This document shows positions 1-64,000 of a stretch of 64,000 nucleotides of DNA, piece after piece (positions within the stretch are counted from its first letter, which is position 1; every line of letters starts with the position of its first letter). The notes under the pieces are model-generated. The model was not told the DNA's origin, made no database searches, and saw only the letters and a list, made by a program, of their open reading frames with translations. Made by a program: the position numbers and the translations under genes. Origin of the DNA: Porticoccaceae bacterium (GTDB taxonomy: Bacteria; Pseudomonadota; Gammaproteobacteria; Pseudomonadales; Porticoccaceae); the NCBI GenBank assembly GCA_902562425.1, contig CACETF010000004.1, forward strand, positions 1 to 64,000, given 5' to 3'.

Positions 1-271
1 TCAGAGACATTTCTTCCTCTTCCAATCCAGCGATACGGTCATATGCTAGCTTAATCAACCCAGCTCCAAGAAGGACTGCTACCACTTTTTGACCAGCTTC
101 TTTATATTTTTCATCTTCGTGTTCGTGTGAGGGGCAATCAACGAACAATGAAAGGCTGGAGCAAACCCAACTATTGTTACTATCATGATTTGCATACCCT
201 GTTATTGGAGTCAATAATAGTGCGAGTAATAAAGATAAAGAGGTTAAATATTTGTTACGAGTATTCATCAT
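1..271 (-). CDS. Small exported protein, 3' part cut by window edge
   Basis: An open frame of 90 codons reads from an ATG ATG pair at 271 to the left edge without a stop. An AGGAGG ribosome site lies just upstream on the minus strand (about 277-282). The N-terminus is a convincing signal peptide: basic start (NTRNK), a Leu-rich core at residues 9-20, and a likely cleavage after GYA near residue 27. The mature part has two Cys (37, 46), a His/Glu cluster (SHEHEDE, 48-54), a hydrophobic stretch (KVVAVLLGAGLIKLAY) and an acidic end. I do not recognise a family. The gene continues beyond the window. Confidence 0.7.
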   Translation of the reverse strand, partial: MMNTRNKYLTSLSLLLALLLTPITGYANHDSNNSWVCSSLSLFVDCPSHEHEDEKYKEAGQKVVAVLLGAGLIKLAYDRIAGLEEEEMSL

Positions 272-638
272 GTTGTTCCTCCTAAGAGTCAGTTAAGTTG
301 ATGGAGAAACTATATGAAAAAAGATACTGATTTTTTAGATAAACAGAATAAGTCTAGTATTATGATACTGTAAGGATTGATAATTAAGAGTAAATATTAC
401 AAACTTTCAAGTGCTCGGCATCTCATTTTCAAGATTGTAATTGATATCTCCCTCACAGCCATAACAGCCGGAAAAGTGCACCGAACCCTGAATAATCCAA
501 AGGATGACATGGGAGATCACTCTGCTTTTTTAAACAAAAAGAATTTTAATAGCTATTGTGCTGCAATAGCATAATCAATTATCTTGGCAAATAATACCTA
601 ACAAAGTCGAAGTCAGCTCCAATTACAGTAGGGAAGAT
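272..638. other. Intergenic, no convincing gene
   Basis: AT-rich spacer between two divergent small genes. A 65-codon TTG-started frame at 377-574 has no good ribosome site and no recognisable protein features. The region probably holds promoters for both sides, but no clear -35/-10 pair stands out. Confidence 0.5.
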
Positions 639-1037
639 ATGATGACAGAATATGAGTTGATCAGCTCAATGCACCTAGCGTTTACTCAAAATGCTATCTA
701 TTTTTTATGCATGACTATATTGACTTGGATAGCATTTAATTTGGCAAATGGTATTAGAATAGCTGTAAATCGCGGAGATACAGTCAGAAATATTGCAAAA
801 ATCTTTCTATCTATTTTCTGCGTGTTCGTAGGATTTTTCTTTTTGAATGTCTCCTTGATTGGCGGAGGTATTTTAGATAGCTATGCAACAGCAATCTCAG
901 AAGTTGAATCGACAGCAGGTGACAGACTATCAGCGTTGTCAACTTCTCCCGGCTCAATCGGTTCTACTCTTCAAATATTGTTCCACGTTTTTATTGTAAT
1001 ATTTCAACTTACAATGATTTGGTTCCCAAAACCTTAG
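639..1037 (+). CDS. Hypothetical three-helix membrane protein
   Basis: A 132-residue protein with a purine-rich ribosome site (AGGGAAG) before an ATG ATG start. Three hydrophobic segments are visible at about residues 19-37, 53-76 and 111-129. Between the first two lies a short basic loop (RIAVNRGDTVRN), and a polar loop rich in Ser/Thr/Glu (about 80-108) lies between the last two. It ends in WFPKP. It lies 60 bases before the purine permease on the same strand, so the two could be co-transcribed. No family is recognised and no function is proposed. Confidence 0.65.
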   Translation: MMTEYELISSMHLAFTQNAIYFLCMTILTWIAFNLANGIRIAVNRGDTVRNIAKIFLSIFCVFVGFFFLNVSLIGGGILDSYATAISEVESTAGDRLSALSTSPGSIGSTLQILFHVFIVIFQLTMIWFPKP

Positions 1038-1096
1038 TGAAAAGATCAACCCAGAGCGATATCAAAAAAAATTAGTCTCAGATCGGAGATTATCGA

Positions 1097-2443
1097 TTGC
1101 AAAAAAGACAGAAATCAGAACTTGTGTATGAGCTAGAGGATAAACCGCCTTTTCTACAGTCTTTTCTTGCAGCAATTCAACATTTACTTGCGTCCTTTGT
1201 CGCAATCGTCACCCCCACCTTAGTTATTGGTGGCACACTTGGGCTAGAAGCAGAAGTGCCCTATCTCATAAGCATGGCACTCATAGCCTCTGGGTTAGGC
1301 ACTTTTATTCAAGCTTATCAGCCGTTTGGTATTGGTGCTGGCATGATCTGTATCCAAGGTACTAGTTTTACATTTTTGAGTGTAATTTTAAGCGCGGGTT
1401 TCTTTGTAAAAGATGCAGGTGGTAATGAAGATGATATTATGGCGTTAATTGTTACTATCTGTTTTATTGGATCCTTCGTACAAATAGGTCTAAGTCAAGT
1501 TATCCCACATATCAAACACGCAGTTACTCCATTAGTAACAGGGGTTGTGATCACCAGCCTTGGTATGAGTTTGATCAAAGTAGGAGTGACTGACCTCGCT
1601 GGAGGGTCAGATGCAGAAAATTTCGGTGATCCCATAAACCTCTTATTGGGTTTATTCGTTATTGCAGTGATAATTTTAATGAATAATGTCAGTAACAATT
1701 GGATCAGGCTGTCTTCAATAGTGATTGGCTTGGTAAGCGGTATTTTGGCCGCTGTGTTGATGGGTCAGTTAAACATTTCAGATTTGTCAACTAATTCAGT
1801 TATTGCGCTCCCTCATCCTTTTAAATATGGCTTTCACTTCGATTTAAGTTTTTTTATTCCACTTGTATTCCTCTTTGTGATCACTTCAGTGGAAACTACT
1901 GGCGATATTACCGCTAACTGTGTGGTTTCTCAGCAACCTATTGAGGGGCCAACCTACATCAAGCGGGTAAAAGGGGGAGTTTTAGGGGACGGTGTGAGTT
2001 CTATGATTGCAGCCGTGCTCAACACTTTTCCCAATACAACATTTAGCCAAAATACCGGAATTATTCAACTCACAGGTATCGCTAGTCGTTATATAGGCAT
2101 GTACGTAGCTTTTATCCTCATTTTATTCGGCTTATTTCAGGGCTTAGGGGAAATTTTACAGCAAATACCCAAGCCGGTACTTGGCGGCGCGGTCCTTATA
2201 ATGTTTGGCACAGTAGCGGCCACTGGGATAAAGATACTTGCAAGCCTGGAGCTTCATCGAAGACAGGTAATGACCATAGCAGTATCCCTAGGTTTGGGGC
2301 TTGGCATAAGCATGGTACCTGATGTTCTGCAGAGAAGCCCCCTGATCATGCAGAACATTTTCAACTCAGCTCCAGCAACGTCAGGTATAACCGCAATGAT
2401 TTTAAGCTTCGTTTTGTCTAAATCCTCCTCCGAACCAGCGTAA
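1097..2443 (+). CDS. NCS2-family purine (xanthine/uracil) permease
   Basis: An inner-membrane proton-coupled nucleobase importer of the NCS2 (nucleobase:cation symporter 2) family, 448 residues, the usual size. Family landmarks are all present: the TM1 motif QHLLASFVAIVTP (28-40), the substrate-site segment SVETTGDITA with Glu266, and the NCS2 signature QNTGIIQLTGIASR (318-331). The QNxG-TGxxSR form resembles the xanthine members (XanQ/XanP) more than UraA, so xanthine or a related purine is the best guess. The start is a TTG at 1097 with GGAG eight bases upstream; no in-frame ATG precedes the conserved N-terminus. A purine-type phosphoribosyltransferase lies about 2 kb downstream (4659-5240, minus strand) and could trap the imported base. 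Confidence 0.9.
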   Translation: MQKRQKSELVYELEDKPPFLQSFLAAIQHLLASFVAIVTPTLVIGGTLGLEAEVPYLISMALIASGLGTFIQAYQPFGIGAGMICIQGTSFTFLSVILSAGFFVKDAGGNEDDIMALIVTICFIGSFVQIGLSQVIPHIKHAVTPLVTGVVITSLGMSLIKVGVTDLAGGSDAENFGDPINLLLGLFVIAVIILMNNVSNNWIRLSSIVIGLVSGILAAVLMGQLNISDLSTNSVIALPHPFKYGFHFDLSFFIPLVFLFVITSVETTGDITANCVVSQQPIEGPTYIKRVKGGVLGDGVSSMIAAVLNTFPNTTFSQNTGIIQLTGIASRYIGMYVAFILILFGLFQGLGEILQQIPKPVLGGAVLIMFGTVAATGIKILASLELHRRQVMTIAVSLGLGLGISMVPDVLQRSPLIMQNIFNSAPATSGITAMILSFVLSKSSSEPA

Positions 2444-2626
2444 AATAACTGAGCCAAATATCTTCTCAAACTTGATACTTTTGAACGTTAAGAAGGTGAC
2501 AAGTAGGTGGGTGCGGGTCACCATACCCTTTATTAAAGAAGCCAAAGTGAGCCAACAACGCTCCCGTTTAAATCAAATTCAAATCACTCAACTCTGAGCA
2601 CTAGTGATAATCTGTATTAGCGAGTT

Positions 2627-2974
2627 TTATTTACAAAAAGCAGCAAATGTTGTAGCGAGATTCGCAGAGACAGATGCTGTTTTCTCAGCTGCTTCAAACG
2701 TCTCATCACTACCCTTATTGTTACCTGAGTCTCTCATTTGACTGGACTCTTCCAAGAGGTACCCGGTGATTCCAACCATTTCACCCACGCCATCGCTTAA
2801 TAGTTTGCAATCCTTAATGGACCAATAACCGAGATCGGATTTCGAGAGCTCTTTTGTATAACCACTGTTACTGTTCTCCGCTTTTTCAACATATTTTTCT
2901 TTACTTACTGTTGGAGCGGTACAAGCCAACGTAATGGTCGAGGTCATCAGTAAGATAAAACTTTTTAATTTCAT
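2627..2974 (-). CDS. Hypothetical small exported protein or lipoprotein
   Basis: A 115-residue protein starting at an ATG preceded by GGAGGTTT, a strong ribosome site. The N-terminus MKLKSFILLMTSTITLAC is a signal sequence ending in a Cys at 18. The lipobox is imperfect (T-L-A-C), so lipidation is likely but not certain. The mature part is acidic and Ser/Glu-rich with one further Cys pair (Cys57, Cys114), and it may be helical near the C-terminus (FEAAEKTASVSANLATTFAAF). No family was recognised. It lies convergently after the permease, with about 180 bases between their stop codons. Confidence 0.65.
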   Translation of the reverse strand: MKLKSFILLMTSTITLACTAPTVSKEKYVEKAENSNSGYTKELSKSDLGYWSIKDCKLLSDGVGEMVGITGYLLEESSQMRDSGNNKGSDETFEAAEKTASVSANLATTFAAFCK

Positions 2975-3283
2975 TTGAAACCTCCGAACGATCTTTTTAT
3001 TTGATTTATTTTAGCCGTCTCTTGAACTAACACGGATTTATTAAGTAACCAATAAAAGTGACAGGTGAAACTAACACACAAATGTAAGCATGAGAATAGC
3101 AATTATAACTCTTAACTTTCCAAACTAACGTCGGTAGCACTTACTAAGACTCAAGAAATACCTTTAACAAAACTTGGTTTAGTCCAACATGTACATAGCA
3201 ATTTTTGCTTCACAGCTTATCAAGAAGCCTAATTTTTGTTGTTAGAAAAATATCTTAACGTCTCTTAGAATTGAGTCACTATT
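2975..3283. other. Intergenic, AT-rich
   Basis: No open frame with coding character, RNA gene or clear hairpin terminator was seen. It separates the small exported protein from the sulfatase pseudogene. Confidence 0.5.
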
Positions 3284-4430
3284 TCATTTTTTGAAGATTC
3301 GGATTGGAAGCGAGTTATTCTCTGAAAGTTCGTTATTCATGCGATCCATTAGAAGCCGATGGTATTTTTCAAGTGGAGTGGCAGCGGGGTTATTCCACTC
3401 GTTTGGATCTTCTTCATGATCATATAGTTCCTCAGGATCGTCATAATACCTAATATAGCGCCATCGTCCTGTTCGCACTGAATGGTTCTTATAACCGTAA
3501 GTACTGACCATCCAACTCATCATATGGTTCTAAATCTGCTAACTCAATTAGTATTGGGTAAACATCGAGCAAACTAACGACCCGAGCACTACAAGAGTGT
3601 GGGGTCGTGACGGTCGGGGCAGAAATGACCAAAGTCGTTATTCATCCGTCTTTCCACAGGGCATGTTTTCGCCAGTGTTCTTTTTGACCGAGATGGTACC
3701 CATGATCAGTCCAGAGTACTATTATTGTGTCATCCGAATGCGGAGATTCGGACAGAGCATCGAGGACCCTCTCGACCTGAGCATCTGCAAAGGTTATGCT
3801 GGCGAGATACGCTCGGACAGCTAGTTTCCACTGATTAAATTTTAATATATTTCTGTGGTCACCGCCTGAGACACTAAACTTTTTATCGATTCAGACATCC
3901 AAAACCTCTGCAGATAGTCTTCTGCCGAATGGCAGGATATCACAAAGTTCATTATGTATTACTTTAGGAAGGATTACAGACTCCTTCGGATCCATATCTT
4001 GATACTTATGAGGCACTTTCCAGTCTAAATGTGGTTTTGCATCCCATATGCCAAAAAGAACGGCTTAATCTGAGGCTTCTTAAGTGCTGCAATAATCCAT
4101 TCCGCATTTTTAGAGTCCAACATATCGCTATCATTTAGATCCGACGCTCCCCATGGCGCCCACATTTTCATTTCTGTCTTCAATTGTTTTTTTTGAGTGC
4201 GCTTATTTTTCTTGGATCCCAATTTCGCTTTGAAACGCCCATGAGGTTCGTAGTACTCGTCGAAAGACTTGTCTTTCAAAGCGTGCCGATGAGGAGAATG
4301 AAAAATCTTTCCTGCACCCTTAACTACATAACCATTAGCACGAAAATTCTGGAATAGTTCCTCGCTCTAAAATATCCAAATAGTTATGCGAAAAAAATAA
4401 TTTAGCTTTTTTCAGAGTCATATCCCACTA
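3284..4430 (-). pseudogene. Decayed arylsulfatase (iduronate/choline-sulfatase-like)
   Basis: On the minus strand, consecutive pieces of one sulfatase can be followed in order but not in one frame. They are: TIPEF, then RANGYVVKGAGKIFH (about 4300-4350); IKPFFLAYG (about 4045-4075); KPHLDWKVPHKY (about 4000-4035); LAVRAYLASITFADAQ and WTDHGYHLGQKEHWRKH (about 3650-3835); VVSLLDVYPILIELADL (about 3545-3600); and the C-terminal YGYKNHSVRTGRWRYIRYY with YDHEEDPNEWNN (3284-3523). Visible lesions are frameshifts near 4345 and 4040, stop codons at 3891-3893 and 3642-3644, and a frameshift plus a missing stretch near 3515. The N-terminal formylglycine motif (C-x-P-x-R) was not found. The gene is therefore inactive. 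The left end of decay is the true stop; the upstream end is approximate. Confidence 0.85.
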
Positions 4431-4658
4431 TCATGTTTAAATCGTCCCATGTGGGATCTTTGGTCATGATAGTGATGAAATGAGCATGAAATGAGAAATT
4501 AGCTCTCAGTCGATCACGAATGGCCGATGCTCGCTTAGATGTCTAATATCATCCGATTTCGTATCGAATTCAAAAAAGCGGTAATTATTATTATCGTGGC
4601 TGTCACCACCTTGTTGTATTATCCTCTGACTTAGGCTCAATATTCTAATCTTAATTTA

Positions 4659-5240
4659 TTATCTTTTTTCGTTGTGCTCAATAGCATATGCGATTTCATC
4701 GATTAGACCCGAGAGCACAGGTTTATTTGCCCTAATCTCGTCTACTGATAATCCATGGAGCTCATGCGGAAAAACAAGCCAATTATCTATTTCTTCAATG
4801 TAGAAATCAGGGCACTTATCAGTAAGGTTCTTTTTGGGTTTAAAAAATGGCGTTGCAACCCGAATTTGCGGCGTATTCTTTTTACATGCGCGCTTTAAAT
4901 CAAATATTGCTTGTTGTATCGATAACCCAGTGTCGTAAACATCGTCCACCATCAATAGTGAATCCTCTGATTCTAGCTGACGAATTACATAGCTTAATCC
5001 ATGCACCTTAATTGTGCGATTACGTTCTCCGATGCCTGTGTATGACGAGGTTCGAATTGCAATATGGTCAGACTCGACACCAAGTACATCAAGAAGTTCC
5101 TGAACTGCTATACCCACCGGAGCACCGCCCCTCCAAACCCCAATGATATAATTTGGGCGATATCCACTCTGATATACCTGCCATGCTAATTTATACGAGT
5201 GACTAAGCAATTTTTCAGCTGAAATGTAAGTTTTTTCCAT
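4659..5240 (-). CDS. Purine-type phosphoribosyltransferase
   Basis: A 193-residue type I phosphoribosyltransferase, which transfers a base to PRPP and releases pyrophosphate. The PRPP-binding motif LMVDDVYDTGLS (96-107) with the acidic pair DD is intact. The pyrophosphate loop VWRGGAPVG (35-43) matches the hypoxanthine/xanthine/guanine branch. The length fits hypoxanthine or xanthine-guanine PRTases. The base-specificity hood (WLVFPHE, about 154-160) also fits that branch. Substrate cannot be fixed from sequence alone. Together with the NCS2 permease it suggests purine salvage. It starts at an ATG with only a weak purine-rich ribosome site. Confidence 0.85.
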   Translation of the reverse strand: MEKTYISAEKLLSHSYKLAWQVYQSGYRPNYIIGVWRGGAPVGIAVQELLDVLGVESDHIAIRTSSYTGIGERNRTIKVHGLSYVIRQLESEDSLLMVDDVYDTGLSIQQAIFDLKRACKKNTPQIRVATPFFKPKKNLTDKCPDFYIEEIDNWLVFPHELHGLSVDEIRANKPVLSGLIDEIAYAIEHNEKR

Positions 5241-5862
5241 TTTTCTTTCAAACCTTAGTCAAGGTTGCTCCAATAAAAAATTAAGAATAATCCCATGCCT
5301 TTGAATAAGTGCTGTAGGGTTATCAACAAACCGCATATCAACGAAGTTTTAATGTAGATTAACATGCTTAATGACATCTAAATAATCTGTATACTTTAAA
5401 AAGAGCGTTTCTTACCACGAAAACACTGACGCCCACGCCAGTTTTCAAATCGACCGCCAAAAGATCTCATGCCTTGCTGCAGTGCCCATAATTAGCAAAA
5501 CTCCCGTACCAGAACTATGACAATAGCATGTCATAAATATCTTGTGTTTTGCCAGGCATTATTTATGTAAATTTAACGATATTTTATGAAATACAGCGCT
5601 TCTATGTACGAATCTTACGTCATGATTATTCATCACATGTGCATTAGTTTAAACCCTCTCAATAACTATCTAAAAGACCTTTAAATATATTTGCTTGACA
5701 TTTAAAAAGGTATGTATTTCGGAGATGTAAACCATTTATAGCAAAATCATACTTGTGAATATGGTTGATAAAATTCCTGAATCAATATGCGTTATTTATT
5801 TCAGATATCTTACCAATGCTCTACTATACTGCTTTCCAAATTAATGATGATCTATCTGTACC
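5241..5862. other. Long intergenic between divergent genes
   Basis: About 620 AT-rich bases between the phosphoribosyltransferase (minus) and the glycosylase (plus). A TTGACA hexamer sits at 5695-5700, but no good -10 follows at 16-18 bases. No open frame, tRNA or strong hairpin was recognised. Confidence 0.5.
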
Positions 5863-6483
5863 ATGACCGACCCATGCTGGCAAAATATCCATAGATATAT
5901 ACTAGAGCGATCTAAACCCTTCAAAACTTTTCATAGCGCTGTAACAAAGAATGGGATTCTCACTCTCAAACAAACGCAACATCCAGATTTATTTACATTC
6001 ATGTGTCGCCAGGTTGTTTCACAGCAATTATCGACAAAATCAGCGTTAGCAATATGGAATCGTGTTTTACACCAATGCGATGGTGGCCTTGAGCTAAAGG
6101 ATCTGTGTAATAAAGAACATAACTCAAAACTGAGACAATGTGGGCTGTCGCGAAGTAAGGTCAGGGCGATTCAAGAGCTTCGGCTATCATTTATTAAGGA
6201 TGAAATAAACATGTTTAAAGTAAAAGACTCCTCGCCGCAAGAAATTAAAAAGCTAGTGAGCAGCTTTTGGGGATTCGGCGAGTGGTCTGCAGAAATGCTT
6301 CTACTGTTTTATCAACGTAACTTAGACATATGGTCATGGAATGATTCCGCACTCAAAAAAGGGGCAGAAAGAGCATTTGATGGATCGCGAGAGAATCAAG
6401 AAAGTGTAATTGAGCTATTTAGCCCTTATCGAAGCATATTATCTTTGCATGTATGGATGTCGCTGGAAAAAAAAACAATTTGA
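5863..6483 (+). CDS. DNA-3-methyladenine glycosylase II (HhH-GPD, short AlkA/Mag type)
   Basis: A base-excision repair enzyme that removes alkylated purines, 206 residues. The helix-hairpin-helix reads LVSSFWGFGEWSAEMLLLF (131-149). The catalytic Asp is expected at 161 (SWNDSAL, the HhH-GPD Asp). Upstream the conserved FMCRQVVSQQLSTKSA (46-61) matches the family's 'IVxQQLS' segment. It lacks the extra N-terminal beta domain of E. coli AlkA and so belongs to the short type common in bacteria and yeast Mag. It is a single gene with spacers on both sides. An AlkB-type repair protein is encoded elsewhere in the window (23064-23687). Confidence 0.9.
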   Translation: MTDPCWQNIHRYILERSKPFKTFHSAVTKNGILTLKQTQHPDLFTFMCRQVVSQQLSTKSALAIWNRVLHQCDGGLELKDLCNKEHNSKLRQCGLSRSKVRAIQELRLSFIKDEINMFKVKDSSPQEIKKLVSSFWGFGEWSAEMLLLFYQRNLDIWSWNDSALKKGAERAFDGSRENQESVIELFSPYRSILSLHVWMSLEKKTI

Positions 6484-6570
6484 TAATTTATCAAAAATCT
6501 CACTTTGAAAACCAAAGGTTGGCCCTTAAATTTATACGTACCCAGCAAGTTCCAGTATATGTACCAAGAG

Positions 6571-8160
6571 TTACAATGTATCTAAGTAACAACACACCGA
6601 CAAAATTATCACGAACATGCTAATAAGCAACAATTGATATTGGCTATTAAAAATATTTTTGTACTCTCGTTTTAAAAGACTCACAATAACTGAATCACCA
6701 CTAACATGAAAGGCAACCATAACACCCCTGCTTCCAGAAATTATTACAAATACAAGTGCCGAGATTAAAAAGCCAGAAACGTTCCACCATAACCACGACA
6801 CCTCTGGCAAAAACACGGCAAGGGCAAGATTCGATAACGCTCCTGTCCAGAACCCTACCAGAGCACTTGCTTCGTCAACTTCGGTAAATAGCGTAGCGAT
6901 ACAGATTAGTGCAAAGAGCGGACCATTAACCATTGATCCGATTTTATTCACCGCCTCCAGCACTGTGGGTGCGATCGAGGGCACTTGAAACGAAAATACA
7001 ACAGACGCGCAGCCCCAAAAAAAAGTGGCCACTCGACCGTAGTTTAATAAGGTTTCCGATGTGACTTCGCACTGTAGATATGGCTTAATGAAATCTTCGA
7101 CAGTAACAGCAGCTAAGCTGTTTATGGACGAATCAATCGACGACATAGCAGCGGCTATGAGCCCGATTAAAACCAGTCCTACGAAACCTGATGAAAAGTA
7201 ATTCAATATAAAAACAGGAAAAACCAAGTTGTAATTGGGTGTTCCATCGACCAATAATGGAAGAGAGGGTATAAATTCCTTATCTAGTTGGGCGAGTGAA
7301 GCGAGCCCAAGACCCAGAAGACAGTATAGTAATACTAAAGGAAATCTAAAAATCCCATTTAGCATAAGAACCTGCTTTGTCTCCTCTTCCGATCTGGAAG
7401 CCAAAATTCGCTGAGATTGACTTTGGTCACACCCATAGTAAGCAGCATACAAAAAAATACCACCAAACAGCATTGGCCAAAAACCATAATCGTTGCCCGA
7501 AAAGCCCCAATCATTAGATAATGTCTCACTCCTAGCTGTCAAAAAAAAATCCCAAGCAATAGCATCGCCTAAAATAGCTAAAGCAAAAACAACGGCAGTA
7601 GTAAGAAGAAACAACTGCACGATATCGCTCATAACAATTGCGGACAGTCCCCCCAAGAGATCATAGAAAATAGTGAGACCCATTAAAATAAACACTGCCA
7701 GCCAAAGATCAATCTCAAGAAGAAAAGATAGAATTAGTGAGCTTCCGTAGACAGTGACGCCAGTGGCAATTGATCGAAAAAACAAGAAACATCCGGCCGC
7801 TGTAAGCCGACTCCTTCTCCCAATATTGTTTTCGACGACCTCATAAATGGAGGTCACTCCTTGTCGCCTGGCTGGACCCATTATAAAAAGCAAAATCAAC
7901 ATAGCAATTGGAACTGCTAACTCGTACTGCAACCATATCAATCCACCTCCTAGTGAAAATCCCACGAAGGCTGGTGCTCCAAGTAAGCTATTGGTTGAAC
8001 ATTGCGTGGCGAGTGTGGATGCAGCCAAGGACCTAGAAGAAAATTTCCTTCCTGCCAAAAAATAATCAGATGACGACTTTTGGCTTCGCCCAGTGATCAG
8101 TGCAATGGCGAACATACACAACAAATACACAGAGATAATTATCCAATCTAAATCTTGCAA
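6571..8160 (-). CDS. Sodium:solute symporter (SSS/SLC5 family)
   Basis: An inner-membrane Na+-coupled importer of 529 residues with about 13 hydrophobic segments. Typical family features are the early SSSDYFLAGRKF (29-40), the motif YDLLGGLSAIVMSDIVQ (166-182) and the loop GCDQSQSQR (243-251), which is close to the SSS consensus 'DQ-xx-QR'. Another conserved segment is AAAMSSIDSSINSLAAV (about 337-353), matching the TM8 'SS-DS-xN' sodium-site region. Overall it looks like the eukaryote-like SLC5A subgroup found in marine bacteria. The substrate (sugar, organic acid, vitamin) cannot be assigned. No ribosome site stands out at the ATG. Confidence 0.9.
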   Translation of the reverse strand: MQDLDWIIISVYLLCMFAIALITGRSQKSSSDYFLAGRKFSSRSLAASTLATQCSTNSLLGAPAFVGFSLGGGLIWLQYELAVPIAMLILLFIMGPARRQGVTSIYEVVENNIGRRSRLTAAGCFLFFRSIATGVTVYGSSLILSFLLEIDLWLAVFILMGLTIFYDLLGGLSAIVMSDIVQLFLLTTAVVFALAILGDAIAWDFFLTARSETLSNDWGFSGNDYGFWPMLFGGIFLYAAYYGCDQSQSQRILASRSEEETKQVLMLNGIFRFPLVLLYCLLGLGLASLAQLDKEFIPSLPLLVDGTPNYNLVFPVFILNYFSSGFVGLVLIGLIAAAMSSIDSSINSLAAVTVEDFIKPYLQCEVTSETLLNYGRVATFFWGCASVVFSFQVPSIAPTVLEAVNKIGSMVNGPLFALICIATLFTEVDEASALVGFWTGALSNLALAVFLPEVSWLWWNVSGFLISALVFVIISGSRGVMVAFHVSGDSVIVSLLKREYKNIFNSQYQLLLISMFVIILSVCCYLDTL

Positions 8161-8632
8161 CTAAACACCATTTTTAAAAGCTCTGAATATATTTTTTGCG
8201 TCTCGACTGCTTATGCAGTATCTGAGCATAACACACCAAAAGGTCGAGAAATTCAATTTGGCTCAAAGAGTAGATCTAAAACGCTCCGATTGGTATCACT
8301 GCTTATTTACTGACTACTCACTACTTACTGCGCGGCACCCGCATGGAGAAAAACCTAAGCGCAAAAAAAAGCAACCAACATTCTAAATCATAAAAATAAT
8401 GACAGAAAGGTAAATAGTCCAATATTTCTGACATCGGTTTAATCGCAAAAAGAGGATTAATGAATCTTTAGGGGTTAGCAAATCTTTTGTCGATAGTGTT
8501 GTAAGACAGGGCGTAGTTTAATAATTGACATATAACTTCACATATGGGAGTTTAACCGTTAGCATACATACCCGTTCAAAGTGGATAGCTTCTGACGTTT
8601 TAATTATGATTTTTAGGTCTTTTACATAAAAT
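8161..8632. other. Intergenic between divergent symporter and MerC-like gene
   Basis: AT-rich. A TTGACA hexamer at 8525-8530 lies about 100 bases before the MerC-like gene, with TTTAAC at 8551-8556 as a poor -10 (20-base spacer). I looked for a Zur-type palindrome because of the L31 paralogue downstream and did not see one. Nothing else is evident. Confidence 0.45.
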
Positions 8633-9034
8633 ATGAAAAATATACCTGTAATGTCAGACAAGCTAGCAATAATGTTATCCCTAGTATGTGTTGCGCACTG
8701 TTTTCTGACTCCCTCCTTTGCTATACTTGCCTATGGATTTTTTCCTTTTGCACTGGACAACGAGTTTATCCACACAGTAATTCTGTTGGTGGCGTTCCCC
8801 GTAAGTATATTTGCACTCATTAAAGGTTACACTCTTCATAAAACTATTATAGCCATTCCAATAGCATTATTTGGATTGAGTTGTCTAATAATTGCAGTCA
8901 TTTTAGGAGAGGCAATTCTTGGTGGTGCCGGGGAAAAAGGGTTAACAGCGCTTGGATCTGTGTTTGTCGCCACTGCGCATTACAAGAATTATCAAATTTG
9001 TAAAAATTCACACTGCTCATGCCATGAAAAATAA
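8633..9034 (+). CDS. MerC-domain membrane protein
   Basis: A 133-residue, four-helix inner-membrane protein of the MerC family. The diagnostic metal-binding Cys pair in the first helix is present as CVAHC (Cys19, His22, Cys23), followed by hydrophobic segments at about 44-63, 70-91 and 98-112. The C-terminus is Cys/His-rich (CKNSHCSCHEK), which could bind metal. MerC proteins of mercury operons carry Hg2+ inward, but chromosomal members without merR/merA beside them often have unknown metal roles. Here the next gene is the zinc-independent L31 paralogue, pointing to zinc homeostasis rather than mercury resistance; this is an inference. Confidence 0.8.
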   Translation: MKNIPVMSDKLAIMLSLVCVAHCFLTPSFAILAYGFFPFALDNEFIHTVILLVAFPVSIFALIKGYTLHKTIIAIPIALFGLSCLIIAVILGEAILGGAGEKGLTALGSVFVATAHYKNYQICKNSHCSCHEK

Positions 9035-9138
9035 ACAACAATGTTCAGAGAGTGAAACACTCGCAGCGGTACTCTTCGCTAAGGTGCATAGCTCGAGCAT
9101 ACAAGTCTACCCCATGAACTTATCAAGGAGGACAAACA

Positions 9139-9396
9139 ATGAAACCCGAAATACATCCTAAGTATAGAGACGTAGTCTTCCATGACACAAGTGTTGATGA
9201 ATATTTTATTATTGGCTCAACTCTAAGCACCAGCCAAACTATAGATTGGAAAGATGGTAAAACATACCCTTATTTCACCGTTGACACTTCATCAGCTTCC
9301 CACCCATTTTATACTGGAGCACAACAAGTCGCAAAAGCAGAAGGTCGTGTGGCTAAATTCAATCAGCGTTTTAACACCCTGGCTAAAGGCAAGTAA
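9139..9396 (+). CDS. rpmE2: 50S ribosomal protein L31 type B
   Basis: An 85-residue L31 of the Cys-free (C-minus, YkgM-like) type. It starts [16 protein letters not shown] and contains [19 protein letters not shown], both hallmark segments. The four zinc-binding Cys of ordinary L31 are absent. A strong AAGGAGG site lies seven bases before the ATG. In other bacteria this paralogue replaces zinc-binding L31 when zinc is scarce and is controlled by Zur. It follows the MerC-like gene by about 100 bases on the same strand. The partner L36 paralogue (ykgO) that often follows is not present here. Confidence 0.95.
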
Positions 9397-9906
9397 TAAA
9401 CTAGTCATTTTAATTAGATACAATAACAGCAAGTGGCTTTTACAACATCTTTATGGTTTTCGCCACAAAGACGGCTATAAGCTATACCAACACAATTTTG
9501 CAAAACAAAAAGGTGGTTATTTACCCCAAATCACTCGCTGGCTTTCACGTACCGCTCAGATCAGTTTCTGGAATTTTGTTTTTCAATATTCTGTCGAAGA
9601 TAGAAATTATGTTAAACTCATGTAACACCAAATTGATCGTTTTTCGAAGAAATTGACACGAACTTTCAAGGCATTAGGGAGAGAGCTTTGGCATCTCACA
9701 GTAATATGGTTAGCATTTTTAAATTAAGAAGTTATATTGCCGTGTACCATTTTTTTCGAAAATCATTAAATCGGTGTTTTTCTCTGATTTATTGGGATAT
9801 CCAATCAACAAACCTTTGGAAGGATCATCGTGCCGATCCGGAGATTTATCTCTAGGTCCAAAATGAATTCTGTGCAAATTAAGAATACCTCGCATAAAAG
9901 GAGAAG
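9397..9906. other. Intergenic, short weak frames only
   Basis: About 500 bases after rpmE2. Two overlapping frames (9254-9625 and 9453-9656) have neither good ribosome sites nor recognisable protein content. No terminator with a clear stem and T-run was found. Confidence 0.45.
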
Positions 9907-10758
9907 TTGAAAGGTTATGATTTAAATGATTTTGAGATTATGACGCAGCCAAACTCTGAACATCGATCTGAGAAATCAGGCACCATTCGTTGTCTTTGTG
10001 GCGCTTGCTCAATAACTGTTGCTGATAACCAAGCAAGGTGTTACGTCAGGTGTGGATGCAATGACTGCCGCCAATTCGCTCAGTACACACACTTAAAAGG
10101 CGGTGTTTCCCCCGTATCTCTGCCAAGACTTTTTTATTTTAAGTCAGATATACTAACTGTAGAGGGAAAAGAAAACATTAAAGGTTTAAAATTACGTGCC
10201 GGTGGTGCTTCTACTAGACTATGTTGCAAAAACTGTTACTCCGTATTAGCTGTTGATCATCCCTCCCATTGGGGTAATGTATTACTCATGTTTCCAGATT
10301 ATTGCAGTCATGATTGTGATTTGACACGACCTTTAAGCGCATATATCAATATGAGTGAATTTTATGCTGAGGAAGATTCCAAGTGGGAGCCTTATGTCCC
10401 CCTTTTTGAATCATTTAGATTTCGTCGTCAAAGGATGCAATATAATTTATTGCCAGATCGGATACCTTGGAGAGACTCATTTAAACCAAAAGGAATACGC
10501 CTCGGTGATTTAATTAAACAACTCGATACAATCGAAATACTTAATTTAAACGAAAGCAAAAAATCAATTCCAGACTTGGAAGAACAAATTGAGAATCTTA
10601 ATAGAGACTTGCGGTCGTTAAAAAACCAATTGATACTAATGCAAGAAATTGTAGACGGATCGGAATTGAAGAAAAGTAAAGCTCAATCCGAACTTATTAG
10701 TCTGAGTGAAAAGCTATTATACTATGAAAAAAGATTTGGCGATATTAGAAGCTCTTAG
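9907..10758 (+). CDS. GFA/DUF6151-like zinc protein with C-terminal coiled coil
   Basis: A 283-residue protein. The N-terminal half has the Cys pattern of the GFA (glutathione-dependent formaldehyde-activating enzyme-like, Mss4-fold) superfamily: CLCGAC at 29-34, CYVRCGCNDC at 45-54 and CCKNC at 106-110. This is a likely zinc site. The C-terminal third (about 221-277) is a Leu/Glu/Lys-rich heptad region, LEEQIENLNRDLRSLKNQL, i.e. a coiled coil not usual in this family. The TTG at 9907 has AAGGAG only three bases upstream; an ATG at 9940 (residue 12) is an alternative start. Enzyme activity is not assured; many family members have no known substrate. Confidence 0.7.
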   Translation: MKGYDLNDFEIMTQPNSEHRSEKSGTIRCLCGACSITVADNQARCYVRCGCNDCRQFAQYTHLKGGVSPVSLPRLFYFKSDILTVEGKENIKGLKLRAGGASTRLCCKNCYSVLAVDHPSHWGNVLLMFPDYCSHDCDLTRPLSAYINMSEFYAEEDSKWEPYVPLFESFRFRRQRMQYNLLPDRIPWRDSFKPKGIRLGDLIKQLDTIEILNLNESKKSIPDLEEQIENLNRDLRSLKNQLILMQEIVDGSELKKSKAQSELISLSEKLLYYEKRFGDIRSS

Positions 10759-11058
10759 CAAAAAAAGCAATTTACGAAGCCCAGATTAATTAAAAGCATC
10801 AATAAAACTTCTGGTGTAAGTTGATCAGAAATACATACCACTAATTATTAAAGAGGTGACTTTTTTCAGGGAGCCTTAACACAAAATTAATACTTAGAAT
10901 AACTATGATTGATATTTTGACTCTGTAGAGTGCTGCGTTTTAGATGGCTCATTGGAAATGTAATAAAATAATTTTGATCAATCTACTAACTTCTGTTGAC
11001 TCAGTTGTACGTTTTTTTTTCGTCTGTACGAAAAGTTTCGTCGACTAGGGAATATTCA
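10759..11058. other. Intergenic
   Basis: AT-rich spacer of 300 bases between the GFA-like gene and the DUF1289 gene. No RNA gene or convincing frame was found. Confidence 0.4.
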
Positions 11059-11253
11059 ATGAGTGAAACTCTGTACTCAAAAGAACAAAAAGGTCTGGAT
11101 TCAAACTCTCCCTGCGTGAAGCAATGTGACTATAACCCAGAATTGGAGATATGTAGTAGCTGTAAAAGAACAATCCAAGAAATTAGAGATTGGAGCAAAA
11201 TGTCAGAAAAACAAAGACTATCAGTTTTACATCGAATCAGAGAATTAGATTGA
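11059..11253 (+). CDS. DUF1289 small Cys protein (YdhL-like)
   Basis: A 64-residue protein with the DUF1289 Cys pattern: SPCVKQCDYNPELEICSSC (Cys19, 23, 32, 35), followed by TIQEIRDWSKMSEKQRLSVLHRI, the family's conserved helix. The four Cys probably bind a metal or Fe-S cluster; the function of the family is unknown. I chose the ATG at 11059, with AGGG seven bases before it, over an upstream TTG at 10996, because the extra 21 residues do not resemble the family. Confidence 0.85.
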   Translation: MSETLYSKEQKGLDSNSPCVKQCDYNPELEICSSCKRTIQEIRDWSKMSEKQRLSVLHRIRELD

Positions 11254-11498
11254 TTTAGAGTTTTTAGTGAAGTGAGCACTTTTGATCAGTCAAAGGATCG
11301 CACTAAAAGAAACCGAATATGACACTAATATACAATAAATTTGCATTTAAGTATTATCAACGTGTCAAATAAAACTAAGGAAATAAAATGATTCAAATCG
11401 TCATTTCGGAAGAGTTCGTTTTAAATAAATAGCACAAAGGGTCATAACGGAAAGCAATTTTCTTCTCAGTGCATTGAACACGCCAAGAGGACAACTAT

Positions 11499-12293
11499 AT
11501 GGATCTTCAAATCGCAGGTAAAACAGCTGTCATAGCTGGAGGTAGCGCTGGCATGGGCCGAGCAACGGCCGAAAGGCTTGCGGAAGCCGGTGTGGAATTG
11601 TATATTTCCGCTCGTAGAGGAGAAAGACTTGTAAAGGCCGCTGATGAAATATCTAGCAAGTATCGGGTAAAAGTTACACCAATCGTTGCTGACTCAGCTA
11701 CGGAAGATGGCCGGCATATCCTTTTTTCTGCATGCCCGAACCCAGATATTTTATCGATCACCATAAAACCTCCTCCACCGAATGGAGATTTTTTAGATGT
11801 GACCCCGCAAATGTGGCGAGACTCAATCGAAACAGCCTTGATTGGACCGATTGAGATCATGCGACATTACATACCGGTCATGAAAAGAAAAAAGTGGGGT
11901 AGAATTGTAAATATTGCAACTTTTTCCGCGAAAAACCCTATGGTTTGGCGACTAATGTCGGGTCCCGCCCGCTCCGCTTTAGTAAATTTCACGGCGAGCG
12001 TATCTCGGGAAATAGCCCAATATGGAGTAAATATCAATAATATTCTTCCCGGAATGTTTGCTACTGAGGGATCCCAAGAGAACACAGAAGCTTATGCTAA
12101 AGCCTTCAATATTAATCCGGATCCAGACTCAGTAGCAGAACATTTCAGTAAATACAATACCATCCCAGCTGGCTTTGCTGGAATCGCAGATGACATGGCA
12201 CCTATGGCAGCATTGCTCTGCAGCCCGCTATCGCGCTACATCGTCGGGCAAAACATAGTAATTGATGGCGGGCAACATCGATCTCTTTTTTAG
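11499..12293 (+). CDS. Divergent short-chain dehydrogenase/reductase without catalytic Tyr/Lys
   Basis: A 264-residue Rossmann protein of the classical SDR type. The NAD(P)-binding loop is AGGSAGMG (13-20), and the C-terminal part IVGQNIVIDGGQHRSLF is typical of FabG-like members. The active site is unusual. The YxxxK pair, expected shortly after the Ser in NIATFSA, reads SGPAR (154-158), so Tyr is Ser and Lys is Arg. The usual NNAG after beta-4 is also replaced by a Pro run (KPPPP, 90-94). Related 'SNGAR'-type SDRs are annotated in other proteobacteria as oxidoreductases. The protein may bind a nucleotide and have altered or no reductase activity. The ribosome site is a modest AAGAGGA. Confidence 0.85.
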   Translation: MDLQIAGKTAVIAGGSAGMGRATAERLAEAGVELYISARRGERLVKAADEISSKYRVKVTPIVADSATEDGRHILFSACPNPDILSITIKPPPPNGDFLDVTPQMWRDSIETALIGPIEIMRHYIPVMKRKKWGRIVNIATFSAKNPMVWRLMSGPARSALVNFTASVSREIAQYGVNINNILPGMFATEGSQENTEAYAKAFNINPDPDSVAEHFSKYNTIPAGFAGIADDMAPMAALLCSPLSRYIVGQNIVIDGGQHRSLF

Positions 12294-12378
12294 CCTTTCT
12301 GTGGACAAATTGTTCATATTACCCAGCGAACCCCTCTAAAGGCGATCCAAAATGTTAAACTCAAATTAAAGAGATTAT

Positions 12379-13659
12379 TTAACCGTCAATGGCCGATGCA
12401 ATATTTAGAGCTCGATCAATATCCTCTATTATATCATCGATATGCTCAATACCAACGGAAAGTCTTACTAAATCTTTACTTACACCGGCAAGAATCATCT
12501 CCTCGTCACTCAGTTGCCGATGAGTTGTTGTTGCTGGATGACAAGCAAGTGTCTTAGCATCGCCGATATTAACTAGCCGTTTGATCAACTGCAGTGAGTC
12601 GATAAAAGTGCCGCCCGCTGTCTCCCCCCCGGCAATACCAAAACTGACAATAGATGATGGTTTGCCGCTACTGATTCTGATACTCAGATCATAATACTTA
12701 TCATCCGGTAGGCCTGCATAATTTACCCACCTTACCGCCGCATGTGCAGCTAAATATTTAGCAACAGCTAATGCGTTATCAGCATGTCGCTCCATTCTTA
12801 ATGGCAATGTCTCGAGACCTTGAAGAATTTGAAATGCATTAAACGGCGACAGTGCAGCACCCATGTTACGGAGGCTGACTACTCGCGCCCTGCCGATGTA
12901 TGGAGCATCCAATGCATCCACATAGACTACACCATGGTAAGACGGATCAGGAACATTAAATTGCGGGAAACGTGGATTATCACGCCATTTAAATTTCCCT
13001 GAATCAACAAGAATTCCACCAATCGTAGTCCCATGACCACCAATGTACTTAGTCAAGGAGTGAATCACAATATCTGCACCAAACTCGAAAGGCTTACAAA
13101 AATAGGGCGTCGCTACCGTATTGTCCACTAAAAGAGGTATCTCATGTCGATGAGCCATCGCGGCTAGAGCAGCAATATCAACAATATTTCCGGCAGGATT
13201 TCCAATTGATTCGCAAAAGACACCCTTTGTGTTGTCATCAATTAGGGCTTCAAGTGCAAGAGCATCGTCTCCCGGAGCCATTCTTACTTCAATACCTTGC
13301 TGTGGAAAAGTATGAGCAAAAAGATTATAGGTGCCACCATACAGTTGGCTAACACTAACAATGTTATCTCCAGCCTTGCAAAGGTTAGTTATTGAAGCTG
13401 CAATTGCCGCCATCCCTGATGACATGCACAGCGCTGCCATACCACCTTCAGCAGCGGCTATACGCTGCTCTAATACGTCACAGGTAGGATTCATTATCCT
13501 GGAGTATATGTTACCGGGTTCAGCAAGATTAAATAAATTGGCCCCATGTTGTGTATCTCTGAAACTAAATGAAGTTGTCTGATAAATCGGCACTGCCACC
13601 GCATTGGTGGCGGGGTCATCGTTGAATCCAGAGTGAATAACCTTTGTTTCAAATTTCAT
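12379..13659 (-). CDS. metY: O-acetylhomoserine sulfhydrylase (aminocarboxypropyltransferase)
   Basis: A PLP enzyme of the Cys/Met metabolism family that makes homocysteine from O-acetylhomoserine and sulfide. The length, 426 residues, fits MetY and is longer than MetB/MetC/MetZ. The PLP lysine is Lys204 in SLTKYIGGHG (201-210). The N-terminus (KFETKVIHSGF) and YSRIMNPTCDVLEQRIAALE-like segment (52-71) are standard. A good AGGAG site precedes the ATG. About 400 bases upstream are untranslated; no MetJ box or recognisable SAM riboswitch was evident to me. It is transcribed alone and divergently from the CrtI-like gene. Confidence 0.95.
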   Translation of the reverse strand: MKFETKVIHSGFNDDPATNAVAVPIYQTTSFSFRDTQHGANLFNLAEPGNIYSRIMNPTCDVLEQRIAAAEGGMAALCMSSGMAAIAASITNLCKAGDNIVSVSQLYGGTYNLFAHTFPQQGIEVRMAPGDDALALEALIDDNTKGVFCESIGNPAGNIVDIAALAAMAHRHEIPLLVDNTVATPYFCKPFEFGADIVIHSLTKYIGGHGTTIGGILVDSGKFKWRDNPRFPQFNVPDPSYHGVVYVDALDAPYIGRARVVSLRNMGAALSPFNAFQILQGLETLPLRMERHADNALAVAKYLAAHAAVRWVNYAGLPDDKYYDLSIRISSGKPSSIVSFGIAGGETAGGTFIDSLQLIKRLVNIGDAKTLACHPATTTHRQLSDEEMILAGVSKDLVRLSVGIEHIDDIIEDIDRALNIASAIDG

Positions 13660-14062
13660 TCTATAGCGCTCCTATTGATATTTTTTCTTCAGTTTCCTTG
13701 TGAAAATGTGAAAGTTACTCTATCGCCTTGCAGATAAATCGTAACTATTGCACGCATCATCCCGAACAAAATGGGGAAATCTGATGGCTATATTTTTGAG
13801 AGCCCGAATCTCAGATAATCACCACTGATCTAGATTACTGCTAAAAGAGGGGAGTTAAATCCAACAGGTGACAACATCCTTTTAGCAGCATTTATAAAGC
13901 ACCCGCAAGCTGAACAAATCGGTGCCCTTATATCATAGAAGATTCGTATCTAACATAGCAAGCTATTAGTATATCGTTCCTTAATATGGGAATTTAGAAA
14001 GTTCGAGAAATTGGTAAAAATCTGAGATAGAATCAAGGGTAATAAACTCGGAAATAGATCAC
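13660..14062. other. Intergenic between metY and crtI-like gene
   Basis: A 403-base divergent spacer expected to hold both promoters. No clear regulatory RNA fold or repeated operator was recognised. Confidence 0.45.
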
Positions 14063-15691
14063 ATGGAAAATGGACACAATCGCGCGTTGGTCATTGGCGC
14101 CGGGTTTGGCGGCTTATCTCTTGGCATACGTCTTCAAAGTCTCGGATTTGATACGACAATCGTCGAGAAACTTGATGCACCAGGCGGGCGAGCTTATGTT
14201 AAAAAAACAAAAGGATTTGTGTTCGACATGGGACCAACTGTAATTACAGTGCCCCATTTTATCGAGGAGCTATTCGAACTCAAGCGAGGGAAACATAATT
14301 TGAATGACCCCGATTTTCCATCTTGTGAATCTCTCTTAGCCAAAACAACACATCGTAGTGAAACTAGCAACTATGTAACCATTGTTCCCATAGCACCCTT
14401 TTATAGAATCTACTTTGATGATAAAACTTTCTTCGATTATGATGGGAATAGGAATAACACGTTGGCTCAAATTAAAAAGATTGCCCCAGAAGATCTGAAA
14501 GGTTACGAGCGTTTCCATGAGGCTGCAGAAGCGATTTTCAAACGAGGATTTCTGGAGTTGGGCTACACCTTTTTTGAAGACACGAAAACGATGCTGAGTG
14601 TTTTACCAGATCTCCTAAAACTGGATGCAGTACGAAACTTGTTTTCCTTTACAAGCAAATATTTTTCCAACGAAAAACTCCGTCAGGTTTTTAGCTTTGA
14701 GACATTGTTAATCGGAGGGAACCCTTTTTCGGTTCCAGCAATCTATGCAATGATTCATTTTGTAGAAAAAACCTGGGGAGTCCATTATGTAATGGGCGGA
14801 ACAGGAGAATTAGTCAACGGCATGGTCAAAAAATTCGAGGAATTAGGCGGATGTATTCGCTTTGATTCGGAAGTTGCGAGTATTAAGGTCGACAAGAGAG
14901 ACAGTATTTTTTCCAAGCCACGAGTGACTGGCCTAAAGTTAAGGAATGGAGAGGACTTGTTTGCTGAAATTGTTGTAAGTAACGCCGATTACGCAAATAC
15001 TTACATGAGGCTCATCGAGCGCAAGCATAGAAGATGGAATAATAATTGGAAAATTCAGCGAATGAGTTATTCTATGTCACTTGTCGTAATTTACTTCGGT
15101 TTCAAAGCAACACAATCATTGGATCTCAGACACCACAATATTATCTTGGGCCCACGCTACAGGGAACTATTGAGCGATATTTTCAAGAACAAAATTTTAG
15201 CACAAGACTTCAGCCAATACCTGCATATACCCACGATTACAGACCCATCACTTGCCCCTGAAAACCATCATGCCGCATACACACTTATCCCAGTACCAAA
15301 TAATCAAAGCAACATTGACTGGGATAATGAGGGACCAAAGTTAACTGATGCAGTTCTGTTATTCCTAGACGAGGAGGGGTATATACCAGGCTTGATGGCA
15401 AACTTAGTTCACAGCGAATTCATTACCCCAGACTATTTTGAGAACACTCTAAATAGTTATGTCGGCAATAGTTTTGGAGTTGAGCCGAAATTAACACAAT
15501 CTGCATTTTTCCGACCTCACAACAGGTCCGAAGATATTGAAAATCTTTACTTAGCTGGAGCAAACGCTCAGCCGGGTGCGGGCACTCCAAGCGTGATGAT
15601 GTCTGCCAAAATGACAGCACGAGCTATATTGAAAGATTTTGCGGGAGATGTCACCTCTTGGAGACAGGAAAAATCTTTAAATATATATTAA
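14063..15691 (+). CDS. Phytoene desaturase-family FAD oxidoreductase (CrtI-like)
   Basis: A 542-residue flavoprotein of the CrtI/carotenoid desaturase family. The dinucleotide-binding motif is [15 protein letters not shown] (10-24), with the acidic EK in [14 protein letters not shown] after beta-2. The C-terminal FAD segment reads [25 protein letters not shown] (about 499-523), the CrtI signature region. The length (about 500-540) fits. No phytoene synthase (crtB), GGPP synthase (crtE) or cyclase lies near, so the carotenoid role is not confirmed. Related CrtI-fold enzymes also act on other isoprenoids. A weak ribosome site precedes the ATG. Confidence 0.8.
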
Positions 15692-15855
15692 ACATGGTGT
15701 CATTTTTTGTGAATTCTGAATGAGTCTGCCAACCTATAATGAAGTTTATAGCGTATTAAGGGCTTTTATTTCTGGGATTCTTGTTTTGCGTTATCTAAAA
15801 GACAAATTTAAAAGTACGATCTATGACTAGCGAGGTTCAAATATAAAGAGGCGCA

Positions 15856-16320
15856 ATGAAGAAAAATTCTTTTATCAATAGACACAAACAACCAACCTCC
15901 CTCGGTGGCGTTGAGACCGCGGCCAAGATAATGAGCCTGATGAAAATGGATATGGCCAATACAATTATCGGAGATATTGCTGAGAAAGACGAAAAACTTG
16001 CGATTGAAATTCAGGAAAATATGTTCCTATTTGATTCTTTAGCCAACATTAATGATCGGTCGATCCAAAAAATGTTGCAAAAAACGCCCAATGATCAGCT
16101 AGCTATTGCCCTCAAAAACACAAACAAAATTGTTCAGGATAAATTTTACAAGAACATGTCTAAACGAGCAAAGAAAAGACTTATCGATGATATGGAAATG
16201 TTAGGAGATCTGAGGGCCTCAGATATTGAACTAGCTCAGAAAAATATTACACGCACAGCACGTAGAATGGCGGATGCAGGGGAGATAATACTTGAAATAA
16301 ACCGACAGGATTTTTTATGA
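15856..16320 (+). CDS. Free-standing FliG middle/C-terminal domain protein
   Basis: A 154-residue protein that matches flagellar motor switch FliG from about E. coli residue 186 to its end. GGVETAAKIMSLM (17-29) matches the end of the middle domain. MFLFDSLANINDRSIQKML (56-74) and FYKNMSKRAKKRLIDDM (97-113) match the C-terminal torque domain. By position the five charged torque residues (E. coli K264, R281, D288, D289, R297) correspond to K87, R104, D111, D112 and R120, and all are kept. The N-terminal FliF-binding domain and the EHPQ surface are missing. AGAGG precedes the ATG, so this start is real rather than a fragment of a longer frame. No other flagellar gene is in the window. Confidence 0.85.
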   Translation: MKKNSFINRHKQPTSLGGVETAAKIMSLMKMDMANTIIGDIAEKDEKLAIEIQENMFLFDSLANINDRSIQKMLQKTPNDQLAIALKNTNKIVQDKFYKNMSKRAKKRLIDDMEMLGDLRASDIELAQKNITRTARRMADAGEIILEINRQDFL

Positions 16321-16395
16321 TTTTAATATAAATTTTGTCAATTTTTTAAACAAAAAAACACGGTTTACAACTCTCGTCAATATATTTTTATACCT

Positions 16396-16426
16396 CGTCA
16401 AAGCGCTTTTTATTTTGCGCTCGACG
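16396..16426. other. Hairpin between convergent genes
   Basis: An inverted repeat with outer arms CGTC/GACG and inner arms AGCGC/GCGCT around a T-rich ten-base loop. It lies between the FliG-like gene (plus) and the ROK kinase (minus). It lacks a T-run on either side, so it may be a weak bidirectional transcription end or an mRNA-stabilising stem. Confidence 0.35.
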
Positions 16427-16498
16427 AACTTAAGCAGACATTCTATTCTTGAAACTGCCTCTCTCCATCCGTTGCTGCATAAAGGGAATTACGAAAAG

Positions 16499-17434
16499 TT
16501 AGGCATCAACCTGCCTTGTAGCACTTACGTTGAAATCTTCCTCAAGAACTATATTTTTTATTTTAATCATAGCACCTAGCAATCCCGATTTGTTTTCAAG
16601 CTCAGGAGCTTTAATTAGGGCAAGCATCTCATCCAGCGTCAGTAGGTGAGAAATGTAGCCATTCAGTGCCTCAAGCGTTTTAAATCGCACTAAGTCTATT
16701 AACCCAGGAGTCATCATCACCCCACCACCAAGAATTATTTTATCCGGTGAAAAACTTAGTGTTAGCATTTTTACCAACTGTGCCAGATACTTAGCCTCCA
16801 GAATATGTGCTGGATGCTCAACTGGCAGATCAGATAGCGACTCTCCCCATCGAGCCGAAATAGCTGGGCCGCTAGCCAGACCTTCGAGACAATTCCGATG
16901 ATATGGGCATAAGCCTTCAAATGGATCACAATGTGCCTCTTGGTACACAGAAATGTGTCCAATCTCTGGATGAGTTTTCCCGCTGAAGACAACCCCATCA
17001 GCAACAATGCCTACGCCTATGCCAGTCCCAATCGTGGTATAGACGACAGTATTTGAATCTCTACCGGCGCCAATATACGCCTCGGCAAGACAGGCTGCGT
17101 TGACATCCGTATCAATAGCGGTCGGACAGTCTATGACAGAAAAAGCTTGTTGCAGGTTAAATCCCTCCCAATGTTTCTTAGGAGAGTTTTGGATGCAACC
17201 AAAATCTGCTGAATGGAGGTTTAGATCAATAGGACCGAATGATGCTATCCCCAGTCCTTTTATCCCACCAAATGTTCTTCTTGACTGATTGATAAAGTTT
17301 ATGAGCGTTTTTACCGTTTCCCCAGGCAATCTTGTTGGAATAGTGACCTCATCAAATATTGTTGTTCCATCTCCAATGCCCGCTGTACATTTTGTGCCAC
17401 CTAGCTCTACTGCAGCAAAAATATTTTCTACCAT
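16499..17434 (-). CDS. ROK-family sugar kinase (fructokinase-like)
   Basis: A cytoplasmic ATP-dependent hexose kinase of the ROK family, 311 residues. The phosphate loop is VELGGTKC (9-16). The catalytic Asp lies in IDTDVNAACL (about 110). The zinc motif His160 ... CPYHRNCLEG (176-184) is present. The combination with LASGPAISARWG matches the fructokinase/GmuE branch (B. subtilis GmuE/YdhR type). An upstream ATG would add 18 residues. I chose the ATG at 17434 because it has GAGGTG at good spacing and starts right at the fold. It lies downstream of an MFS transporter gene on the same strand (126-base gap), which suggests a sugar uptake and phosphorylation pair. Confidence 0.85.
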   Translation of the reverse strand: MVENIFAAVELGGTKCTAGIGDGTTIFDEVTIPTRLPGETVKTLINFINQSRRTFGGIKGLGIASFGPIDLNLHSADFGCIQNSPKKHWEGFNLQQAFSVIDCPTAIDTDVNAACLAEAYIGAGRDSNTVVYTTIGTGIGVGIVADGVVFSGKTHPEIGHISVYQEAHCDPFEGLCPYHRNCLEGLASGPAISARWGESLSDLPVEHPAHILEAKYLAQLVKMLTLSFSPDKIILGGGVMMTPGLIDLVRFKTLEALNGYISHLLTLDEMLALIKAPELENKSGLLGAMIKIKNIVLEEDFNVSATRQVDA

Positions 17435-17559
17435 GAAATCAGGCACCTCACCTGCCAATTTTAAAAAAACAACAAATTTTAACCTCAACCTTAATGAGCT
17501 AAAAAAGTTATAGACTGGCCAAAAAAACTTAATAACGTAAAGCGTCTCAATAAAATATT

Positions 17560-18849
17560 TTAGGTTGAGTGGACACGCTTCCTATCACGCTTAAACCAGC
17601 GTCCCGATAGATAGAAGCATGGCACAGCTAGGTATGAGAACAAAGTAGCACTTAATATGACTATACTGTATGGCTGTGCCCAGCCTCGAGAGATTACCCA
17701 GTCCACTGCAATTCCTGTTCCCGTAATACCAATGCCTAAGCCCAATATATTAAATGACATGATTGTGACAGCCACAGTAGTTGCTCTCACCTGAGCAGGA
17801 GCCAGTTCCTGCACTGTGGCAAAAATTGGGCCAAAAATTGCACCCATTTGAACCACCGCAAAAAACATACCTATAGGGATCCAAACGGAACCCACCTCAG
17901 AAAGTCTAAATGCTAGGATGAAAGGAGAGAATGTAATCATGATTATGCAGAGGAATGCCGACCGTCCGAGTCCCGTTTTTGCCATCAATCGATCTCCACC
18001 GATCCCACCAAGCAAGCTTCCTGTTATTCCTCCAGCAAGGACTAGCCAACCAGTGAGCTGCGCGATTTGATCACGCTCAAACCCTCTCTCGTTTACAAAC
18101 CATAATTGATCGAAAAATGTGCTTCCCATCATTACATGAAATATTGTACCTCCCGCGATGACTAGTAAGAGCGCAGGCGAACCAATAATCATTTTAATGG
18201 TTGTTCGCACAACGGACTTCAACGGTAAGGTTTCAACAGATGAGTCGACCGCCGCAAAACTACGTCTTGGTGTCTCTCTCATGAAGAACATTATCGCTGC
18301 GAGCAATACTCCAATACCTCCAAGCAAATAGAAACAGGCTCTCCAGCCGATAATAGGCCCCAGATATCCGGCTAGTAAAAGGCTTAAACCTCCCCCAATA
18401 GGCGCGCCCATGTAGTAAATTCCGGATATAAACCCAAGTCGCTGTTTAGGAAATCGATCTGCTATAATTGACATTGCGCTGGGGGTCATCACAGCCTCTC
18501 CAATACCAATAAACATTCGAGGGATGGCCAAGCTAATGAAACCCTTAGCCATCCCAGATACAGCGGTCAAAATGCTCCAAAGAGCTACTCCAGCAGCTAT
18601 TAACCGAGTACGGTTCATAGTATCTGCCAGTATTCCCATGAAAAGTCCCATTACAGAGTAAAAAATTAAAAAAATAAGACCAGTCAATAGGCCAAACTCA
18701 GTGTTAGAAAGCTGTAAATCAGGGACAATATAATTAGCGAATGATGACAGCAACATCCTATCAACAACATTTAACACATTTAAAATTGTTAATAGAAATA
18801 AGAGCCACGCATCACCGCGAGATATAACGTCGGATTGTCTACCTTCCAT
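17560..18849 (-). CDS. MFS transporter (spinster-like)
   Basis: A 429-residue inner-membrane permease of the major facilitator superfamily with 12 predicted helices. It starts with a cytoplasmic stretch (MEGRQSDVISRGDAW), and the first helix carries LNVVDRMLLSSFANYIVPDL (28-47), the pattern of spinster-type and sugar-acid MFS proteins. The conserved loop between TM2 and TM3 is GILADTMNRTRLIAAG, and TM4/5 carries GIGEAVMTPSAMSIIADRFP. The substrate is unknown. Its neighbour downstream is a sugar kinase, so a sugar is a reasonable guess. Confidence 0.85.
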   Translation of the reverse strand: MEGRQSDVISRGDAWLLFLLTILNVLNVVDRMLLSSFANYIVPDLQLSNTEFGLLTGLIFLIFYSVMGLFMGILADTMNRTRLIAAGVALWSILTAVSGMAKGFISLAIPRMFIGIGEAVMTPSAMSIIADRFPKQRLGFISGIYYMGAPIGGGLSLLLAGYLGPIIGWRACFYLLGGIGVLLAAIMFFMRETPRRSFAAVDSSVETLPLKSVVRTTIKMIIGSPALLLVIAGGTIFHVMMGSTFFDQLWFVNERGFERDQIAQLTGWLVLAGGITGSLLGGIGGDRLMAKTGLGRSAFLCIIMITFSPFILAFRLSEVGSVWIPIGMFFAVVQMGAIFGPIFATVQELAPAQVRATTVAVTIMSFNILGLGIGITGTGIAVDWVISRGWAQPYSIVILSATLFSYLAVPCFYLSGRWFKRDRKRVHST

Positions 18850-19287
18850 TACGTACCGAACCTACTCATTAAAATTTGCTAAACGCGATTATTATAAAAA
18901 TTCTAAGCAAAAATGATCAGAGAAAGTAACTTTTAAAAACCAAATTATTCCCGCCTACATACTCAATACCGATAAATGTTGACAAGTTCTTGTACCTATA
19001 GTGGTGATACCGCCACTCTAATCAACTGCTTCAAAAATTCAGACTACTCTTTAAATCAACTCAATACTATCAGTGAAAATTATCAGTGTATAAATTTCAG
19101 ATATATACTCCACCTCGAGCGGCCACTAGGGTATGAAATATTTTGTAACAACTAAACAACACTTTACAAACTTTTTAATAAAAGCAATACGAATAATAGT
19201 TACATACACTAAACATTCCATAAATGCTCATCAATATTACTATTAGAAAAAGGCCCCTTCGTAATTGATTAAAATTTTTAAATGCCT
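18850..19287. other. Intergenic, no gene seen
   Basis: A 438-base AT-rich spacer between two minus-strand genes. A small inverted repeat (AGTGG/CCACT, about 18999-19017) is present without a T-run. It should hold the promoter of the MFS gene. No frame or RNA gene was recognised. Confidence 0.45.
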
Positions 19288-20274
19288 CTATTCAGTTGGC
19301 GTCATGGTTAGGACAATCTTGCCCAAAGCACTTCGGTTTGCTATTTTGGAAAACGCGTGTTTGTAATCATGTAGTGGATAACTCTCGCTTTTTAAAGGTG
19401 AAAAAAACCCCTTCTGAATCATATCGGTTAATTCACTAAAATTTTGATGAGAAGCGTTTGAATCGCGGCCTATCCAACCACCCCAATTAACACCAATAAG
19501 CGACGCACCCTTCAATAAAGGAAGATTTAGCGGAATCTTGGCTATTTCTCCGGCTGCAAATCCGATTACAAGAAACCGACCATCCCATGCCGTTGCTCTA
19601 AATGCTTTTTCGGAAAGTTCCCCTCCTACAGAGTCATAAACTAAATCGGCACCTACGCCATGCGTAAGTTCTTTAACTCTTTGCTTTAGATCTTCATGTA
19701 TATAATTTACACATAGATCCGCTCCTGCTTTACGAGCAAAATTAAGCTTTTCCTCAGTGCTAGCGGCCGCTATAACTCTCGCCCCTATAGCCTTAGCAAT
19801 CTGAATTGCGGCGACGCCCACTCCCCCCGCGGCACCGAGAATCAAAACTGTTTCAAGAGGTTGTAACTTACCACGTTGTTTTAGTGCGTAATAAGCAGTC
19901 CCGTAGGTTGTTGCAAAACCCGCGCCCTGCTCAAATGAGAGATGTTTAGGTTTCAAGAAGGTACCTAATTCTGGTACTGCAATCTGACTAGCAAAACCAC
20001 CCATGTGGACCGCAATCACTTCATCACCAACTTTCCGAGATTTTATCGAGCGCCCTACACGTGTGACAATGCCAGATATTTCGGTTCCAGGAATAAATGG
20101 TAGAGATGGCTTATATTGGTATTCTCCTCGAATGGTGAGTAGATCCGGAAAGTTTATACCTGCAGCTTTTACTTCTATAATCACTTCGTCAGCGAGCGGA
20201 TCTAGATCAGGTAAATCTTCCAGTGAGAGGTCTTCAAACGAACCAAAATTATTACATATTAATGCTCTCATCAC
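19288..20274 (-). CDS. NADPH:quinone oxidoreductase-family protein (zinc-free MDR)
   Basis: A 328-residue medium-chain dehydrogenase/reductase of the quinone oxidoreductase (QOR) branch. The substrate-domain signature reads AAGINFPDLLTIRGEYQYKP (37-56), and the cofactor loop is ILGAAGGVGVAAIQIAKAIGA (145-165). It lacks the catalytic zinc Cys/His ligands of alcohol dehydrogenases. It probably reduces a quinone or enone with NADPH. The start has two consecutive ATGs. It is a single gene with spacers on both sides. Confidence 0.9.
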   Translation of the reverse strand: MMRALICNNFGSFEDLSLEDLPDLDPLADEVIIEVKAAGINFPDLLTIRGEYQYKPSLPFIPGTEISGIVTRVGRSIKSRKVGDEVIAVHMGGFASQIAVPELGTFLKPKHLSFEQGAGFATTYGTAYYALKQRGKLQPLETVLILGAAGGVGVAAIQIAKAIGARVIAAASTEEKLNFARKAGADLCVNYIHEDLKQRVKELTHGVGADLVYDSVGGELSEKAFRATAWDGRFLVIGFAAGEIAKIPLNLPLLKGASLIGVNWGGWIGRDSNASHQNFSELTDMIQKGFFSPLKSESYPLHDYKHAFSKIANRSALGKIVLTMTPTE

Positions 20275-20559
20275 TTCTGTCCCCTATTTTTAAAATCCAC
20301 ATTTTCAAAAACTTCATCGAAGGCAACATGTGTAGGGGTCAAAACACCAGATTAAGATCTAGTCAATCTAATGACCATCGTGGAAAGAAACCAAATTTCA
20401 TTTTTACCCATTTTTATTTTTGTCGCGCTGACGAATGCTTAAGATACCTATTAATTTAAACTATACTTTTTCAATTTACTTGCCCGATGAACGCACACAC
20501 TGAATAACTAAAACATAAATGATTTCGACATAATATTGCTTACACAATCATCAGCTAAA

Positions 20560-20634
20560 TGGCGGTCCCTGCAAGAATCGAACTTGCATCTAAGACTTAG
20601 GAGGTCCTTGTTTTGTCCATTAAACTAAGGGACC
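20560..20634 (-). tRNA. tRNA-Arg (anticodon CCT)
   Basis: Read on the minus strand, the acceptor arms GGTCCCT and AGGGACC pair fully, followed by discriminator G and an encoded CCA. The anticodon stem AGGAC/GTCTT has one G-T pair and a loop CTCCTAA, giving anticodon CCT (codon AGG, arginine). The T-arm GCAAG-TTCGATT-CTTGC is perfect, and the D-arm carries the usual AATGG. The length is 75 bases with CCA. No second tRNA and no integrase adjoin it. Confidence 0.95.
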
Positions 20635-20876
20635 AACATCGAGCAGAAGGAAGAGTTTACCTAGATGTAGAATCTGTTGCACTAAATGATCGAAACCGAG
20701 CCCTACCTCTTTAAAAATTTCTTTCCATCAACACGACATATAGATACGTGATGTGGAATTTCTCTTGATGAGCGGAACTGTATGTATGGAGGCAAAATAA
20801 TCTATCTAATGAACCTATAACGCTCAAATAGTTATAGAATGAGAAATATTAGTTTTCAAAGTCCAATCAACTATTT

Positions 20877-21590
20877 ATGAATATACTCTTAATCGATAAA
20901 AAAGAAGTGAAATCTGATCGCGCGATAATTTCGGGACGGCAGTTCGAACATTTGAAAAAAGTGCTTCGTGTGAATGTAGGCGATAAGATCCGCATAGGGG
21001 TGATTAACGATTTACTCGGTATCGGAATAGTCGAACGACTTGAAATGCAGTACATTTCACTTTCTATTTCTGCAGTCTCACCTCCGCCAAAAGCTGTGCC
21101 TGCAACTGTTATACTATCGCTACCACGACCAAGATTTTTAAAACGCATCATGCAAAATCTCGCGGCATTAGGAATAAAAGATATCCACGTTATCCATTCC
21201 AAAAGAGTAGAAAATAGTTATTGGAATACACCTCACATCTGTTTGTCTAATATCAAAAAAGATTTAATATTGGGACTAGAGCAGGCTGGTGATACAGTTG
21301 TTCCAGAGGTCACTTTGCACAGACGATTTAAACCCTTTTTCGAGGATGTGTTGCCGCATCTGATGAATGGCAGGAAGAAATTTTTAGCGCAGCCAAGGTC
21401 AGAAATATCATGTCCAATATGTATAAATCAATCCAGTGTGTTAATAATTGGGCCAGAGGGCGGATTCATACCCTACGAAATTAACAAATTTAAAGATATT
21501 GGTTTTCAGGCTGTGAGTATTGGGGATCGCATAATGAAGGTAGAAGTTGCAATACCAATGTTGATATCCAGACTATATCCAAGTCAATAA
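20877..21590 (+). CDS. rsmE: 16S rRNA m3U1498 methyltransferase
   Basis: A SPOUT-fold methyltransferase that methylates U1498 of 16S rRNA with SAM, 237 residues (normal length). An N-terminal PUA-like part contains HLKKVLRVNVGDKIRIG (25-41), matching the family's 'HlxxVLRl..Gd'. The SAM-binding knot shows LIIGPEGGFIPYEI (189-202) and SIGDRIMKVEVA (214-225), the counterpart of 'LGprILRtETA'. In the latter, Leu-Arg-Thr is changed to Met-Lys-Val, a mild divergence. The gene stands 75 bases before pabB. Confidence 0.92.
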   Translation: MNILLIDKKEVKSDRAIISGRQFEHLKKVLRVNVGDKIRIGVINDLLGIGIVERLEMQYISLSISAVSPPPKAVPATVILSLPRPRFLKRIMQNLAALGIKDIHVIHSKRVENSYWNTPHICLSNIKKDLILGLEQAGDTVVPEVTLHRRFKPFFEDVLPHLMNGRKKFLAQPRSEISCPICINQSSVLIIGPEGGFIPYEINKFKDIGFQAVSIGDRIMKVEVAIPMLISRLYPSQ

Positions 21591-21664
21591 AGACTAATAT
21601 CTTTCAGGAATACGTACTAAGATTACCTTAGAATTCCTCGTGCAATTCACGATACAAGCAAAAG

Positions 21665-23050
21665 ATGGAACAAGTACTAACAAAACCTGTAACCTACCAT
21701 ACTAACTCAACAATACTCTTTGAATTGTTGAGTTCCCAGCCAGACGCAATTTGGTTAGACTCCTGCCAACCACATAGTCAGCAAGGCAGATATGATATTA
21801 TTTCAGCGTGTCCTGACCACGTTGTTGAAACTTGTGGTAAATTTTCTACTATAACCAGCGAAAACAACTCCTATGCATCTAGTCGTGATCCTTTTGACAT
21901 CGCGAATGATCTCTTGGAGCCACTTAAAAAATATGAGATGCCCACAAAGATTAGAACACCGTTCGTGGCGGGAATTATCGGCTATTTCGGCTACGACCTC
22001 GGGCGTGCTTATTTTGAAATTGACAACTCTACAAAAATGGAGTCAGCTCTCCCCGATATGCGGATAGGCAGATATTTGTGGGGTTTGGTTGTAGATCATC
22101 TAGAAAAAAGCGCACACTTAAATTTTCATCCACATTGTTCAGATTCACTTCAAGAGACGATTCTAAAAATCTTCGAGCGCTTTGAGCTCACAAATCGGCA
22201 CCGCCAACGATCATTCGCGCTAAAAAACTCCTTTCAACCACAAACGCCGAAAATTGACTATTTGGCAAAAATATCTAAAATTCAACAATATATAGCCGCT
22301 GGAGACTGCTACCAAGTTAATCTTGCTCAACATTTTTCGGCTTCATACAATGGAAACATTTTCAGCGCTTATCTTGCCCTAAGAGAAAAGATGCCATCCC
22401 CCTATGCTGCCTTTTGGAGTTGGGAAAAATCAAAAGGAGTTATGAGCTTATCTCCCGAGCGGTTCCTCCAAGTCAGAAATGGATATGCCGAGACAAAGCC
22501 AATTAAAGGTACTATAAGCCGTAGCTCTGATAATAAACAAGACCAACAAAACGCCCAGCTACTTTTAAGCAGCGAAAAAGACCTAGCAGAAAATTTAATG
22601 ATAGTTGATTTGTTAAGAAATGATCTCAGTAAAAATGCTGAGGCAGGCAGTGTCCTAGTGCCAAAACTATTTGCCTTGGAGAGCTTTCCTAATGTTCATC
22701 ACCTCGTTAGTACGGTTACAGCCAAACTCAAATCGGGTGTTTCTCCTCCCAAACTATTGAGAGACTGTTTTCCTGGAGGGTCGATAACAGGGGCGCCAAA
22801 GCAAAGGGCAATGCAAGTTATTGAAGAGCTGGAGCCAGTCAAGAGGAACGTATATTGCGGAAGCATAGGTTATATTAATGCTGATGCAACGATGGACACT
22901 AATATCGCAATCAGAACAGTACTCGCAGATGGGCAGACCTTACATTGCTGGGGCGGTGGCGGAATTACCGCGGACTCTGACCCCACAACAGAGTATCAGG
23001 AGTCTTTGTCGAAAATAATTACATTATTAAAAACAATCGAAAACCTCTGA
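21665..23050 (+). CDS. pabB: Aminodeoxychorismate synthase component I
   Basis: A chorismate-using enzyme of folate synthesis: with the glutaminase PabA it makes 4-amino-4-deoxychorismate. It is 461 residues long. The lysine motif that marks PabB, PIKGT (279-283), is present instead of the anthranilate synthase PIAGT. Other conserved segments are AGDCYQVNLAQHF (212-224), LRNDL and FPGGSITGAPKQRAM (about 372-386). The N-terminal half carries VAGIIGYFGYDLGR (101-114), typical of the family. No C-terminal lyase (PabC) fusion. It is convergent with alkB (13 bases between stops). Confidence 0.93.
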   Translation: MEQVLTKPVTYHTNSTILFELLSSQPDAIWLDSCQPHSQQGRYDIISACPDHVVETCGKFSTITSENNSYASSRDPFDIANDLLEPLKKYEMPTKIRTPFVAGIIGYFGYDLGRAYFEIDNSTKMESALPDMRIGRYLWGLVVDHLEKSAHLNFHPHCSDSLQETILKIFERFELTNRHRQRSFALKNSFQPQTPKIDYLAKISKIQQYIAAGDCYQVNLAQHFSASYNGNIFSAYLALREKMPSPYAAFWSWEKSKGVMSLSPERFLQVRNGYAETKPIKGTISRSSDNKQDQQNAQLLLSSEKDLAENLMIVDLLRNDLSKNAEAGSVLVPKLFALESFPNVHHLVSTVTAKLKSGVSPPKLLRDCFPGGSITGAPKQRAMQVIEELEPVKRNVYCGSIGYINADATMDTNIAIRTVLADGQTLHCWGGGGITADSDPTTEYQESLSKIITLLKTIENL

Positions 23051-23063
23051 CATAGGCTCGCTG

Positions 23064-23687
23064 TTAAGTCGTCATATATCTGAAAGTGAAGTTCACTCTG
23101 GCGTCGCTAAGATTGCGTGATTTTGGAATTCTGTGCTTCCAAAAACTTTGCAATCCGGGACCCATCAACAGGAGCGATCCGTGTGGGAGGTTCAGTGATA
23201 CTCGCTGCCCAGTCAAATTATGACGAAGATCAAACTTGCGTTCGACGCCGAGGGAAAAAGAGGCAATTATAGGTTCATTACCCAAAGAAGCCTCGTCATC
23301 TGCATGCCAGTCGACACTATCATTGCCATCTCTATAATAATTAACAAGCGCTCTGTTGAACTCCGAGTTTGTCTGAATTTCGATAGATCTTCTGAGTCGA
23401 TCCATCCAAGGGGGAAATTCTAAAGCCTCCAATCGGATATTAGAGTAGGTGTAGTTTGTCCCCGGGGTACCAAACCAATTTTGCAATCTTGGGATGGGTA
23501 TTTTCCTACCCATCATTCGAATGCTGTCATGTCGCCAAGGCGTTTGCTTTATCGCTCGCGCTAGGAGCAAATCGGCCTCCTCAGACGGCATCCAATTAGG
23601 CCAAAACCGAAGATAGCCCAATCGCCCATCAGATAGACTCATGGGAATTTTTTGCTCTCTAAAAAGATCCATACACACTTGGCTCAA
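23064..23687 (-). CDS. alkB: AlkB-type Fe(II)/2-oxoglutarate DNA dealkylase
   Basis: A 207-residue dioxygenase that removes methyl groups from 1-methyladenine and 3-methylcytosine oxidatively. The iron ligands are His128 and Asp130 in DWHADDE, and His185 in FWKHRIPK. The 2-oxoglutarate arginines lie in ARVNFTFR (Arg197, Arg203). The substrate-side loop NYYRDGNDSVDWH (116-128) resembles the ALKBH2/3 subgroup rather than E. coli AlkB. The start overlaps the end of murB by 29 bases; an internal ATG (residue 6) would reduce this overlap. It is the last gene of the minus-strand run from msbA. Confidence 0.9.
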   Translation of the reverse strand: MSQVCMDLFREQKIPMSLSDGRLGYLRFWPNWMPSEEADLLLARAIKQTPWRHDSIRMMGRKIPIPRLQNWFGTPGTNYTYSNIRLEALEFPPWMDRLRRSIEIQTNSEFNRALVNYYRDGNDSVDWHADDEASLGNEPIIASFSLGVERKFDLRHNLTGQRVSLNLPHGSLLLMGPGLQSFWKHRIPKSRNLSDARVNFTFRYMTT

Positions 23688-24696
23688 GCTCTAGTGAGAT
23701 TCCAAAAACGCTTAGAACCTGCTGTTTAACAGATTCCGAAAACTGCAACAGTTCCCTTGAACTAGCGTTCCCATAATTAAGTAGTACCAACGCCTGCTCT
23801 GAGGACATTCCAACATTACCAGAACGAAAGCCTTTAAAACCACATCTTTCTATTAACCAACCAGCAGCAACTTTGTATTCCGCTCCATTTATTTCAAACA
23901 CGGGGGCCAAGGGATTACACTCCAAAAATCTACTAACCGAGTCGGAATTAAGTACGGGATTTTTAAAAAAACTTCCCACATTTGCAATTATTGACGGATC
24001 CGGATACTTTCTCCTCCTGATATCTGAGATAGTGCGAGCAACTATATGAGGTGTAATTGGTCCTGTTGGTTTTTGCGTGTCCTTTTTAAGAGCCTCGGAA
24101 AGTAGTGGATAATCGTATTGGACGTCGGCCGTTAAAGAAAGCTTGATTTTAATCTCTAAAATGATATACCTATTTTTTCGTTTTCTCTTGAAGATACTAT
24201 CACGATAACCAAATTCACATAATTTATGTGGCAACGAATTTATCTCCCCTGTTCGTATATCCATGGCATCCAGAGAAATAAAAACATCAGATAACTCAAC
24301 CCCATATGCACCAATATTCTGTATTGGAGCAGCTCCAACACTTCCTGGGATTTGGACAAGGTTCTCAAGGCCATACCAATTGTTCCGCAAAGCATATTCA
24401 ACTAATTTTGACCAATTTTCCCCAGCAGCAACCGATAGGACCACATTATTTCCATCTATGCTGTGACGAATACCTTTTAAATTTATATTAATTACCAGGC
24501 CATATAAATTATTTTTTAACACTACATTACTACCAGCGCCAAGGACGGTAACTGCAAGGTTTTTTGACCTCGCAAAAGTAAGCGCTTCTCTTAAGTCTGC
24601 AGTGTTAATAACCTCACAAAAATATTCCGCGGTAGACTGCAGTGCGAGTGTATTATTTCGTATTAAATTGCAGTTATTTAAAATTTTAAAAGTCAT
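23659..24696 (-). CDS. murB: UDP-N-acetylmuramate dehydrogenase
   Basis: A flavoenzyme that reduces the enolpyruvyl group in peptidoglycan precursor synthesis, 345 residues, E. coli-like type I. The FAD-binding segment AVTVLGAGSNVVLKN (48-62) and IPGSVGAAPIQNIGAYGVEL (116-135) are conserved. The proton-donor Ser is Ser242 in NVGSFFKNP, with Arg165 in FGYRDSIF. The catalytic Glu lies in LELEPSVYG near the end. The start ATG overlaps the stop of the phosphatase gene by four bases (ATGA-type coupling). Confidence 0.95.
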   Translation of the reverse strand: MTFKILNNCNLIRNNTLALQSTAEYFCEVINTADLREALTFARSKNLAVTVLGAGSNVVLKNNLYGLVININLKGIRHSIDGNNVVLSVAAGENWSKLVEYALRNNWYGLENLVQIPGSVGAAPIQNIGAYGVELSDVFISLDAMDIRTGEINSLPHKLCEFGYRDSIFKRKRKNRYIILEIKIKLSLTADVQYDYPLLSEALKKDTQKPTGPITPHIVARTISDIRRRKYPDPSIIANVGSFFKNPVLNSDSVSRFLECNPLAPVFEINGAEYKVAAGWLIERCGFKGFRSGNVGMSSEQALVLLNYGNASSRELLQFSESVKQQVLSVFGISLELEPSVYGSF

Positions 24697-25166
24697 ATGT
24701 GGTGTTTTAAAATGTGCTTAAACAAGTTTTCAACCGCTTCAAATACTAAATCAAGCATAATTTCAAAACCTTGATCATCAGAATAATAAGGATCTGGGAC
24801 ATCATACAAATTATTTTCTCCAAGAAAGTCTAGTAACAAACCCAAGTGGCCATCAAAAGATACGGGACAATCACGCCGTAGAGAGCTCAGATTTTGCCTG
24901 TCCATTGCCAATATATAATCAAACTTTAGAAAATCAGATGAACTAAAACGACGAGCACGTAAGTGGCTTATATCAATAGAACGCTTTGATGCAGCCTCAA
25001 TCGCTCTCTGATCTGGCGGGTTACCGAGATGCCAGTTACCGGTGCCTGCAGAATCTATCGATATCCTGTTGGACATGCCATGTTTTTTTACTATCTTTCC
25101 AAATACACCCTCCGCTGTGGGCGATCGGCAGATATTTCCCAAGCAAACAAACAGTACATAAACCAT
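24693..25166 (-). CDS. Low-molecular-weight protein-tyrosine phosphatase
   Basis: A 157-residue LMW-PTP. The phosphate loop with catalytic Cys8 and Arg14 reads VCLGNICRSPTAEG (7-20), and the general acid is Asp125 in VPDPYYSDD. Such proteins dephosphorylate Tyr residues, often of exopolysaccharide (Wzc-type) kinases, though no such kinase is nearby. It lies between kdsB (10-base gap) and murB (4-base overlap) in the envelope run. Confidence 0.93.
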   Translation of the reverse strand: MVYVLFVCLGNICRSPTAEGVFGKIVKKHGMSNRISIDSAGTGNWHLGNPPDQRAIEAASKRSIDISHLRARRFSSSDFLKFDYILAMDRQNLSSLRRDCPVSFDGHLGLLLDFLGENNLYDVPDPYYSDDQGFEIMLDLVFEAVENLFKHILKHHI

Positions 25167-25176
25167 AGCGTATTTG

Positions 25177-25956
25177 TTACGTGAATTGATTTGATAAATT
25201 TCTAAAAAACTTATTTATTTTTAATAAATCTTCCTTGGTATCAACGCCGTGAGGCACATCGCAGCAAGCCTTCTCAACATGAATTTTAATACCATGCGCC
25301 ATAAATCGTAATTGTTCTAATCTCTCTATTTTTTCTAGCTTAGACTGCTGTTGGTTAACAAATCGTCGCAAGGTGTTTACGCGGTAAGCATATAAACCGA
25401 CATGCCTGGATCCCTCTACTAAATCATTATGAGATAAACTAGTTCTTGAAAATCCAAAATTCCGAGGCCACGGTATCGGAGCGCGACTAAAAAATAATGC
25501 AAAACTTTCGTCATCAACCACAACTTTAACAACATTTGGGTTTAAGAAATCATCGATTTCAACGATCGGAGCAGACAGTGTAGCAACGCCAGCTGAAGGA
25601 TTCATATCAAGGTTATTTGCTACCTGATTAATAATATCTGGCGGTATCAAAGGTTCATCACCCTGAACATTTACGATAATCTCAGTATCCTCAAGCAATA
25701 GCTGGCCCGCAATTTCATTAATTCTGTCAGAACCAGATTGGTGACCTGACGCCGTCATGCGGACTTCCCCACCGAATTCTCTTGCCACGGTCTCGACGCG
25801 CTCATCATCTGTAGCGATGATGATCTGTCGGGCATTACTTTTCTCGGCCTGCTCCCACACCCTTTGCAACATCGTTTTTCCAGATACGTCACATAATACC
25901 TTATTAGGCAATCGCGACGAGCCATAGCGAGCCGGAATTACTACAGTAAATTCCAT
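25177..25956 (-). CDS. kdsB: 3-deoxy-manno-octulosonate cytidylyltransferase
   Basis: Activates Kdo with CTP for lipopolysaccharide inner-core synthesis; 259 residues. The nucleotide-binding N-terminus reads VVIPARYGSSRLPNKVL (5-21), and VNVQGDEPLIPP (about 93-104) is the conserved metal/nucleotide segment. The late GLYAYR motif is also present. It is 24 bases after lpxK. The Trm112-like small protein (YcaR) that often sits between lpxK and kdsB in Enterobacteria and Pseudomonas is absent here. Confidence 0.95.
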   Translation of the reverse strand: MEFTVVIPARYGSSRLPNKVLCDVSGKTMLQRVWEQAEKSNARQIIIATDDERVETVAREFGGEVRMTASGHQSGSDRINEIAGQLLLEDTEIIVNVQGDEPLIPPDIINQVANNLDMNPSAGVATLSAPIVEIDDFLNPNVVKVVVDDESFALFFSRAPIPWPRNFGFSRTSLSHNDLVEGSRHVGLYAYRVNTLRRFVNQQQSKLEKIERLEQLRFMAHGIKIHVEKACCDVPHGVDTKEDLLKINKFFRNLSNQFT

Positions 25957-25980
25957 AGATATCTCATAACATTCAACTTC

Positions 25981-27006
25981 TTATATTCGCGCTATCGGAT
26001 ACAGTCCTTTATGATTTAAGCAAGCAATCAAGTTGTCGGTTACCGAAGGATCCAGAACAGCCTCTACCTCCAAACACCATACATCATGATCAAACTCCCA
26101 CTCCAATTTTACAGCATCTTTTGCGGTAATAATTATATCCAACCCATCATTGAAAGACAGGTCTCCCAACTTTAAACGATCATGATCGTCATATGGGTGT
26201 AAAATCACCTGAAGTCCAAGTCTCTCGAGAGACTTCTTAAAACGTTCCGGAGCACCAATAGCAGCAACCGCATGCACGATTTCTGAGCCATCCCAATTAT
26301 CAGGATCGCACACCTGTCCAGTTAGTAAATTCACAAATTTCACGGGTTTATAAAAAAAATGAAAAACATGCACATGAGGAGGATATAACTTTTTCTCTAC
26401 CTCATCGTTCACAGCAATAAAATCGACCGAACGCAGTCGCCTGATTGGCTCTCGTAGCGGTCCAGCTGGGATGCAAAATCCATTTCCAAATACTCGGGAT
26501 CCGTCTATTACAACCACTTCGACATCACGATTCATCGAATAATGCTGAAGCCCATCATCGCTCAAGATTAAATCATAATCTCCTGTGCTTGAGAGAAACT
26601 TCACCGCTCGAGCACGGTCAGAATCAACAATCACCCTACATTCGCATGATTTAGCAATAAGCAGAGGCTCATCTCCGCTTAGACAAACTGGTGTTTCTGA
26701 AGTCACCTCGATAGGTTCTTTTTGTCTAGACCTACCATAACCCCTACTCACTACGGCAGTTTTCATCCCCCTCCTGAGAAGTTCTCTTACGAGCGAGATC
26801 AATAGAGGGGTTTTACCGCTGCCACCGACTGCGATATTGCCAATGACGATCACAGGCACAGAGTTTTTTTGCCTGAAAAATCTACTCTTGAGAACCGCTT
26901 TCCTAATTTCAATTAGTAGGACAAAGATGGCACTGATGGGCAGTAGCACATATAACCATGCGCTTCTCCGATACCACGACGTTGTCAAAAAGTGTTCAAA
27001 GGACAC
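25981..27006 (-). CDS. lpxK: Tetraacyldisaccharide 4'-kinase
   Basis: An inner-membrane kinase that phosphorylates the lipid A precursor at the 4' position; 341 residues. One N-terminal hydrophobic segment (about 16-33) is followed by the Walker A IGNIAVGGSGKTPL (55-68). VVSRGYGR is the next conserved segment, and DLILSDDGLQHYSMNRDVEVVVID the Asp-rich core. It is placed directly after msbA (7-base gap), the usual gammaproteobacterial order. Confidence 0.95.
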   Translation of the reverse strand: MSFEHFLTTSWYRRSAWLYVLLPISAIFVLLIEIRKAVLKSRFFRQKNSVPVIVIGNIAVGGSGKTPLLISLVRELLRRGMKTAVVSRGYGRSRQKEPIEVTSETPVCLSGDEPLLIAKSCECRVIVDSDRARAVKFLSSTGDYDLILSDDGLQHYSMNRDVEVVVIDGSRVFGNGFCIPAGPLREPIRRLRSVDFIAVNDEVEKKLYPPHVHVFHFFYKPVKFVNLLTGQVCDPDNWDGSEIVHAVAAIGAPERFKKSLERLGLQVILHPYDDHDRLKLGDLSFNDGLDIIITAKDAVKLEWEFDHDVWCLEVEAVLDPSVTDNLIACLNHKGLYPIARI

Positions 27007-27013
27007 GTAAATC

Positions 27014-28849
27014 TCACTCCATCAACACAAATTGATTTCGATGAAGATCGACATAACGGCCCGCTTGAGCAATTAATTCTTTATGAGTACCTTGTTCGAG
27101 AATTTGTCCATTTTCCATTACTAAGATGTGATCGGCCCTCTCAACGGTGGTCAAACGATGTGCTATTACAAAAGTTGTTCGATTTTCCATCAGTAGCTCC
27201 AGTGCTTCTTGTATTTGTCTCTCACCGTCAGTATCTAGAGATGATGTAGCCTCATCCAATATCAAAATTGGGGCATCTTTTAGTACTGCCCTAGCGATAG
27301 CAATGCGTTGTCTCTGCCCTCCAGATAACAAAACACCATCATCACCAATTATTGTTTCATAGCCATCTGACAACTCAGAAATAAATTCATCAGCATTTGC
27401 AACTCTTGCTGCATTCCTCACCTCTTTTAGCTCAGATTTGGCGAGAGCACCATAAGCAATGTTGTTAAGTATGCTGTCATTAAAAAGTGTGATGTTCTGA
27501 CTTACGAGAGCTATTTGGTGGCGCAAATTACTTAAGGTATATTCATTGATGTCGACGTCATCTAGGTGGATAGAGCCCCTTTGATAATCATAAAATCTCA
27601 TAATCAAACTTATCAGCGATGTTTTTCCACTCCCCGATGAACCAACGATAGCCACTGTTTGGCCTGGGTCAACGGAAAAGGTAAGGCGCGTAAGGACTGT
27701 TCTGTCAGAATCTGGATAGCAAAAAGAAACATTTTTAAAGACGAATTTTCCACTTGCTCTGTCCACAGTGTATTCGCCTTTATTAACCTCCTGATCAGCG
27801 TCAAGTATCTCAAAAATTGAGGCAGCGGCAGCAATACCTCTTTGTATCGAACTATTTATCTCACTGAGTTGTCGGACAGGTTTTATCAACATGCCAGAGG
27901 CGACTAAAAATGTTATAAAACTACCCGTGGTCATATTAGAGAGGATAATTGGATTTAGCATCAACCCTGTGACCGCGGCAAAAGCAATCGACACCAGAAG
28001 CATTACCAACGGATTGCTTACTCCCTCTGTCAAAGACATCTTTAGATTCTGCCTCCGATTGGCGTGACTTGCGAGCAGCAAACGTTGGCGTTCCATATCA
28101 GCGCCACCATACATTCGCACCTCCGAGTACCCATTAACGGCCTCCTGAGTCACATGGGTCACATCACCCATTGCTGACTGAATTCTTTTACTAATAATCC
28201 GAAAACGTTTACTGACATATCCAACTAAAAGGGCTATTAAAGGCATCACTGCCAAAAAAAAGATCGCTAAACGCCAATTGACATAAAATAAATAAGTAAG
28301 GAGCCCAATTACCAAGCTACCCTGTTGCAACATAGTTTTTACTGCCTTTGTGCCAGCTTCAGTTACTTGCTGTACGTTGAAGGTTATTACCGATACCAAG
28401 TGCCCCGACATCGACTGGTCAAAGAACTTTATTGGTAGTAACAAATATTTATTAAAAATTTCAGATCTAAGCGTATGTACTAAGTAATTTGCCACATAGG
28501 CGAGGCCATATGTTCCGATAAGATAACCGAGACCCCTCATAAGACTTACTGCAATCAAAAATGTTGGGATAATTAACCATGCGCGATCAGCTGGTTGGGA
28601 GCCGAAAAACCGATCTGAAAAGAAGGCAGTAATTCCAGTTAGCGGTAAAGGTTTTGTATCTTGCCCTGGGATCGCAGTGAGTTGCCCCACAGTATCGGTG
28701 ATGAAACCGAGCAGATCTACGAAAGCAACTTCTGCAATCGAATGCATTATTAAACCCGAAATTGCAATTAAAATTGCAAACCAATGGTGCGAAACATACT
28801 TCAACAAACGCACATATGTAAAAGCGGGTCGGTTATCGATTTTTATCAT
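27014..28849 (-). CDS. msbA: Lipid A export ABC transporter MsbA
   Basis: An inner-membrane ABC half-transporter, a homodimer that flips lipid A-core to the periplasmic face; 611 residues. Six transmembrane helices (about 20-310) are fused to an ATPase. The Walker A is IVGSSGSGKTSL, the signature LSGGQRQRIAIARA, the Walker B PILILDEATSSLD, and the H-loop IAHRL. Placement ahead of lpxK and kdsB supports MsbA over a general drug exporter. It is the first gene of a run down to alkB. A TATAAT hexamer lies close upstream on the minus strand (about 28863-28868). Confidence 0.92.
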   Translation of the reverse strand: MIKIDNRPAFTYVRLLKYVSHHWFAILIAISGLIMHSIAEVAFVDLLGFITDTVGQLTAIPGQDTKPLPLTGITAFFSDRFFGSQPADRAWLIIPTFLIAVSLMRGLGYLIGTYGLAYVANYLVHTLRSEIFNKYLLLPIKFFDQSMSGHLVSVITFNVQQVTEAGTKAVKTMLQQGSLVIGLLTYLFYVNWRLAIFFLAVMPLIALLVGYVSKRFRIISKRIQSAMGDVTHVTQEAVNGYSEVRMYGGADMERQRLLLASHANRRQNLKMSLTEGVSNPLVMLLVSIAFAAVTGLMLNPIILSNMTTGSFITFLVASGMLIKPVRQLSEINSSIQRGIAAAASIFEILDADQEVNKGEYTVDRASGKFVFKNVSFCYPDSDRTVLTRLTFSVDPGQTVAIVGSSGSGKTSLISLIMRFYDYQRGSIHLDDVDINEYTLSNLRHQIALVSQNITLFNDSILNNIAYGALAKSELKEVRNAARVANADEFISELSDGYETIIGDDGVLLSGGQRQRIAIARAVLKDAPILILDEATSSLDTDGERQIQEALELLMENRTTFVIAHRLTTVERADHILVMENGQILEQGTHKELIAQAGRYVDLHRNQFVLME

Positions 28850-29205
28850 GAAACTAGATGGATTATACCGATTTCAAGGTGGGATTTGTTGACAATAATT
28901 CCACCGGAGGCCAAGCACCAAAAGTAACGCGTCATTTTTCTAGTCATCCAATTACCCAATATTGTGATGATAGTACCGGACTTTGCTTTTGACAATCCCC
29001 ATAAATCAGTTGACTTTTATTACCACGCTTGTGACTAAACATATAAACTTCACATAAACAAAGCTATAATGTAGAAAAACATAAGTTTATTTTGTTCAGT
29101 GAAAAAACGTTGTGAAATTTCAAGTTTTTTTTGTTAAACCCAACAACAATACAAGAAAGTTTTTTAAAAAAGTGGTTATCGCACTTCCCTGAGTCTGGAG
29201 TTCTT
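28850..29205. other. Divergent spacer, msbA / flavodoxin-like gene
   Basis: Contains an inverted repeat with nine-base arms (28878-28886 and 28897-28905, one G-T pair) in the untranslated leader of msbA. A TATAAT at 29065-29070 may serve the plus-strand gene. An upstream in-frame TTG (29131) could extend that gene, but the added residues do not belong to the fold. Confidence 0.4.
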
Positions 29206-29670
29206 TTGAAAAAACCAAAGAAACTGCTGATCATCTGGCATAGTCAGAGCGGAAAAACTGATGCTATGGCAAGAGAGGTTATAAAAGGTTGCAAGCAACA
29301 AAATTCTGTAGAGACAATCCTACTACCCCCCCAATCTGCCGATTTAAGAGATTTACTTAATTGTCATGGCCTTATATTTGGAACGCCAGAGAATTTTGGC
29401 ACAATGAGTGGAATGTTGAAGGATTTTTTTGATCGCACATACTATCCCGCACAACCCTATAAACTGAACCTTCCATATGGATTATTTATTTCAGCCGCAA
29501 ATGACGGTTCTGGAGCTGTACGAGATATAAATAGAATTTTAAAAGGTTACCCGCTTCGACAGGTAGCCGATCCTGTTATCTGTAAGGGAGCGCTGGATCA
29601 AAAGACATTAACAAGTTGCAGGGACCTAGGCCTTGCTTTGGCTCTAGGACTTGAGATGGGAATTATGTAG
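29206..29670 (+). CDS. Flavodoxin-fold / NAD(P)H-dependent FMN reductase-like protein
   Basis: A 154-residue flavodoxin-fold protein. The FMN phosphate loop is IIWHSQSGKTDAMA (9-22). The segment LIFGTPENFGTMSGMLKDFFDR resembles the WrbA/NADPH-dependent FMN reductase signature 'GtP-xyg-mxg-lK-ffDr'. It probably carries FMN and shuttles electrons to a small acceptor. I chose the TTG at 29206 (GGAG five bases upstream) because it starts exactly at the fold. A TTG at 29131 would add 25 residues. It is a single gene with no clear partner. Confidence 0.75.
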   Translation: MKKPKKLLIIWHSQSGKTDAMAREVIKGCKQQNSVETILLPPQSADLRDLLNCHGLIFGTPENFGTMSGMLKDFFDRTYYPAQPYKLNLPYGLFISAANDGSGAVRDINRILKGYPLRQVADPVICKGALDQKTLTSCRDLGLALALGLEMGIM

Positions 29671-29761
29671 CCCTAAGACGTGCCCTCATATCAAAGTTCC
29701 CCCACACGAAAAAAATCACCAGTAAATTTAAAAAGTTACTGAATTTAAAAAAACTGTAATT

Positions 29762-30199
29762 TTAGAAACCACGCTTGCGAGGACGTTTTCCGACTGGACG
29801 TTTAGGAAGCTTTTCAGGGGGTTTAGGCGGTGCCGTCTCTATACAAGTATAACTGCGATTCACCGCAGCGATATTTGGCTTATTGGTAACTGTTAAGCTG
29901 CTAGCTGCCAACAATGTTGATTTATTGAGTGCCCAACCCTCCGTGTAAAACTTTCCGACAACACGAAATCTCACCAAGTCATCAAGTTCAGTGAAAGGTA
30001 TATCCCTGAATGTTTTATCTGGGGTCAAGAGCGTGTTGTTAACTACCTCAATATCGAGAAGCTTAGTATCAGGATCTAACACGAGGTCACGACTGTCGCA
30101 AGTGATCTTCAGCTTGTCTGCCGCCGAGACATCAGCAGCACCGTTAAAAATCAGAATACAGACAATCGATAACAAAGTTGAATTATATGATTGTTTCAA
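29762..30199 (-). CDS. Hypothetical exported protein with basic Pro-rich tail
   Basis: A 145-residue protein with a signal peptide (cleavage likely after VSA, residue 26). The mature part has two Cys (34 and about 118) that could pair, and looks beta-rich (LLDIEVVNNTLL, LVRFRVVGKFY). The last 25 residues are rich in Pro, Lys and Arg (PPKPPEKLPKRPVGKRPRKRGF region), suggesting contact with nucleic acid, lipopolysaccharide or peptidoglycan. No family is recognised. Confidence 0.6.
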   Translation of the reverse strand: MKQSYNSTLLSIVCILIFNGAADVSAADKLKITCDSRDLVLDPDTKLLDIEVVNNTLLTPDKTFRDIPFTELDDLVRFRVVGKFYTEGWALNKSTLLAASSLTVTNKPNIAAVNRSYTCIETAPPKPPEKLPKRPVGKRPRKRGF

Positions 30200-30437
30200 T
30201 TTAAAGATCGCCTCTCGCTAACAAACGCCAACTCACACTTAGAATATTTTGCCCAAAACAACATAATCATTGCGAGCTCGCAAACATCCTATGCATCTAG
30301 ACAAACGGAAGCAAGTATAATGTATAAGTACCCTCATAGAACAGGGCCTTCACCTTAAACTTTCCTTGTGAAGACGATCTAAGAAAGTCAAAACCTAAAT
30401 TCGCAATATTGAAAAAATTAAGGCATAATTTTAGAGT

Positions 30438-30884
30438 GTGTCAAATTTTGACATGAAATCTATTGGAGACAGGCAATTGGCCGAAATTTCAAGAAATTTA
30501 GGAAACTCCCCTGCGTTGGTGGATCAGAGATCGAGGCGTCAACAATATGCTCCTAGAGGCAATGAAAATCGTCTTGAAAACAGAGCGGTTTCCGCAAAAG
30601 TTATCGATCAGAAAGACGATTTCTCATTAGAACGTTACCAAATAGCAAGGTTGGAGGCAGACCAACTATCCAAATACCTTTTTGAGATGAAGATTCGCGA
30701 CAGTATAATTCATGAAAGAGCAGCCAATAAGATCCTATCACCCGAAGTCGACATAGATGAGATTAAACCGAAGGGTACGAACACGGCCTCGGAAAGGCTC
30801 AATCGACAAATCGAAGAACTTATGTCCTTTGAGAATGACATGCCTATACGCAATGAGCCACTCTTCGTGAACATAATGGTTTAG
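30438..30884 (+). CDS. Hypothetical soluble protein
   Basis: A 148-residue, hydrophilic, probably largely disordered and helical protein with many Arg, Asp, Glu and Gln. A GTG at 30438 is the longest start; an ATG at 30453 (residue 6) is an alternative. It contains SLERYQIARLEADQLSKYLFEMKIRDSI, probably one long helix (about 66-95). No signal peptide, membrane segment or known motif. It is convergent with the SiaA-like phosphatase (16 bases between the ends). Confidence 0.55.
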   Translation: MSNFDMKSIGDRQLAEISRNLGNSPALVDQRSRRQQYAPRGNENRLENRAVSAKVIDQKDDFSLERYQIARLEADQLSKYLFEMKIRDSIIHERAANKILSPEVDIDEIKPKGTNTASERLNRQIEELMSFENDMPIRNEPLFVNIMV

Positions 30885-30900
30885 CAGTCAACATACTTCA

Positions 30901-32841
30901 TTACCCGGCCAGATCCTTTATCGTTGCCAAATCAGAGACAAATACCGAATCAGTTTCGTCTATATAAAAAGCAAGTAGCGTCAAATCGTCCCTCAGCGGA
31001 GAGGCCCCCTTGTACTGATCTATTGCATCCATAACTTTACTAACAACCAGCTTTGGTTCAGATGTATCGAGGGACTGTAAAAGTCTCATCAGACGCTTGC
31101 GACCAAATGCTACTGGCCGCGGTAGCTCGTTCATTACATCAGTGACTCCATCCGTTAGCATGACAAACATTCCGCACGGGTTTTCAATGATCTGTGTTGT
31201 AAATTCAAAGTCGTTTGGTGTTCGCCGAGCTCCAACCGACTTTCTGTTGCCTTTTATTTCTTTCGTCTCATTGTTAGTGACAACGAAAAGTGAGGAGTTA
31301 GCACCTGCAAATTCTAAGCACCCCGACTGTCTATCTAATATACATACTGTCCCATCAAAACCTGCATCAGAATCAGCCTCCTCAGATTCATTTTGAAAAA
31401 GCATATCTTTTATAAGTCGATTTGATTCGCTCAGATACTCACCGGCAGTATTTATTTGATCATCCTCAATTGCTCGGTCCACAACTGCTCTTGCAATTAC
31501 GGATGTAAAAGCACCCGGCACACCGTGCCCAGTGCAGTCTATGACTGCAATCACGGTCTTGTTATCAGTCGTTCTCACCACGTATATATCTCCACCGACA
31601 ACATCTCTTGGCCTCCAGGTAAGATCAATTTTAAAATCATCGGGCATACGTTCCGCTCTAAGCAAGGCTCTTTGCAATTTTGCCGCATAATTGATCGAAC
31701 TCTGAATTTCTCGATTTGCGGCAGATGCTTGATCATAAGCATCCTTCATCGCGGCCTCAATTCTTGACACTAACCAAATGACCAAGAGAACAACCACTGT
31801 AAACACGGCTGCTCCATAGATAAAAGTGATGCCCATTGCCTTATCCTGAGCTTCTAAAAGTTCTGTTTGATCCCTTAACACTATAAGCAGAGCTTCTTCA
31901 CCCTTTGCAAAATCGCTTAGAGGAAATCCAAATACAGATGCCTCAAGGCTGACATTCGTAGCTCCAAAAGTACCATTAACTAAAAGCGTATCTTTATACT
32001 CTCGCAGCGAATTCGAAGCTTCGCTGGCAATATCAGCGTCATCAGAAATACCTGAGTAATTATCAATTTCATAATAATTATTTAACGTAATTGTTCTATT
32101 ATCGAAGTTTAAAGCAGCTTTAATCTCAAACTCATACTCAAATGATTCAAGAGCCTCAAAAATATTTTTAGCCAAAACTATCGTACCGAGTTTCGAGCTA
32201 TCATCACGAAGGGCAATATACAGGGCTTGATAAAGCGAAGATTCCTCGTCACTGCTCAAATCATCAATGCGCAAAATACCTCTCTTGACAGGAACTCTCT
32301 CTAAACGCCGCTTACTAAGCATACCGCTTGCCGCAGCAATATCCAGTTCTTCAAAATTATATTTTGCAGTTTCAGCACATGGATCGATGCCATACCCATC
32401 GTAAGCGGTCATACAATGGATAAGTGCACCCGTCGCATTCAAAACGAAGACAGCACTCATAGTCATGTCATCGATTGAAAGTTGAAAAAGACTATCAGTT
32501 AGTGTGGCGATGCTATCGATATCCCCCCGCCGAAACGAATCATATAGCGGATTCTCCTCATTTGCGTTCGGGGCTTCATCAGGAGAGGCGAGAAAATTCT
32601 CTTTGCTTTTCCAGATAGACCGATTCTCCAAAGTGCCTGTTTGCGGATGCCACATTCCGATCGACAGGTCATATGCCTCACCTGAGGCAGTATTCCAGGC
32701 TCGCTGATAAACTAGAGCCGAATTTTCGAGATTAGTTTTTTGCTGGCCGTCAAGTTGGTCGGTGGCCAACCAAAAAAAAAGTGCGGCAATAGCTACATTA
32801 CCAAAAACAGTTAGAGCGAGGAGCTGTATGCGTGTAGTCAT
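30901..32841 (-). CDS. SiaA-like membrane sensor with SpoIIE/PP2C Ser/Thr phosphatase
   Basis: A 646-residue protein. TM1 is at about 7-26, a periplasmic sensor at about 27-335, TM2 at about 337-360, then a helical linker (INYAAKLQRALL) and a PP2C/SpoIIE domain to the C-terminus. Metal-site motifs are RPRDVVGGDIY (about 405-415), DCTGHGVPGAF, LTDGVTDVM and RDDLTLLAFY. The layout matches SiaA of the Pseudomonas SiaABCD system, which dephosphorylates SiaC. The periplasmic part may sense a small molecule. No HAMP domain is obvious, unlike Pseudomonas SiaA. SiaB- and SiaC-like genes lie 2.7 kb upstream on the same strand, separated by two plus-strand genes and a TonB-C gene. Confidence 0.85.
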   Translation of the reverse strand: MTTRIQLLALTVFGNVAIAALFFWLATDQLDGQQKTNLENSALVYQRAWNTASGEAYDLSIGMWHPQTGTLENRSIWKSKENFLASPDEAPNANEENPLYDSFRRGDIDSIATLTDSLFQLSIDDMTMSAVFVLNATGALIHCMTAYDGYGIDPCAETAKYNFEELDIAAASGMLSKRRLERVPVKRGILRIDDLSSDEESSLYQALYIALRDDSSKLGTIVLAKNIFEALESFEYEFEIKAALNFDNRTITLNNYYEIDNYSGISDDADIASEASNSLREYKDTLLVNGTFGATNVSLEASVFGFPLSDFAKGEEALLIVLRDQTELLEAQDKAMGITFIYGAAVFTVVVLLVIWLVSRIEAAMKDAYDQASAANREIQSSINYAAKLQRALLRAERMPDDFKIDLTWRPRDVVGGDIYVVRTTDNKTVIAVIDCTGHGVPGAFTSVIARAVVDRAIEDDQINTAGEYLSESNRLIKDMLFQNESEEADSDAGFDGTVCILDRQSGCLEFAGANSSLFVVTNNETKEIKGNRKSVGARRTPNDFEFTTQIIENPCGMFVMLTDGVTDVMNELPRPVAFGRKRLMRLLQSLDTSEPKLVVSKVMDAIDQYKGASPLRDDLTLLAFYIDETDSVFVSDLATIKDLAG

Positions 32842-32874
32842 ATATTCTATCTTATCAGCCTACATGACTGAATA

Positions 32875-33303
32875 TTACCGCCCTGGCTGAAAAGCAATCC
32901 TGACCGCTACATCGTCGACCTGAATATTCTCACCGTCATGAACCGGCGGCTGGTATCTCCAAGACCTGACGTACTTCAATGCGGAGCGCTCAAAAATTCC
33001 CGGTGGTTCTGCGTCAACTATATGCGGATCAACAACTTTGCCATCTGGTCCAATGGAAAAGGCGACTATAACCTCTCCCACGTATTTATACTTTCTTGCT
33101 TTTGGTGGATATCTAAGCGCACCCGCCCCCATTAGAGAGCATTTAATACTTACTCTCTCACCATTGTCAGTATAGTAGCCGATGTTTGTGGCTAACACCT
33201 CAGACCAAGCGACATTACTGATGAGAGGGAAAAAGCACAAAAAAATAAATGCCTTGAATCTAGGAATGTGAAATAAGCGATTTTTGTTATGGATCATAAG
33301 CAT
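32875..33303 (-). CDS. Exported TonB C-terminal domain protein
   Basis: A 142-residue protein with an N-terminal hydrophobic signal (about 16-34, FKAFIFLCFFPLISNVAWS) and a TonB C-terminal fold. The fold is visible in YPPKARKYKYVGEVIVAFSIGPDGKVVDPHIVDAEP (66-101), with the typical 'P..A...G.V.V.F.I..dG.V....V..S.P' rhythm, and RSALKYVRSWRYQPP. It lacks the Pro-rich spacer and long membrane anchor of TonB itself, so it is more likely a periplasmic TonB-like module than an energy-coupling TonB. It lies 33 bases before the SiaA-like gene and may be co-transcribed with it. Confidence 0.8.
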   Translation of the reverse strand: MLMIHNKNRLFHIPRFKAFIFLCFFPLISNVAWSEVLATNIGYYTDNGERVSIKCSLMGAGALRYPPKARKYKYVGEVIVAFSIGPDGKVVDPHIVDAEPPGIFERSALKYVRSWRYQPPVHDGENIQVDDVAVRIAFQPGR

Positions 33304-33575
33304 TATTCTTAAACCAAAAATTTCTAAGAAACAACAGTAAATTTTCCTCCTATACCACTGAATAATAATAGAAAATACAGTTTTACTATGTCTCCTTCTC
33401 CTGCATCATTGAATCGCTCTTCTTTATAATCATATTATTATCTATCGTTCAAGACAAATTTCTAGGGATAGTGTTCCGAGATTTCCTGTAGAGTGTACAA
33501 TGTATCAGCAATTTGTTACTAGGTCGTATTATTTTAATGCTTATAAATTTGGTCGTGTAAAGGTGGGCGTTGTAA

Positions 33576-34463
33576 TTGTACTGTAAAATATGGGGTGTAA
33601 GGGGTTCTCTACCGGTGCCAGGAGCCAGTACGCTCAGGTATGGTGGTAATACTACTTGCATAGAAGTTAACGGACACGATGACGAATGCATAATTTTAGA
33701 CGCCGGCACAGGAATATTCCCACTGGGACAACATCTCACACGTACTAAAATAAAAAAGATTCATTTATTCATTACTCACACCCACTGGGACCATATTCAA
33801 GGTTTTACAATGTTTCAACCACTTTTCTCTGACGATGTTGAAATACATATTTATGGGCCAAAAGACCCAACCAGTGGTCTGTCCATAAAAGATCATTTGA
33901 CAAATCAAATGGATCGTCATTTTTTCCCGGTGCAATTACAAAATGTAGCCGCCCGTTTAATTTTCGAAGACGTAACGGGCGGAGACAGAATTCAGATAAA
34001 TTCTTTGATTGTCAAAACCTTTGAATTTAATCATACCGCGATTAATATTGGATACCGAATCGATAGTAAGAATCGTAGTATATGTTTTACCGGAGATCAT
34101 GAATGGAAATTAAATCCTCACCCATATGATGACCCTCGTTTCTCGAATATGGAGCAGAGTATCAAGGCCACTCGACAAGAAACTATCAACTTCATTAAAG
34201 GAGTTGATTTGCTGATCATAGACTCCGCATACACTGAAGAGGAATACCTTACACGACATGGTTGGGGGCATGGAACACTGGATTCGAGTATTACTGCCGC
34301 ACGAGAAGCATGCGCAAAACAAGTTCTTTTTACGCATCACGACCCGAATAGAACAGACGATGAATTAGACAAAGTGTTTATAGAGTCTCTTGAAAGGAAT
34401 GCGATCAACCCGAAGGATCCAGAGTTTGCTCTGGCAAAGGAAGGTATGGAGATAAAACTGTAA
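33576..34463 (+). CDS. MBL-fold metallohydrolase next to a nucleotide cyclase
   Basis: A 295-residue metallo-beta-lactamase-fold hydrolase. The N-terminus YCKIWGVRGSLPVPG (2-16) and the metal motif THTHWDHIQGF (67-77; His68, His70, Asp72, His73) are those of the RNase Z/PhnP-like branch. A further Asp and His are in ICFTGDHEW and LFTHHDPNRTDDEL. Some relatives cleave cyclic or phosphodiester bonds, so cyclic-nucleotide hydrolysis is possible but unproven. The TTG start at 33576 has AGGTGG upstream and places the conserved N-terminus correctly. The stop overlaps the ATG of the cyclase by one base, so the two are translated together. Confidence 0.85.
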   Translation: MYCKIWGVRGSLPVPGASTLRYGGNTTCIEVNGHDDECIILDAGTGIFPLGQHLTRTKIKKIHLFITHTHWDHIQGFTMFQPLFSDDVEIHIYGPKDPTSGLSIKDHLTNQMDRHFFPVQLQNVAARLIFEDVTGGDRIQINSLIVKTFEFNHTAINIGYRIDSKNRSICFTGDHEWKLNPHPYDDPRFSNMEQSIKATRQETINFIKGVDLLIIDSAYTEEEYLTRHGWGHGTLDSSITAAREACAKQVLFTHHDPNRTDDELDKVFIESLERNAINPKDPEFALAKEGMEIKL

Positions 34464-35494
34464 TGGACAGAAATGAGGGAATATTCCAACATGAGTTCAA
34501 AGTTATAGAGAAATCAAAGTTCGCTATCGAGGGAGCGTCTGACGCATCACAAACAGAGCTCAGCGAATTACTGAGAGAATACGAAAAGCTCCTGAAAACA
34601 ACGAGGCGTCTGGTGAAACATAATGATCGAAGTGAGGAGCGCTTAAATGTCCTTGCACAAGAGGCACGAGAAAAAAGTACTCAGCTAGAGCAGCTGTCGG
34701 CTCAACTTGCCAAGTACCTGTCTCCTCAAGTTTATGAGTCAATTTTTAGCGGCAAACAAAAAGTAAGTCTCGCGAGCTCGAGAAAGAAACTAACTATCTT
34801 TTTTTCGGACCTTGTTGGCTTCACACAGATTACGGAGAGCCTCGAATCAGAGGATCTCACGGCGGCGCTTAACTATTACCTTGACGAAATGTCGGCAATT
34901 GCACTCAAATATGGAGCCACGATAGACAAATATATCGGAGACGCAATTATGATCTTTTTTGGCGACCCTGAAAGTCAAGGCATAGCTGAAGATGCATTTC
35001 GATGTGTGTCAATGGCAGTTGAAATGCAAAAAAGGTTAGAGGAATTAACCGACAAATGGGCGCACTTTGGGCTACAAGAACCTTTCAAGATGAGAATAGG
35101 GATCAATACTGGTTTTTGCACTGTGGGTAATTTTGGCTCTGAAAATCGATTGGACTACACCGTTATTGGTGCAGGAGTGAATATGGCCGCGCGACTTGAG
35201 GCCGCTGCATCTTCTGGATCCATACTTCTTTCTTTCGACACCTATAACCTCGTAAAAGATAAAATTTCGTGTAAAGAATCTGAGAGGATCAAGCTAAAAG
35301 GAATTAGCAACCCAGTCCGAACATATGAGGTAATTGAATCGGAAGATACAGAATCGATAATTACAATTAAAACGGAAAACTCCTTTCTTCAGGAGCAGCT
35401 CTCAGGTTTGACTGGGCAACAGCTTGACGAACTAAATTTGTCTCTCACAAATGCACTTGACACCTTGCGTGCCCATGTAGAGAAATCCACTTAA
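34463..35494 (+). CDS. Class III adenylate/guanylate cyclase
   Basis: A soluble 343-residue nucleotidyl cyclase. An N-terminal coiled coil (about 30-85) leads into SAQLAKYLSPQVYESIFSG (79-97), then the catalytic domain (108-300). Metal ligands are Asp116 in FFSDLVGF and Asp160 in YIGDAIMIFFGD. The base-selecting Lys156 (DKYIGD) and RLDYTVIGAGVNMAARLE (229-246) fit adenylate cyclases, with transition-state Asn240 and Arg244. Activity as an adenylate cyclase is therefore likely. It lacks GGDEF features. Its end is five bases from the end of the convergent SiaB-like gene. It has no receiver or membrane domain, so the partners nearby probably regulate it. Confidence 0.9.
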   Translation: MDRNEGIFQHEFKVIEKSKFAIEGASDASQTELSELLREYEKLLKTTRRLVKHNDRSEERLNVLAQEAREKSTQLEQLSAQLAKYLSPQVYESIFSGKQKVSLASSRKKLTIFFSDLVGFTQITESLESEDLTAALNYYLDEMSAIALKYGATIDKYIGDAIMIFFGDPESQGIAEDAFRCVSMAVEMQKRLEELTDKWAHFGLQEPFKMRIGINTGFCTVGNFGSENRLDYTVIGAGVNMAARLEAAASSGSILLSFDTYNLVKDKISCKESERIKLKGISNPVRTYEVIESEDTESIITIKTENSFLQEQLSGLTGQQLDELNLSLTNALDTLRAHVEKST

Positions 35495-35499
35495 TTAAG

Positions 35500-36033
35500 T
35501 TATGCATGCGTATTCACCCACCCGCGATATAAAAATAAGGTCTGGCCATTGTGTTCTTCAAACGCAAAATCAAATCGCGAGCTTCTTCTGGCAACCTCGA
35601 TAAACCCGAGCCCCGCGCCAACGCTTCCCTCTGGAGGCCCTTGCTTCAATCTCTGCTTGTAAGCCGCTTTGAGCTCAGCTGCATCCATACGCTTTAACTG
35701 AGTAAGTATCTCCTCTAAACGCTCTCGACTCTTCCCATCAACTTCATTAACCGCCTCAATAAGGAATCCATCGTTGGTGTGGCTTATTGACACAGATCCA
35801 ACGCCACTTTTATCTAAACGATCTAAAGAGTACCGGATGATATTTTGTGCTTGCTCGACAAAGATGCTGAACACTTTATTTGTAATCGGCGAAGTGCTAT
35901 CTGTCTCTGTTAGCTGATCTTTCACTACAGAGGATAGACTTGTGAGTACCTCCTCAGACAGCGGACCTGCATAGCAAAAGAAGGTGCCTCGATTCAGCAT
36001 AAGCTCATGCAGCTGTATAGTATCATTATTCAT
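35500..36033 (-). CDS. SiaB-like (DUF6272) GHKL-type protein kinase
   Basis: A 177-residue protein. FVEQAQNIIRYSLDRL matches the N-box of SiaB, where Glu/Asn bind Mg-ATP, and GSVGAGLGFIEVARRSS is the glycine-rich ATP lid. In Pseudomonas SiaB phosphorylates SiaC on a Thr and so opposes SiaA. I chose the ATG at 36033 (GGTGGGGA before it) over a TTG at 36048, giving an N-terminus MNNDTIQLHELML. The SiaC-like gene is 34 bases upstream on the same strand, so the two form an operon. Confidence 0.88.
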   Translation of the reverse strand: MNNDTIQLHELMLNRGTFFCYAGPLSEEVLTSLSSVVKDQLTETDSTSPITNKVFSIFVEQAQNIIRYSLDRLDKSGVGSVSISHTNDGFLIEAVNEVDGKSRERLEEILTQLKRMDAAELKAAYKQRLKQGPPEGSVGAGLGFIEVARRSSRFDFAFEEHNGQTLFLYRGWVNTHA

Positions 36034-36067
36034 AAGATTCCCCACCAATAAGACAGAATGACTACTA

Positions 36068-36430
36068 TTAACCTATTGATTCCAGAGTAAATTTTACATG
36101 CTCTAAATCCTCTTCAAACTCTTCTCCAGCTTCTTCCATTGTGTCGTCGTCCTCCCTGTGACGCCACACAACTTCTATCATGGTGCCCTCACTGGCGCTT
36201 TCGTCAAGATATTCAAAAAAATCATAAAAGAATTTTGCGGATGAGCTATTAAAATAGTAGAGTTCTATTTCTACTTTATACTCTTTTGCTTTTGAAATCC
36301 CTTCCCTTAAATGACCAATTACAGGAGCGGAGAACTCAGTGATGTCCTCAGGATAACACTCGCCTTTGATCGTGCACAATCCTGGTAAAAATTCGACTGC
36401 AGGGGTTCTGGATGTAGCTGGAATTTTCAT
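36068..36430 (-). CDS. SiaC-like (DUF1987) partner-switch protein
   Basis: A 120-residue acidic protein of the DUF1987 (SiaC) family. The N-terminal TSRTPAVEFLP (6-16) and GECYPEDITEF (23-33) match the family. The middle IELYYFNSSSAKFFYDFFEYL (55-75) is the switch helix region. From memory of P. aeruginosa SiaC, its phosphorylated Thr lies in LNTSS; the aligned site here is Ser62 in FNSSS, so a Ser may replace Thr. The Glu-rich tail (EEAGEEFEEDLEH) is typical. In Pseudomonas, unphosphorylated SiaC binds and activates the diguanylate cyclase SiaD; no GGDEF gene is in this locus. Confidence 0.9.
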   Translation of the reverse strand: MKIPATSRTPAVEFLPGLCTIKGECYPEDITEFSAPVIGHLREGISKAKEYKVEIELYYFNSSSAKFFYDFFEYLDESASEGTMIEVVWRHREDDDTMEEAGEEFEEDLEHVKFTLESIG

Positions 36431-36518
36431 AACTATACCGCATAAATATTATATAAAGTGGATTTTAATGAAAAGCCTGTCTTAGGACATCAACATAAAT
36501 TTAAAGCGTTGGAACTGG

Positions 36519-37112
36519 TCAATTCGAATCGTAATTCACTCCTTTAAAATCCTCACTGAACAGTTTTTCTGCTAAAGCTGAGCTAGTGCGCGACACCTTG
36601 CCTGTATATCTCGCCAGTTTTGCGATACCACCCTCGCTACTTCGGCTTTCCCGGAGGATATTACCGCGCACTCTATTTTGAAATGAGGTCTGGCGTCCAT
36701 ACATGACTGCGCCGAACGTCTTTAGAAGTTCAATCGCGATTTTGGGTTTGGCGCTAACAAGGGCATCGAATTTCTGCTTGGTCAAACACAAGCAGTCAGC
36801 AGGCTCCATTACAACAACAGTCGCAGTCCGTTCTGCATCGGTCATGATACTTACCTCGCCGAGGATGCCGGGGCCAGGAAAAGTAGCTGTATGTAATACA
36901 ACGTCACTGCGATTGATTTGAATTTTTTCAAACACGGAGAATGTACCATTTAAAAGAAAATACATGTCCTCATCTTGATCACCTTGCTTTACCATTACAT
37001 GGCCCTTCTCAGCCCGCAACTCAGCGAGAAAGGGTAGTAGTGAGTCAACACCGCCCTCTCCTAGCTGAGGTAAAAGAGCAATTAGGGTATCGCGTGACCC
37101 GTCTATGCGCAT
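36519..37112 (-). CDS. Cyclic-nucleotide-binding (CNB) protein without DNA-binding domain
   Basis: A 197-residue protein with a CNB fold from about 5 to 130. GQVMVKQGDQDEDMYFLLNGT-like text (about 38-57), and the phosphate-binding cassette GPGILGEVSIMTDAERTATVVV (80-101; Gly85, Glu86, Arg95, Thr96) are present. The rest is a Lys/Arg/Ser-rich tail with no helix-turn-helix, so it is not a CRP-type transcription factor. It is the first gene of the CNB-siaC-siaB operon (88 bases before siaC), placing a cAMP or cGMP sensor directly with the partner-switch proteins and opposite a cyclase. Confidence 0.88.
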   Translation of the reverse strand: MRIDGSRDTLIALLPQLGEGGVDSLLPFLAELRAEKGHVMVKQGDQDEDMYFLLNGTFSVFEKIQINRSDVVLHTATFPGPGILGEVSIMTDAERTATVVVMEPADCLCLTKQKFDALVSAKPKIAIELLKTFGAVMYGRQTSFQNRVRGNILRESRSSEGGIAKLARYTGKVSRTSSALAEKLFSEDFKGVNYDSN

Positions 37113-37518
37113 ATATGCATCCGTTGAATAAAGCGTCTCATTAAATTTTAAGTATTACAAAGATTAGAGCCCCAATGATAGCTATCGTGGAGGGCTTTCG
37201 CAATGTTCTGTGACGGGCAAATCGAATTAAAATCATTCTTCACAATTAGCATCTTCCATGCTTTATTACCGACAAAATTCGCGTTCTAAGCAGTGTGTGT
37301 GGCACAATGATAACGTAGTGATTGAATAAAAACGTTGGCAACGCATGTGGTGGATGATATAAAAATGTCCTCTTACCTTTACAATCGCGCCAATCTTTTT
37401 TAGAAAAAATGCTAATTTTACTAACTTTCCAAGGTAAGTGTAACGTAACAAAAAAAGAACGAAAGAAGTTCAAGTAAAAAATATCAAATTCAAAAAGTGA
37501 ACAAAAAAGGAGAAAAAA
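37113..37518. other. Divergent spacer, Sia operon / TonB receptor
   Basis: A 406-base spacer. An imperfect inverted repeat (about 37168-37196; arms AGCCC and GGGCT, with a GATAGCTATC core) is present with no T-run. The receptor's AAGGAG ribosome site lies at 37507-37512. Promoters for both sides are expected but not clear. Confidence 0.4.
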
Positions 37519-40500
37519 GTGCCTAATCAGGGAATTGTGTCTTACTCATCGCTAAACCGGGTTATGCGGTCACAGGCCCGAATACTGGCACTTTTAATAT
37601 TGACAGGTTTAGTCGCTAGGCCGCTCGGCGCGCAAGAAAACGTGGATCTTTCTGCTATTCAGTCGAAAGACTCACTTTCTGTAATAGAATCTATTGTGGT
37701 TACCGGCTCTCTTTTACCGAAAGGTGACTTTACCTCCAATGCACCTATTACCACTATTTCTTCGGAAATGTTTGAGATGTCTAATGCTACTAATGTCGAA
37801 ACTTTAATTAACTCAATGCCTCAGGTTGTCGGGGGAACTGATAGAACCTCTAATTTTGGATTCGGCCTCGCATCAGCTGAGTTGAGAGGTCTAGGCTCTC
37901 AGAGAACACTGGTATTACTGAATAGCAGGAGGTTTGTACCAAGCATTGCAGACGGCGGTACAGTCGACCTCAACTTCATCCCCGTAGGTCTGATAGACCG
38001 TGTTGAAGTTCTAACCGGTGGTGCGTCTGCGGCATATGGATCGGATGCTATGGCGGGAGTTATTAACTTTATTCTCAAAGAAAACATTGAAGGCTGGGAG
38101 GTGAATTTCGGGACTGAGGCTTCGTTTGACCAGCTAGATGCGGGAATCACAAATTTCAACATTACTAATGGCGGAAATTTTGCTTCTTACCGCGGGACTT
38201 ACATGGTTCATTTCGATGCAACTAATCGCTCAGTGGTCAAGTACTCAGACAGAGAGCTGACGGAATCACGGCTCCTGGACCGATATGACGAAAATGGTGC
38301 TGCGATTGGTTTCCGGAATCAGGATCTACAGGACGCATTCGGCGGCACACAATTTCCTGGAACGTCAGATACCGGTTTTTTTGATGCCAGGGTCTTTGGA
38401 CTTCTTGGCAGTCCGCTCGGGTCATTCGGTGAGGGGGGTATTATCCAGCCTCTAAATCCTGCTAATCTTCCTAATCTCAATACTGAAAATTCGTTACAAC
38501 AGGCTCAAAAACGTAACGCCCTCCTAGCAAACTTTACCTTCGATATGACCGATCAAATGAGCATTTATGGAGACCTTACTTGGAGCACAAGTGAGGTACC
38601 CGGTACTATGGGACCACCGGCTATAGGATGGCCATCCAGCCAGACCCCATTTTCGATTGACGGAAATCCCTTTATCAATTCCTCATTTCAATCGACGCTC
38701 GGCAGAGTCTTGGGAACTCGGTATGAACCCGTCTCTCAGGACCAACAACAAACTATTACATCATTACTTGCGAGTAACAACTTTTTTGAGCTTGCTGGAG
38801 CAATCAACAGTATTGCGGCCTCCGTTGGTCCATCGGCATTTCAAGAATTAAATCGATGCTTTTTGGGTCGGCCAGGCGACATTTCCTATTATGCAGGAAA
38901 TATAGCGAGCGGAGGTTTTCCAGTTCTGATTCAAGATGATAACCAAAACTGTATCGGTGATATTGGCTCTGCAGGATTCTACGAGTATAACATTCCGGGA
39001 TGGCTTGGTAGATGGATGTCGGAGATGGATAATACTTCTTGGACAAGTGACTATGAGGTCATGCAAATAGAGTTTGGGGTGGAAGGCAGCTTTTCTGATA
39101 GCTGGGGGTACGACTTTTATGTCCAAAGGGGAGAAGTTACCAGTGATGTTATCGTGACTCCGCTTATTAATAACGAAAAGCTTCAGAGAGCACTGATGGT
39201 ACGCGAAAATATGCCCGGGTCTGGTGTTGCTGAATGTATTCCTTCAACTATTGACAATTCACCATGTGTTCCGATGAATATTTTTGGAGCAGGTAACGTA
39301 TCTCCCGAAGCGGTCGCTTATATCTCTGAGGATGGAACTCAAACCAACACCAATACTCAGACCGTAATATTCGGCACAATTTCTGGAAACACAATGGGAT
39401 GGTTTGAGATGCCGTTGGATGCTGGCCCTATTGGGGCAGCAATTGGATTTGAGTACCTGAAAAATAGAACAGAGGGTACCCGAAATTCTATTATGGATCC
39501 CGGTGCTTTTAGCGGATGGCACAACGTCCCCGGTGTTGTTAATGCTCAGATTGATAGCACGTCATTCTTCTCTGAACTACTTGTGCCGCTCGCTAGCGGC
39601 CTGCCTGGGATAGATTTTCTTGAGCTTGAACTCGGATTTCGAGCATCAGACCACTCTCAAACAGGCAATTCTACAAGTTACAAAACAGCGGTCTCGTACT
39701 ACCCCACTGAAGATCTGCAAATAAGGGCATCTTTTAATGAAGCTTTCAGGTCACCGAGCATGGCCGAGCTTTTTGTACCTATTGTATACAGAGACGGAGT
39801 GAATGACCCCTGCGCTCGCTATTTTTGGAGGCCTGCACTGGCTCCTCAGTCCAAGTGTGAGGCAACTGGGGTACCGCCGGAAAATTTTGATACTCCGAGC
39901 ATCGCTGTATTTGATGTAGACAGAAACTTTGGCGGAAATCCCGATTTGGCTGAAGAAACTGCCGGCACTTTTTCTACAGGTTTTGTCTGGACTCCATACG
40001 ATATGGACGGCCTTTCGATCAGCGTCGATTATTTCGACATTGAGATTGAAAATTTTATAGACTTTAATCCATACAGGTACAGGATGCCTGGCACTGTAGG
40101 CTTTGTGGGAGAGTGCTATAACCCGCTTAATGACGTTGGTAGGATAGCTTTCGCCTGTAAAAATCTTACGCGAGACGCCTCTGGGCGACTCATAGAGGTG
40201 TTTACCGGTTATGATAATATCGGTACGCATAAATTATCTGGTTTTGATATCAATCTGAATTACCAATTCGATCTCTTTGACGGAATCGCAAACGTTGTTT
40301 ATGTAGGCACCAAGCTGCGAGAACGCTCGATAGATAGTCGGATTCTTAGCGCGGAAGAATCGAGCTGTCTTGGAACCTTTAATGATGACTGCGGTTTAAC
40401 CACACCTATTCCAGAATTCAAACATAGAATGACGGTAGACTGGTCTTATGATGCATGGACACATCAGATTGTTTGGAAGTACCTCTCTACTATCGAGGAC

Positions 40501-40749
40501 GGAGACGACGATATTGACTATGCCACCGAATCTACAGGCGGGTATTCCACGCTCGATGCCTCGTCGATTTATGACACCTACACGGGAATTCAATTCGTAA
40601 TTGGAGTTAAAAATCTTCTGGATAAGCAGGCACCAGTAATTGGAAGTAATATCCAGCTCAATAATGAAGTCGGGTCCACAAACACGTACCCATTACTCTA
40701 CGATGTGTTTGGAAGAACTATATTCGCTAAGATCAAGTTAGAATTTTAA
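37519..40749 (+). CDS. TonB-dependent outer-membrane receptor
   Basis: A 1076-residue outer-membrane importer. The signal peptide covers about 1-38 (hydrophobic core ILALLILTGLVA, cleavage near LGAQ). A TonB-box-like segment SIVVTG (about 57-62) is followed by the plug (about 70-190) with APITTISSEMF, LVLLNSRRF and EVLTGGASAAYGSDAMAGVINFIL. The rest is a 22-strand barrel ending in Phe (IFAKIKLEF). The start is a GTG with AAGGAG upstream. The large size and the plug wording resemble the marine receptor group for peptides, carbohydrates or siderophores; the cargo is unknown. Neighbouring genes are not transport genes. Confidence 0.93.
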   Translation: MPNQGIVSYSSLNRVMRSQARILALLILTGLVARPLGAQENVDLSAIQSKDSLSVIESIVVTGSLLPKGDFTSNAPITTISSEMFEMSNATNVETLINSMPQVVGGTDRTSNFGFGLASAELRGLGSQRTLVLLNSRRFVPSIADGGTVDLNFIPVGLIDRVEVLTGGASAAYGSDAMAGVINFILKENIEGWEVNFGTEASFDQLDAGITNFNITNGGNFASYRGTYMVHFDATNRSVVKYSDRELTESRLLDRYDENGAAIGFRNQDLQDAFGGTQFPGTSDTGFFDARVFGLLGSPLGSFGEGGIIQPLNPANLPNLNTENSLQQAQKRNALLANFTFDMTDQMSIYGDLTWSTSEVPGTMGPPAIGWPSSQTPFSIDGNPFINSSFQSTLGRVLGTRYEPVSQDQQQTITSLLASNNFFELAGAINSIAASVGPSAFQELNRCFLGRPGDISYYAGNIASGGFPVLIQDDNQNCIGDIGSAGFYEYNIPGWLGRWMSEMDNTSWTSDYEVMQIEFGVEGSFSDSWGYDFYVQRGEVTSDVIVTPLINNEKLQRALMVRENMPGSGVAECIPSTIDNSPCVPMNIFGAGNVSPEAVAYISEDGTQTNTNTQTVIFGTISGNTMGWFEMPLDAGPIGAAIGFEYLKNRTEGTRNSIMDPGAFSGWHNVPGVVNAQIDSTSFFSELLVPLASGLPGIDFLELELGFRASDHSQTGNSTSYKTAVSYYPTEDLQIRASFNEAFRSPSMAELFVPIVYRDGVNDPCARYFWRPALAPQSKCEATGVPPENFDTPSIAVFDVDRNFGGNPDLAEETAGTFSTGFVWTPYDMDGLSISVDYFDIEIENFIDFNPYRYRMPGTVGFVGECYNPLNDVGRIAFACKNLTRDASGRLIEVFTGYDNIGTHKLSGFDINLNYQFDLFDGIANVVYVGTKLRERSIDSRILSAEESSCLGTFNDDCGLTTPIPEFKHRMTVDWSYDAWTHQIVWKYLSTIEDGDDDIDYATESTGGYSTLDASSIYDTYTGIQFVIGVKNLLDKQAPVIGSNIQLNNEVGSTNTYPLLYDVFGRTIFAKIKLEF

Positions 40750-40777
40750 TCTCCATAGCTTTCGCGCCTTCGTTGAA

Positions 40778-41260
40778 CTACGTCCCTAGGCTCAGCGGGA
40801 ACGCTGTCCTATCGAGAGCTTTTCTCATTATAAAGGAGGAGGTCACACCACTAACACCTGTAATGCGAGTTATTTTTCCAAGGAGAAAATCGTGGTAACA
40901 GTCCATATTTGGTACAACCACTTTTAGTTGGTAGTCAGCGTCATGACCTGTGATCAGATAACATTCGAGGACCTCATCATACTGGGAAACGGTGCGTTCG
41001 AAATTATCGAACCGCTCCTGTGTGTGCTGATCCATCCGAATATGCAATATAGCTGTCAGATGTAAATTTATAGTCCGCTCATTCAGACGTACAACCCAAT
41101 CTCGAATAACGCCATGTTCCCGAAGACTTTTCACGCGTCGAGAACATGGTGCTGGTGTTAAACCAACTTTTTCGGCTAGCTCTTGATTCGATTGACTGCC
41201 ATCCTTTTGTAATTCCCTTAATATATGTAGATCATAACGATCAAGCTGAAAGCTGCTCAT
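40778..41260 (-). CDS. Lrp/AsnC-family transcription regulator
   Basis: A 160-residue regulator. The N-terminal helix-turn-helix reads YDLHILRELQKDGSQSNQELAEKVGLTPAPCSRRVKSLREHGVI (9-52) and the C-terminal RAM domain has YLITGHDADYQLKVVVP (about 101-117). The sequence LTPAPCSRRV is the classic Lrp recognition helix. These proteins sense amino acids and control their metabolism. It is divergent from leuA (178-base spacer with palindromic sites), so it may regulate leuA and itself. It is convergent with the TonB receptor (28 bases). Confidence 0.93.
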   Translation of the reverse strand: MSSFQLDRYDLHILRELQKDGSQSNQELAEKVGLTPAPCSRRVKSLREHGVIRDWVVRLNERTINLHLTAILHIRMDQHTQERFDNFERTVSQYDEVLECYLITGHDADYQLKVVVPNMDCYHDFLLGKITRITGVSGVTSSFIMRKALDRTAFPLSLGT

Positions 41261-41300
41261 ACCTACGTTTTTCCATAAAATTTAATATAAATCATTATAA

Positions 41301-41355
41301 CGCAATTATATTGCGCTTAAATCGTAATCTATGCAATATTTAACTTATAATTGCG
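41301..41355. promoter_or_regulatory. Candidate Lrp-type operator with repeated CGCAAT half-sites
   Basis: Between the divergent lrp-like gene and leuA there are a perfect palindrome CGCAAT-TAT-ATTGCG (41301-41315) and a second spaced pair TGCAAT ... ATTGCG (41332-41355). This makes four half-sites on both strands within 55 bases, centred roughly midway between the two start codons. A possible -10 TATACT lies just downstream at 41368-41373. A regulator dimer array of the Lrp kind is a natural reader. Identification is from pattern and position only. Confidence 0.6.
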
Positions 41356-41438
41356 TAAAAATTGTTTTATACTTGTAGATAATTAAAAACTCTAATTCTA
41401 ACGCTAAAATAGCAAGATGCGGAAAAAGGGAACTGGTT

Positions 41439-43103
41439 ATGTTTGATCACACAAAATATATTCCGTTTAAGCCAATTGCACTGCCAGATCGGTCATGGCC
41501 GGATCAGCAAATTCGTAAAGCTCCCTCCTGGTGTAGTGTCGACCTCCGCGATGGCAATCAAGCCCTCATCAATCCCATGGGCGTAGAGCAAAAAATGAAT
41601 ATGTTTGACCTCCTTGTCAAGATTGGATTTAAGGAAATTGAGATCGGCTTCCCCTCGGCATCGCAACCAGACTTCGATTTTGTGCGAAAACTTATTGAAG
41701 AGGAACGAATCCCTGCTGATGTGACCATTCAAGTTCTCACCCAAGCTAGGAAGGAGCTAATCGAGCGGACATATAAAGCTTTAAACGGTGCCTATCGAGC
41801 TATTGTTCATGTCTATAATTCAACATCAACCGTCCAACGTGATCAGGTCTTTGCATTACCGCCCGAGGGTATTATCAATATTGCCGCCCAAGGCGCCAAG
41901 TGGGTAAAAGAATATGCGATGCGCTACCCCAAAACTGACTGGATCTTTCAATATTCACCCGAGAGCTTCACAGGGACAGACAGCACTCATGCAATTGCTG
42001 TTTGTAATGCCGTACTTGATGAGTGGAGACCGGAGCTAGGGCAAAAAGTTATTCTAAACCTTCCTGCAACAGTTGAGATGTCTACGCCGAACGTCTTTGC
42101 GGACCAGATAGAATATTTTTGTCGAAATTTAACCAGGCGAGAGCATGTAATAATTAGTCTTCACACTCATAATGACCGTGGATGTGGTGTGGCAGCCGCT
42201 GAGTTAGGAGTATTAGCGGGTGCAGATCGCATAGAGGGAACACTTTTGGGTAATGGTGAGCGTACCGGTAATATGGATATAGTAACCATGGCAATGAATC
42301 TTTACTCGCAAGGTATCAATCCTCAGCTAAATCTTTCAAATATCGTTGAAATCATTGATGTGGTGGAAGACTGTACCAATATAGGCATCGCTCCACGCCA
42401 CCCTTGGGCAGGCGAGCTTGTTTATACGGCCTTCTCAGGGAGTCACCAGGATGCGATTCGAAAATCGATTCAGTATCACAAAGACCATGATCAATCATTC
42501 TGGAACGTAGCATACCTGCCAATTGATCCAAGGGATATTGGCAGGCGCTACGAGGCGGTAGTCCGGATTAATAGCCAGAGTGGCAAAGGTGGTGTTGCGC
42601 TCGTGCTCGAACGTGACTACAACATTGAACTGCCTAAGTGGATGCAAATTCAGCTCAGCAAAGTTGTTCAGGCTGAGGTTGAGAAAACCGGTCGAGAAAT
42701 TCCTTCAAAAGATATTAAAGCGCTTTATGAAAACTACTTTGTAAAGGTAGACGAAGAGTGGAACCTAAAATATTACCATCTGCAGCATAACCAACAACAG
42801 GTCGACGCCCAATTTTCGGTAGGTAACAAAAGCTTCAAGGGTCGAGGAGCCGGTGTGCTTGAGGCTCTCTGTAGTGCACTTAGCGATCGATTTAGGTGTG
42901 ATATACAGATCTTGCAGTTTGACCAACACGCAGTCGGCTCAGGTAGTGATGCCGAAGCGCAAAGCTCGATTAAAGTCAAAGTTGGTACTGAATCATTCTT
43001 CGCGTCTGCCACCTCTAGCGATTCGAGCGCTGCATCCTTGCAAGCACTATTAACTGCTTTTTCAAAGACACAAACAGCATCCTCAGTGCTTGGAGTCGCT
43101 TAA
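41439..43103 (+). CDS. leuA: 2-isopropylmalate synthase (long form)
   Basis: The first committed enzyme of leucine synthesis; condenses acetyl-CoA with 2-oxoisovalerate. It is 554 residues, the size of the long, fungal/actinobacterial-like LeuA type. The catalytic start DLRDGNQAL (35-43) and the metal motif HTHNDRGCGVAAAELGVLAGADRIEGTLLG (from about 245) are intact, followed by a C-terminal regulatory domain with SGKGGVALVLE and ALLTAFSK. The leucine-feedback domain is present. AAAGGGAAC precedes the ATG. Its stop overlaps that of the convergent dehydrogenase gene (43100). Confidence 0.95.
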   Translation: MFDHTKYIPFKPIALPDRSWPDQQIRKAPSWCSVDLRDGNQALINPMGVEQKMNMFDLLVKIGFKEIEIGFPSASQPDFDFVRKLIEEERIPADVTIQVLTQARKELIERTYKALNGAYRAIVHVYNSTSTVQRDQVFALPPEGIINIAAQGAKWVKEYAMRYPKTDWIFQYSPESFTGTDSTHAIAVCNAVLDEWRPELGQKVILNLPATVEMSTPNVFADQIEYFCRNLTRREHVIISLHTHNDRGCGVAAAELGVLAGADRIEGTLLGNGERTGNMDIVTMAMNLYSQGINPQLNLSNIVEIIDVVEDCTNIGIAPRHPWAGELVYTAFSGSHQDAIRKSIQYHKDHDQSFWNVAYLPIDPRDIGRRYEAVVRINSQSGKGGVALVLERDYNIELPKWMQIQLSKVVQAEVEKTGREIPSKDIKALYENYFVKVDEEWNLKYYHLQHNQQQVDAQFSVGNKSFKGRGAGVLEALCSALSDRFRCDIQILQFDQHAVGSGSDAEAQSSIKVKVGTESFFASATSSDSSAASLQALLTAFSKTQTASSVLGVA

Positions 43104-44476
43104 ATAACCCTCCCTCGATTCAGTATATTTCTTGGATCCAAAGCTTGCTTTAAGGTTCTCATGAGCGCGATCTCGGCGTCATTTCGTGATAAACTCAAGT
43201 AATTTTTTTTAAGAACTCCTACCCCGTGCTCCGCCGTGATTGCACCGCCGAACTTTCCGATAAGTTCCATTATATCTCTTTCAATGGCTCTACCATCCTC
43301 TACTCGATCTGAAAACACAACAGCATGCAGATTATTATCAGCAATGTGCCCAAAAAAAAGCGCGTCGATACCCTCATAATTGTCATCCAATTCCATTAAC
43401 AGTTCTTGTGAGAAATCTTCAATCAGATGTATCGGAAGGCTAATATCCTGATTTGAAACGACGCCTTTCAAATTTAGTAGTTCCCCAATCCCGTCTCGAA
43501 TACGCCAGAATTTTTGAGCATCTTGCTGTGATTTCGCCACGACCACATCCAGAAGAAAACCTGCCTCCATTTGGTGATAAAGTTGACTTTCGAACCATTC
43601 CGCTGACTCTTCAGCACGATTATCTTTATATTCCACTAGAAGATAGAATGGATGTTGGTGACCAAAAGGATCGTCCAACGAGGGGAGCACTTCTAAAACC
43701 CTTCGATAGTAAGCAGCCCACATTACTTCAAACCCGGTCAACCCTGCTCCAAGCCAACGTTTGAAGGCGTTAAGGACTTTTATTATTGATTGGTAGTCCT
43801 TAAGGGCACAGAGCGCGGTATGCGTTGCTTGATATTGAGGTTGAAGTTGCAACACCACGCGACTTATGATGCCCAACGTTCCCTCAGAGCCAATGAATAG
43901 TTGCTTGAGGTCATATCCAGAGTTATTTTTAACCAATTTGTTCATTGAATTAACGATCGTTCCATCTGCGAGGACGGCCTCTAGGCCGAGTACAAGCGAG
44001 CGAGCCATCCCATAACGAAGAACTTCCGTGCCGCCTGCATTTGTCGCAATATTACCACCTATGGAGCAAGAGCCCCGAGCCGCTAGATCTAAGGGTAGTA
44101 CTAGATTATGTCGCATGGCCGCTTCCTGAAGTACCTGGAGAGGCGTTCCTGCCAGCGCGGAGAGCGTCATTCCCACCGGATCGATTTCCTGAATACCACT
44201 CATCAATTCAAGGGAAATGGCGACCTCTCGACTCTGAGGCGTCGCCCCGCCCGCCAAGCCAGTCATCCCGCCTTGCACCACGACAGGCTGATTACGCGAG
44301 TTGCATATAGACAAGATTTTAGAAAGCTTTTCAGTGGAATTCGGCCTCAAAAGAAAATGAGGCGTCAGAGCCGGAGCAAGACTCCAATCCGCAAAGTGTC
44401 GCGCAGATATCTCACCAGCGAGAAGAACATTAGACCGTCCGAGTACCTGCGTAAACGCATTTCCTAGGTTATCCAA
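43100..44476 (-). CDS. FAD-linked 2-hydroxyacid dehydrogenase (D-2-hydroxyglutarate/D-lactate type)
   Basis: A 458-residue flavoprotein of the VAO/PCMH family with the GlcD/DLD2-like layout. The FAD-binding loop reads VVVQGGMTGLAGGA (65-78), with FIGSEGTLGIISRVVLQLQP (about 193-212). The C-terminal FAD-oxidase domain carries GHIADNNLHAVVFSD and TAEHGVGVLKKNYL, conserved in D-2-hydroxyglutarate, D-lactate and glycolate dehydrogenases (His and Glu/His metal ligands). The exact substrate is open. It lies beside a TauD-type dioxygenase on the same strand (60-base gap) and leuA on the other strand. Confidence 0.9.
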   Translation of the reverse strand: MDNLGNAFTQVLGRSNVLLAGEISARHFADWSLAPALTPHFLLRPNSTEKLSKILSICNSRNQPVVVQGGMTGLAGGATPQSREVAISLELMSGIQEIDPVGMTLSALAGTPLQVLQEAAMRHNLVLPLDLAARGSCSIGGNIATNAGGTEVLRYGMARSLVLGLEAVLADGTIVNSMNKLVKNNSGYDLKQLFIGSEGTLGIISRVVLQLQPQYQATHTALCALKDYQSIIKVLNAFKRWLGAGLTGFEVMWAAYYRRVLEVLPSLDDPFGHQHPFYLLVEYKDNRAEESAEWFESQLYHQMEAGFLLDVVVAKSQQDAQKFWRIRDGIGELLNLKGVVSNQDISLPIHLIEDFSQELLMELDDNYEGIDALFFGHIADNNLHAVVFSDRVEDGRAIERDIMELIGKFGGAITAEHGVGVLKKNYLSLSRNDAEIALMRTLKQALDPRNILNRGRVI

Positions 44477-44536
44477 TGAACTCTCGCCAAAAAATCTATC
44501 CCTCAGGTGCCGAATCTGCTGACTCTTATTGGAGCC

Positions 44537-45607
44537 CTACCATTTCCCATCGCGATGCTCAACACGATCGAAGGCGTCCCCTATTAACACGCCTAACTCT
44601 CGATGTTCACCAGCTTTGAGGTGAACTGCCGGCCGCCCGTGCGCGAATCGATAATTACATATGAGTGCAATATCCCCCACGCTCCACCTTATTGGTATTC
44701 CGTAACGATCATAAACATTCAAAAACTGTTGCTTTTCCGACTCAGTCAACTCGCTGTCATCTCCATAGGTGAGCTTCAAAGGTCGCTCATCCGGCGCGAG
44801 GTGCTGCACCATTGGCCAAGTATCAAACCATGTACTATCGTCGGCCATACTACTGTAGAGTAGATTTCTGTCTAACTCGGGGAAGTATTCAAATGCAGAA
44901 ATATAGTAGCGGGTCTTTAATAAGCCATTTTCTCCCCACTCCGCCAACAAACCGCGCTTTCTTGCCTCGGCAATAGCCTCATCAGGGTCCTCAGTCAGCA
45001 TGGATTGTTGCCAATGATTATAGACACCAATGTCCAGTTGATCTTTAAACTGGTCTTGGTCGGTAAGGTTTCGATGGTAACAAAGACCTTTTTCTTTTAG
45101 CTTCTGACCAAAAGGCGTCGCCAAAAGATCATTAGTGACCTGCACGTTATCGGATACAAATGTCTCTCCCCCCTCACTAGGCACTTTGTAAGCTAAGAAA
45201 CCGAGCATCTTTGTGCTAGACCCGATATAAGCCATCTCATGGTGGTAATGCAACCAAGCGTCGAGCGGGGCTCCTACTTCATACACATTTTTTTGTAAAC
45301 TCTTCCGAGGGTTCGCACCCCCTTCATACTTTCGAGTTGTCTTCAACACTTGAGTGGCTATCAAACGCATTGCCTCTAGATCAGTAAGCCCGGTATTAAT
45401 GATATGAACCAAACCAACGTGATTAAATACTTCGCTCATCCTTTTCTCCAGATCGACGCTCGGAGTTAGAGGGCTGATGCCGCTCCTGAACTCTTGTGCA
45501 TCAATCACAAACATTGATGGATCAATTGCTGGAGTCCCAGTCCACCACTTCGGTTCGGATATATTTTCAAGTGGCGCGTATGCCGCTTCATCAAACGCTG
45601 TTTCCAT
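44537..45607 (-). CDS. TauD/TfdA-family Fe(II)/2-oxoglutarate dioxygenase
   Basis: A 356-residue hydroxylase of the TauD/TfdA family (SyrP/clavaminate-synthase-like branch). The iron motif is in WLHYHHEMAYIG (118-129; His122 and Glu124), and the distal His and 2OG Arg lie in NYRFAHGRPAVHL near the end. I chose the ATG at 45607 (residues METAFDEAAYAPL), with GAGGG nine bases upstream, over an in-frame TTG at 45631. The substrate is unknown; relatives act on amino acids or short acids. It lies just upstream of the dehydrogenase gene on the same strand. Confidence 0.85.
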   Translation of the reverse strand: METAFDEAAYAPLENISEPKWWTGTPAIDPSMFVIDAQEFRSGISPLTPSVDLEKRMSEVFNHVGLVHIINTGLTDLEAMRLIATQVLKTTRKYEGGANPRKSLQKNVYEVGAPLDAWLHYHHEMAYIGSSTKMLGFLAYKVPSEGGETFVSDNVQVTNDLLATPFGQKLKEKGLCYHRNLTDQDQFKDQLDIGVYNHWQQSMLTEDPDEAIAEARKRGLLAEWGENGLLKTRYYISAFEYFPELDRNLLYSSMADDSTWFDTWPMVQHLAPDERPLKLTYGDDSELTESEKQQFLNVYDRYGIPIRWSVGDIALICNYRFAHGRPAVHLKAGEHRELGVLIGDAFDRVEHRDGKW

Positions 45608-45842
45608 GTTAAATGCCCTCATATCGTGCAATTTCGCGAAGTGTATCTACGAATTCGCTCCGCGACAACTATTTTTTTACCAAATCAAAGTTTACCTATA
45701 ATTAGCTCGGTAAAAAAGTCACAAAACCTAAAAAAACCCATGTAGATCAGATACGTAGTCGCTATTGATAAAGATCGCATAAAACATAAAAATTTAGTCA
45801 TATAAACTGACTTTTTGTGCAATTTTTGTGAGGACCCTTACT

Positions 45843-45956
45843 ATGATTCAAGCTAGATTAATTTTTTTGGAAAAGGAGATAAAATATAGTTCAACGATTG
45901 CTATTTTTGTTGATAATAGAGTTACCAAGACGACACACATGCGGAAATTAAGATGA
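45843..45956 (+). CDS. Short 37-residue leader ORF coupled to the molybdoenzyme gene
   Basis: An ATG at 45843 with GAGG nine bases upstream opens a 37-codon frame (MIQARLIFLEKEIKYSS...). Its TGA stop at 45954-45956 overlaps the ATG of the molybdoenzyme gene (45953) by four bases (ATGA). The molybdoenzyme start has only GGAAA near it, so reading of the short frame could deliver ribosomes to it. The peptide shows no recognisable domain. It may be a small protein of its own or a leader only. Confidence 0.5.
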   Translation: MIQARLIFLEKEIKYSSTIAIFVDNRVTKTTHMRKLR

Positions 45957-48202
45957 AGAAATCGGCAAGATCTAAAATTGGTGGCGGAGCAAAAAAAATT
46001 TTATACACGCTTCAAACGGCGAACCGAATTGGTCTTATAAATTCTGCGAAGGCACTGACATCAAAAAATACCTGTAAGGCTTGTGGGCTAGGCATGGGCG
46101 GTCAAAGAGGTGGGATGACCAATGAGCAGGGTGATTTCCCAGCCATCTGCAATAAGAGTGTTCAAGCTCAATCTACCGATGCACAAAGACCAATCCCAGT
46201 GGAAATCTTTGGACATTCCCTTAGAGAAATCAATGAACTTTCGGCACATCAACTTGAACATCTTGGACGGTTAAATACGCCTCTCTTTAAAGCTAAAGAC
46301 TCCAAAAAATTTAACCCGGTTGATTGGCCTTGGGCCATTAAAACTGCATCATACCATTTCGCGAAAACACTTCCTGAGAGGACTTTCTTTTATTCCTCCG
46401 GTCGTTCGTCAAATGAGGCCGGTTTCGTACTTCAGCTGTTAGCAAGAATATATGGGACAAATAATGTCAATAATTGCTCCTATTACTGCCACCAGGCTAC
46501 CGGTGTTGGCCTCGCAGGAACAATAGGTGTGGGAACAGCAACCATAGAGCTTTCTGACCTAGACGGATGCGACTGTATTTTTGTTATCGGCGCAAATCCT
46601 GCCTCAAACCACCCTCGATTTATACATAAACTGCAAGCATGCCGAGCACGGGGTGGACGTGTGATAATCATCAATCCTGCAAAAGAACCAGGTCTAGTGC
46701 GTTTTGCCATACCGAAAAGACCTAAGTCTCTTATTATGGGTGGGGATGAAATTGCGTCACATTATGTCCAGCCCCGTATTGGCAGCGATATTGCCGTGTT
46801 GAAAGGTATCGCCAAGACTATCATCGAATGTGAAAGAGTAGCTGAGGAATTTATTGATAGTCATACAGAGGGCTATGCAGAATTTTTAAGTGATATCAGA
46901 AGCACACGGTGGTCGGATATTGAAAAAATAACAGGTTTGTCAAAAGATGTTTTTAAAACCATTGGAACAGTTTACAGCAACTCTGAAAATACAGTTTTTG
47001 CTTGGGGAATGGGCGTTACTCATCATAAGCATGGAGTAGAAAATATCGAATATATCTCCAACATAGCCCTTTTAAGAGGCATGATCGCAAAGCGTTTTTC
47101 TGGTCTTCTCCCGCTTCGCGGGCACAGTAATGTTCAGGGCATAGGAACGATTGGTGTCAAGCCAGTTTTAGCAGAGAGCATAATCCAAAAGATACAGAAC
47201 CACCTTAAAATTGATCTACCGTCATTACGGGACTCTCCCGGCCTAGACACCCTTGCGTGCATTGAGGCTGCCCATCGAGGTGATATTGATGCCGCCCTTA
47301 TAATGGGTGGTAATTTGTTTCAAGCCACCCCCAATGAATCTTGGGCACGAGAAGCGTTTGACAAGATACCAATGAAAATTTTTTTAACAACAACCTTGAA
47401 TAGGGGTCACATCTCAGGACTAGACAATAGCGAGGCAATCATTCTTCCTGTGGCAGCAAGGGATGAAGAACGACAGGCGACAACCCAGGAGTCAATGTTT
47501 AATTATGTGCGAATGAGTGATGGCGGAATACATCGATTAGACAATGTCAGATCAGAGGTAGATATTTTAGTAAACTTTGCGGATCTTCTATTGAATCAAA
47601 AAACTGCGGGTGGCAAAACTGAAAAAAAATTTGATTTCAAAGTTTTTAAAAAACATAAAAATATTCGAGAAACGATTGCCGCCTGCGTGCCAGGTATGGA
47701 AAAACTTAAAAGCATTGATGTCGCTAAAGAAGAATTTCACATTAGCCGCCGACTCATGCACAGTCCTACTTTTTTTACGCTGAGTGGAAAAGCTCGTTTC
47801 GTAACAAGTCCCATGTCGTCAACACATAACGATGAGGCTTTTCCTTACCGACTGATGAGTGTCAGAAGCGAGGGGCAGTTTAATTCGATAATCTATGAAG
47901 AGCATGATAGTTACCGCGGCATTGATCAAAGATGGTCCGTGATGATGAATACGCGTCAAATTAGGCGGCTAGGGATCCAAGAGGGACACTTGGTGGATAT
48001 TGTCTCGGCATTCGGAAAGATGGATGGTGTCAAAGTGTGCTCGTTCGATTTGCCTGACGGCGACTTAATGGCATATTATCCGGAGGCAAACAGACTGACC
48101 GGTCCCGATAAAGACCCACGAAGCAAAACACCCGCATTCAAGTCTGTCCCTGTCGATATACTGGTAGATCTAAATCGGTTAACCTACCGAAACGAACCAT
48201 GA
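45953..48202 (+). CDS. FdhF/YdeP-family molybdopterin oxidoreductase
   Basis: A 749-residue molybdopterin-containing oxidoreductase, closest to the FdhF/YdeP branch of formate-dehydrogenase-alpha-like proteins. Cys41, Cys44 and Cys66 (CKACG ... CNKS) are the only Cys near the N-terminus, so a full 4Fe-4S site (four Cys) is not evident, as in YdeP. Mo-cofactor segments include YSSGRSSNEAGFVLQLLARIYG and FVIGANPASNHPR, and the C-terminal domain begins about 620 (ALMSVRS-like; PYRLMSVRSEGQFNSIIY). There is no selenocysteine TGA inside. The substrate is unknown; these proteins may act on acids or formate. It begins the Moco operon and overlaps moaC by four bases, suggesting it is a client of that operon. 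Confidence 0.88.
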   Translation: MKKSARSKIGGGAKKILYTLQTANRIGLINSAKALTSKNTCKACGLGMGGQRGGMTNEQGDFPAICNKSVQAQSTDAQRPIPVEIFGHSLREINELSAHQLEHLGRLNTPLFKAKDSKKFNPVDWPWAIKTASYHFAKTLPERTFFYSSGRSSNEAGFVLQLLARIYGTNNVNNCSYYCHQATGVGLAGTIGVGTATIELSDLDGCDCIFVIGANPASNHPRFIHKLQACRARGGRVIIINPAKEPGLVRFAIPKRPKSLIMGGDEIASHYVQPRIGSDIAVLKGIAKTIIECERVAEEFIDSHTEGYAEFLSDIRSTRWSDIEKITGLSKDVFKTIGTVYSNSENTVFAWGMGVTHHKHGVENIEYISNIALLRGMIAKRFSGLLPLRGHSNVQGIGTIGVKPVLAESIIQKIQNHLKIDLPSLRDSPGLDTLACIEAAHRGDIDAALIMGGNLFQATPNESWAREAFDKIPMKIFLTTTLNRGHISGLDNSEAIILPVAARDEERQATTQESMFNYVRMSDGGIHRLDNVRSEVDILVNFADLLLNQKTAGGKTEKKFDFKVFKKHKNIRETIAACVPGMEKLKSIDVAKEEFHISRRLMHSPTFFTLSGKARFVTSPMSSTHNDEAFPYRLMSVRSEGQFNSIIYEEHDSYRGIDQRWSVMMNTRQIRRLGIQEGHLVDIVSAFGKMDGVKVCSFDLPDGDLMAYYPEANRLTGPDKDPRSKTPAFKSVPVDILVDLNRLTYRNEP

Positions 48203-48705
48203 TAAATAGCGTCAATGTAATGCGAGAATTAACCCACATAAACAATAAAGGCGAGGCTGAGATGGTTGATGTATCCGACAAACTTCAATCCTCTAGGACT
48301 GCCACAGCAACATCTGTAATAATTCTTACCCCTAATATTATCAGAGCAATAAATGAATCAAATATTAAAAAAGGTGACGTAATCAGCGTCGCGCGAATCG
48401 CTGGAATTCAAGCGGCAAAAAAGTGTAGCGAGCTAATACCGCTCTGCCACCAAATTCCAATTTCTAAAGTTTCGATCACGTTTGATATTCATCGAGACAG
48501 AATACAAATAACGGCACTCTGCAAAACAATCGCTCAAACCGGTGTTGAAATGGAAGCCCTTACAGCTGCATCAATTGCAGCTCTCACTATTTACGATATG
48601 TGTAAATCAATTGATAGGGGAATCGAAGTCTCTTGTACTAAATTGGTGAAGAAAACGGGTGGAACAAAAAAGAACTCTGAGATTGCCGGCGATGTGCGAG
48701 GTTAA
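48199..48705 (+). CDS. moaC: Cyclic pyranopterin monophosphate synthase
   Basis: Forms cyclic pyranopterin monophosphate from the MoaA product in molybdenum-cofactor synthesis; 168 residues. The conserved segment KKCSELIPLCHQIPISKVSI (about 74-93) and TGVEMEALTAASIAALTIYDMCKS (about 114-137) hold the catalytic residues. The ATG overlaps the end of the molybdoenzyme gene (ATGA). MoaA, the partner enzyme, is at the far end of the same operon (52515-53510). Confidence 0.95.
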   Translation: MINSVNVMRELTHINNKGEAEMVDVSDKLQSSRTATATSVIILTPNIIRAINESNIKKGDVISVARIAGIQAAKKCSELIPLCHQIPISKVSITFDIHRDRIQITALCKTIAQTGVEMEALTAASIAALTIYDMCKSIDRGIEVSCTKLVKKTGGTKKNSEIAGDVRG

Positions 48706-48937
48706 ATTAAAATTTTTCGGGTACCTTTCAGATCTTTCAGAAGAGGTTCCGACAGTTTTAAGCGCTACTACTCCAACTCAGATTCGGAGCAAGTTGGCCA
48801 TAAAATTCCCAAAGCTTGCGTCTGAGCTGCACTCTCCATCCTTGCTCCTTGCGGTTAATAAGATAATAGTCAATTGGGATGAGCCTCTTGAAGATGGAGA
48901 CGAGGTTGCTTTTTTACCTCCAGTAACAGGAGGATGA
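48692..48937 (+). CDS. moaD: Molybdopterin synthase sulfur carrier subunit
   Basis: An 81-residue ubiquitin-fold protein that carries the thiocarboxylate sulfur. It ends in the obligatory Gly-Gly (PPVTGG), which MoeB adenylates. FGYLSDLSEEVPT and EDGDEVAFLPPVTGG are conserved. I chose the ATG at 48692; a longer frame from 48659 would add 11 residues that fit no MoaD. It overlaps moaC by 14 bases. Confidence 0.93.
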   Translation: MCEVKLKFFGYLSDLSEEVPTVLSATTPTQIRSKLAIKFPKLASELHSPSLLLAVNKIIVNWDEPLEDGDEVAFLPPVTGG

Positions 48938-48941
48938 TCTT

Positions 48942-49406
48942 ATGAAGAAAATTATCATACAATCTCAAGATTTCAGTTTAAGCGAAGAATATGGATTGCT
49001 GCGACAGAACAGCAAGGGTATAGGCGCCGTGGTCACATTTATTGGGCTAGTGCGAGACTTCGAGGGCGATTCGGAACTAACACACCTGACCATCCAACAC
49101 TACCCAGAAATGACAGAAAGACTTATCAAACAAACCGTTGAAGAGTCCTTTGAACGCTGGACTCTAAACTGTGTGTCTGTAATCCACCGGGTCGGCAAAT
49201 TAACGCCATCCGACCAAATCTTGTTCGTCGGAGTGTCTGGCCGTCACCGAGCAGACGCATTTTGCGCAAATCAATTCATCATGGACTATCTAAAGACAAA
49301 AGCTACTCTCTGGAAGAAAGTCCACTACACACATAGATCAGAATGGGCAAAGGAAAAAATATCCGACACTGTGGCTGCCGAGCGTTGGCGATTTAGTAAT
49401 GAATGA
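48942..49406 (+). CDS. moaE: Molybdopterin synthase catalytic subunit
   Basis: A 154-residue protein that with MoaD converts cyclic pyranopterin to molybdopterin. The active segment FIGLVRDFEGDSELTHL (about 34-50), IHRVGKL (about 81-87) and LKTKATLWKKVHYTHRSEW (about 112-130) with the reactive lysines are conserved. An AGGAGG site from the end of moaD sits eight bases before the ATG, a small translational link. It ends in the next gene (8-base overlap). Confidence 0.94.
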   Translation: MKKIIIQSQDFSLSEEYGLLRQNSKGIGAVVTFIGLVRDFEGDSELTHLTIQHYPEMTERLIKQTVEESFERWTLNCVSVIHRVGKLTPSDQILFVGVSGRHRADAFCANQFIMDYLKTKATLWKKVHYTHRSEWAKEKISDTVAAERWRFSNE

Positions 49407-49998
49407 AATTTGCGGTGTGATATTGGCTGCAGGGAAATCCAGTCGGATGGGAGCTGCAGATAAGGCCGAAAAATTATTAGAAGGCATTGCACTAATTGAC
49501 CATGTAATTCGGAGAATGAAGCCGCAGGTAGATAGACTGGTCATAAACACAATTCCTGACAGACACCAGAAAAGAGGGCTACCCATCATATATGACATGG
49601 GCCAAAGCTACATGGGTCCTCTTCACGGTATTCATAGCGCACTTACTAGCTATCACATGAAAAAACTAAAATTTCTCGCCGTGGCACCATGTGACGCCCC
49701 GCTTTTACCCTCTAACTTATTTGAGAAGTTGTATGTGAAGTTGATTGCGACAGATTCTGATGTCTCTTGTATCAGGTATAATAAGATTACCCAACCAACG
49801 TTTTCGCTCTGGCGTAAAGAGAAGGCAGCACAAACGATCTATCGATCCATCTGTAAGAGTGAACATGCTAGTATTAAAGGCGTATTTAACAATTTGAAGG
49901 TTTCTTACCTTGATTGGCCCAAATGTCTGCAAAATCCTTTCTATAACGTTAATACACCAGCAGATCTTAAAAACTTGCGTATGATTCAATGTCACTAA
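49399..49998 (+). CDS. mobA: Molybdenum cofactor guanylyltransferase
   Basis: A 199-residue nucleotidyltransferase that attaches GMP to Moco to form MGD, the form used by the DMSO-reductase family, to which the FdhF/YdeP-like enzyme belongs. The N-terminal GTP loop reads GVILAAGKSSRMGAADK (6-22), and the GPLHGIHSAL motif and VAPCDAPLLPSNLF (about 95-108) are intact. It overlaps moaE by eight bases and moeB by ten. Confidence 0.9.
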   Translation: MNEICGVILAAGKSSRMGAADKAEKLLEGIALIDHVIRRMKPQVDRLVINTIPDRHQKRGLPIIYDMGQSYMGPLHGIHSALTSYHMKKLKFLAVAPCDAPLLPSNLFEKLYVKLIATDSDVSCIRYNKITQPTFSLWRKEKAAQTIYRSICKSEHASIKGVFNNLKVSYLDWPKCLQNPFYNVNTPADLKNLRMIQCH

Positions 49999-50801
49999 CG
50001 GCAAAACAACTTCAACGCCATAACCGTCACCTGACGATTGACTCCATTGGAAAAGAAGGTCAGAAAATCTTTGGCGATGCAACGATCCTTATTGCCGGAC
50101 TAGGTGGACTTGGCTGCCCGGCAGCTAGTTATCTATGTGGAGCAGGCATTGGATCTATTATTCTCTGTGATTCGGACAGAGTTGAAATATCTAATTTACC
50201 GCGCCAAACACTTTTTACAGAGGAAGACTGTGGTGAGTCTAAGGTAGTAGTTGCCAAACGAGTTCTCAATCTAATGAATACTGACACCAAAATCACAATT
50301 TTTAATAAAGAACTTGATGACAAACTCCTTGATAATTTCTATACAGTAATACTTGACTGTACTGATAACATTCGTGCTCGTCTCAAACTTAACTCTCATT
50401 GTTATGAGAAAAAAATACCGCTCGTTTCGGCCTCTGCAACCGCATGGGAAGGTCAACTCATTGGATTTGACTATAGACACAAACGGAAGCTTTGTATGAG
50501 TTGTTTAACTAATCAGGAGCACTACCACGTCAGTAATTCCTGCACCCAGAAAGGCATCGTAAATTCTGTTGTAGGTACGATGGGAACTCTTCAAGCAACG
50601 ACAGTTTTGCGCCTTTTGCTGGGCCATTTCGACCAGCATGGTGAAATGATTCGGTATGACGGGAAGACTGGTCGCTTTATTACGCTCACCAAAAAGCCAG
50701 ATCCAACTTGCTTTGTCTGCTCTGAGCCAACTAACCAATCGAAAGAAACTTTTATTAATAACAGTAATGTGAGAAATATAGAAAATGACGCCTTCCTCTG
50801 A
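49989..50801 (+). CDS. moeB: Molybdopterin-synthase adenylyltransferase
   Basis: A ThiF-fold E1-like enzyme (270 residues) that adenylates the C-terminal Gly of MoaD. The nucleotide loop is LIAGLGGLGCPAASYL (34-49), the Mg/ATP segment CDSDRVEISNLPRQ (60-73). Zinc Cys are in CMSC (169-172) and CFVC near the end. The conserved region VVGTMGTLQA is present. No C-terminal rhodanese is fused, unlike eukaryotic MOCS3. It overlaps mobA by ten bases and moaB by 17. Confidence 0.93.
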   Translation: MSLTAKQLQRHNRHLTIDSIGKEGQKIFGDATILIAGLGGLGCPAASYLCGAGIGSIILCDSDRVEISNLPRQTLFTEEDCGESKVVVAKRVLNLMNTDTKITIFNKELDDKLLDNFYTVILDCTDNIRARLKLNSHCYEKKIPLVSASATAWEGQLIGFDYRHKRKLCMSCLTNQEHYHVSNSCTQKGIVNSVVGTMGTLQATTVLRLLLGHFDQHGEMIRYDGKTGRFITLTKKPDPTCFVCSEPTNQSKETFINNSNVRNIENDAFL

Positions 50802-51306
50802 TCCAAAAAATTATCCAGTATGTATCGCGGTTCTCACCATATCAGACACTCGAGACCAAGACACAGATAGTAGCGGTGCATTCCTAGCAAACGCCCTTTC
50901 TCACGAGGGTCATCTTTTACATGAGCTACGAATTGTTCGCGATAATATCTATCAAATCAGAGCAGTCTTGTCGGACTGGATTGCCAACCCAAATATTCAA
51001 GCTATTATTACTAACGGCGGAACGGGATTCTCCTCCAGAGACAGCACTCCAGAGGCAGTATCTCCTCTTTTTGACAAAAATATGGAGGGTTTTGGAGAGT
51101 TATTTCGTCAACTTTCGTATAAGGAAATTGGAAGCTCTTCACTTCAGTCTCGGAGCGTCGCGGGTGTGGCGAACAACACGCTTATCTTTTCTTTACCTGG
51201 ATCTACTGCAGCCTGTGCCACCGGATGGAATAAAATCATTTCAGAGCAATTAAATAATACATTTCAACCCTGCAATTTTATAGCTCACCTCCGCGATAGA
51301 GGCTGA
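50785..51306 (+). CDS. moaB: Molybdopterin adenylyltransferase-like protein MoaB
   Basis: A MogA/MoaB-fold protein of 173 residues; MoaB/MogA adenylate molybdopterin before molybdenum insertion. Conserved segments are VLTISDTRDQDTDSSG (16-31), ITNGGTGFSSRDSTPEAV (about 75-92), and FSLPGSTAACATGW. Its length and N-terminus suit MoaB rather than MogA; no separate mogA is in the operon, so it probably does that job. It sits two bases before moeA. Confidence 0.93.
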   Translation: MTPSSDPKNYPVCIAVLTISDTRDQDTDSSGAFLANALSHEGHLLHELRIVRDNIYQIRAVLSDWIANPNIQAIITNGGTGFSSRDSTPEAVSPLFDKNMEGFGELFRQLSYKEIGSSSLQSRSVAGVANNTLIFSLPGSTAACATGWNKIISEQLNNTFQPCNFIAHLRDRG

Positions 51307-51308
51307 TT

Positions 51309-52505
51309 ATGCTTACCGTAACGGAAGCTATGAATGAGATCAGGAAACTTGCTACGGTAGTAGCGGAGACAGAGGATATTACTGCATCAGAAAGTTTGGA
51401 TCGCATCTTATCCTGCGACATAATCTCTCCTGTAAATGTGCCACCAAACAGTAATAGCGCTATGGATGGCTATGCTTTTTGTCACGAAGAAGCAGTTAAT
51501 AAGCAATTTTGCCTCCCGATTTCTCAACGTATTACTCCGGGAATGTGCCCAAAGCCACTCCTAAAAAACAGTGTCGCTAGGATATTCACGGGAGGTGAAA
51601 TACCCCCGAATGCCGACACTGTGGTGGCGCAAGAACATTGTGTGAGGACGAACAATGAAGTCGCCATCTGTGAGAATACCTTAAAAGGTTCTAATATCCG
51701 CCCCCTGGGACAGGATGTTAAACTCGGATGTCGGGTTTTAGTCAAAGGTAAATTAGTGCGCCCTCAAGAGATAGGCTTGCTTGCATCCATGGGAATCACC
51801 AAGGTACGCGTATTCAGGCCTCTAAAAGTCGCAATAATCTCCACCGGAGACGAATTAGCAGAGACTAACGCTGTTCTGAAAAAAGGTTCGCTTTATGATT
51901 CTAATCTTCCGATGCTAAAGGCCTTATTGAAAGATATAAATGCTGTTCCTTACGATCTTGGTAACATCAAGGATAAAAAAGGATTAATTAAAAATGCTCT
52001 ACTACAAGGAGTGAGGGAATGTGACGTAATTATTACCACCGGTGGTATGTCGGTCGGAGAAGAGGATCACCTCAAGGAGGTGATCCGTAGTCTTGGCACA
52101 ATCAACTTTTGGAAAGTCCTAATTAAACCGGGAAAACCGATAGCTTTCGGAAACATACAGGGGACTCCTGTAGTTGGCCTCCCTGGAAATCCGGGGTCAG
52201 TTTTTGTTACTTTTCACGTATTAGTCAAGCCATTCTTGTTGAAAAGTCAGGGACGAAACGCTACACAACCTTTAGTGCTGAGGGCTCGTGCAAACTTTTC
52301 AAGGGCAGGTGAAAAACGCGAGGTGTACCATCGTGCTTCGACTGATATAAGTAATAATACTGTCTCCTTACTAACTAATCAGAGTAGCGGTGTATTATCA
52401 ACTGCTTGCCGTGGTAATGTATTTGTCCGACAGCGAATCGGAGAAACTATAAATAATGAGGATCTGGTAGATGTGCTACCCTATCAATGGGAAACATCCG
52501 ATTAG
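51309..52505 (+). CDS. moeA: Molybdopterin molybdenumtransferase
   Basis: Inserts molybdate into adenylated molybdopterin; 398 residues, normal length. N-terminal conserved segment VPPNSNSAMDGYAFCHEE (39-56), RIFTGGEIPPNADTVVAQE (92-110), the nucleotide fold IISTGDEL (175-182) and TTGGMSVGEEDHLKEVI (from about 241), then VVGLPGNPGSVFVTFHVLVKP. All are MoeA hallmarks. It lies between moaB and moaA in the same run. Confidence 0.96.
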   Translation: MLTVTEAMNEIRKLATVVAETEDITASESLDRILSCDIISPVNVPPNSNSAMDGYAFCHEEAVNKQFCLPISQRITPGMCPKPLLKNSVARIFTGGEIPPNADTVVAQEHCVRTNNEVAICENTLKGSNIRPLGQDVKLGCRVLVKGKLVRPQEIGLLASMGITKVRVFRPLKVAIISTGDELAETNAVLKKGSLYDSNLPMLKALLKDINAVPYDLGNIKDKKGLIKNALLQGVRECDVIITTGGMSVGEEDHLKEVIRSLGTINFWKVLIKPGKPIAFGNIQGTPVVGLPGNPGSVFVTFHVLVKPFLLKSQGRNATQPLVLRARANFSRAGEKREVYHRASTDISNNTVSLLTNQSSGVLSTACRGNVFVRQRIGETINNEDLVDVLPYQWETSD

Positions 52506-52514
52506 GAGAATTAA

Positions 52515-53510
52515 ATGTCCTCAACGGCAAATCTCATCGATGATTATGGGCGAAAAGTAGAGTACTTAAGGCTCTCGGTAACTGATCGGTGCAACTTTCG
52601 TTGCATTTATTGCATGTCCGAAAATATGACTTTTTTAAGCCGCAAAGAAAACTTGTCGGCAGAAGAGCTTTATGACATTTCGAAAGTATTCGTTGGCCTT
52701 GGTATAACGAAAATACGCTTGACGGGTGGGGAGCCATTGGTCCGACCAGGGATCCTAGACTTAATCAGCTCCCTATCCAAGCTACAGGGACTTAAGGAAT
52801 TAACTCTCACAACAAACGGTGCCCTTCTAAAGAAATTTGCGAAACCTCTCAAGGATGCGGGAATTTCCCGAATAAATATTAGCCTAGACACATTACAAAG
52901 GCCTAGATTCCGAGAACTCTCAAGAACAGGTGAGCTTGATCAAGTACTTGATGGCATTGAGGCTGTACAGCGGGCAAATTTCAAAAATACGAAAATAAAC
53001 GCAGTAATTCTTGCTGGCTATAATGATGATGAAATATGCGATCTAGCAGACTTTGCTATCCGAAGGGACCTCAATATCTCGTATATCGAAGAGATGCCGC
53101 TCGGATCAATCACATCGCATAAGAGAAATCACACAGAATTATCGAGTAAAGTGATCCGCAAAAAATTAGAGACAAGATACAAACTTAGTGATACCAATTA
53201 TCAGACAGGTGGACCTTCTCGGTACGTATCGCTGAAAAATAGTAAGACAAAAATTGGTTTTATCTCTCCGATATCTGAAAATTTCTGTAGTGGTTGTAAT
53301 CGGGTAAGACTCACCTCAGATGGACAATTACTCTCCTGCTTAGGAAATACCGCTAGCACCGATCTTAAAACTATTATCCGTCAATACCCCAGAGACCCAG
53401 ATGTATTGACCCGAGTATTGAGGATGGCAGTCAAAAATAAACCGGAAAAGCACCACTTTAATCTAAACCGGACAGATATTTTACGGTTCATGAATGCCAC
53501 TGGCGGATGA
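52515..53510 (+). CDS. moaA: GTP 3',8-cyclase MoaA
   Basis: A radical-SAM enzyme that starts Moco synthesis from GTP; 331 residues. The radical-SAM cluster is DRCNFRCIYCM (Cys26, Cys30, Cys33), followed by TKIRLTGGEPLVRPG. The second cluster lies in ENFCSGCNRVRLTSDGQLLSCL. The C-terminus ends in Gly-Gly (NATGG), needed for activity in known MoaA. Its TGA overlaps the ATG of the permease gene (ATGA). Confidence 0.96.
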   Translation: MSSTANLIDDYGRKVEYLRLSVTDRCNFRCIYCMSENMTFLSRKENLSAEELYDISKVFVGLGITKIRLTGGEPLVRPGILDLISSLSKLQGLKELTLTTNGALLKKFAKPLKDAGISRINISLDTLQRPRFRELSRTGELDQVLDGIEAVQRANFKNTKINAVILAGYNDDEICDLADFAIRRDLNISYIEEMPLGSITSHKRNHTELSSKVIRKKLETRYKLSDTNYQTGGPSRYVSLKNSKTKIGFISPISENFCSGCNRVRLTSDGQLLSCLGNTASTDLKTIIRQYPRDPDVLTRVLRMAVKNKPEKHHFNLNRTDILRFMNATGG

Positions 53511-54274
53511 TTTCAGACACTTTCCAGTTGACCAACGAAATCCAATATTTATGGCTACTCCTCGTTTTTATAACTCTCATGGCAACTCTATATTCGTCAG
53601 TTGGCCATGGTGGTGCGTCTGGATACCTCGCAGTAATGGCGATCTGGGGGTTATCACCCCTTGAAATGCGCCCTGCCGCATTAACAATGAATATAGCGGT
53701 CACGTGCTGGCTATTATATCGTGCTAAAGCCATTCGAATGGTTCGAAATCCATTATTTTGGCCGATAGCAATTACCTCAACACCGTTTGCACTAATCGGG
53801 GGCTTCGTTGAGATTTATTCATCATTACATAATAGTATACTTGCACTTGTACTTATCTTTTCCGCTTGGAAATTATTATCGAAGGGCAACGTTCCCACTA
53901 CCCAAAGGATCCCTAGTAGAAATGCCCTCATGTTTCTTGGCGCTATTCTCGGTTTTTTAGCGGGTCTCACGGGGATTGGTGGGGGAATTTTCTTGAGTCC
54001 ATTACTTATTCTTTTCCGCTGGTGCACAATTCGTGAAAGTACGTCTTTAGTAGCGGGCGTAATCCTCCTCAACTCAGTCGCCGGATTGACAGGATATTAC
54101 CTTGGAGATGGGCAATGGCCTTCCGGAAGTGGTTGGCTTATCTTAGCTGCCATTGTTGGGAGCTTTTTGGGCGGCGAATTAACCTACTCCAGAGCCTCTT
54201 CAAAATTGCTAAACAGAATCCTCGCACTCGTCTTAGTGATTGCCTCTATAAAACTTTTAAGGGAGGCACTTTGA
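53507..54274 (+). CDS. TauE/SafE-family (TSUP) permease at the end of the Moco operon
   Basis: A 255-residue membrane protein with about seven or eight hydrophobic segments. Two family repeats show the TSUP pattern: YSSVGHGGASGYLAVM near the start (29-44) and FLAGLTGIGGGIFLSPLLIL (about 150-169). Members move sulfite, sulfoacetate or related anions. Its four-base overlap with moaA ties it to the Moco operon. Here it could handle sulfite, thiosulfate or another oxyanion such as molybdate. No ModABC molybdate transporter is present in the window, which makes the second option worth testing. Confidence 0.85.
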   Translation: MISDTFQLTNEIQYLWLLLVFITLMATLYSSVGHGGASGYLAVMAIWGLSPLEMRPAALTMNIAVTCWLLYRAKAIRMVRNPLFWPIAITSTPFALIGGFVEIYSSLHNSILALVLIFSAWKLLSKGNVPTTQRIPSRNALMFLGAILGFLAGLTGIGGGIFLSPLLILFRWCTIRESTSLVAGVILLNSVAGLTGYYLGDGQWPSGSGWLILAAIVGSFLGGELTYSRASSKLLNRILALVLVIASIKLLREAL

Positions 54275-54371
54275 GAAAACCTGTGTATATACAAGCCCTA
54301 AAATAACAAATTGCCGTGCACTTTTATTGGTCAGAAACAAACTTACAGACACATGGTGTCTTGAATATTTG

Positions 54372-57300
54372 CTATTTCATAAATGAATTATCCGGTCTCC
54401 CCTTAAAGCAGTTCAAGATGTATGGGAATTCATCTGTAACATAGTAACCATAGAAGCCTTTATATGTCATTCCGTTGCACTCATCAAGATCACCAGCATC
54501 CGTCCATTCCCAATCTGCCTCATAAACACCAGTATAATCGCCACCCGGGTTGGTATCGGTTCTAGCTCCTCGGGCACCAGATTTAAGCGTATAACCAGAC
54601 ACAACTTTACGGTAATCCCCAGTCGATTCATCGTAAATGTATGGACCATAAATGGGAAAGCTATCTGCAGCAAATCCGATAACAGGAGATCCATTTCCCG
54701 ACGGAGCATCATCAAATAATGTCTTAGGATTCCCATGATAATGGTAGGTGCCATCTGGTTGCACATGGGCGTTATGGAGGTCCGCCCCGAACTTCGTTGA
54801 GTACTCTAAAGGATTAAGTTTCCATCCTGAATTTGCACACTGCCCATTTTCTGTATTTCCATCTGCATCAGTACGATTAGCATCAGGCTGATAGCACCCA
54901 TTACTCTGCAGATCAAACACCACACCTCCCAGAGTAATACCATCATAGCGGCGTTGTCCCAAAGCCGAAGTCTGATTAGCAAAGGTTGGATTTCTGTTAA
55001 TTGAAAAGGTTCTTGACTGCTCACTTGCATTCGTCGCAAACCTCGCCGTAGAATCATTGAAGTCATGGTTTGGTATGTTGTTACTCGTAATTACGCAATT
55101 AACCTCATCAGCTGTGATTTCAATATTTCCCTCAAAATCAAGCACCCGTTTGATATCCCTCACGCCTGAGCGATAATTGTTTACATAGTCAGCGCAATCT
55201 GCACTCCTCTTACTCAAAACCGCGTCTGTGATATTTATTTCAAAATCCCCTGGATTACTTCCATTGTTGCCACTACCCCTTATCAAGTTTCCTTCCAGGA
55301 GTAACCTACTTGCGATTTGAGAGTATTGGTCTGAAGACCGATCAAGCGCTGACCGCTCATAGGGATCAACAAGAAGGTCGTACAAACGTTGATTTCCGTT
55401 TGCGTTTACGATCAATTTGTAGCGATCATCTCTAATTGTCCAGCGTAAAACTCCATTTCTTTCAAAATCAACGTAGTTGTGACCTCTCTCGCCCACATTC
55501 TCACTATTTAGTAGGTTTAAAAAACTTATGCTATCAAAAATTTTTGGTACATCATTTCCTGCTAACTCTGACACCGTGGCAAAAATATCTGTCACATTAA
55601 TTAGAGAACCCTCGCGACTATCTTGTCTTGATACGCCAGCGCCAGAAACAATGAAAGGCACTCTTATTCCACCTTCTGAAACACTAGATTTACCGTTAGA
55701 GAACACTGCTCGGTCAATTACATTGTTAGGTGTACCATTATCACCAACATAAATGATGACGGTATTTTCAAGGGTTGTACTCCCGATAGAATCCATCAGG
55801 CGTCCTATCTCTGAATCCATAGCCTCAATCGATGCAAGATAGTAAGGCCTCGGGTTCGTTGCAATATCACTTGCCTCCCCACTCAATTCTCGACCATGCA
55901 ATTTGGAGGGCGGCAGATGATAAGGATCATGGGGAGCAGTGTATGCAAGCCAAAGGAACCATGGCTCTTCCTGACTATCGATCCAGTCAAGTGCTAGGTC
56001 GGTCAACTTTGTCGTATTGTAAATTTCACTCCTGGTAGTTACTCCATTAATCGTAAGATCCCACTGGAAGTAATTACTAATCGCTCTTCTCAAGCTACCA
56101 GCAAAATACTCGACACCCATCAGTAGAGGGTGGTCATTTGAGACATTACCTCCCCCTAAACCCCATTTCCCAATAATTGCCGAACCATAGTTGCTAGAAT
56201 TTTCGGCGTCTGATAGATGACTCTGTATGGTAATTTCGTTATCAGCTATAACATCCTCGTTACTGATTACACCTGAATTTATCCCATATTTCCCGGTAAT
56301 TATTGCAGCTCGTGTTGTTGTACAAGCGGGCGTAGCCCATGCATTATCAAAGATAATACCCTCAGCTGCTAATTGATTAAGCCTTGGTGTTACCGGAAGA
56401 TCTGAGCTTAAACTGTACTGCGCCGAAGCATCTATTCCCTGATCATCTGAAATAATCAGCAAGATATTAGGTTGCGATGAAGTGCTTGAATCATTGCTTG
56501 AGGAGTTACTTGAGCTATCGTCATTTATTCCCCACTGATCTAGGGATCCACCTTGCTTATCGGTGAGTGCCCTAAAATAACTTTCTTCTAGGATAGAACT
56601 TCCCGCTGGCGGATCCCAGCTGCCATTGACATCGCCCATCAGCACCCCTACCAAATTATGCGTAGTGACAGCGGGGTACTCAAAAATAATTCCATCACGA
56701 TCCCAACTCACATCTGACTGCGTTGTGATAAAAGATTCGTCGGCCTCATTCCAAAAGTCAAAATCCTCCGAGACGAATACCCAACGGCGCTGATCTGCTG
56801 AACTAAGATTGACAGCCATCTTTAAGATGGCGAGCGCGTCTGCGGAGGTTACTCTACCATCACCGTTTATGTCTGCCGCTATAAATTGGTAGGGTGAAAC
56901 AGGCAATCTTTCGAGAGGACCGGAACCATCGGGATCAGAGTTGGGATTGATCCCGACTGCTATTTTTAATGCGGCTAACGCATCAGCGGAGCTAATAACG
57001 CTTCCGAATTCCGATTCTGAAATTATTTTTGAGGCTGTGAGACGGTTAGTACCTCCATATTTTGTTTCAAATAAAAAGTTTCCCTCCTCACTTGCTAAAG
57101 CCGTTGCCGTTTCCACTCCATCGGTAATGGCTGTCATCCGCTCAAGCTTATACATTACCGACTCTAGTAACGAATGACTGGCCCAGTGATAACCCAATCC
57201 CGAAACTCCTCTCGGACAGCCGATGCAATCAAAAGGATCATGGGGATTTGTGCCGTCGGCGACCTCTTGAAGATCACTCACATTATCATTATCGTCATCA

Positions 57301-59219
57301 GGATCCTGGTTATCCCCAACACCATCATTATCAGTATCAACGCTCTCAGAGTCGTCAAAAGGGAGGAAATCAGCATTATCTCCGATACCATCATCGTCAG
57401 AATCCAAAGTTTCGGCTGCATCATCAGGAAAAGCGTCCGAGTTATCTCCGACACCATCTTGATCACTATCGAGCCACTCTGATGCATCCAGTGGAAACTC
57501 ATCATCAATGCCTTGATAGTTATCCCCGTCCGGATCAATCATCAAAGAGGGGGCAATCAACCCGTCCGAATAGTCACTTCCCCAGCACTTAAGCCCATCG
57601 TCATCCACCACACATGTATTATAGAATCCAGCCGAAACATCACTCGGATTATTAAGCTCAACTACCGAGGATTGACCATATTGATTATCTCCCCAACACA
57701 CCACACCTGTATCATCAATTGCACAGCTATGGTCGTATCCCGCAGAAACTTGTTTCGGTCCACTTAGTTGTGGGACAGAGGTTTGACCAAATTGAGAGTC
57801 TCCCCAGCACTTTACAATTCCTGAATCAATTGCACATGTGTGGTTAAAACCCGAATCTACATATGTGGGGGAAACAAGCAAGGGTACAGATGCCTGACCA
57901 TATTGGTTATCTCCCCAACAATCGATACCTGAAGCGTCTAAAGCACATGAATGATCAAAACCTGCACTTACCTGCGAAGGCTCACTCAAAGGCGGTGGGC
58001 TCGACTGACCACTCTCATTTAAACCCCAGCACACAACTCCGGTGTCATCTATCGCGCAGGTATGATCGCCACCAGCCGAGATAGACTCAGCCCGGTCAAG
58101 ATCCGGAACAGTGCTCTGACCAAACTCATCATAACCCCAGCAAACCGCTCCGGTGTCATCGATTGCACAGGTATGCTCAAAGCCATTTGATACTACTTTG
58201 GGGTTCGTCAGTGCGGGTGCGCTGGATTGGCTACTGTTATCGTCGCCCCAACAAATTATTGTCGATCGGTATAAGGCACAAGAATGCTCAAAACCCAAAG
58301 AAACGGCCTGGGGGTTATCAATCGTTGGTATAGAAGTGGTACCTCCATCATCCACATCGCCCCAGCAAACGACTCCAATTGAGTCCAAGGCACAACTGTA
58401 ATCAAATCCTGCTTCAACTTGAACGGGATTCGCTAATTCTGGAACAGTAGACTGACCGAACGTATCGCTACCCCAGCAAACGACTCCAGTGTCATCTATT
58501 GCACATGAATGGTCAAAACCGGTAGCGATCTGAAGGGGGCGTAACAGCGACGGAGGAGTTGATTGTCCATACTGATCGTCACCCCAGCACTTAACGCCGG
58601 AATTATCAATTGCACATGAGTGGTTAAATCCAGCGGCAATGCGCACAGGCTCAATTAGTCTTGGAGGATCCGTTTGCCCATAACCATTATAGCCCCAGCA
58701 CACTACTCCTGAGTCGTCAATTGCACACGTATGATCAAACCCCGATGACACAGAAACCGGCGCTTTAAGCGATGAAGGAGGTCGCGATTGTCCATATTCG
58801 TTGTATCCCCAACATCGAACGCGGTTTTGCGTCAAAGCGCATGTATGATCAAACCCTGTGCTTATTTCGATGATGTCACCAATATTATTTGGAACATTAG
58901 TCTGACCATATTCGTTATACCCCCAACAATTTGCACCATTTTGGTCAATCGCACAACTGTGTCCTCCACCTGCAGAAACTTGCTTTGCCTCAACGAGGGT
59001 CGGCACTGTCGCCTGTCCATACTGATTAAAACCCCAACATACAGCACCCTCATCGTCCAAGGCGCATGTATGATAAGTTCCCGCACTAATCTGATAATCA
59101 GCAATCAAAGGGTCACGTCCGTTTTCCTGTTCCCAATCATCAGGCAGGCCGTCAAAATCAACGTCTGCACCTAGTGCCAAACTTACGACGATTAAATTAA
59201 TGCAAAATACAAATCGCAA
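54372..59219 (-). CDS. Multidomain exported sulfatase with RCC1-like repeats, TSP3, dockerin-like and YHYH domains
   Basis: A 1615-residue exported protein. The signal peptide (1-18, core VFCINLIVVSLALG) is followed by a short DxDxD-type start, then 14 RCC1-like repeats (about 40-555; see separate entry). TSP3-like calcium repeats follow (about 560-665; DSDQDGVGDNSDAFPDD and three similar). Next come a dockerin-like pair (about 746-806; ADINGDGRVTSADALAILKMAV) and a sulfatase domain (about 916-1320; NILLIISDDQG and active site CTTTR, formylglycine candidate Cys966, Arg970). IIGKWGLGGG and IIYVGDNGTP are further sulfatase parts. The YHYH domain (about 1430-1615) carries GTYHYHG near residue 1490. 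It is probably outer-surface or secreted. The sulfatase Pro/Ala of C-x-P/A-x-R is Thr here. Confidence 0.92.
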   Translation of the reverse strand: MRFVFCINLIVVSLALGADVDFDGLPDDWEQENGRDPLIADYQISAGTYHTCALDDEGAVCWGFNQYGQATVPTLVEAKQVSAGGGHSCAIDQNGANCWGYNEYGQTNVPNNIGDIIEISTGFDHTCALTQNRVRCWGYNEYGQSRPPSSLKAPVSVSSGFDHTCAIDDSGVVCWGYNGYGQTDPPRLIEPVRIAAGFNHSCAIDNSGVKCWGDDQYGQSTPPSLLRPLQIATGFDHSCAIDDTGVVCWGSDTFGQSTVPELANPVQVEAGFDYSCALDSIGVVCWGDVDDGGTTSIPTIDNPQAVSLGFEHSCALYRSTIICWGDDNSSQSSAPALTNPKVVSNGFEHTCAIDDTGAVCWGYDEFGQSTVPDLDRAESISAGGDHTCAIDDTGVVCWGLNESGQSSPPPLSEPSQVSAGFDHSCALDASGIDCWGDNQYGQASVPLLVSPTYVDSGFNHTCAIDSGIVKCWGDSQFGQTSVPQLSGPKQVSAGYDHSCAIDDTGVVCWGDNQYGQSSVVELNNPSDVSAGFYNTCVVDDDGLKCWGSDYSDGLIAPSLMIDPDGDNYQGIDDEFPLDASEWLDSDQDGVGDNSDAFPDDAAETLDSDDDGIGDNADFLPFDDSESVDTDNDGVGDNQDPDDDNDNVSDLQEVADGTNPHDPFDCIGCPRGVSGLGYHWASHSLLESVMYKLERMTAITDGVETATALASEEGNFLFETKYGGTNRLTASKIISESEFGSVISSADALAALKIAVGINPNSDPDGSGPLERLPVSPYQFIAADINGDGRVTSADALAILKMAVNLSSADQRRWVFVSEDFDFWNEADESFITTQSDVSWDRDGIIFEYPAVTTHNLVGVLMGDVNGSWDPPAGSSILEESYFRALTDKQGGSLDQWGINDDSSSNSSSNDSSTSSQPNILLIISDDQGIDASAQYSLSSDLPVTPRLNQLAAEGIIFDNAWATPACTTTRAAIITGKYGINSGVISNEDVIADNEITIQSHLSDAENSSNYGSAIIGKWGLGGGNVSNDHPLLMGVEYFAGSLRRAISNYFQWDLTINGVTTRSEIYNTTKLTDLALDWIDSQEEPWFLWLAYTAPHDPYHLPPSKLHGRELSGEASDIATNPRPYYLASIEAMDSEIGRLMDSIGSTTLENTVIIYVGDNGTPNNVIDRAVFSNGKSSVSEGGIRVPFIVSGAGVSRQDSREGSLINVTDIFATVSELAGNDVPKIFDSISFLNLLNSENVGERGHNYVDFERNGVLRWTIRDDRYKLIVNANGNQRLYDLLVDPYERSALDRSSDQYSQIASRLLLEGNLIRGSGNNGSNPGDFEINITDAVLSKRSADCADYVNNYRSGVRDIKRVLDFEGNIEITADEVNCVITSNNIPNHDFNDSTARFATNASEQSRTFSINRNPTFANQTSALGQRRYDGITLGGVVFDLQSNGCYQPDANRTDADGNTENGQCANSGWKLNPLEYSTKFGADLHNAHVQPDGTYHYHGNPKTLFDDAPSGNGSPVIGFAADSFPIYGPYIYDESTGDYRKVVSGYTLKSGARGARTDTNPGGDYTGVYEADWEWTDAGDLDECNGMTYKGFYGYYVTDEFPYILNCFKGRPDNSFMK
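57554..59102 (-). repeat. 14 tandem RCC1-like repeats coding about 37 residues each
   Basis: Inside the multidomain sulfatase, 14 successive units follow the pattern 'SAGxxHTCAxDxxGVxCWGxNxYGQ..P'. Each has a conserved Cys pair (CA ... CW) seven to ten residues apart and a conserved Trp-Gly. Examples of units are SAGTYHTCALDDEGAVCWG (first) and SAGYDHSCAIDDTGVVCWG (thirteenth). The last is degenerate. Two full seven-blade propellers would account for the number 14. The repeats are clearly related at DNA level too, but have diverged, so no two are identical. Confidence 0.9.
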
Positions 59220-59373
59220 AACACGTTATATCCATCTAGATTTAATTCACACAATAAGCGTGCATCACCAGCTCAGTGCCAAGCATAGCATTGGGCTCTG
59301 CAAATTGATGATTAACTACTTCTTTTTGAGAGGAGTATATCCCTGATAGCAGTGACATGGAAAAATTTTAAAT

Positions 59374-60669
59374 CTAAAAGCTCCAACCAATGCCAATTTT
59401 TGAGACTCCATAATCATAATCATAGACAGCAATGCTCGAAGAATTTTTAATTTCCGAATACATAATAAACAGATCGCAATCTTCTCTTAGCTCCAAAACG
59501 GCTGAGATTGAGACAGAGCTTTGACTATCCTCACGTCTCGCTTGATCATAGATCGCACTCGCTCCCTTACCAAGGTACTCGCGCTCCGCATGTTCAACAT
59601 CAATGGATAGTCCAATTTTTCGAGTGATTTGATAGCTGAAATCAAGGGCTAATGCATGGCGTTCACTCGATGCGTCTGAAAAAACAGCTAACTCAGCACC
59701 GATGTCTTGCACGCCCTGATTTGCTCTTTTAAGTTTATCGAAGGAATATTTAAAAAAATAACTATCATTTTCTGTAATGCTTGCAGAATAACTCAACTCC
59801 CAAGTTGTTTCTGTACCACTAAGGTGGCTATATTGGTCAGATAAAGCTTCATTATATCCCCTCTCAAAGCCAACGCCCAAGTACCCACCAATCGTAGGCA
59901 TATCATAATCAAAGCTTAACGAGGTAGTCGCAAGGTAACCGTCTTTGCCAAGGTAAGACTCCTCTCTAACGATCCGCCATCGGAGAATCCCGTCACCCAA
60001 AGCATCCTCGCTTCCACTACGAAACATGTAGACCAAAAAATCTTGCTCATATTCCAGATCATATTTACGCTGAAATGCAAATACTTCAGTTGCCCAGGCC
60101 CGCTCATTAGGAAGTTGTGTCTCCCAGGAAAGTAAAATCGTAAGCTCATGGAAGTTGTCGACAGTACCGCCAGCAACCTCCTCATCCAAGCCGACGACAT
60201 CATCACTTTTACCCCCGAAAAGAGAGACAAAGCCTCTGAGAGTTTTTTTGGGAGCAACCTCATTTAGTTCGCTAATTCTAAACTTAGCGTATTCTGCAAA
60301 ATCAGGGTCTCCACTGAGGTAAATCGCCGTGAACAAATCAATAGCACCCTGCACATTACCTAATTCAAGCTCGGTATTCGCTAGAGCATAGAGCACGCGC
60401 GCCGAATTAAGATCTTCAGTTACCATTGACACCAGTATTGATTTGGCATCTGAATATTCACCAACCTGATAGAGGCTCAAAGCATAATTGAGCTTTAACT
60501 CATCAGAGCGATCACCCAGTTCATACTTATGCCGAAAATAATTCCGAGCCTCTGAGAAGAGCCCTAACCTGTAAAGCTTGACACCCTCATCATTTGCAAA
60601 AGCACCGACACTTACATTAAACATGATGAGCAAAAAAACGTAAAGTATTGTGAGTTTCATATGCAGCAA
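59374..60669 (-). CDS. Outer-membrane TPR/beta-barrel protein
   Basis: A 431-residue protein with a signal peptide (about 1-25, cleavage near AFA). TPR-like helical repeats follow (about 26-150; YRLGLFSEARNYFRHKYELGD, ALSLYQVGEYSDAKSILV and ALANTELELGNVQGAIDLF). From about 155 it has alternating beta pattern with many aromatic ends, closing in KIGIGWSF, which suggests an outer-membrane barrel with a terminal Phe. This 'TPR plus barrel' layout resembles some porin-like surface proteins. It lies between the terminator and the large sulfatase gene, 154 bases before the latter, and may export or anchor it; that is a guess. Confidence 0.75.
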   Translation of the reverse strand: MLHMKLTILYVFLLIMFNVSVGAFANDEGVKLYRLGLFSEARNYFRHKYELGDRSDELKLNYALSLYQVGEYSDAKSILVSMVTEDLNSARVLYALANTELELGNVQGAIDLFTAIYLSGDPDFAEYAKFRISELNEVAPKKTLRGFVSLFGGKSDDVVGLDEEVAGGTVDNFHELTILLSWETQLPNERAWATEVFAFQRKYDLEYEQDFLVYMFRSGSEDALGDGILRWRIVREESYLGKDGYLATTSLSFDYDMPTIGGYLGVGFERGYNEALSDQYSHLSGTETTWELSYSASITENDSYFFKYSFDKLKRANQGVQDIGAELAVFSDASSERHALALDFSYQITRKIGLSIDVEHAEREYLGKGASAIYDQARREDSQSSVSISAVLELREDCDLFIMYSEIKNSSSIAVYDYDYGVSKIGIGWSF

Positions 60670-60675
60670 ACGAAA

Positions 60676-60699
60676 AAACGCGAAGCTAGCTTCGCGTTT
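60676..60699 (-). terminator. Rho-independent terminator (perfect 24-base palindrome, T-run)
   Basis: A perfect 24-base inverted repeat with arms AAACGCGAAGCT/AGCTTCGCGTTT. On the minus strand it is followed by a run of Ts, the normal look of an intrinsic terminator. It lies 26 bases after the stop of the small exported charged protein and just ahead of the TPR/barrel gene, so it probably ends the sigma-factor operon. Confidence 0.85.
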
Positions 60700-60725
60700 A
60701 ATTTTCGAACTCCGAATAGTGGCTA

Positions 60726-61214
60726 TTAACCCTCAGCTTTATCGTCTCTGAGATCTCTTAATGTGTCAGTAGCCTTGCGTTCCTTCAAAGGTCGCTCCAT
60801 CCTTTTTTCCCGCCTTTTCTCTCGTACGGCGGCCTTCATATCGTCAATTTGCTGTCGCAAATCATTATTTTCTTCCAGATATCTCTTGTGATCCGCTCTC
60901 ATTTCAGACCTTCGCACCCTCATTTGCTCCTTTATCTGACGGGCAGTATCCTTGTCCCCAGCTTTACGAGCATCATGGAGCTGTCGACGAAGGTCGGTAC
61001 CCTCGGCCCTGCTGGCATCAATCTCCTCCTGCGTTATGGCACCATTCTCTATCATGTGATCAATAATAAGACGCACCGGAACCTTGACTCGTCTTTTCAG
61101 CTTCCCATCCTTCGGACCCATAACATCCATCTTTACCTTTTCCAAAGGGCCCTGCGAATAGACCAAAGGGCAAACAAAAAATGCTACTAGCGCTATCGAT
61201 AATAATGTTTTCAT
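60726..61214 (-). CDS. Exported, highly charged helical protein
   Basis: A 162-residue protein with a clear signal peptide (1-20, cleavage near VYS-QG). The mature part is extremely rich in Arg, Lys, Asp and Glu and is predicted to be almost wholly helical (LRRQLHDARKAGDKDTARQIKEQMR, RYLEENNDLRQQIDDMKAAVREKRREKR). It somewhat resembles CpxP/Spy-like periplasmic chaperones in composition but lacks their LTxxQ signature, so it is not assigned. A terminator follows it. The ribosome site is a good AAAGGAAAT. Confidence 0.7.
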   Translation of the reverse strand: MKTLLSIALVAFFVCPLVYSQGPLEKVKMDVMGPKDGKLKRRVKVPVRLIIDHMIENGAITQEEIDASRAEGTDLRRQLHDARKAGDKDTARQIKEQMRVRRSEMRADHKRYLEENNDLRQQIDDMKAAVREKRREKRMERPLKERKATDTLRDLRDDKAEG

Positions 61215-61258
61215 TTCAATTTCCTTTCAAAACGTGTGTGTCACGGTTGCCAATATGT

Positions 61259-61909
61259 TTAGACTCTTGGGGACTCAAAAAACTGTTTTCTATTGAGTGA
61301 TAAGGTGAATGGCTTAAACGTGTTTCCGTGGGCAATAATAGCATCAAAGCTGAATGACTCATTTTCAGCATTCTCCCTAGAGATTTTTAGAGGTAGCACA
61401 AACTCATTCGCCCCTTCCATGATATCGGTGTCTATAACCACCGAATCGTTCAGATTTTCCCCCACATATTGAACTCCCTCAGGAAAGTCAAATGCAATTG
61501 TAGCCTCTTCTAGATCCGATGGAGATTCAATGACTATAGTCACCTCAAACACATTGGACTGCCAAGGATGATAATCTTGCCCTGAAACACCGAAAAGAGA
61601 AAAAACACCCGAAAAACATATTCCAAATATGAATGCAGCAGCGACCGCGCCATGATTTCGAAAAAATGCTGCAATACCAGCGCCCTGTCGACTCTCAAAT
61701 TCGGTATGAGCCGCCACCAAAAGATGCGTCAAGTCACCTAGCCCCTCTGAATCTCTCGCTAGGTGTTTTGCACCAGACACATAACCCTTATGCAAATCAA
61801 TTTCCTTGCGGCAATCATCACCAATATTTTCCCTTACAACTTTTTCAAAAAAAGTCTGCGATCCCGAAGTATCGAAATCTAGTTGCTCTTGTAAATCCTT
61901 CGAAGCCAT
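61259..61909 (-). CDS. Membrane protein, candidate anti-sigma factor
   Basis: A 216-residue single-pass membrane protein: a cytoplasmic N-terminus (1-87), one helix (about 88-107, AVAAAFIFGICFSGVFSLFG) and a periplasmic C-terminal beta-rich domain. It starts 35 bases after the ECF sigma gene on the same strand, the typical site for an anti-sigma factor. The N-terminal part holds a Cys and His (DDCRKEIDLHKGYVSGAKH, 31-49), loosely like a zinc anti-sigma (ZAS) segment, but a full H-x3-C-x2-C is not visible. The function is inferred from position and topology. Confidence 0.65.
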   Translation of the reverse strand: MASKDLQEQLDFDTSGSQTFFEKVVRENIGDDCRKEIDLHKGYVSGAKHLARDSEGLGDLTHLLVAAHTEFESRQGAGIAAFFRNHGAVAAAFIFGICFSGVFSLFGVSGQDYHPWQSNVFEVTIVIESPSDLEEATIAFDFPEGVQYVGENLNDSVVIDTDIMEGANEFVLPLKISRENAENESFSFDAIIAHGNTFKPFTLSLNRKQFFESPRV

Positions 61910-61944
61910 AATATCTTCACCTCATTACTATAACGATCATTGAA

Positions 61945-62460
61945 TTAAAAAAGTTGCACTCTTATTTTTTCTTTTATGATTTTGCGTCCGCGTGCAAGAT
62001 GCGATTTCACGGTGCTCTCCGGAAGCTCTAATATCCTTGAGATCTCTGATATTGTATAGCCTTCGATATCGAACAAAGTAACAGCTGTTCGCTGCGCCGG
62101 CTTCAAAAGACCGATGAATGTTCGTATTTGCGCCGAAAAAAAAGCGGTCTCGGTTAAATCTTCCTGGGTCTTCAATGATTCCAGATGTGCCTCCGATATT
62201 GGCTCATATCGGTTGTAGCGTCGATAATTATCTACGAAACGATGATAAAGACAGCGCATCATCCAAGGTTTAACAGGATCAAGACTCATAAATTTATCTC
62301 GATGTTCGAGAATATAAAGCAAGGTATCTTGCACTAAGTCCTCCGCCGAGCTTTTATGTCCAGATAATCTGAACGCATAACGATACAAACTCTTAAGATG
62401 AGGCCTTATGAGCGTATTTATAGTGGAAGTCTTCGATGCAAAAGTTGAAATATTATTCAT
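61945..62460 (-). CDS. ECF-type RNA polymerase sigma factor
   Basis: A 171-residue extracytoplasmic-function sigma factor with only regions 2 and 4. Region 2 shows LYRYAFRLSGHKSSAEDLVQDTLLYIL (25-51) with the conserved DLVQDT core, and region 4 shows LPESTVKSHLARGRKIIKE (about 149-167), the promoter -35 reading helix. It probably directs transcription of an envelope or surface gene set, perhaps this cluster. Its stop-start distance to the S41 peptidase is eight bases, so the peptidase and sigma gene are co-transcribed. Confidence 0.92.
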   Translation of the reverse strand: MNNISTFASKTSTINTLIRPHLKSLYRYAFRLSGHKSSAEDLVQDTLLYILEHRDKFMSLDPVKPWMMRCLYHRFVDNYRRYNRYEPISEAHLESLKTQEDLTETAFFSAQIRTFIGLLKPAQRTAVTLFDIEGYTISEISRILELPESTVKSHLARGRKIIKEKIRVQLF

Positions 62461-62467
62461 CTAAGAA

Positions 62468-64000
62468 TTATCTTGCTTCTGCAGACGTCGCTTTCGTGTG
62501 GTTGGGGGGTATATTCATAATTGAACCTCTGAACGAAGAATCCATTCGTTGCCCCTTACCCAGTCTCCCCAAGAATGCCGACTTTTGGAAAGTGTCAGTT
62601 GCTTTATTCGGACAATTACCATTCGCAACATAGTGAAGTGCCGCCGAGAGCATATGTTCATCTCGACTACCCAATGGGTTTCCGAGGAAATCGTCAACTA
62701 AACATCCACTTACCTCTGATTCGCCAGAATCGCGGCCCAAAGTTGGTATAAACCCATCACTATAATCTCCGAAACCAGCCTCATTAGCGGCTTTCATCTG
62801 AATCGTATAGTAAGTAGTACCGCAATTATCTGTGTAATAACCTCCGTAAGGCTTACCACATGTCCCACCACCTATCAGAACAACTTTTACTCCAATACCC
62901 CTCAGACCATTGATTATCAACTCGCTTGCAGAACAGGTATTTCTGTCCGCAAGAATGAATACCCTCGATAAATCAAGCGCTGGCAATGGTCGGTTTAATG
63001 ACAGTCCAGTGACCGCTGGATCACCGTAAGTCTGAGATAAAAAGTTCCAGGCACTTATTAAACCTCCTGTTACTGGATCAAAAATAGGATGCTTTTCATT
63101 AAAGGTATATCTCAAAAAAACTTTCCCCAAGCTCGACTCACCGGCAACCATATATCCAACTTGGCTAGCAATATAACTCAAGCCTCCGCGGTTATATCTC
63201 AAATCCAGAACAAGCTCATCAATATTTTGTGACACTAACCACGAAAAATCCTCAACTAATTCACCCTCTGAGTGAACTGAATGGTCATTGAACAACAGAT
63301 ATCCCACTCGAGTGGCTTGAGCCTCTAGTGAGTTCTCCACATTGAAGGATGCCCTCCGCATCACATGGTTTTGGGGAATCTCTTCGCTCTGCATGATTAC
63401 ATTCCTTGTGCCACTAGACCCCCAACTTCTTACTAAAAAGTTACTAGTGGCGCCAAGAGAAGTCGGATTTAAACCCTGGAGAATAATGGCTTGATCACCA
63501 CCAGCTACCAACTCTCCGTTGACAGCCAAAATTTCTGTTCCCCTATCAACAGCATTACTAAAAGCCGCAGTCCCTGGTTGGTTAAAGATTACAAAAATAC
63601 GTCGTGTTTGTGGCGGATTAAAAAACATGAGCTCCATTCCATAGCCATATGTCGGTGCTCCAGCAACTTCTGATAAATACTGCTCTGTTGGGATTGTGTG
63701 GTGATACCCTGGCGGATCTTTGAGCTTGCCTGCGGGTGTCAAACCATCGGTCTTCATCAAATTGAAATATTCAATATTACTGTCCACGCTGCTCGGATCT
63801 ATGTCAGGAAGCTCGTCATACCAGAGGTAAGTGTCGTTAGACCAGGAACGTATCCAGTTATTTTCATCTGCTATAGTGCCTACCAAGTCGCTTGGTCTTG
63901 GACTCTTACAAATTTGAGCAAGATTTTGATGCGCCTCAAAGACTCCCGGCTCCCAAATACTCGTCGGCACGGACACCTCTATATCTGGATCCCTTATCCC
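62468..64000 (-). CDS. S41-family (C-terminal processing-like) peptidase, start outside window
   Basis: At least 510 residues; the frame is open to the right edge, so the true N-terminus is not seen (a GTG at 63976 is not a believable start). The S41 core is present: DLRYNRGGLSYIASQVGYM and the catalytic segment RNTCSASELIINGLRGIGVKVVLIGGGTCGKPYGGY (nucleophile Ser and partner Lys lie in it). The family cleaves unfolded or tail-marked proteins in the periplasm. A PDZ-like segment precedes it (AILAVNGELVAGG). It lies upstream of, and probably in one transcript with, an ECF sigma and a candidate anti-sigma gene. It may take part in signal-dependent degradation of the anti-sigma factor. Confidence 0.88.
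   Translation of the reverse strand, partial: GIRDPDIEVSVPTSIWEPGVFEAHQNLAQICKSPRPSDLVGTIADENNWIRSWSNDTYLWYDELPDIDPSSVDSNIEYFNLMKTDGLTPAGKLKDPPGYHHTIPTEQYLSEVAGAPTYGYGMELMFFNPPQTRRIFVIFNQPGTAAFSNAVDRGTEILAVNGELVAGGDQAIILQGLNPTSLGATSNFLVRSWGSSGTRNVIMQSEEIPQNHVMRRASFNVENSLEAQATRVGYLLFNDHSVHSEGELVEDFSWLVSQNIDELVLDLRYNRGGLSYIASQVGYMVAGESSLGKVFLRYTFNEKHPIFDPVTGGLISAWNFLSQTYGDPAVTGLSLNRPLPALDLSRVFILADRNTCSASELIINGLRGIGVKVVLIGGGTCGKPYGGYYTDNCGTTYYTIQMKAANEAGFGDYSDGFIPTLGRDSGESEVSGCLVDDFLGNPLGSRDEHMLSAALHYVANGNCPNKATDTFQKSAFLGRLGKGQRMDSSFRGSIMNIPPNHTKATSAEAR

Follow-up and report, generated by a model that had tools for sequence, protein, structure and literature searches.

Why should a gene encode the C-terminal domain of the flagellar rotor protein FliG and nothing else, and is such a gene functional? 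The question is raised by a 64,000-nucleotide stretch of DNA from a Porticoccaceae bacterium (the window), in which positions 15856-16320 of the plus strand hold an intact open reading frame with an ATG start, 154 codons and then TGA. The gene and the parts of its 154-aa product are as follows.

15856-16320, plus strand: stand-alone FliG_C gene, with leader, GG hinge, ARM_C, MFXF motif and C1-6 torque domain
Residues 1-16: basic N-terminal leader
Residues 17-18: GG hinge
Residues 56-59: MFXF motif

The protein matched the Pfam family FliG_C (PF01706) at E=2e-33 and covered the C-terminal 136 positions (194-329) of the TIGR00207 fliG profile at E=5e-37; lacking the N and M domains, it scored 128 bits with TIGR00207 and so stayed under the NCBIfam equivalog cut-off for FliG, 226.7. 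A phmmer search aligned residues 12-147 without gaps to residues 189-324 of Salmonella FliG (E=1e-26), and this alignment sets the numbering used here, window residue p being FliG residue p+177. In this numbering the start of the protein lies a little ahead of the G194-G195 hinge, and its last residue falls close to position 331 of the E. coli/Salmonella protein. By membership tests it lacks both the FliF-binding N-terminal domain and the middle domain with the EHPQ FliM-binding motif, as the original prediction had stated, and tblastn with FliG residues 1-205 found no homology across the window or at seven ortholog loci. An adjoining, frameshifted N-terminal part of FliG, which the same prediction had named as one finding that would speak against it, was likewise not found, and the architecture is the same in independent assemblies. 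The E-values and seven intact orthologs exclude a chance match. The interval 15856-16320 is thus confirmed as a real gene that encodes the FliG C-terminal module alone.

Of 14 genomes from one uncultured Porticoccaceae genus, eight carry an intact stand-alone FliG_C gene of 150-154 aa, so that the expected presence in close relatives held for seven besides the source genome; the other six members lack the gene, though flagellin genes are present in all 14. The carriers include the Porticoccaceae MAGs MED584, NP1052, SP293, NAT43, UBA1854 and UBA2618 as well as the single-cell genome AG-905-B21 (Cellvibrionales, Gammaproteobacteria). No complete stand-alone FliG_C was found outside the genus among the 112 family genomes searched. 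When 369 genomes of the class were scanned, all matches listed sat in frames of at least 283 aa. In the contig scan that gave the names of the carriers, the other matches all carried EHPQ except one fragment cut by a contig end, and all were full length apart from one more cut contig. A mobile or phage origin was rejected, with no relative in IMG/VR; matches in phage collections were 27-29% identical and lay in unannotated records, and the plasmid matches that carried annotation were ordinary fliG. A fragmentary FliG_C match that contains a stop, from a different Porticoccaceae genus (L053, G014:C21:4610-4759), is probably a fliG pseudogene. Our search, which covered part of the literature, found no earlier report of a stand-alone FliG_C paralog.

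In a tree of the C-terminal region, all short proteins formed one clade (100/100), and this clade grouped with the genus's own FliG (SH-aLRT 99.5 / UFBoot 86); the AU test did not strongly exclude alternative placements of the paralog (p=0.058-0.078). A full-length FliG of about 353 aa coexists with the short gene in six genomes, which makes the latter a paralog, and within one genome the two are 44-59% identical. Homology, coexistence, the tree and purifying selection together identify the gene as a partial fliG paralog, which arose when the 3' portion of fliG was duplicated within the genus and which is now kept as an independent gene. We propose these proteins as a family, the stand-alone FliG_C of one Porticoccaceae genus, which is monophyletic, 150-154 aa long, intact and separate from full-length FliG.

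Selection on the gene, which the original prediction had suspected, was evident from substitution patterns. Nei-Gojobori dN/dS was about 0.14-0.31 for pairs of short genes with measurable dS and similar in both halves, and in close pairs nonsynonymous changes fell short of the neutral expectation (binomial p 1.4e-3 to 1e-6). Between the same genomes, the corresponding part of full-length FliG gave a dN/dS of 0-0.008; the ratio of the stand-alone gene is 20-50 times that of FliG's own C-terminus. The gene is therefore selected, yet much less constrained than in FliG. It is under purifying selection, genus-restricted and not an artefact.

We took 104 full-length FliGs as the reference; of the 32 positions with a conservation of at least 90% in this set, 26 were identical in all eight short proteins, including G194, G195, A200, I202, M233, F234, F236, N277, M278, S279, R281, A282 and D289. 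The NMSxRA and MFxF motifs were kept in all eight, as were K264, R281 and D289. The positions altered in some short proteins were N204, R252, G265, E291, P295 and V301, most of them in C1-6; P295, E291 and G265, which adjoin the torque helix, were changed in several orthologs. All five torque residues are indeed present in the window copy (K87, R104, D111, D112 and R120 for K264, R281, D288, D289 and R297), but the conclusion once drawn from them does not carry over to the family, where G009 and G012 have Gly in place of R297 and G009 also has Tyr in place of D288. Other residues are specific to the short proteins and fixed in all eight, among them A211, R285, T309, A316, I325 and R327. The pattern fits a protein that would retain its fold, its hinge and a large share of the charge facing the stator, though not the complete torque surface.

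We built an AlphaFold2 model with the eight orthologs, in which C1-6 was confident (pLDDT about 90) and ARM_C was of low confidence. The best 16 matches of this model in a fold search against the PDB (E <= 0.001) were all FliG. The model superposed on FliG bound to MotAB (8ucs) with a TM of 0.93 over 89 columns and also matched the FliG_C structure 1qc7.

The following features lie next to the gene in the window.

14063-15691, plus strand: upstream, non-flagellar CrtI-like FAD amine oxidoreductase, which adjoins the gene in four of the five genomes of this context (the contig ends first in the fifth)
15801-15827, plus strand: conserved intergenic CGATC block, which resembled a sigma-28 -10 element; the window copy scores no better than random
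15844-15855, plus strand: ribosome-binding region AGAGGC, 4-9 bases 5' of the ATG, identical by alignment in all five orthologs that share the context
16499-17488, minus strand: downstream, convergent, non-flagellar ROK-family sugar kinase/repressor, which adjoins the gene in five genomes

Three contexts were found. The CrtI-like oxidoreductase and the ROK protein flank the gene in the window, G005, G009, G010 and G012 (the G005 contig ends just upstream), a GST and an MFS gene lie beside it in G008 and G011, and a GH16 gene adjoins it in G001. None of the three contains a flagellar neighbour, and no other window ORF resembles proteins of a close relative's flagellar cluster, which bears out the earlier statement that no flagellar gene is nearby. 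A link to the CrtI-like or ROK neighbour was rejected, as true orthologs of both are restricted to one subgroup. A TAAA-N17-CGAT motif ahead of the window gene had at first suggested a sigma-28 promoter, a candidate that was rejected on its matrix score. The matrix was made from 19 sites of the genus, selected by pattern and mostly adjoining flagellar genes; the training sites scored at least 19.5, while the best score upstream of the window gene was 2.7, which 27% of random 164-mers equal. The close orthologs L035 and L038 scored 7.9 and 10.9, so that the window gene and its close orthologs are at or near background. The test for flagellar co-regulation was therefore negative, with no good sigma-28 site predicted upstream of the gene. 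Elsewhere in the window, positions 48659-53510 read like a run of molybdenum-cofactor genes, as judged by eye from protein starts only.

What might such a protein do? Within the C-ring, the ARM_C of one FliG subunit stacks on the ARM_M of its neighbour, and the charges of FliG_C meet the stator loop (PMC7355467, PMC7505661). We suggest, as a reading that falls somewhat short of even odds, that the stand-alone protein works as a soluble accessory to the ordinary motor, a FliG_C that would tune it by docking on FliG ARM_M, on the stator loop or on both. The preserved ARM_C face would dock on ARM_M of ordinary FliG and replace the neighbouring subunit's own ARM_C, and/or K264, R281 and D289 of the free domain would meet the cytoplasmic loop of MotA. 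A fraction of rotor positions would then carry a non-productive or altered torque head, by which torque, switching bias or ring assembly could be tuned, with no second motor being built. The coexistence with FliG in six genomes, the grouping with the genus's FliG in the tree, the low dN/dS, the retained hinge, MFxF and D289, the matched FliG_C fold and the genus-wide flagellins argue for this modulator; the non-flagellar contexts, the lack of a convincing sigma-28 site, the losses at R297 and D288, the absence from six of 14 genomes and the AU test result argue against it. The original prediction had offered competition with full-length FliG, which is possible and close to our leading model, or another motor as the partner, which we found unsupported. 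In its more specific form the proposal is distinctly more tentative: a genus-specific soluble FliG_C may plug into ARM_M sites of the C-ring or occupy stators, and the ratio of mixed subunits may set torque or switching.

Comparison with known systems places the protein closest to the FliG C-terminal domain (PF01706; about 189-331 in Salmonella/E. coli), with which it shares gapless ARM_C plus C1-6, the GG hinge, MFxF and K264/R281/D289. It differs in being a stand-alone protein without the N domain (FliF binding) and the M domain (EHPQ, FliM binding), in the location of its gene outside a flagellar cluster, and in its basic leader, faster evolution and unfixed R297 and D288. Borrelia burgdorferi has a second fliG homolog (FliG1/FliG2), and PMC7225975, citing PMID 20180908, reports a motor-output role for FliG1. 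The likeness is that a main FliG is accompanied by another gene of FliG type; the spirochete lineage is distant and the origin independent. Both spirochete copies are, so far as is known, of roughly full length and not a lone C-terminal domain. YcgR and EpsE modulate the motor from the cytoplasm, with FliG or the stator as their target. Here the resemblance would be in the manner of working only, that of a soluble protein acting at the FliG_C/MotA interface; the folds are unrelated, and in our case a duplicate of the rotor domain would itself be the modulator. Should the protein bind the motor, nature would provide an example of a motor controlled by a detached domain of its rotor, and the domain-swap model (ARM_M-ARM_C) of C-ring assembly and switching could be probed with it directly. 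Should it not bind, its conserved residues would be those that FliG_C needs just to fold, as distinct from those needed for torque, once released from the motor.

Since no flagellar-type promoter was found, there is room for slow decay or for another role. A duplicated fragment in slow decay, a leftover of little function that survives by chance and weak selection, is an unlikely alternative. It would explain the elevated dN/dS, the piecemeal loss of torque residues in two orthologs and the gene's absence from six genus members, where no relics were seen beside the GST orthologs examined. However, the eight reading frames are intact and nearly constant in length at a synonymous divergence beyond saturation (pairs of 50% identity), dN/dS is well below 1 in both halves, the ribosome-binding site is conserved, and residues specific to the short proteins are fixed in all eight.

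Recruitment of the FliG_C fold to a non-flagellar task, for example as a docking adaptor for another protein, we consider rather improbable. The non-flagellar neighbours in all three contexts, the missing promoter and a torque surface that is partly changed around a kept hydrophobic core agree with it, but the positions kept in all eight proteins are the motor-relevant ones (hinge, MFxF, K264/R281/D289), and every known copy of the gene comes from one genus, with flagellins in all 14 sampled genomes.

It is very improbable that the protein is the working torque module of the organism, with FliG split into two genes or full-length FliG truly lost. This reading is prompted by the source assembly (G000; 2.24 Mb, 38 contigs, 89.6% complete), in which the 15856-16320 gene is the one FliG_C match and neither full-length FliG nor FliM, FlhA or MotB was found. 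The genome search proposed at the outset did recover many flagellin matches, one FlgL-like match and the start of motA. Contig C21 aligns with 72637-99679 of the G005 flagellar contig until its own sequence runs out, and contig C32 aligns with 34308-38206 and breaks off inside motA, both at 93-95% identity. The G005 interval of 38.2-72.6 kb between them, which holds motB, fliF, fliG, fliM and flhA, is unassembled in the source. Contig ends bracket these roughly 34 kb, so that full-length FliG is very probably missing through a gap in the assembly and the organism very probably has an ordinary FliG, as the six relatives with an intact full-length copy do. An assembly or frameshift artefact of ordinary fliG can be dismissed, for although three of the eight loci are close to the end of a contig, the upstream DNA lacks N-terminal FliG homology, the 154-aa architecture recurs in a single-cell genome and in MAGs from several projects, and full-length fliG lies elsewhere in the same genomes at the divergence given above.

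The flagellar genes of the genus have some peculiarities of their own. On G005 contig C31 (37933-41198, L147), two MotB_plug genes in tandem (404 and 415 aa) come after motA, and most of the better-assembled genus members have a closely spaced pair of MotB matches. A second stator set as the partner of the short protein was rejected, as motA-motB-motB also occurs in genomes without the short gene. The source genome has many flagellin paralogs for a small marine genome; on its contig C6 (103662-117173, L144), about eight flagellin genes and at least one broken copy run on one strand to the contig end. Four genus members encode giant flagellins, in which Flagellin_N lies in frames of about 1600 codons (L129, L133, G004:C4:30256 and G006:C82:10887).
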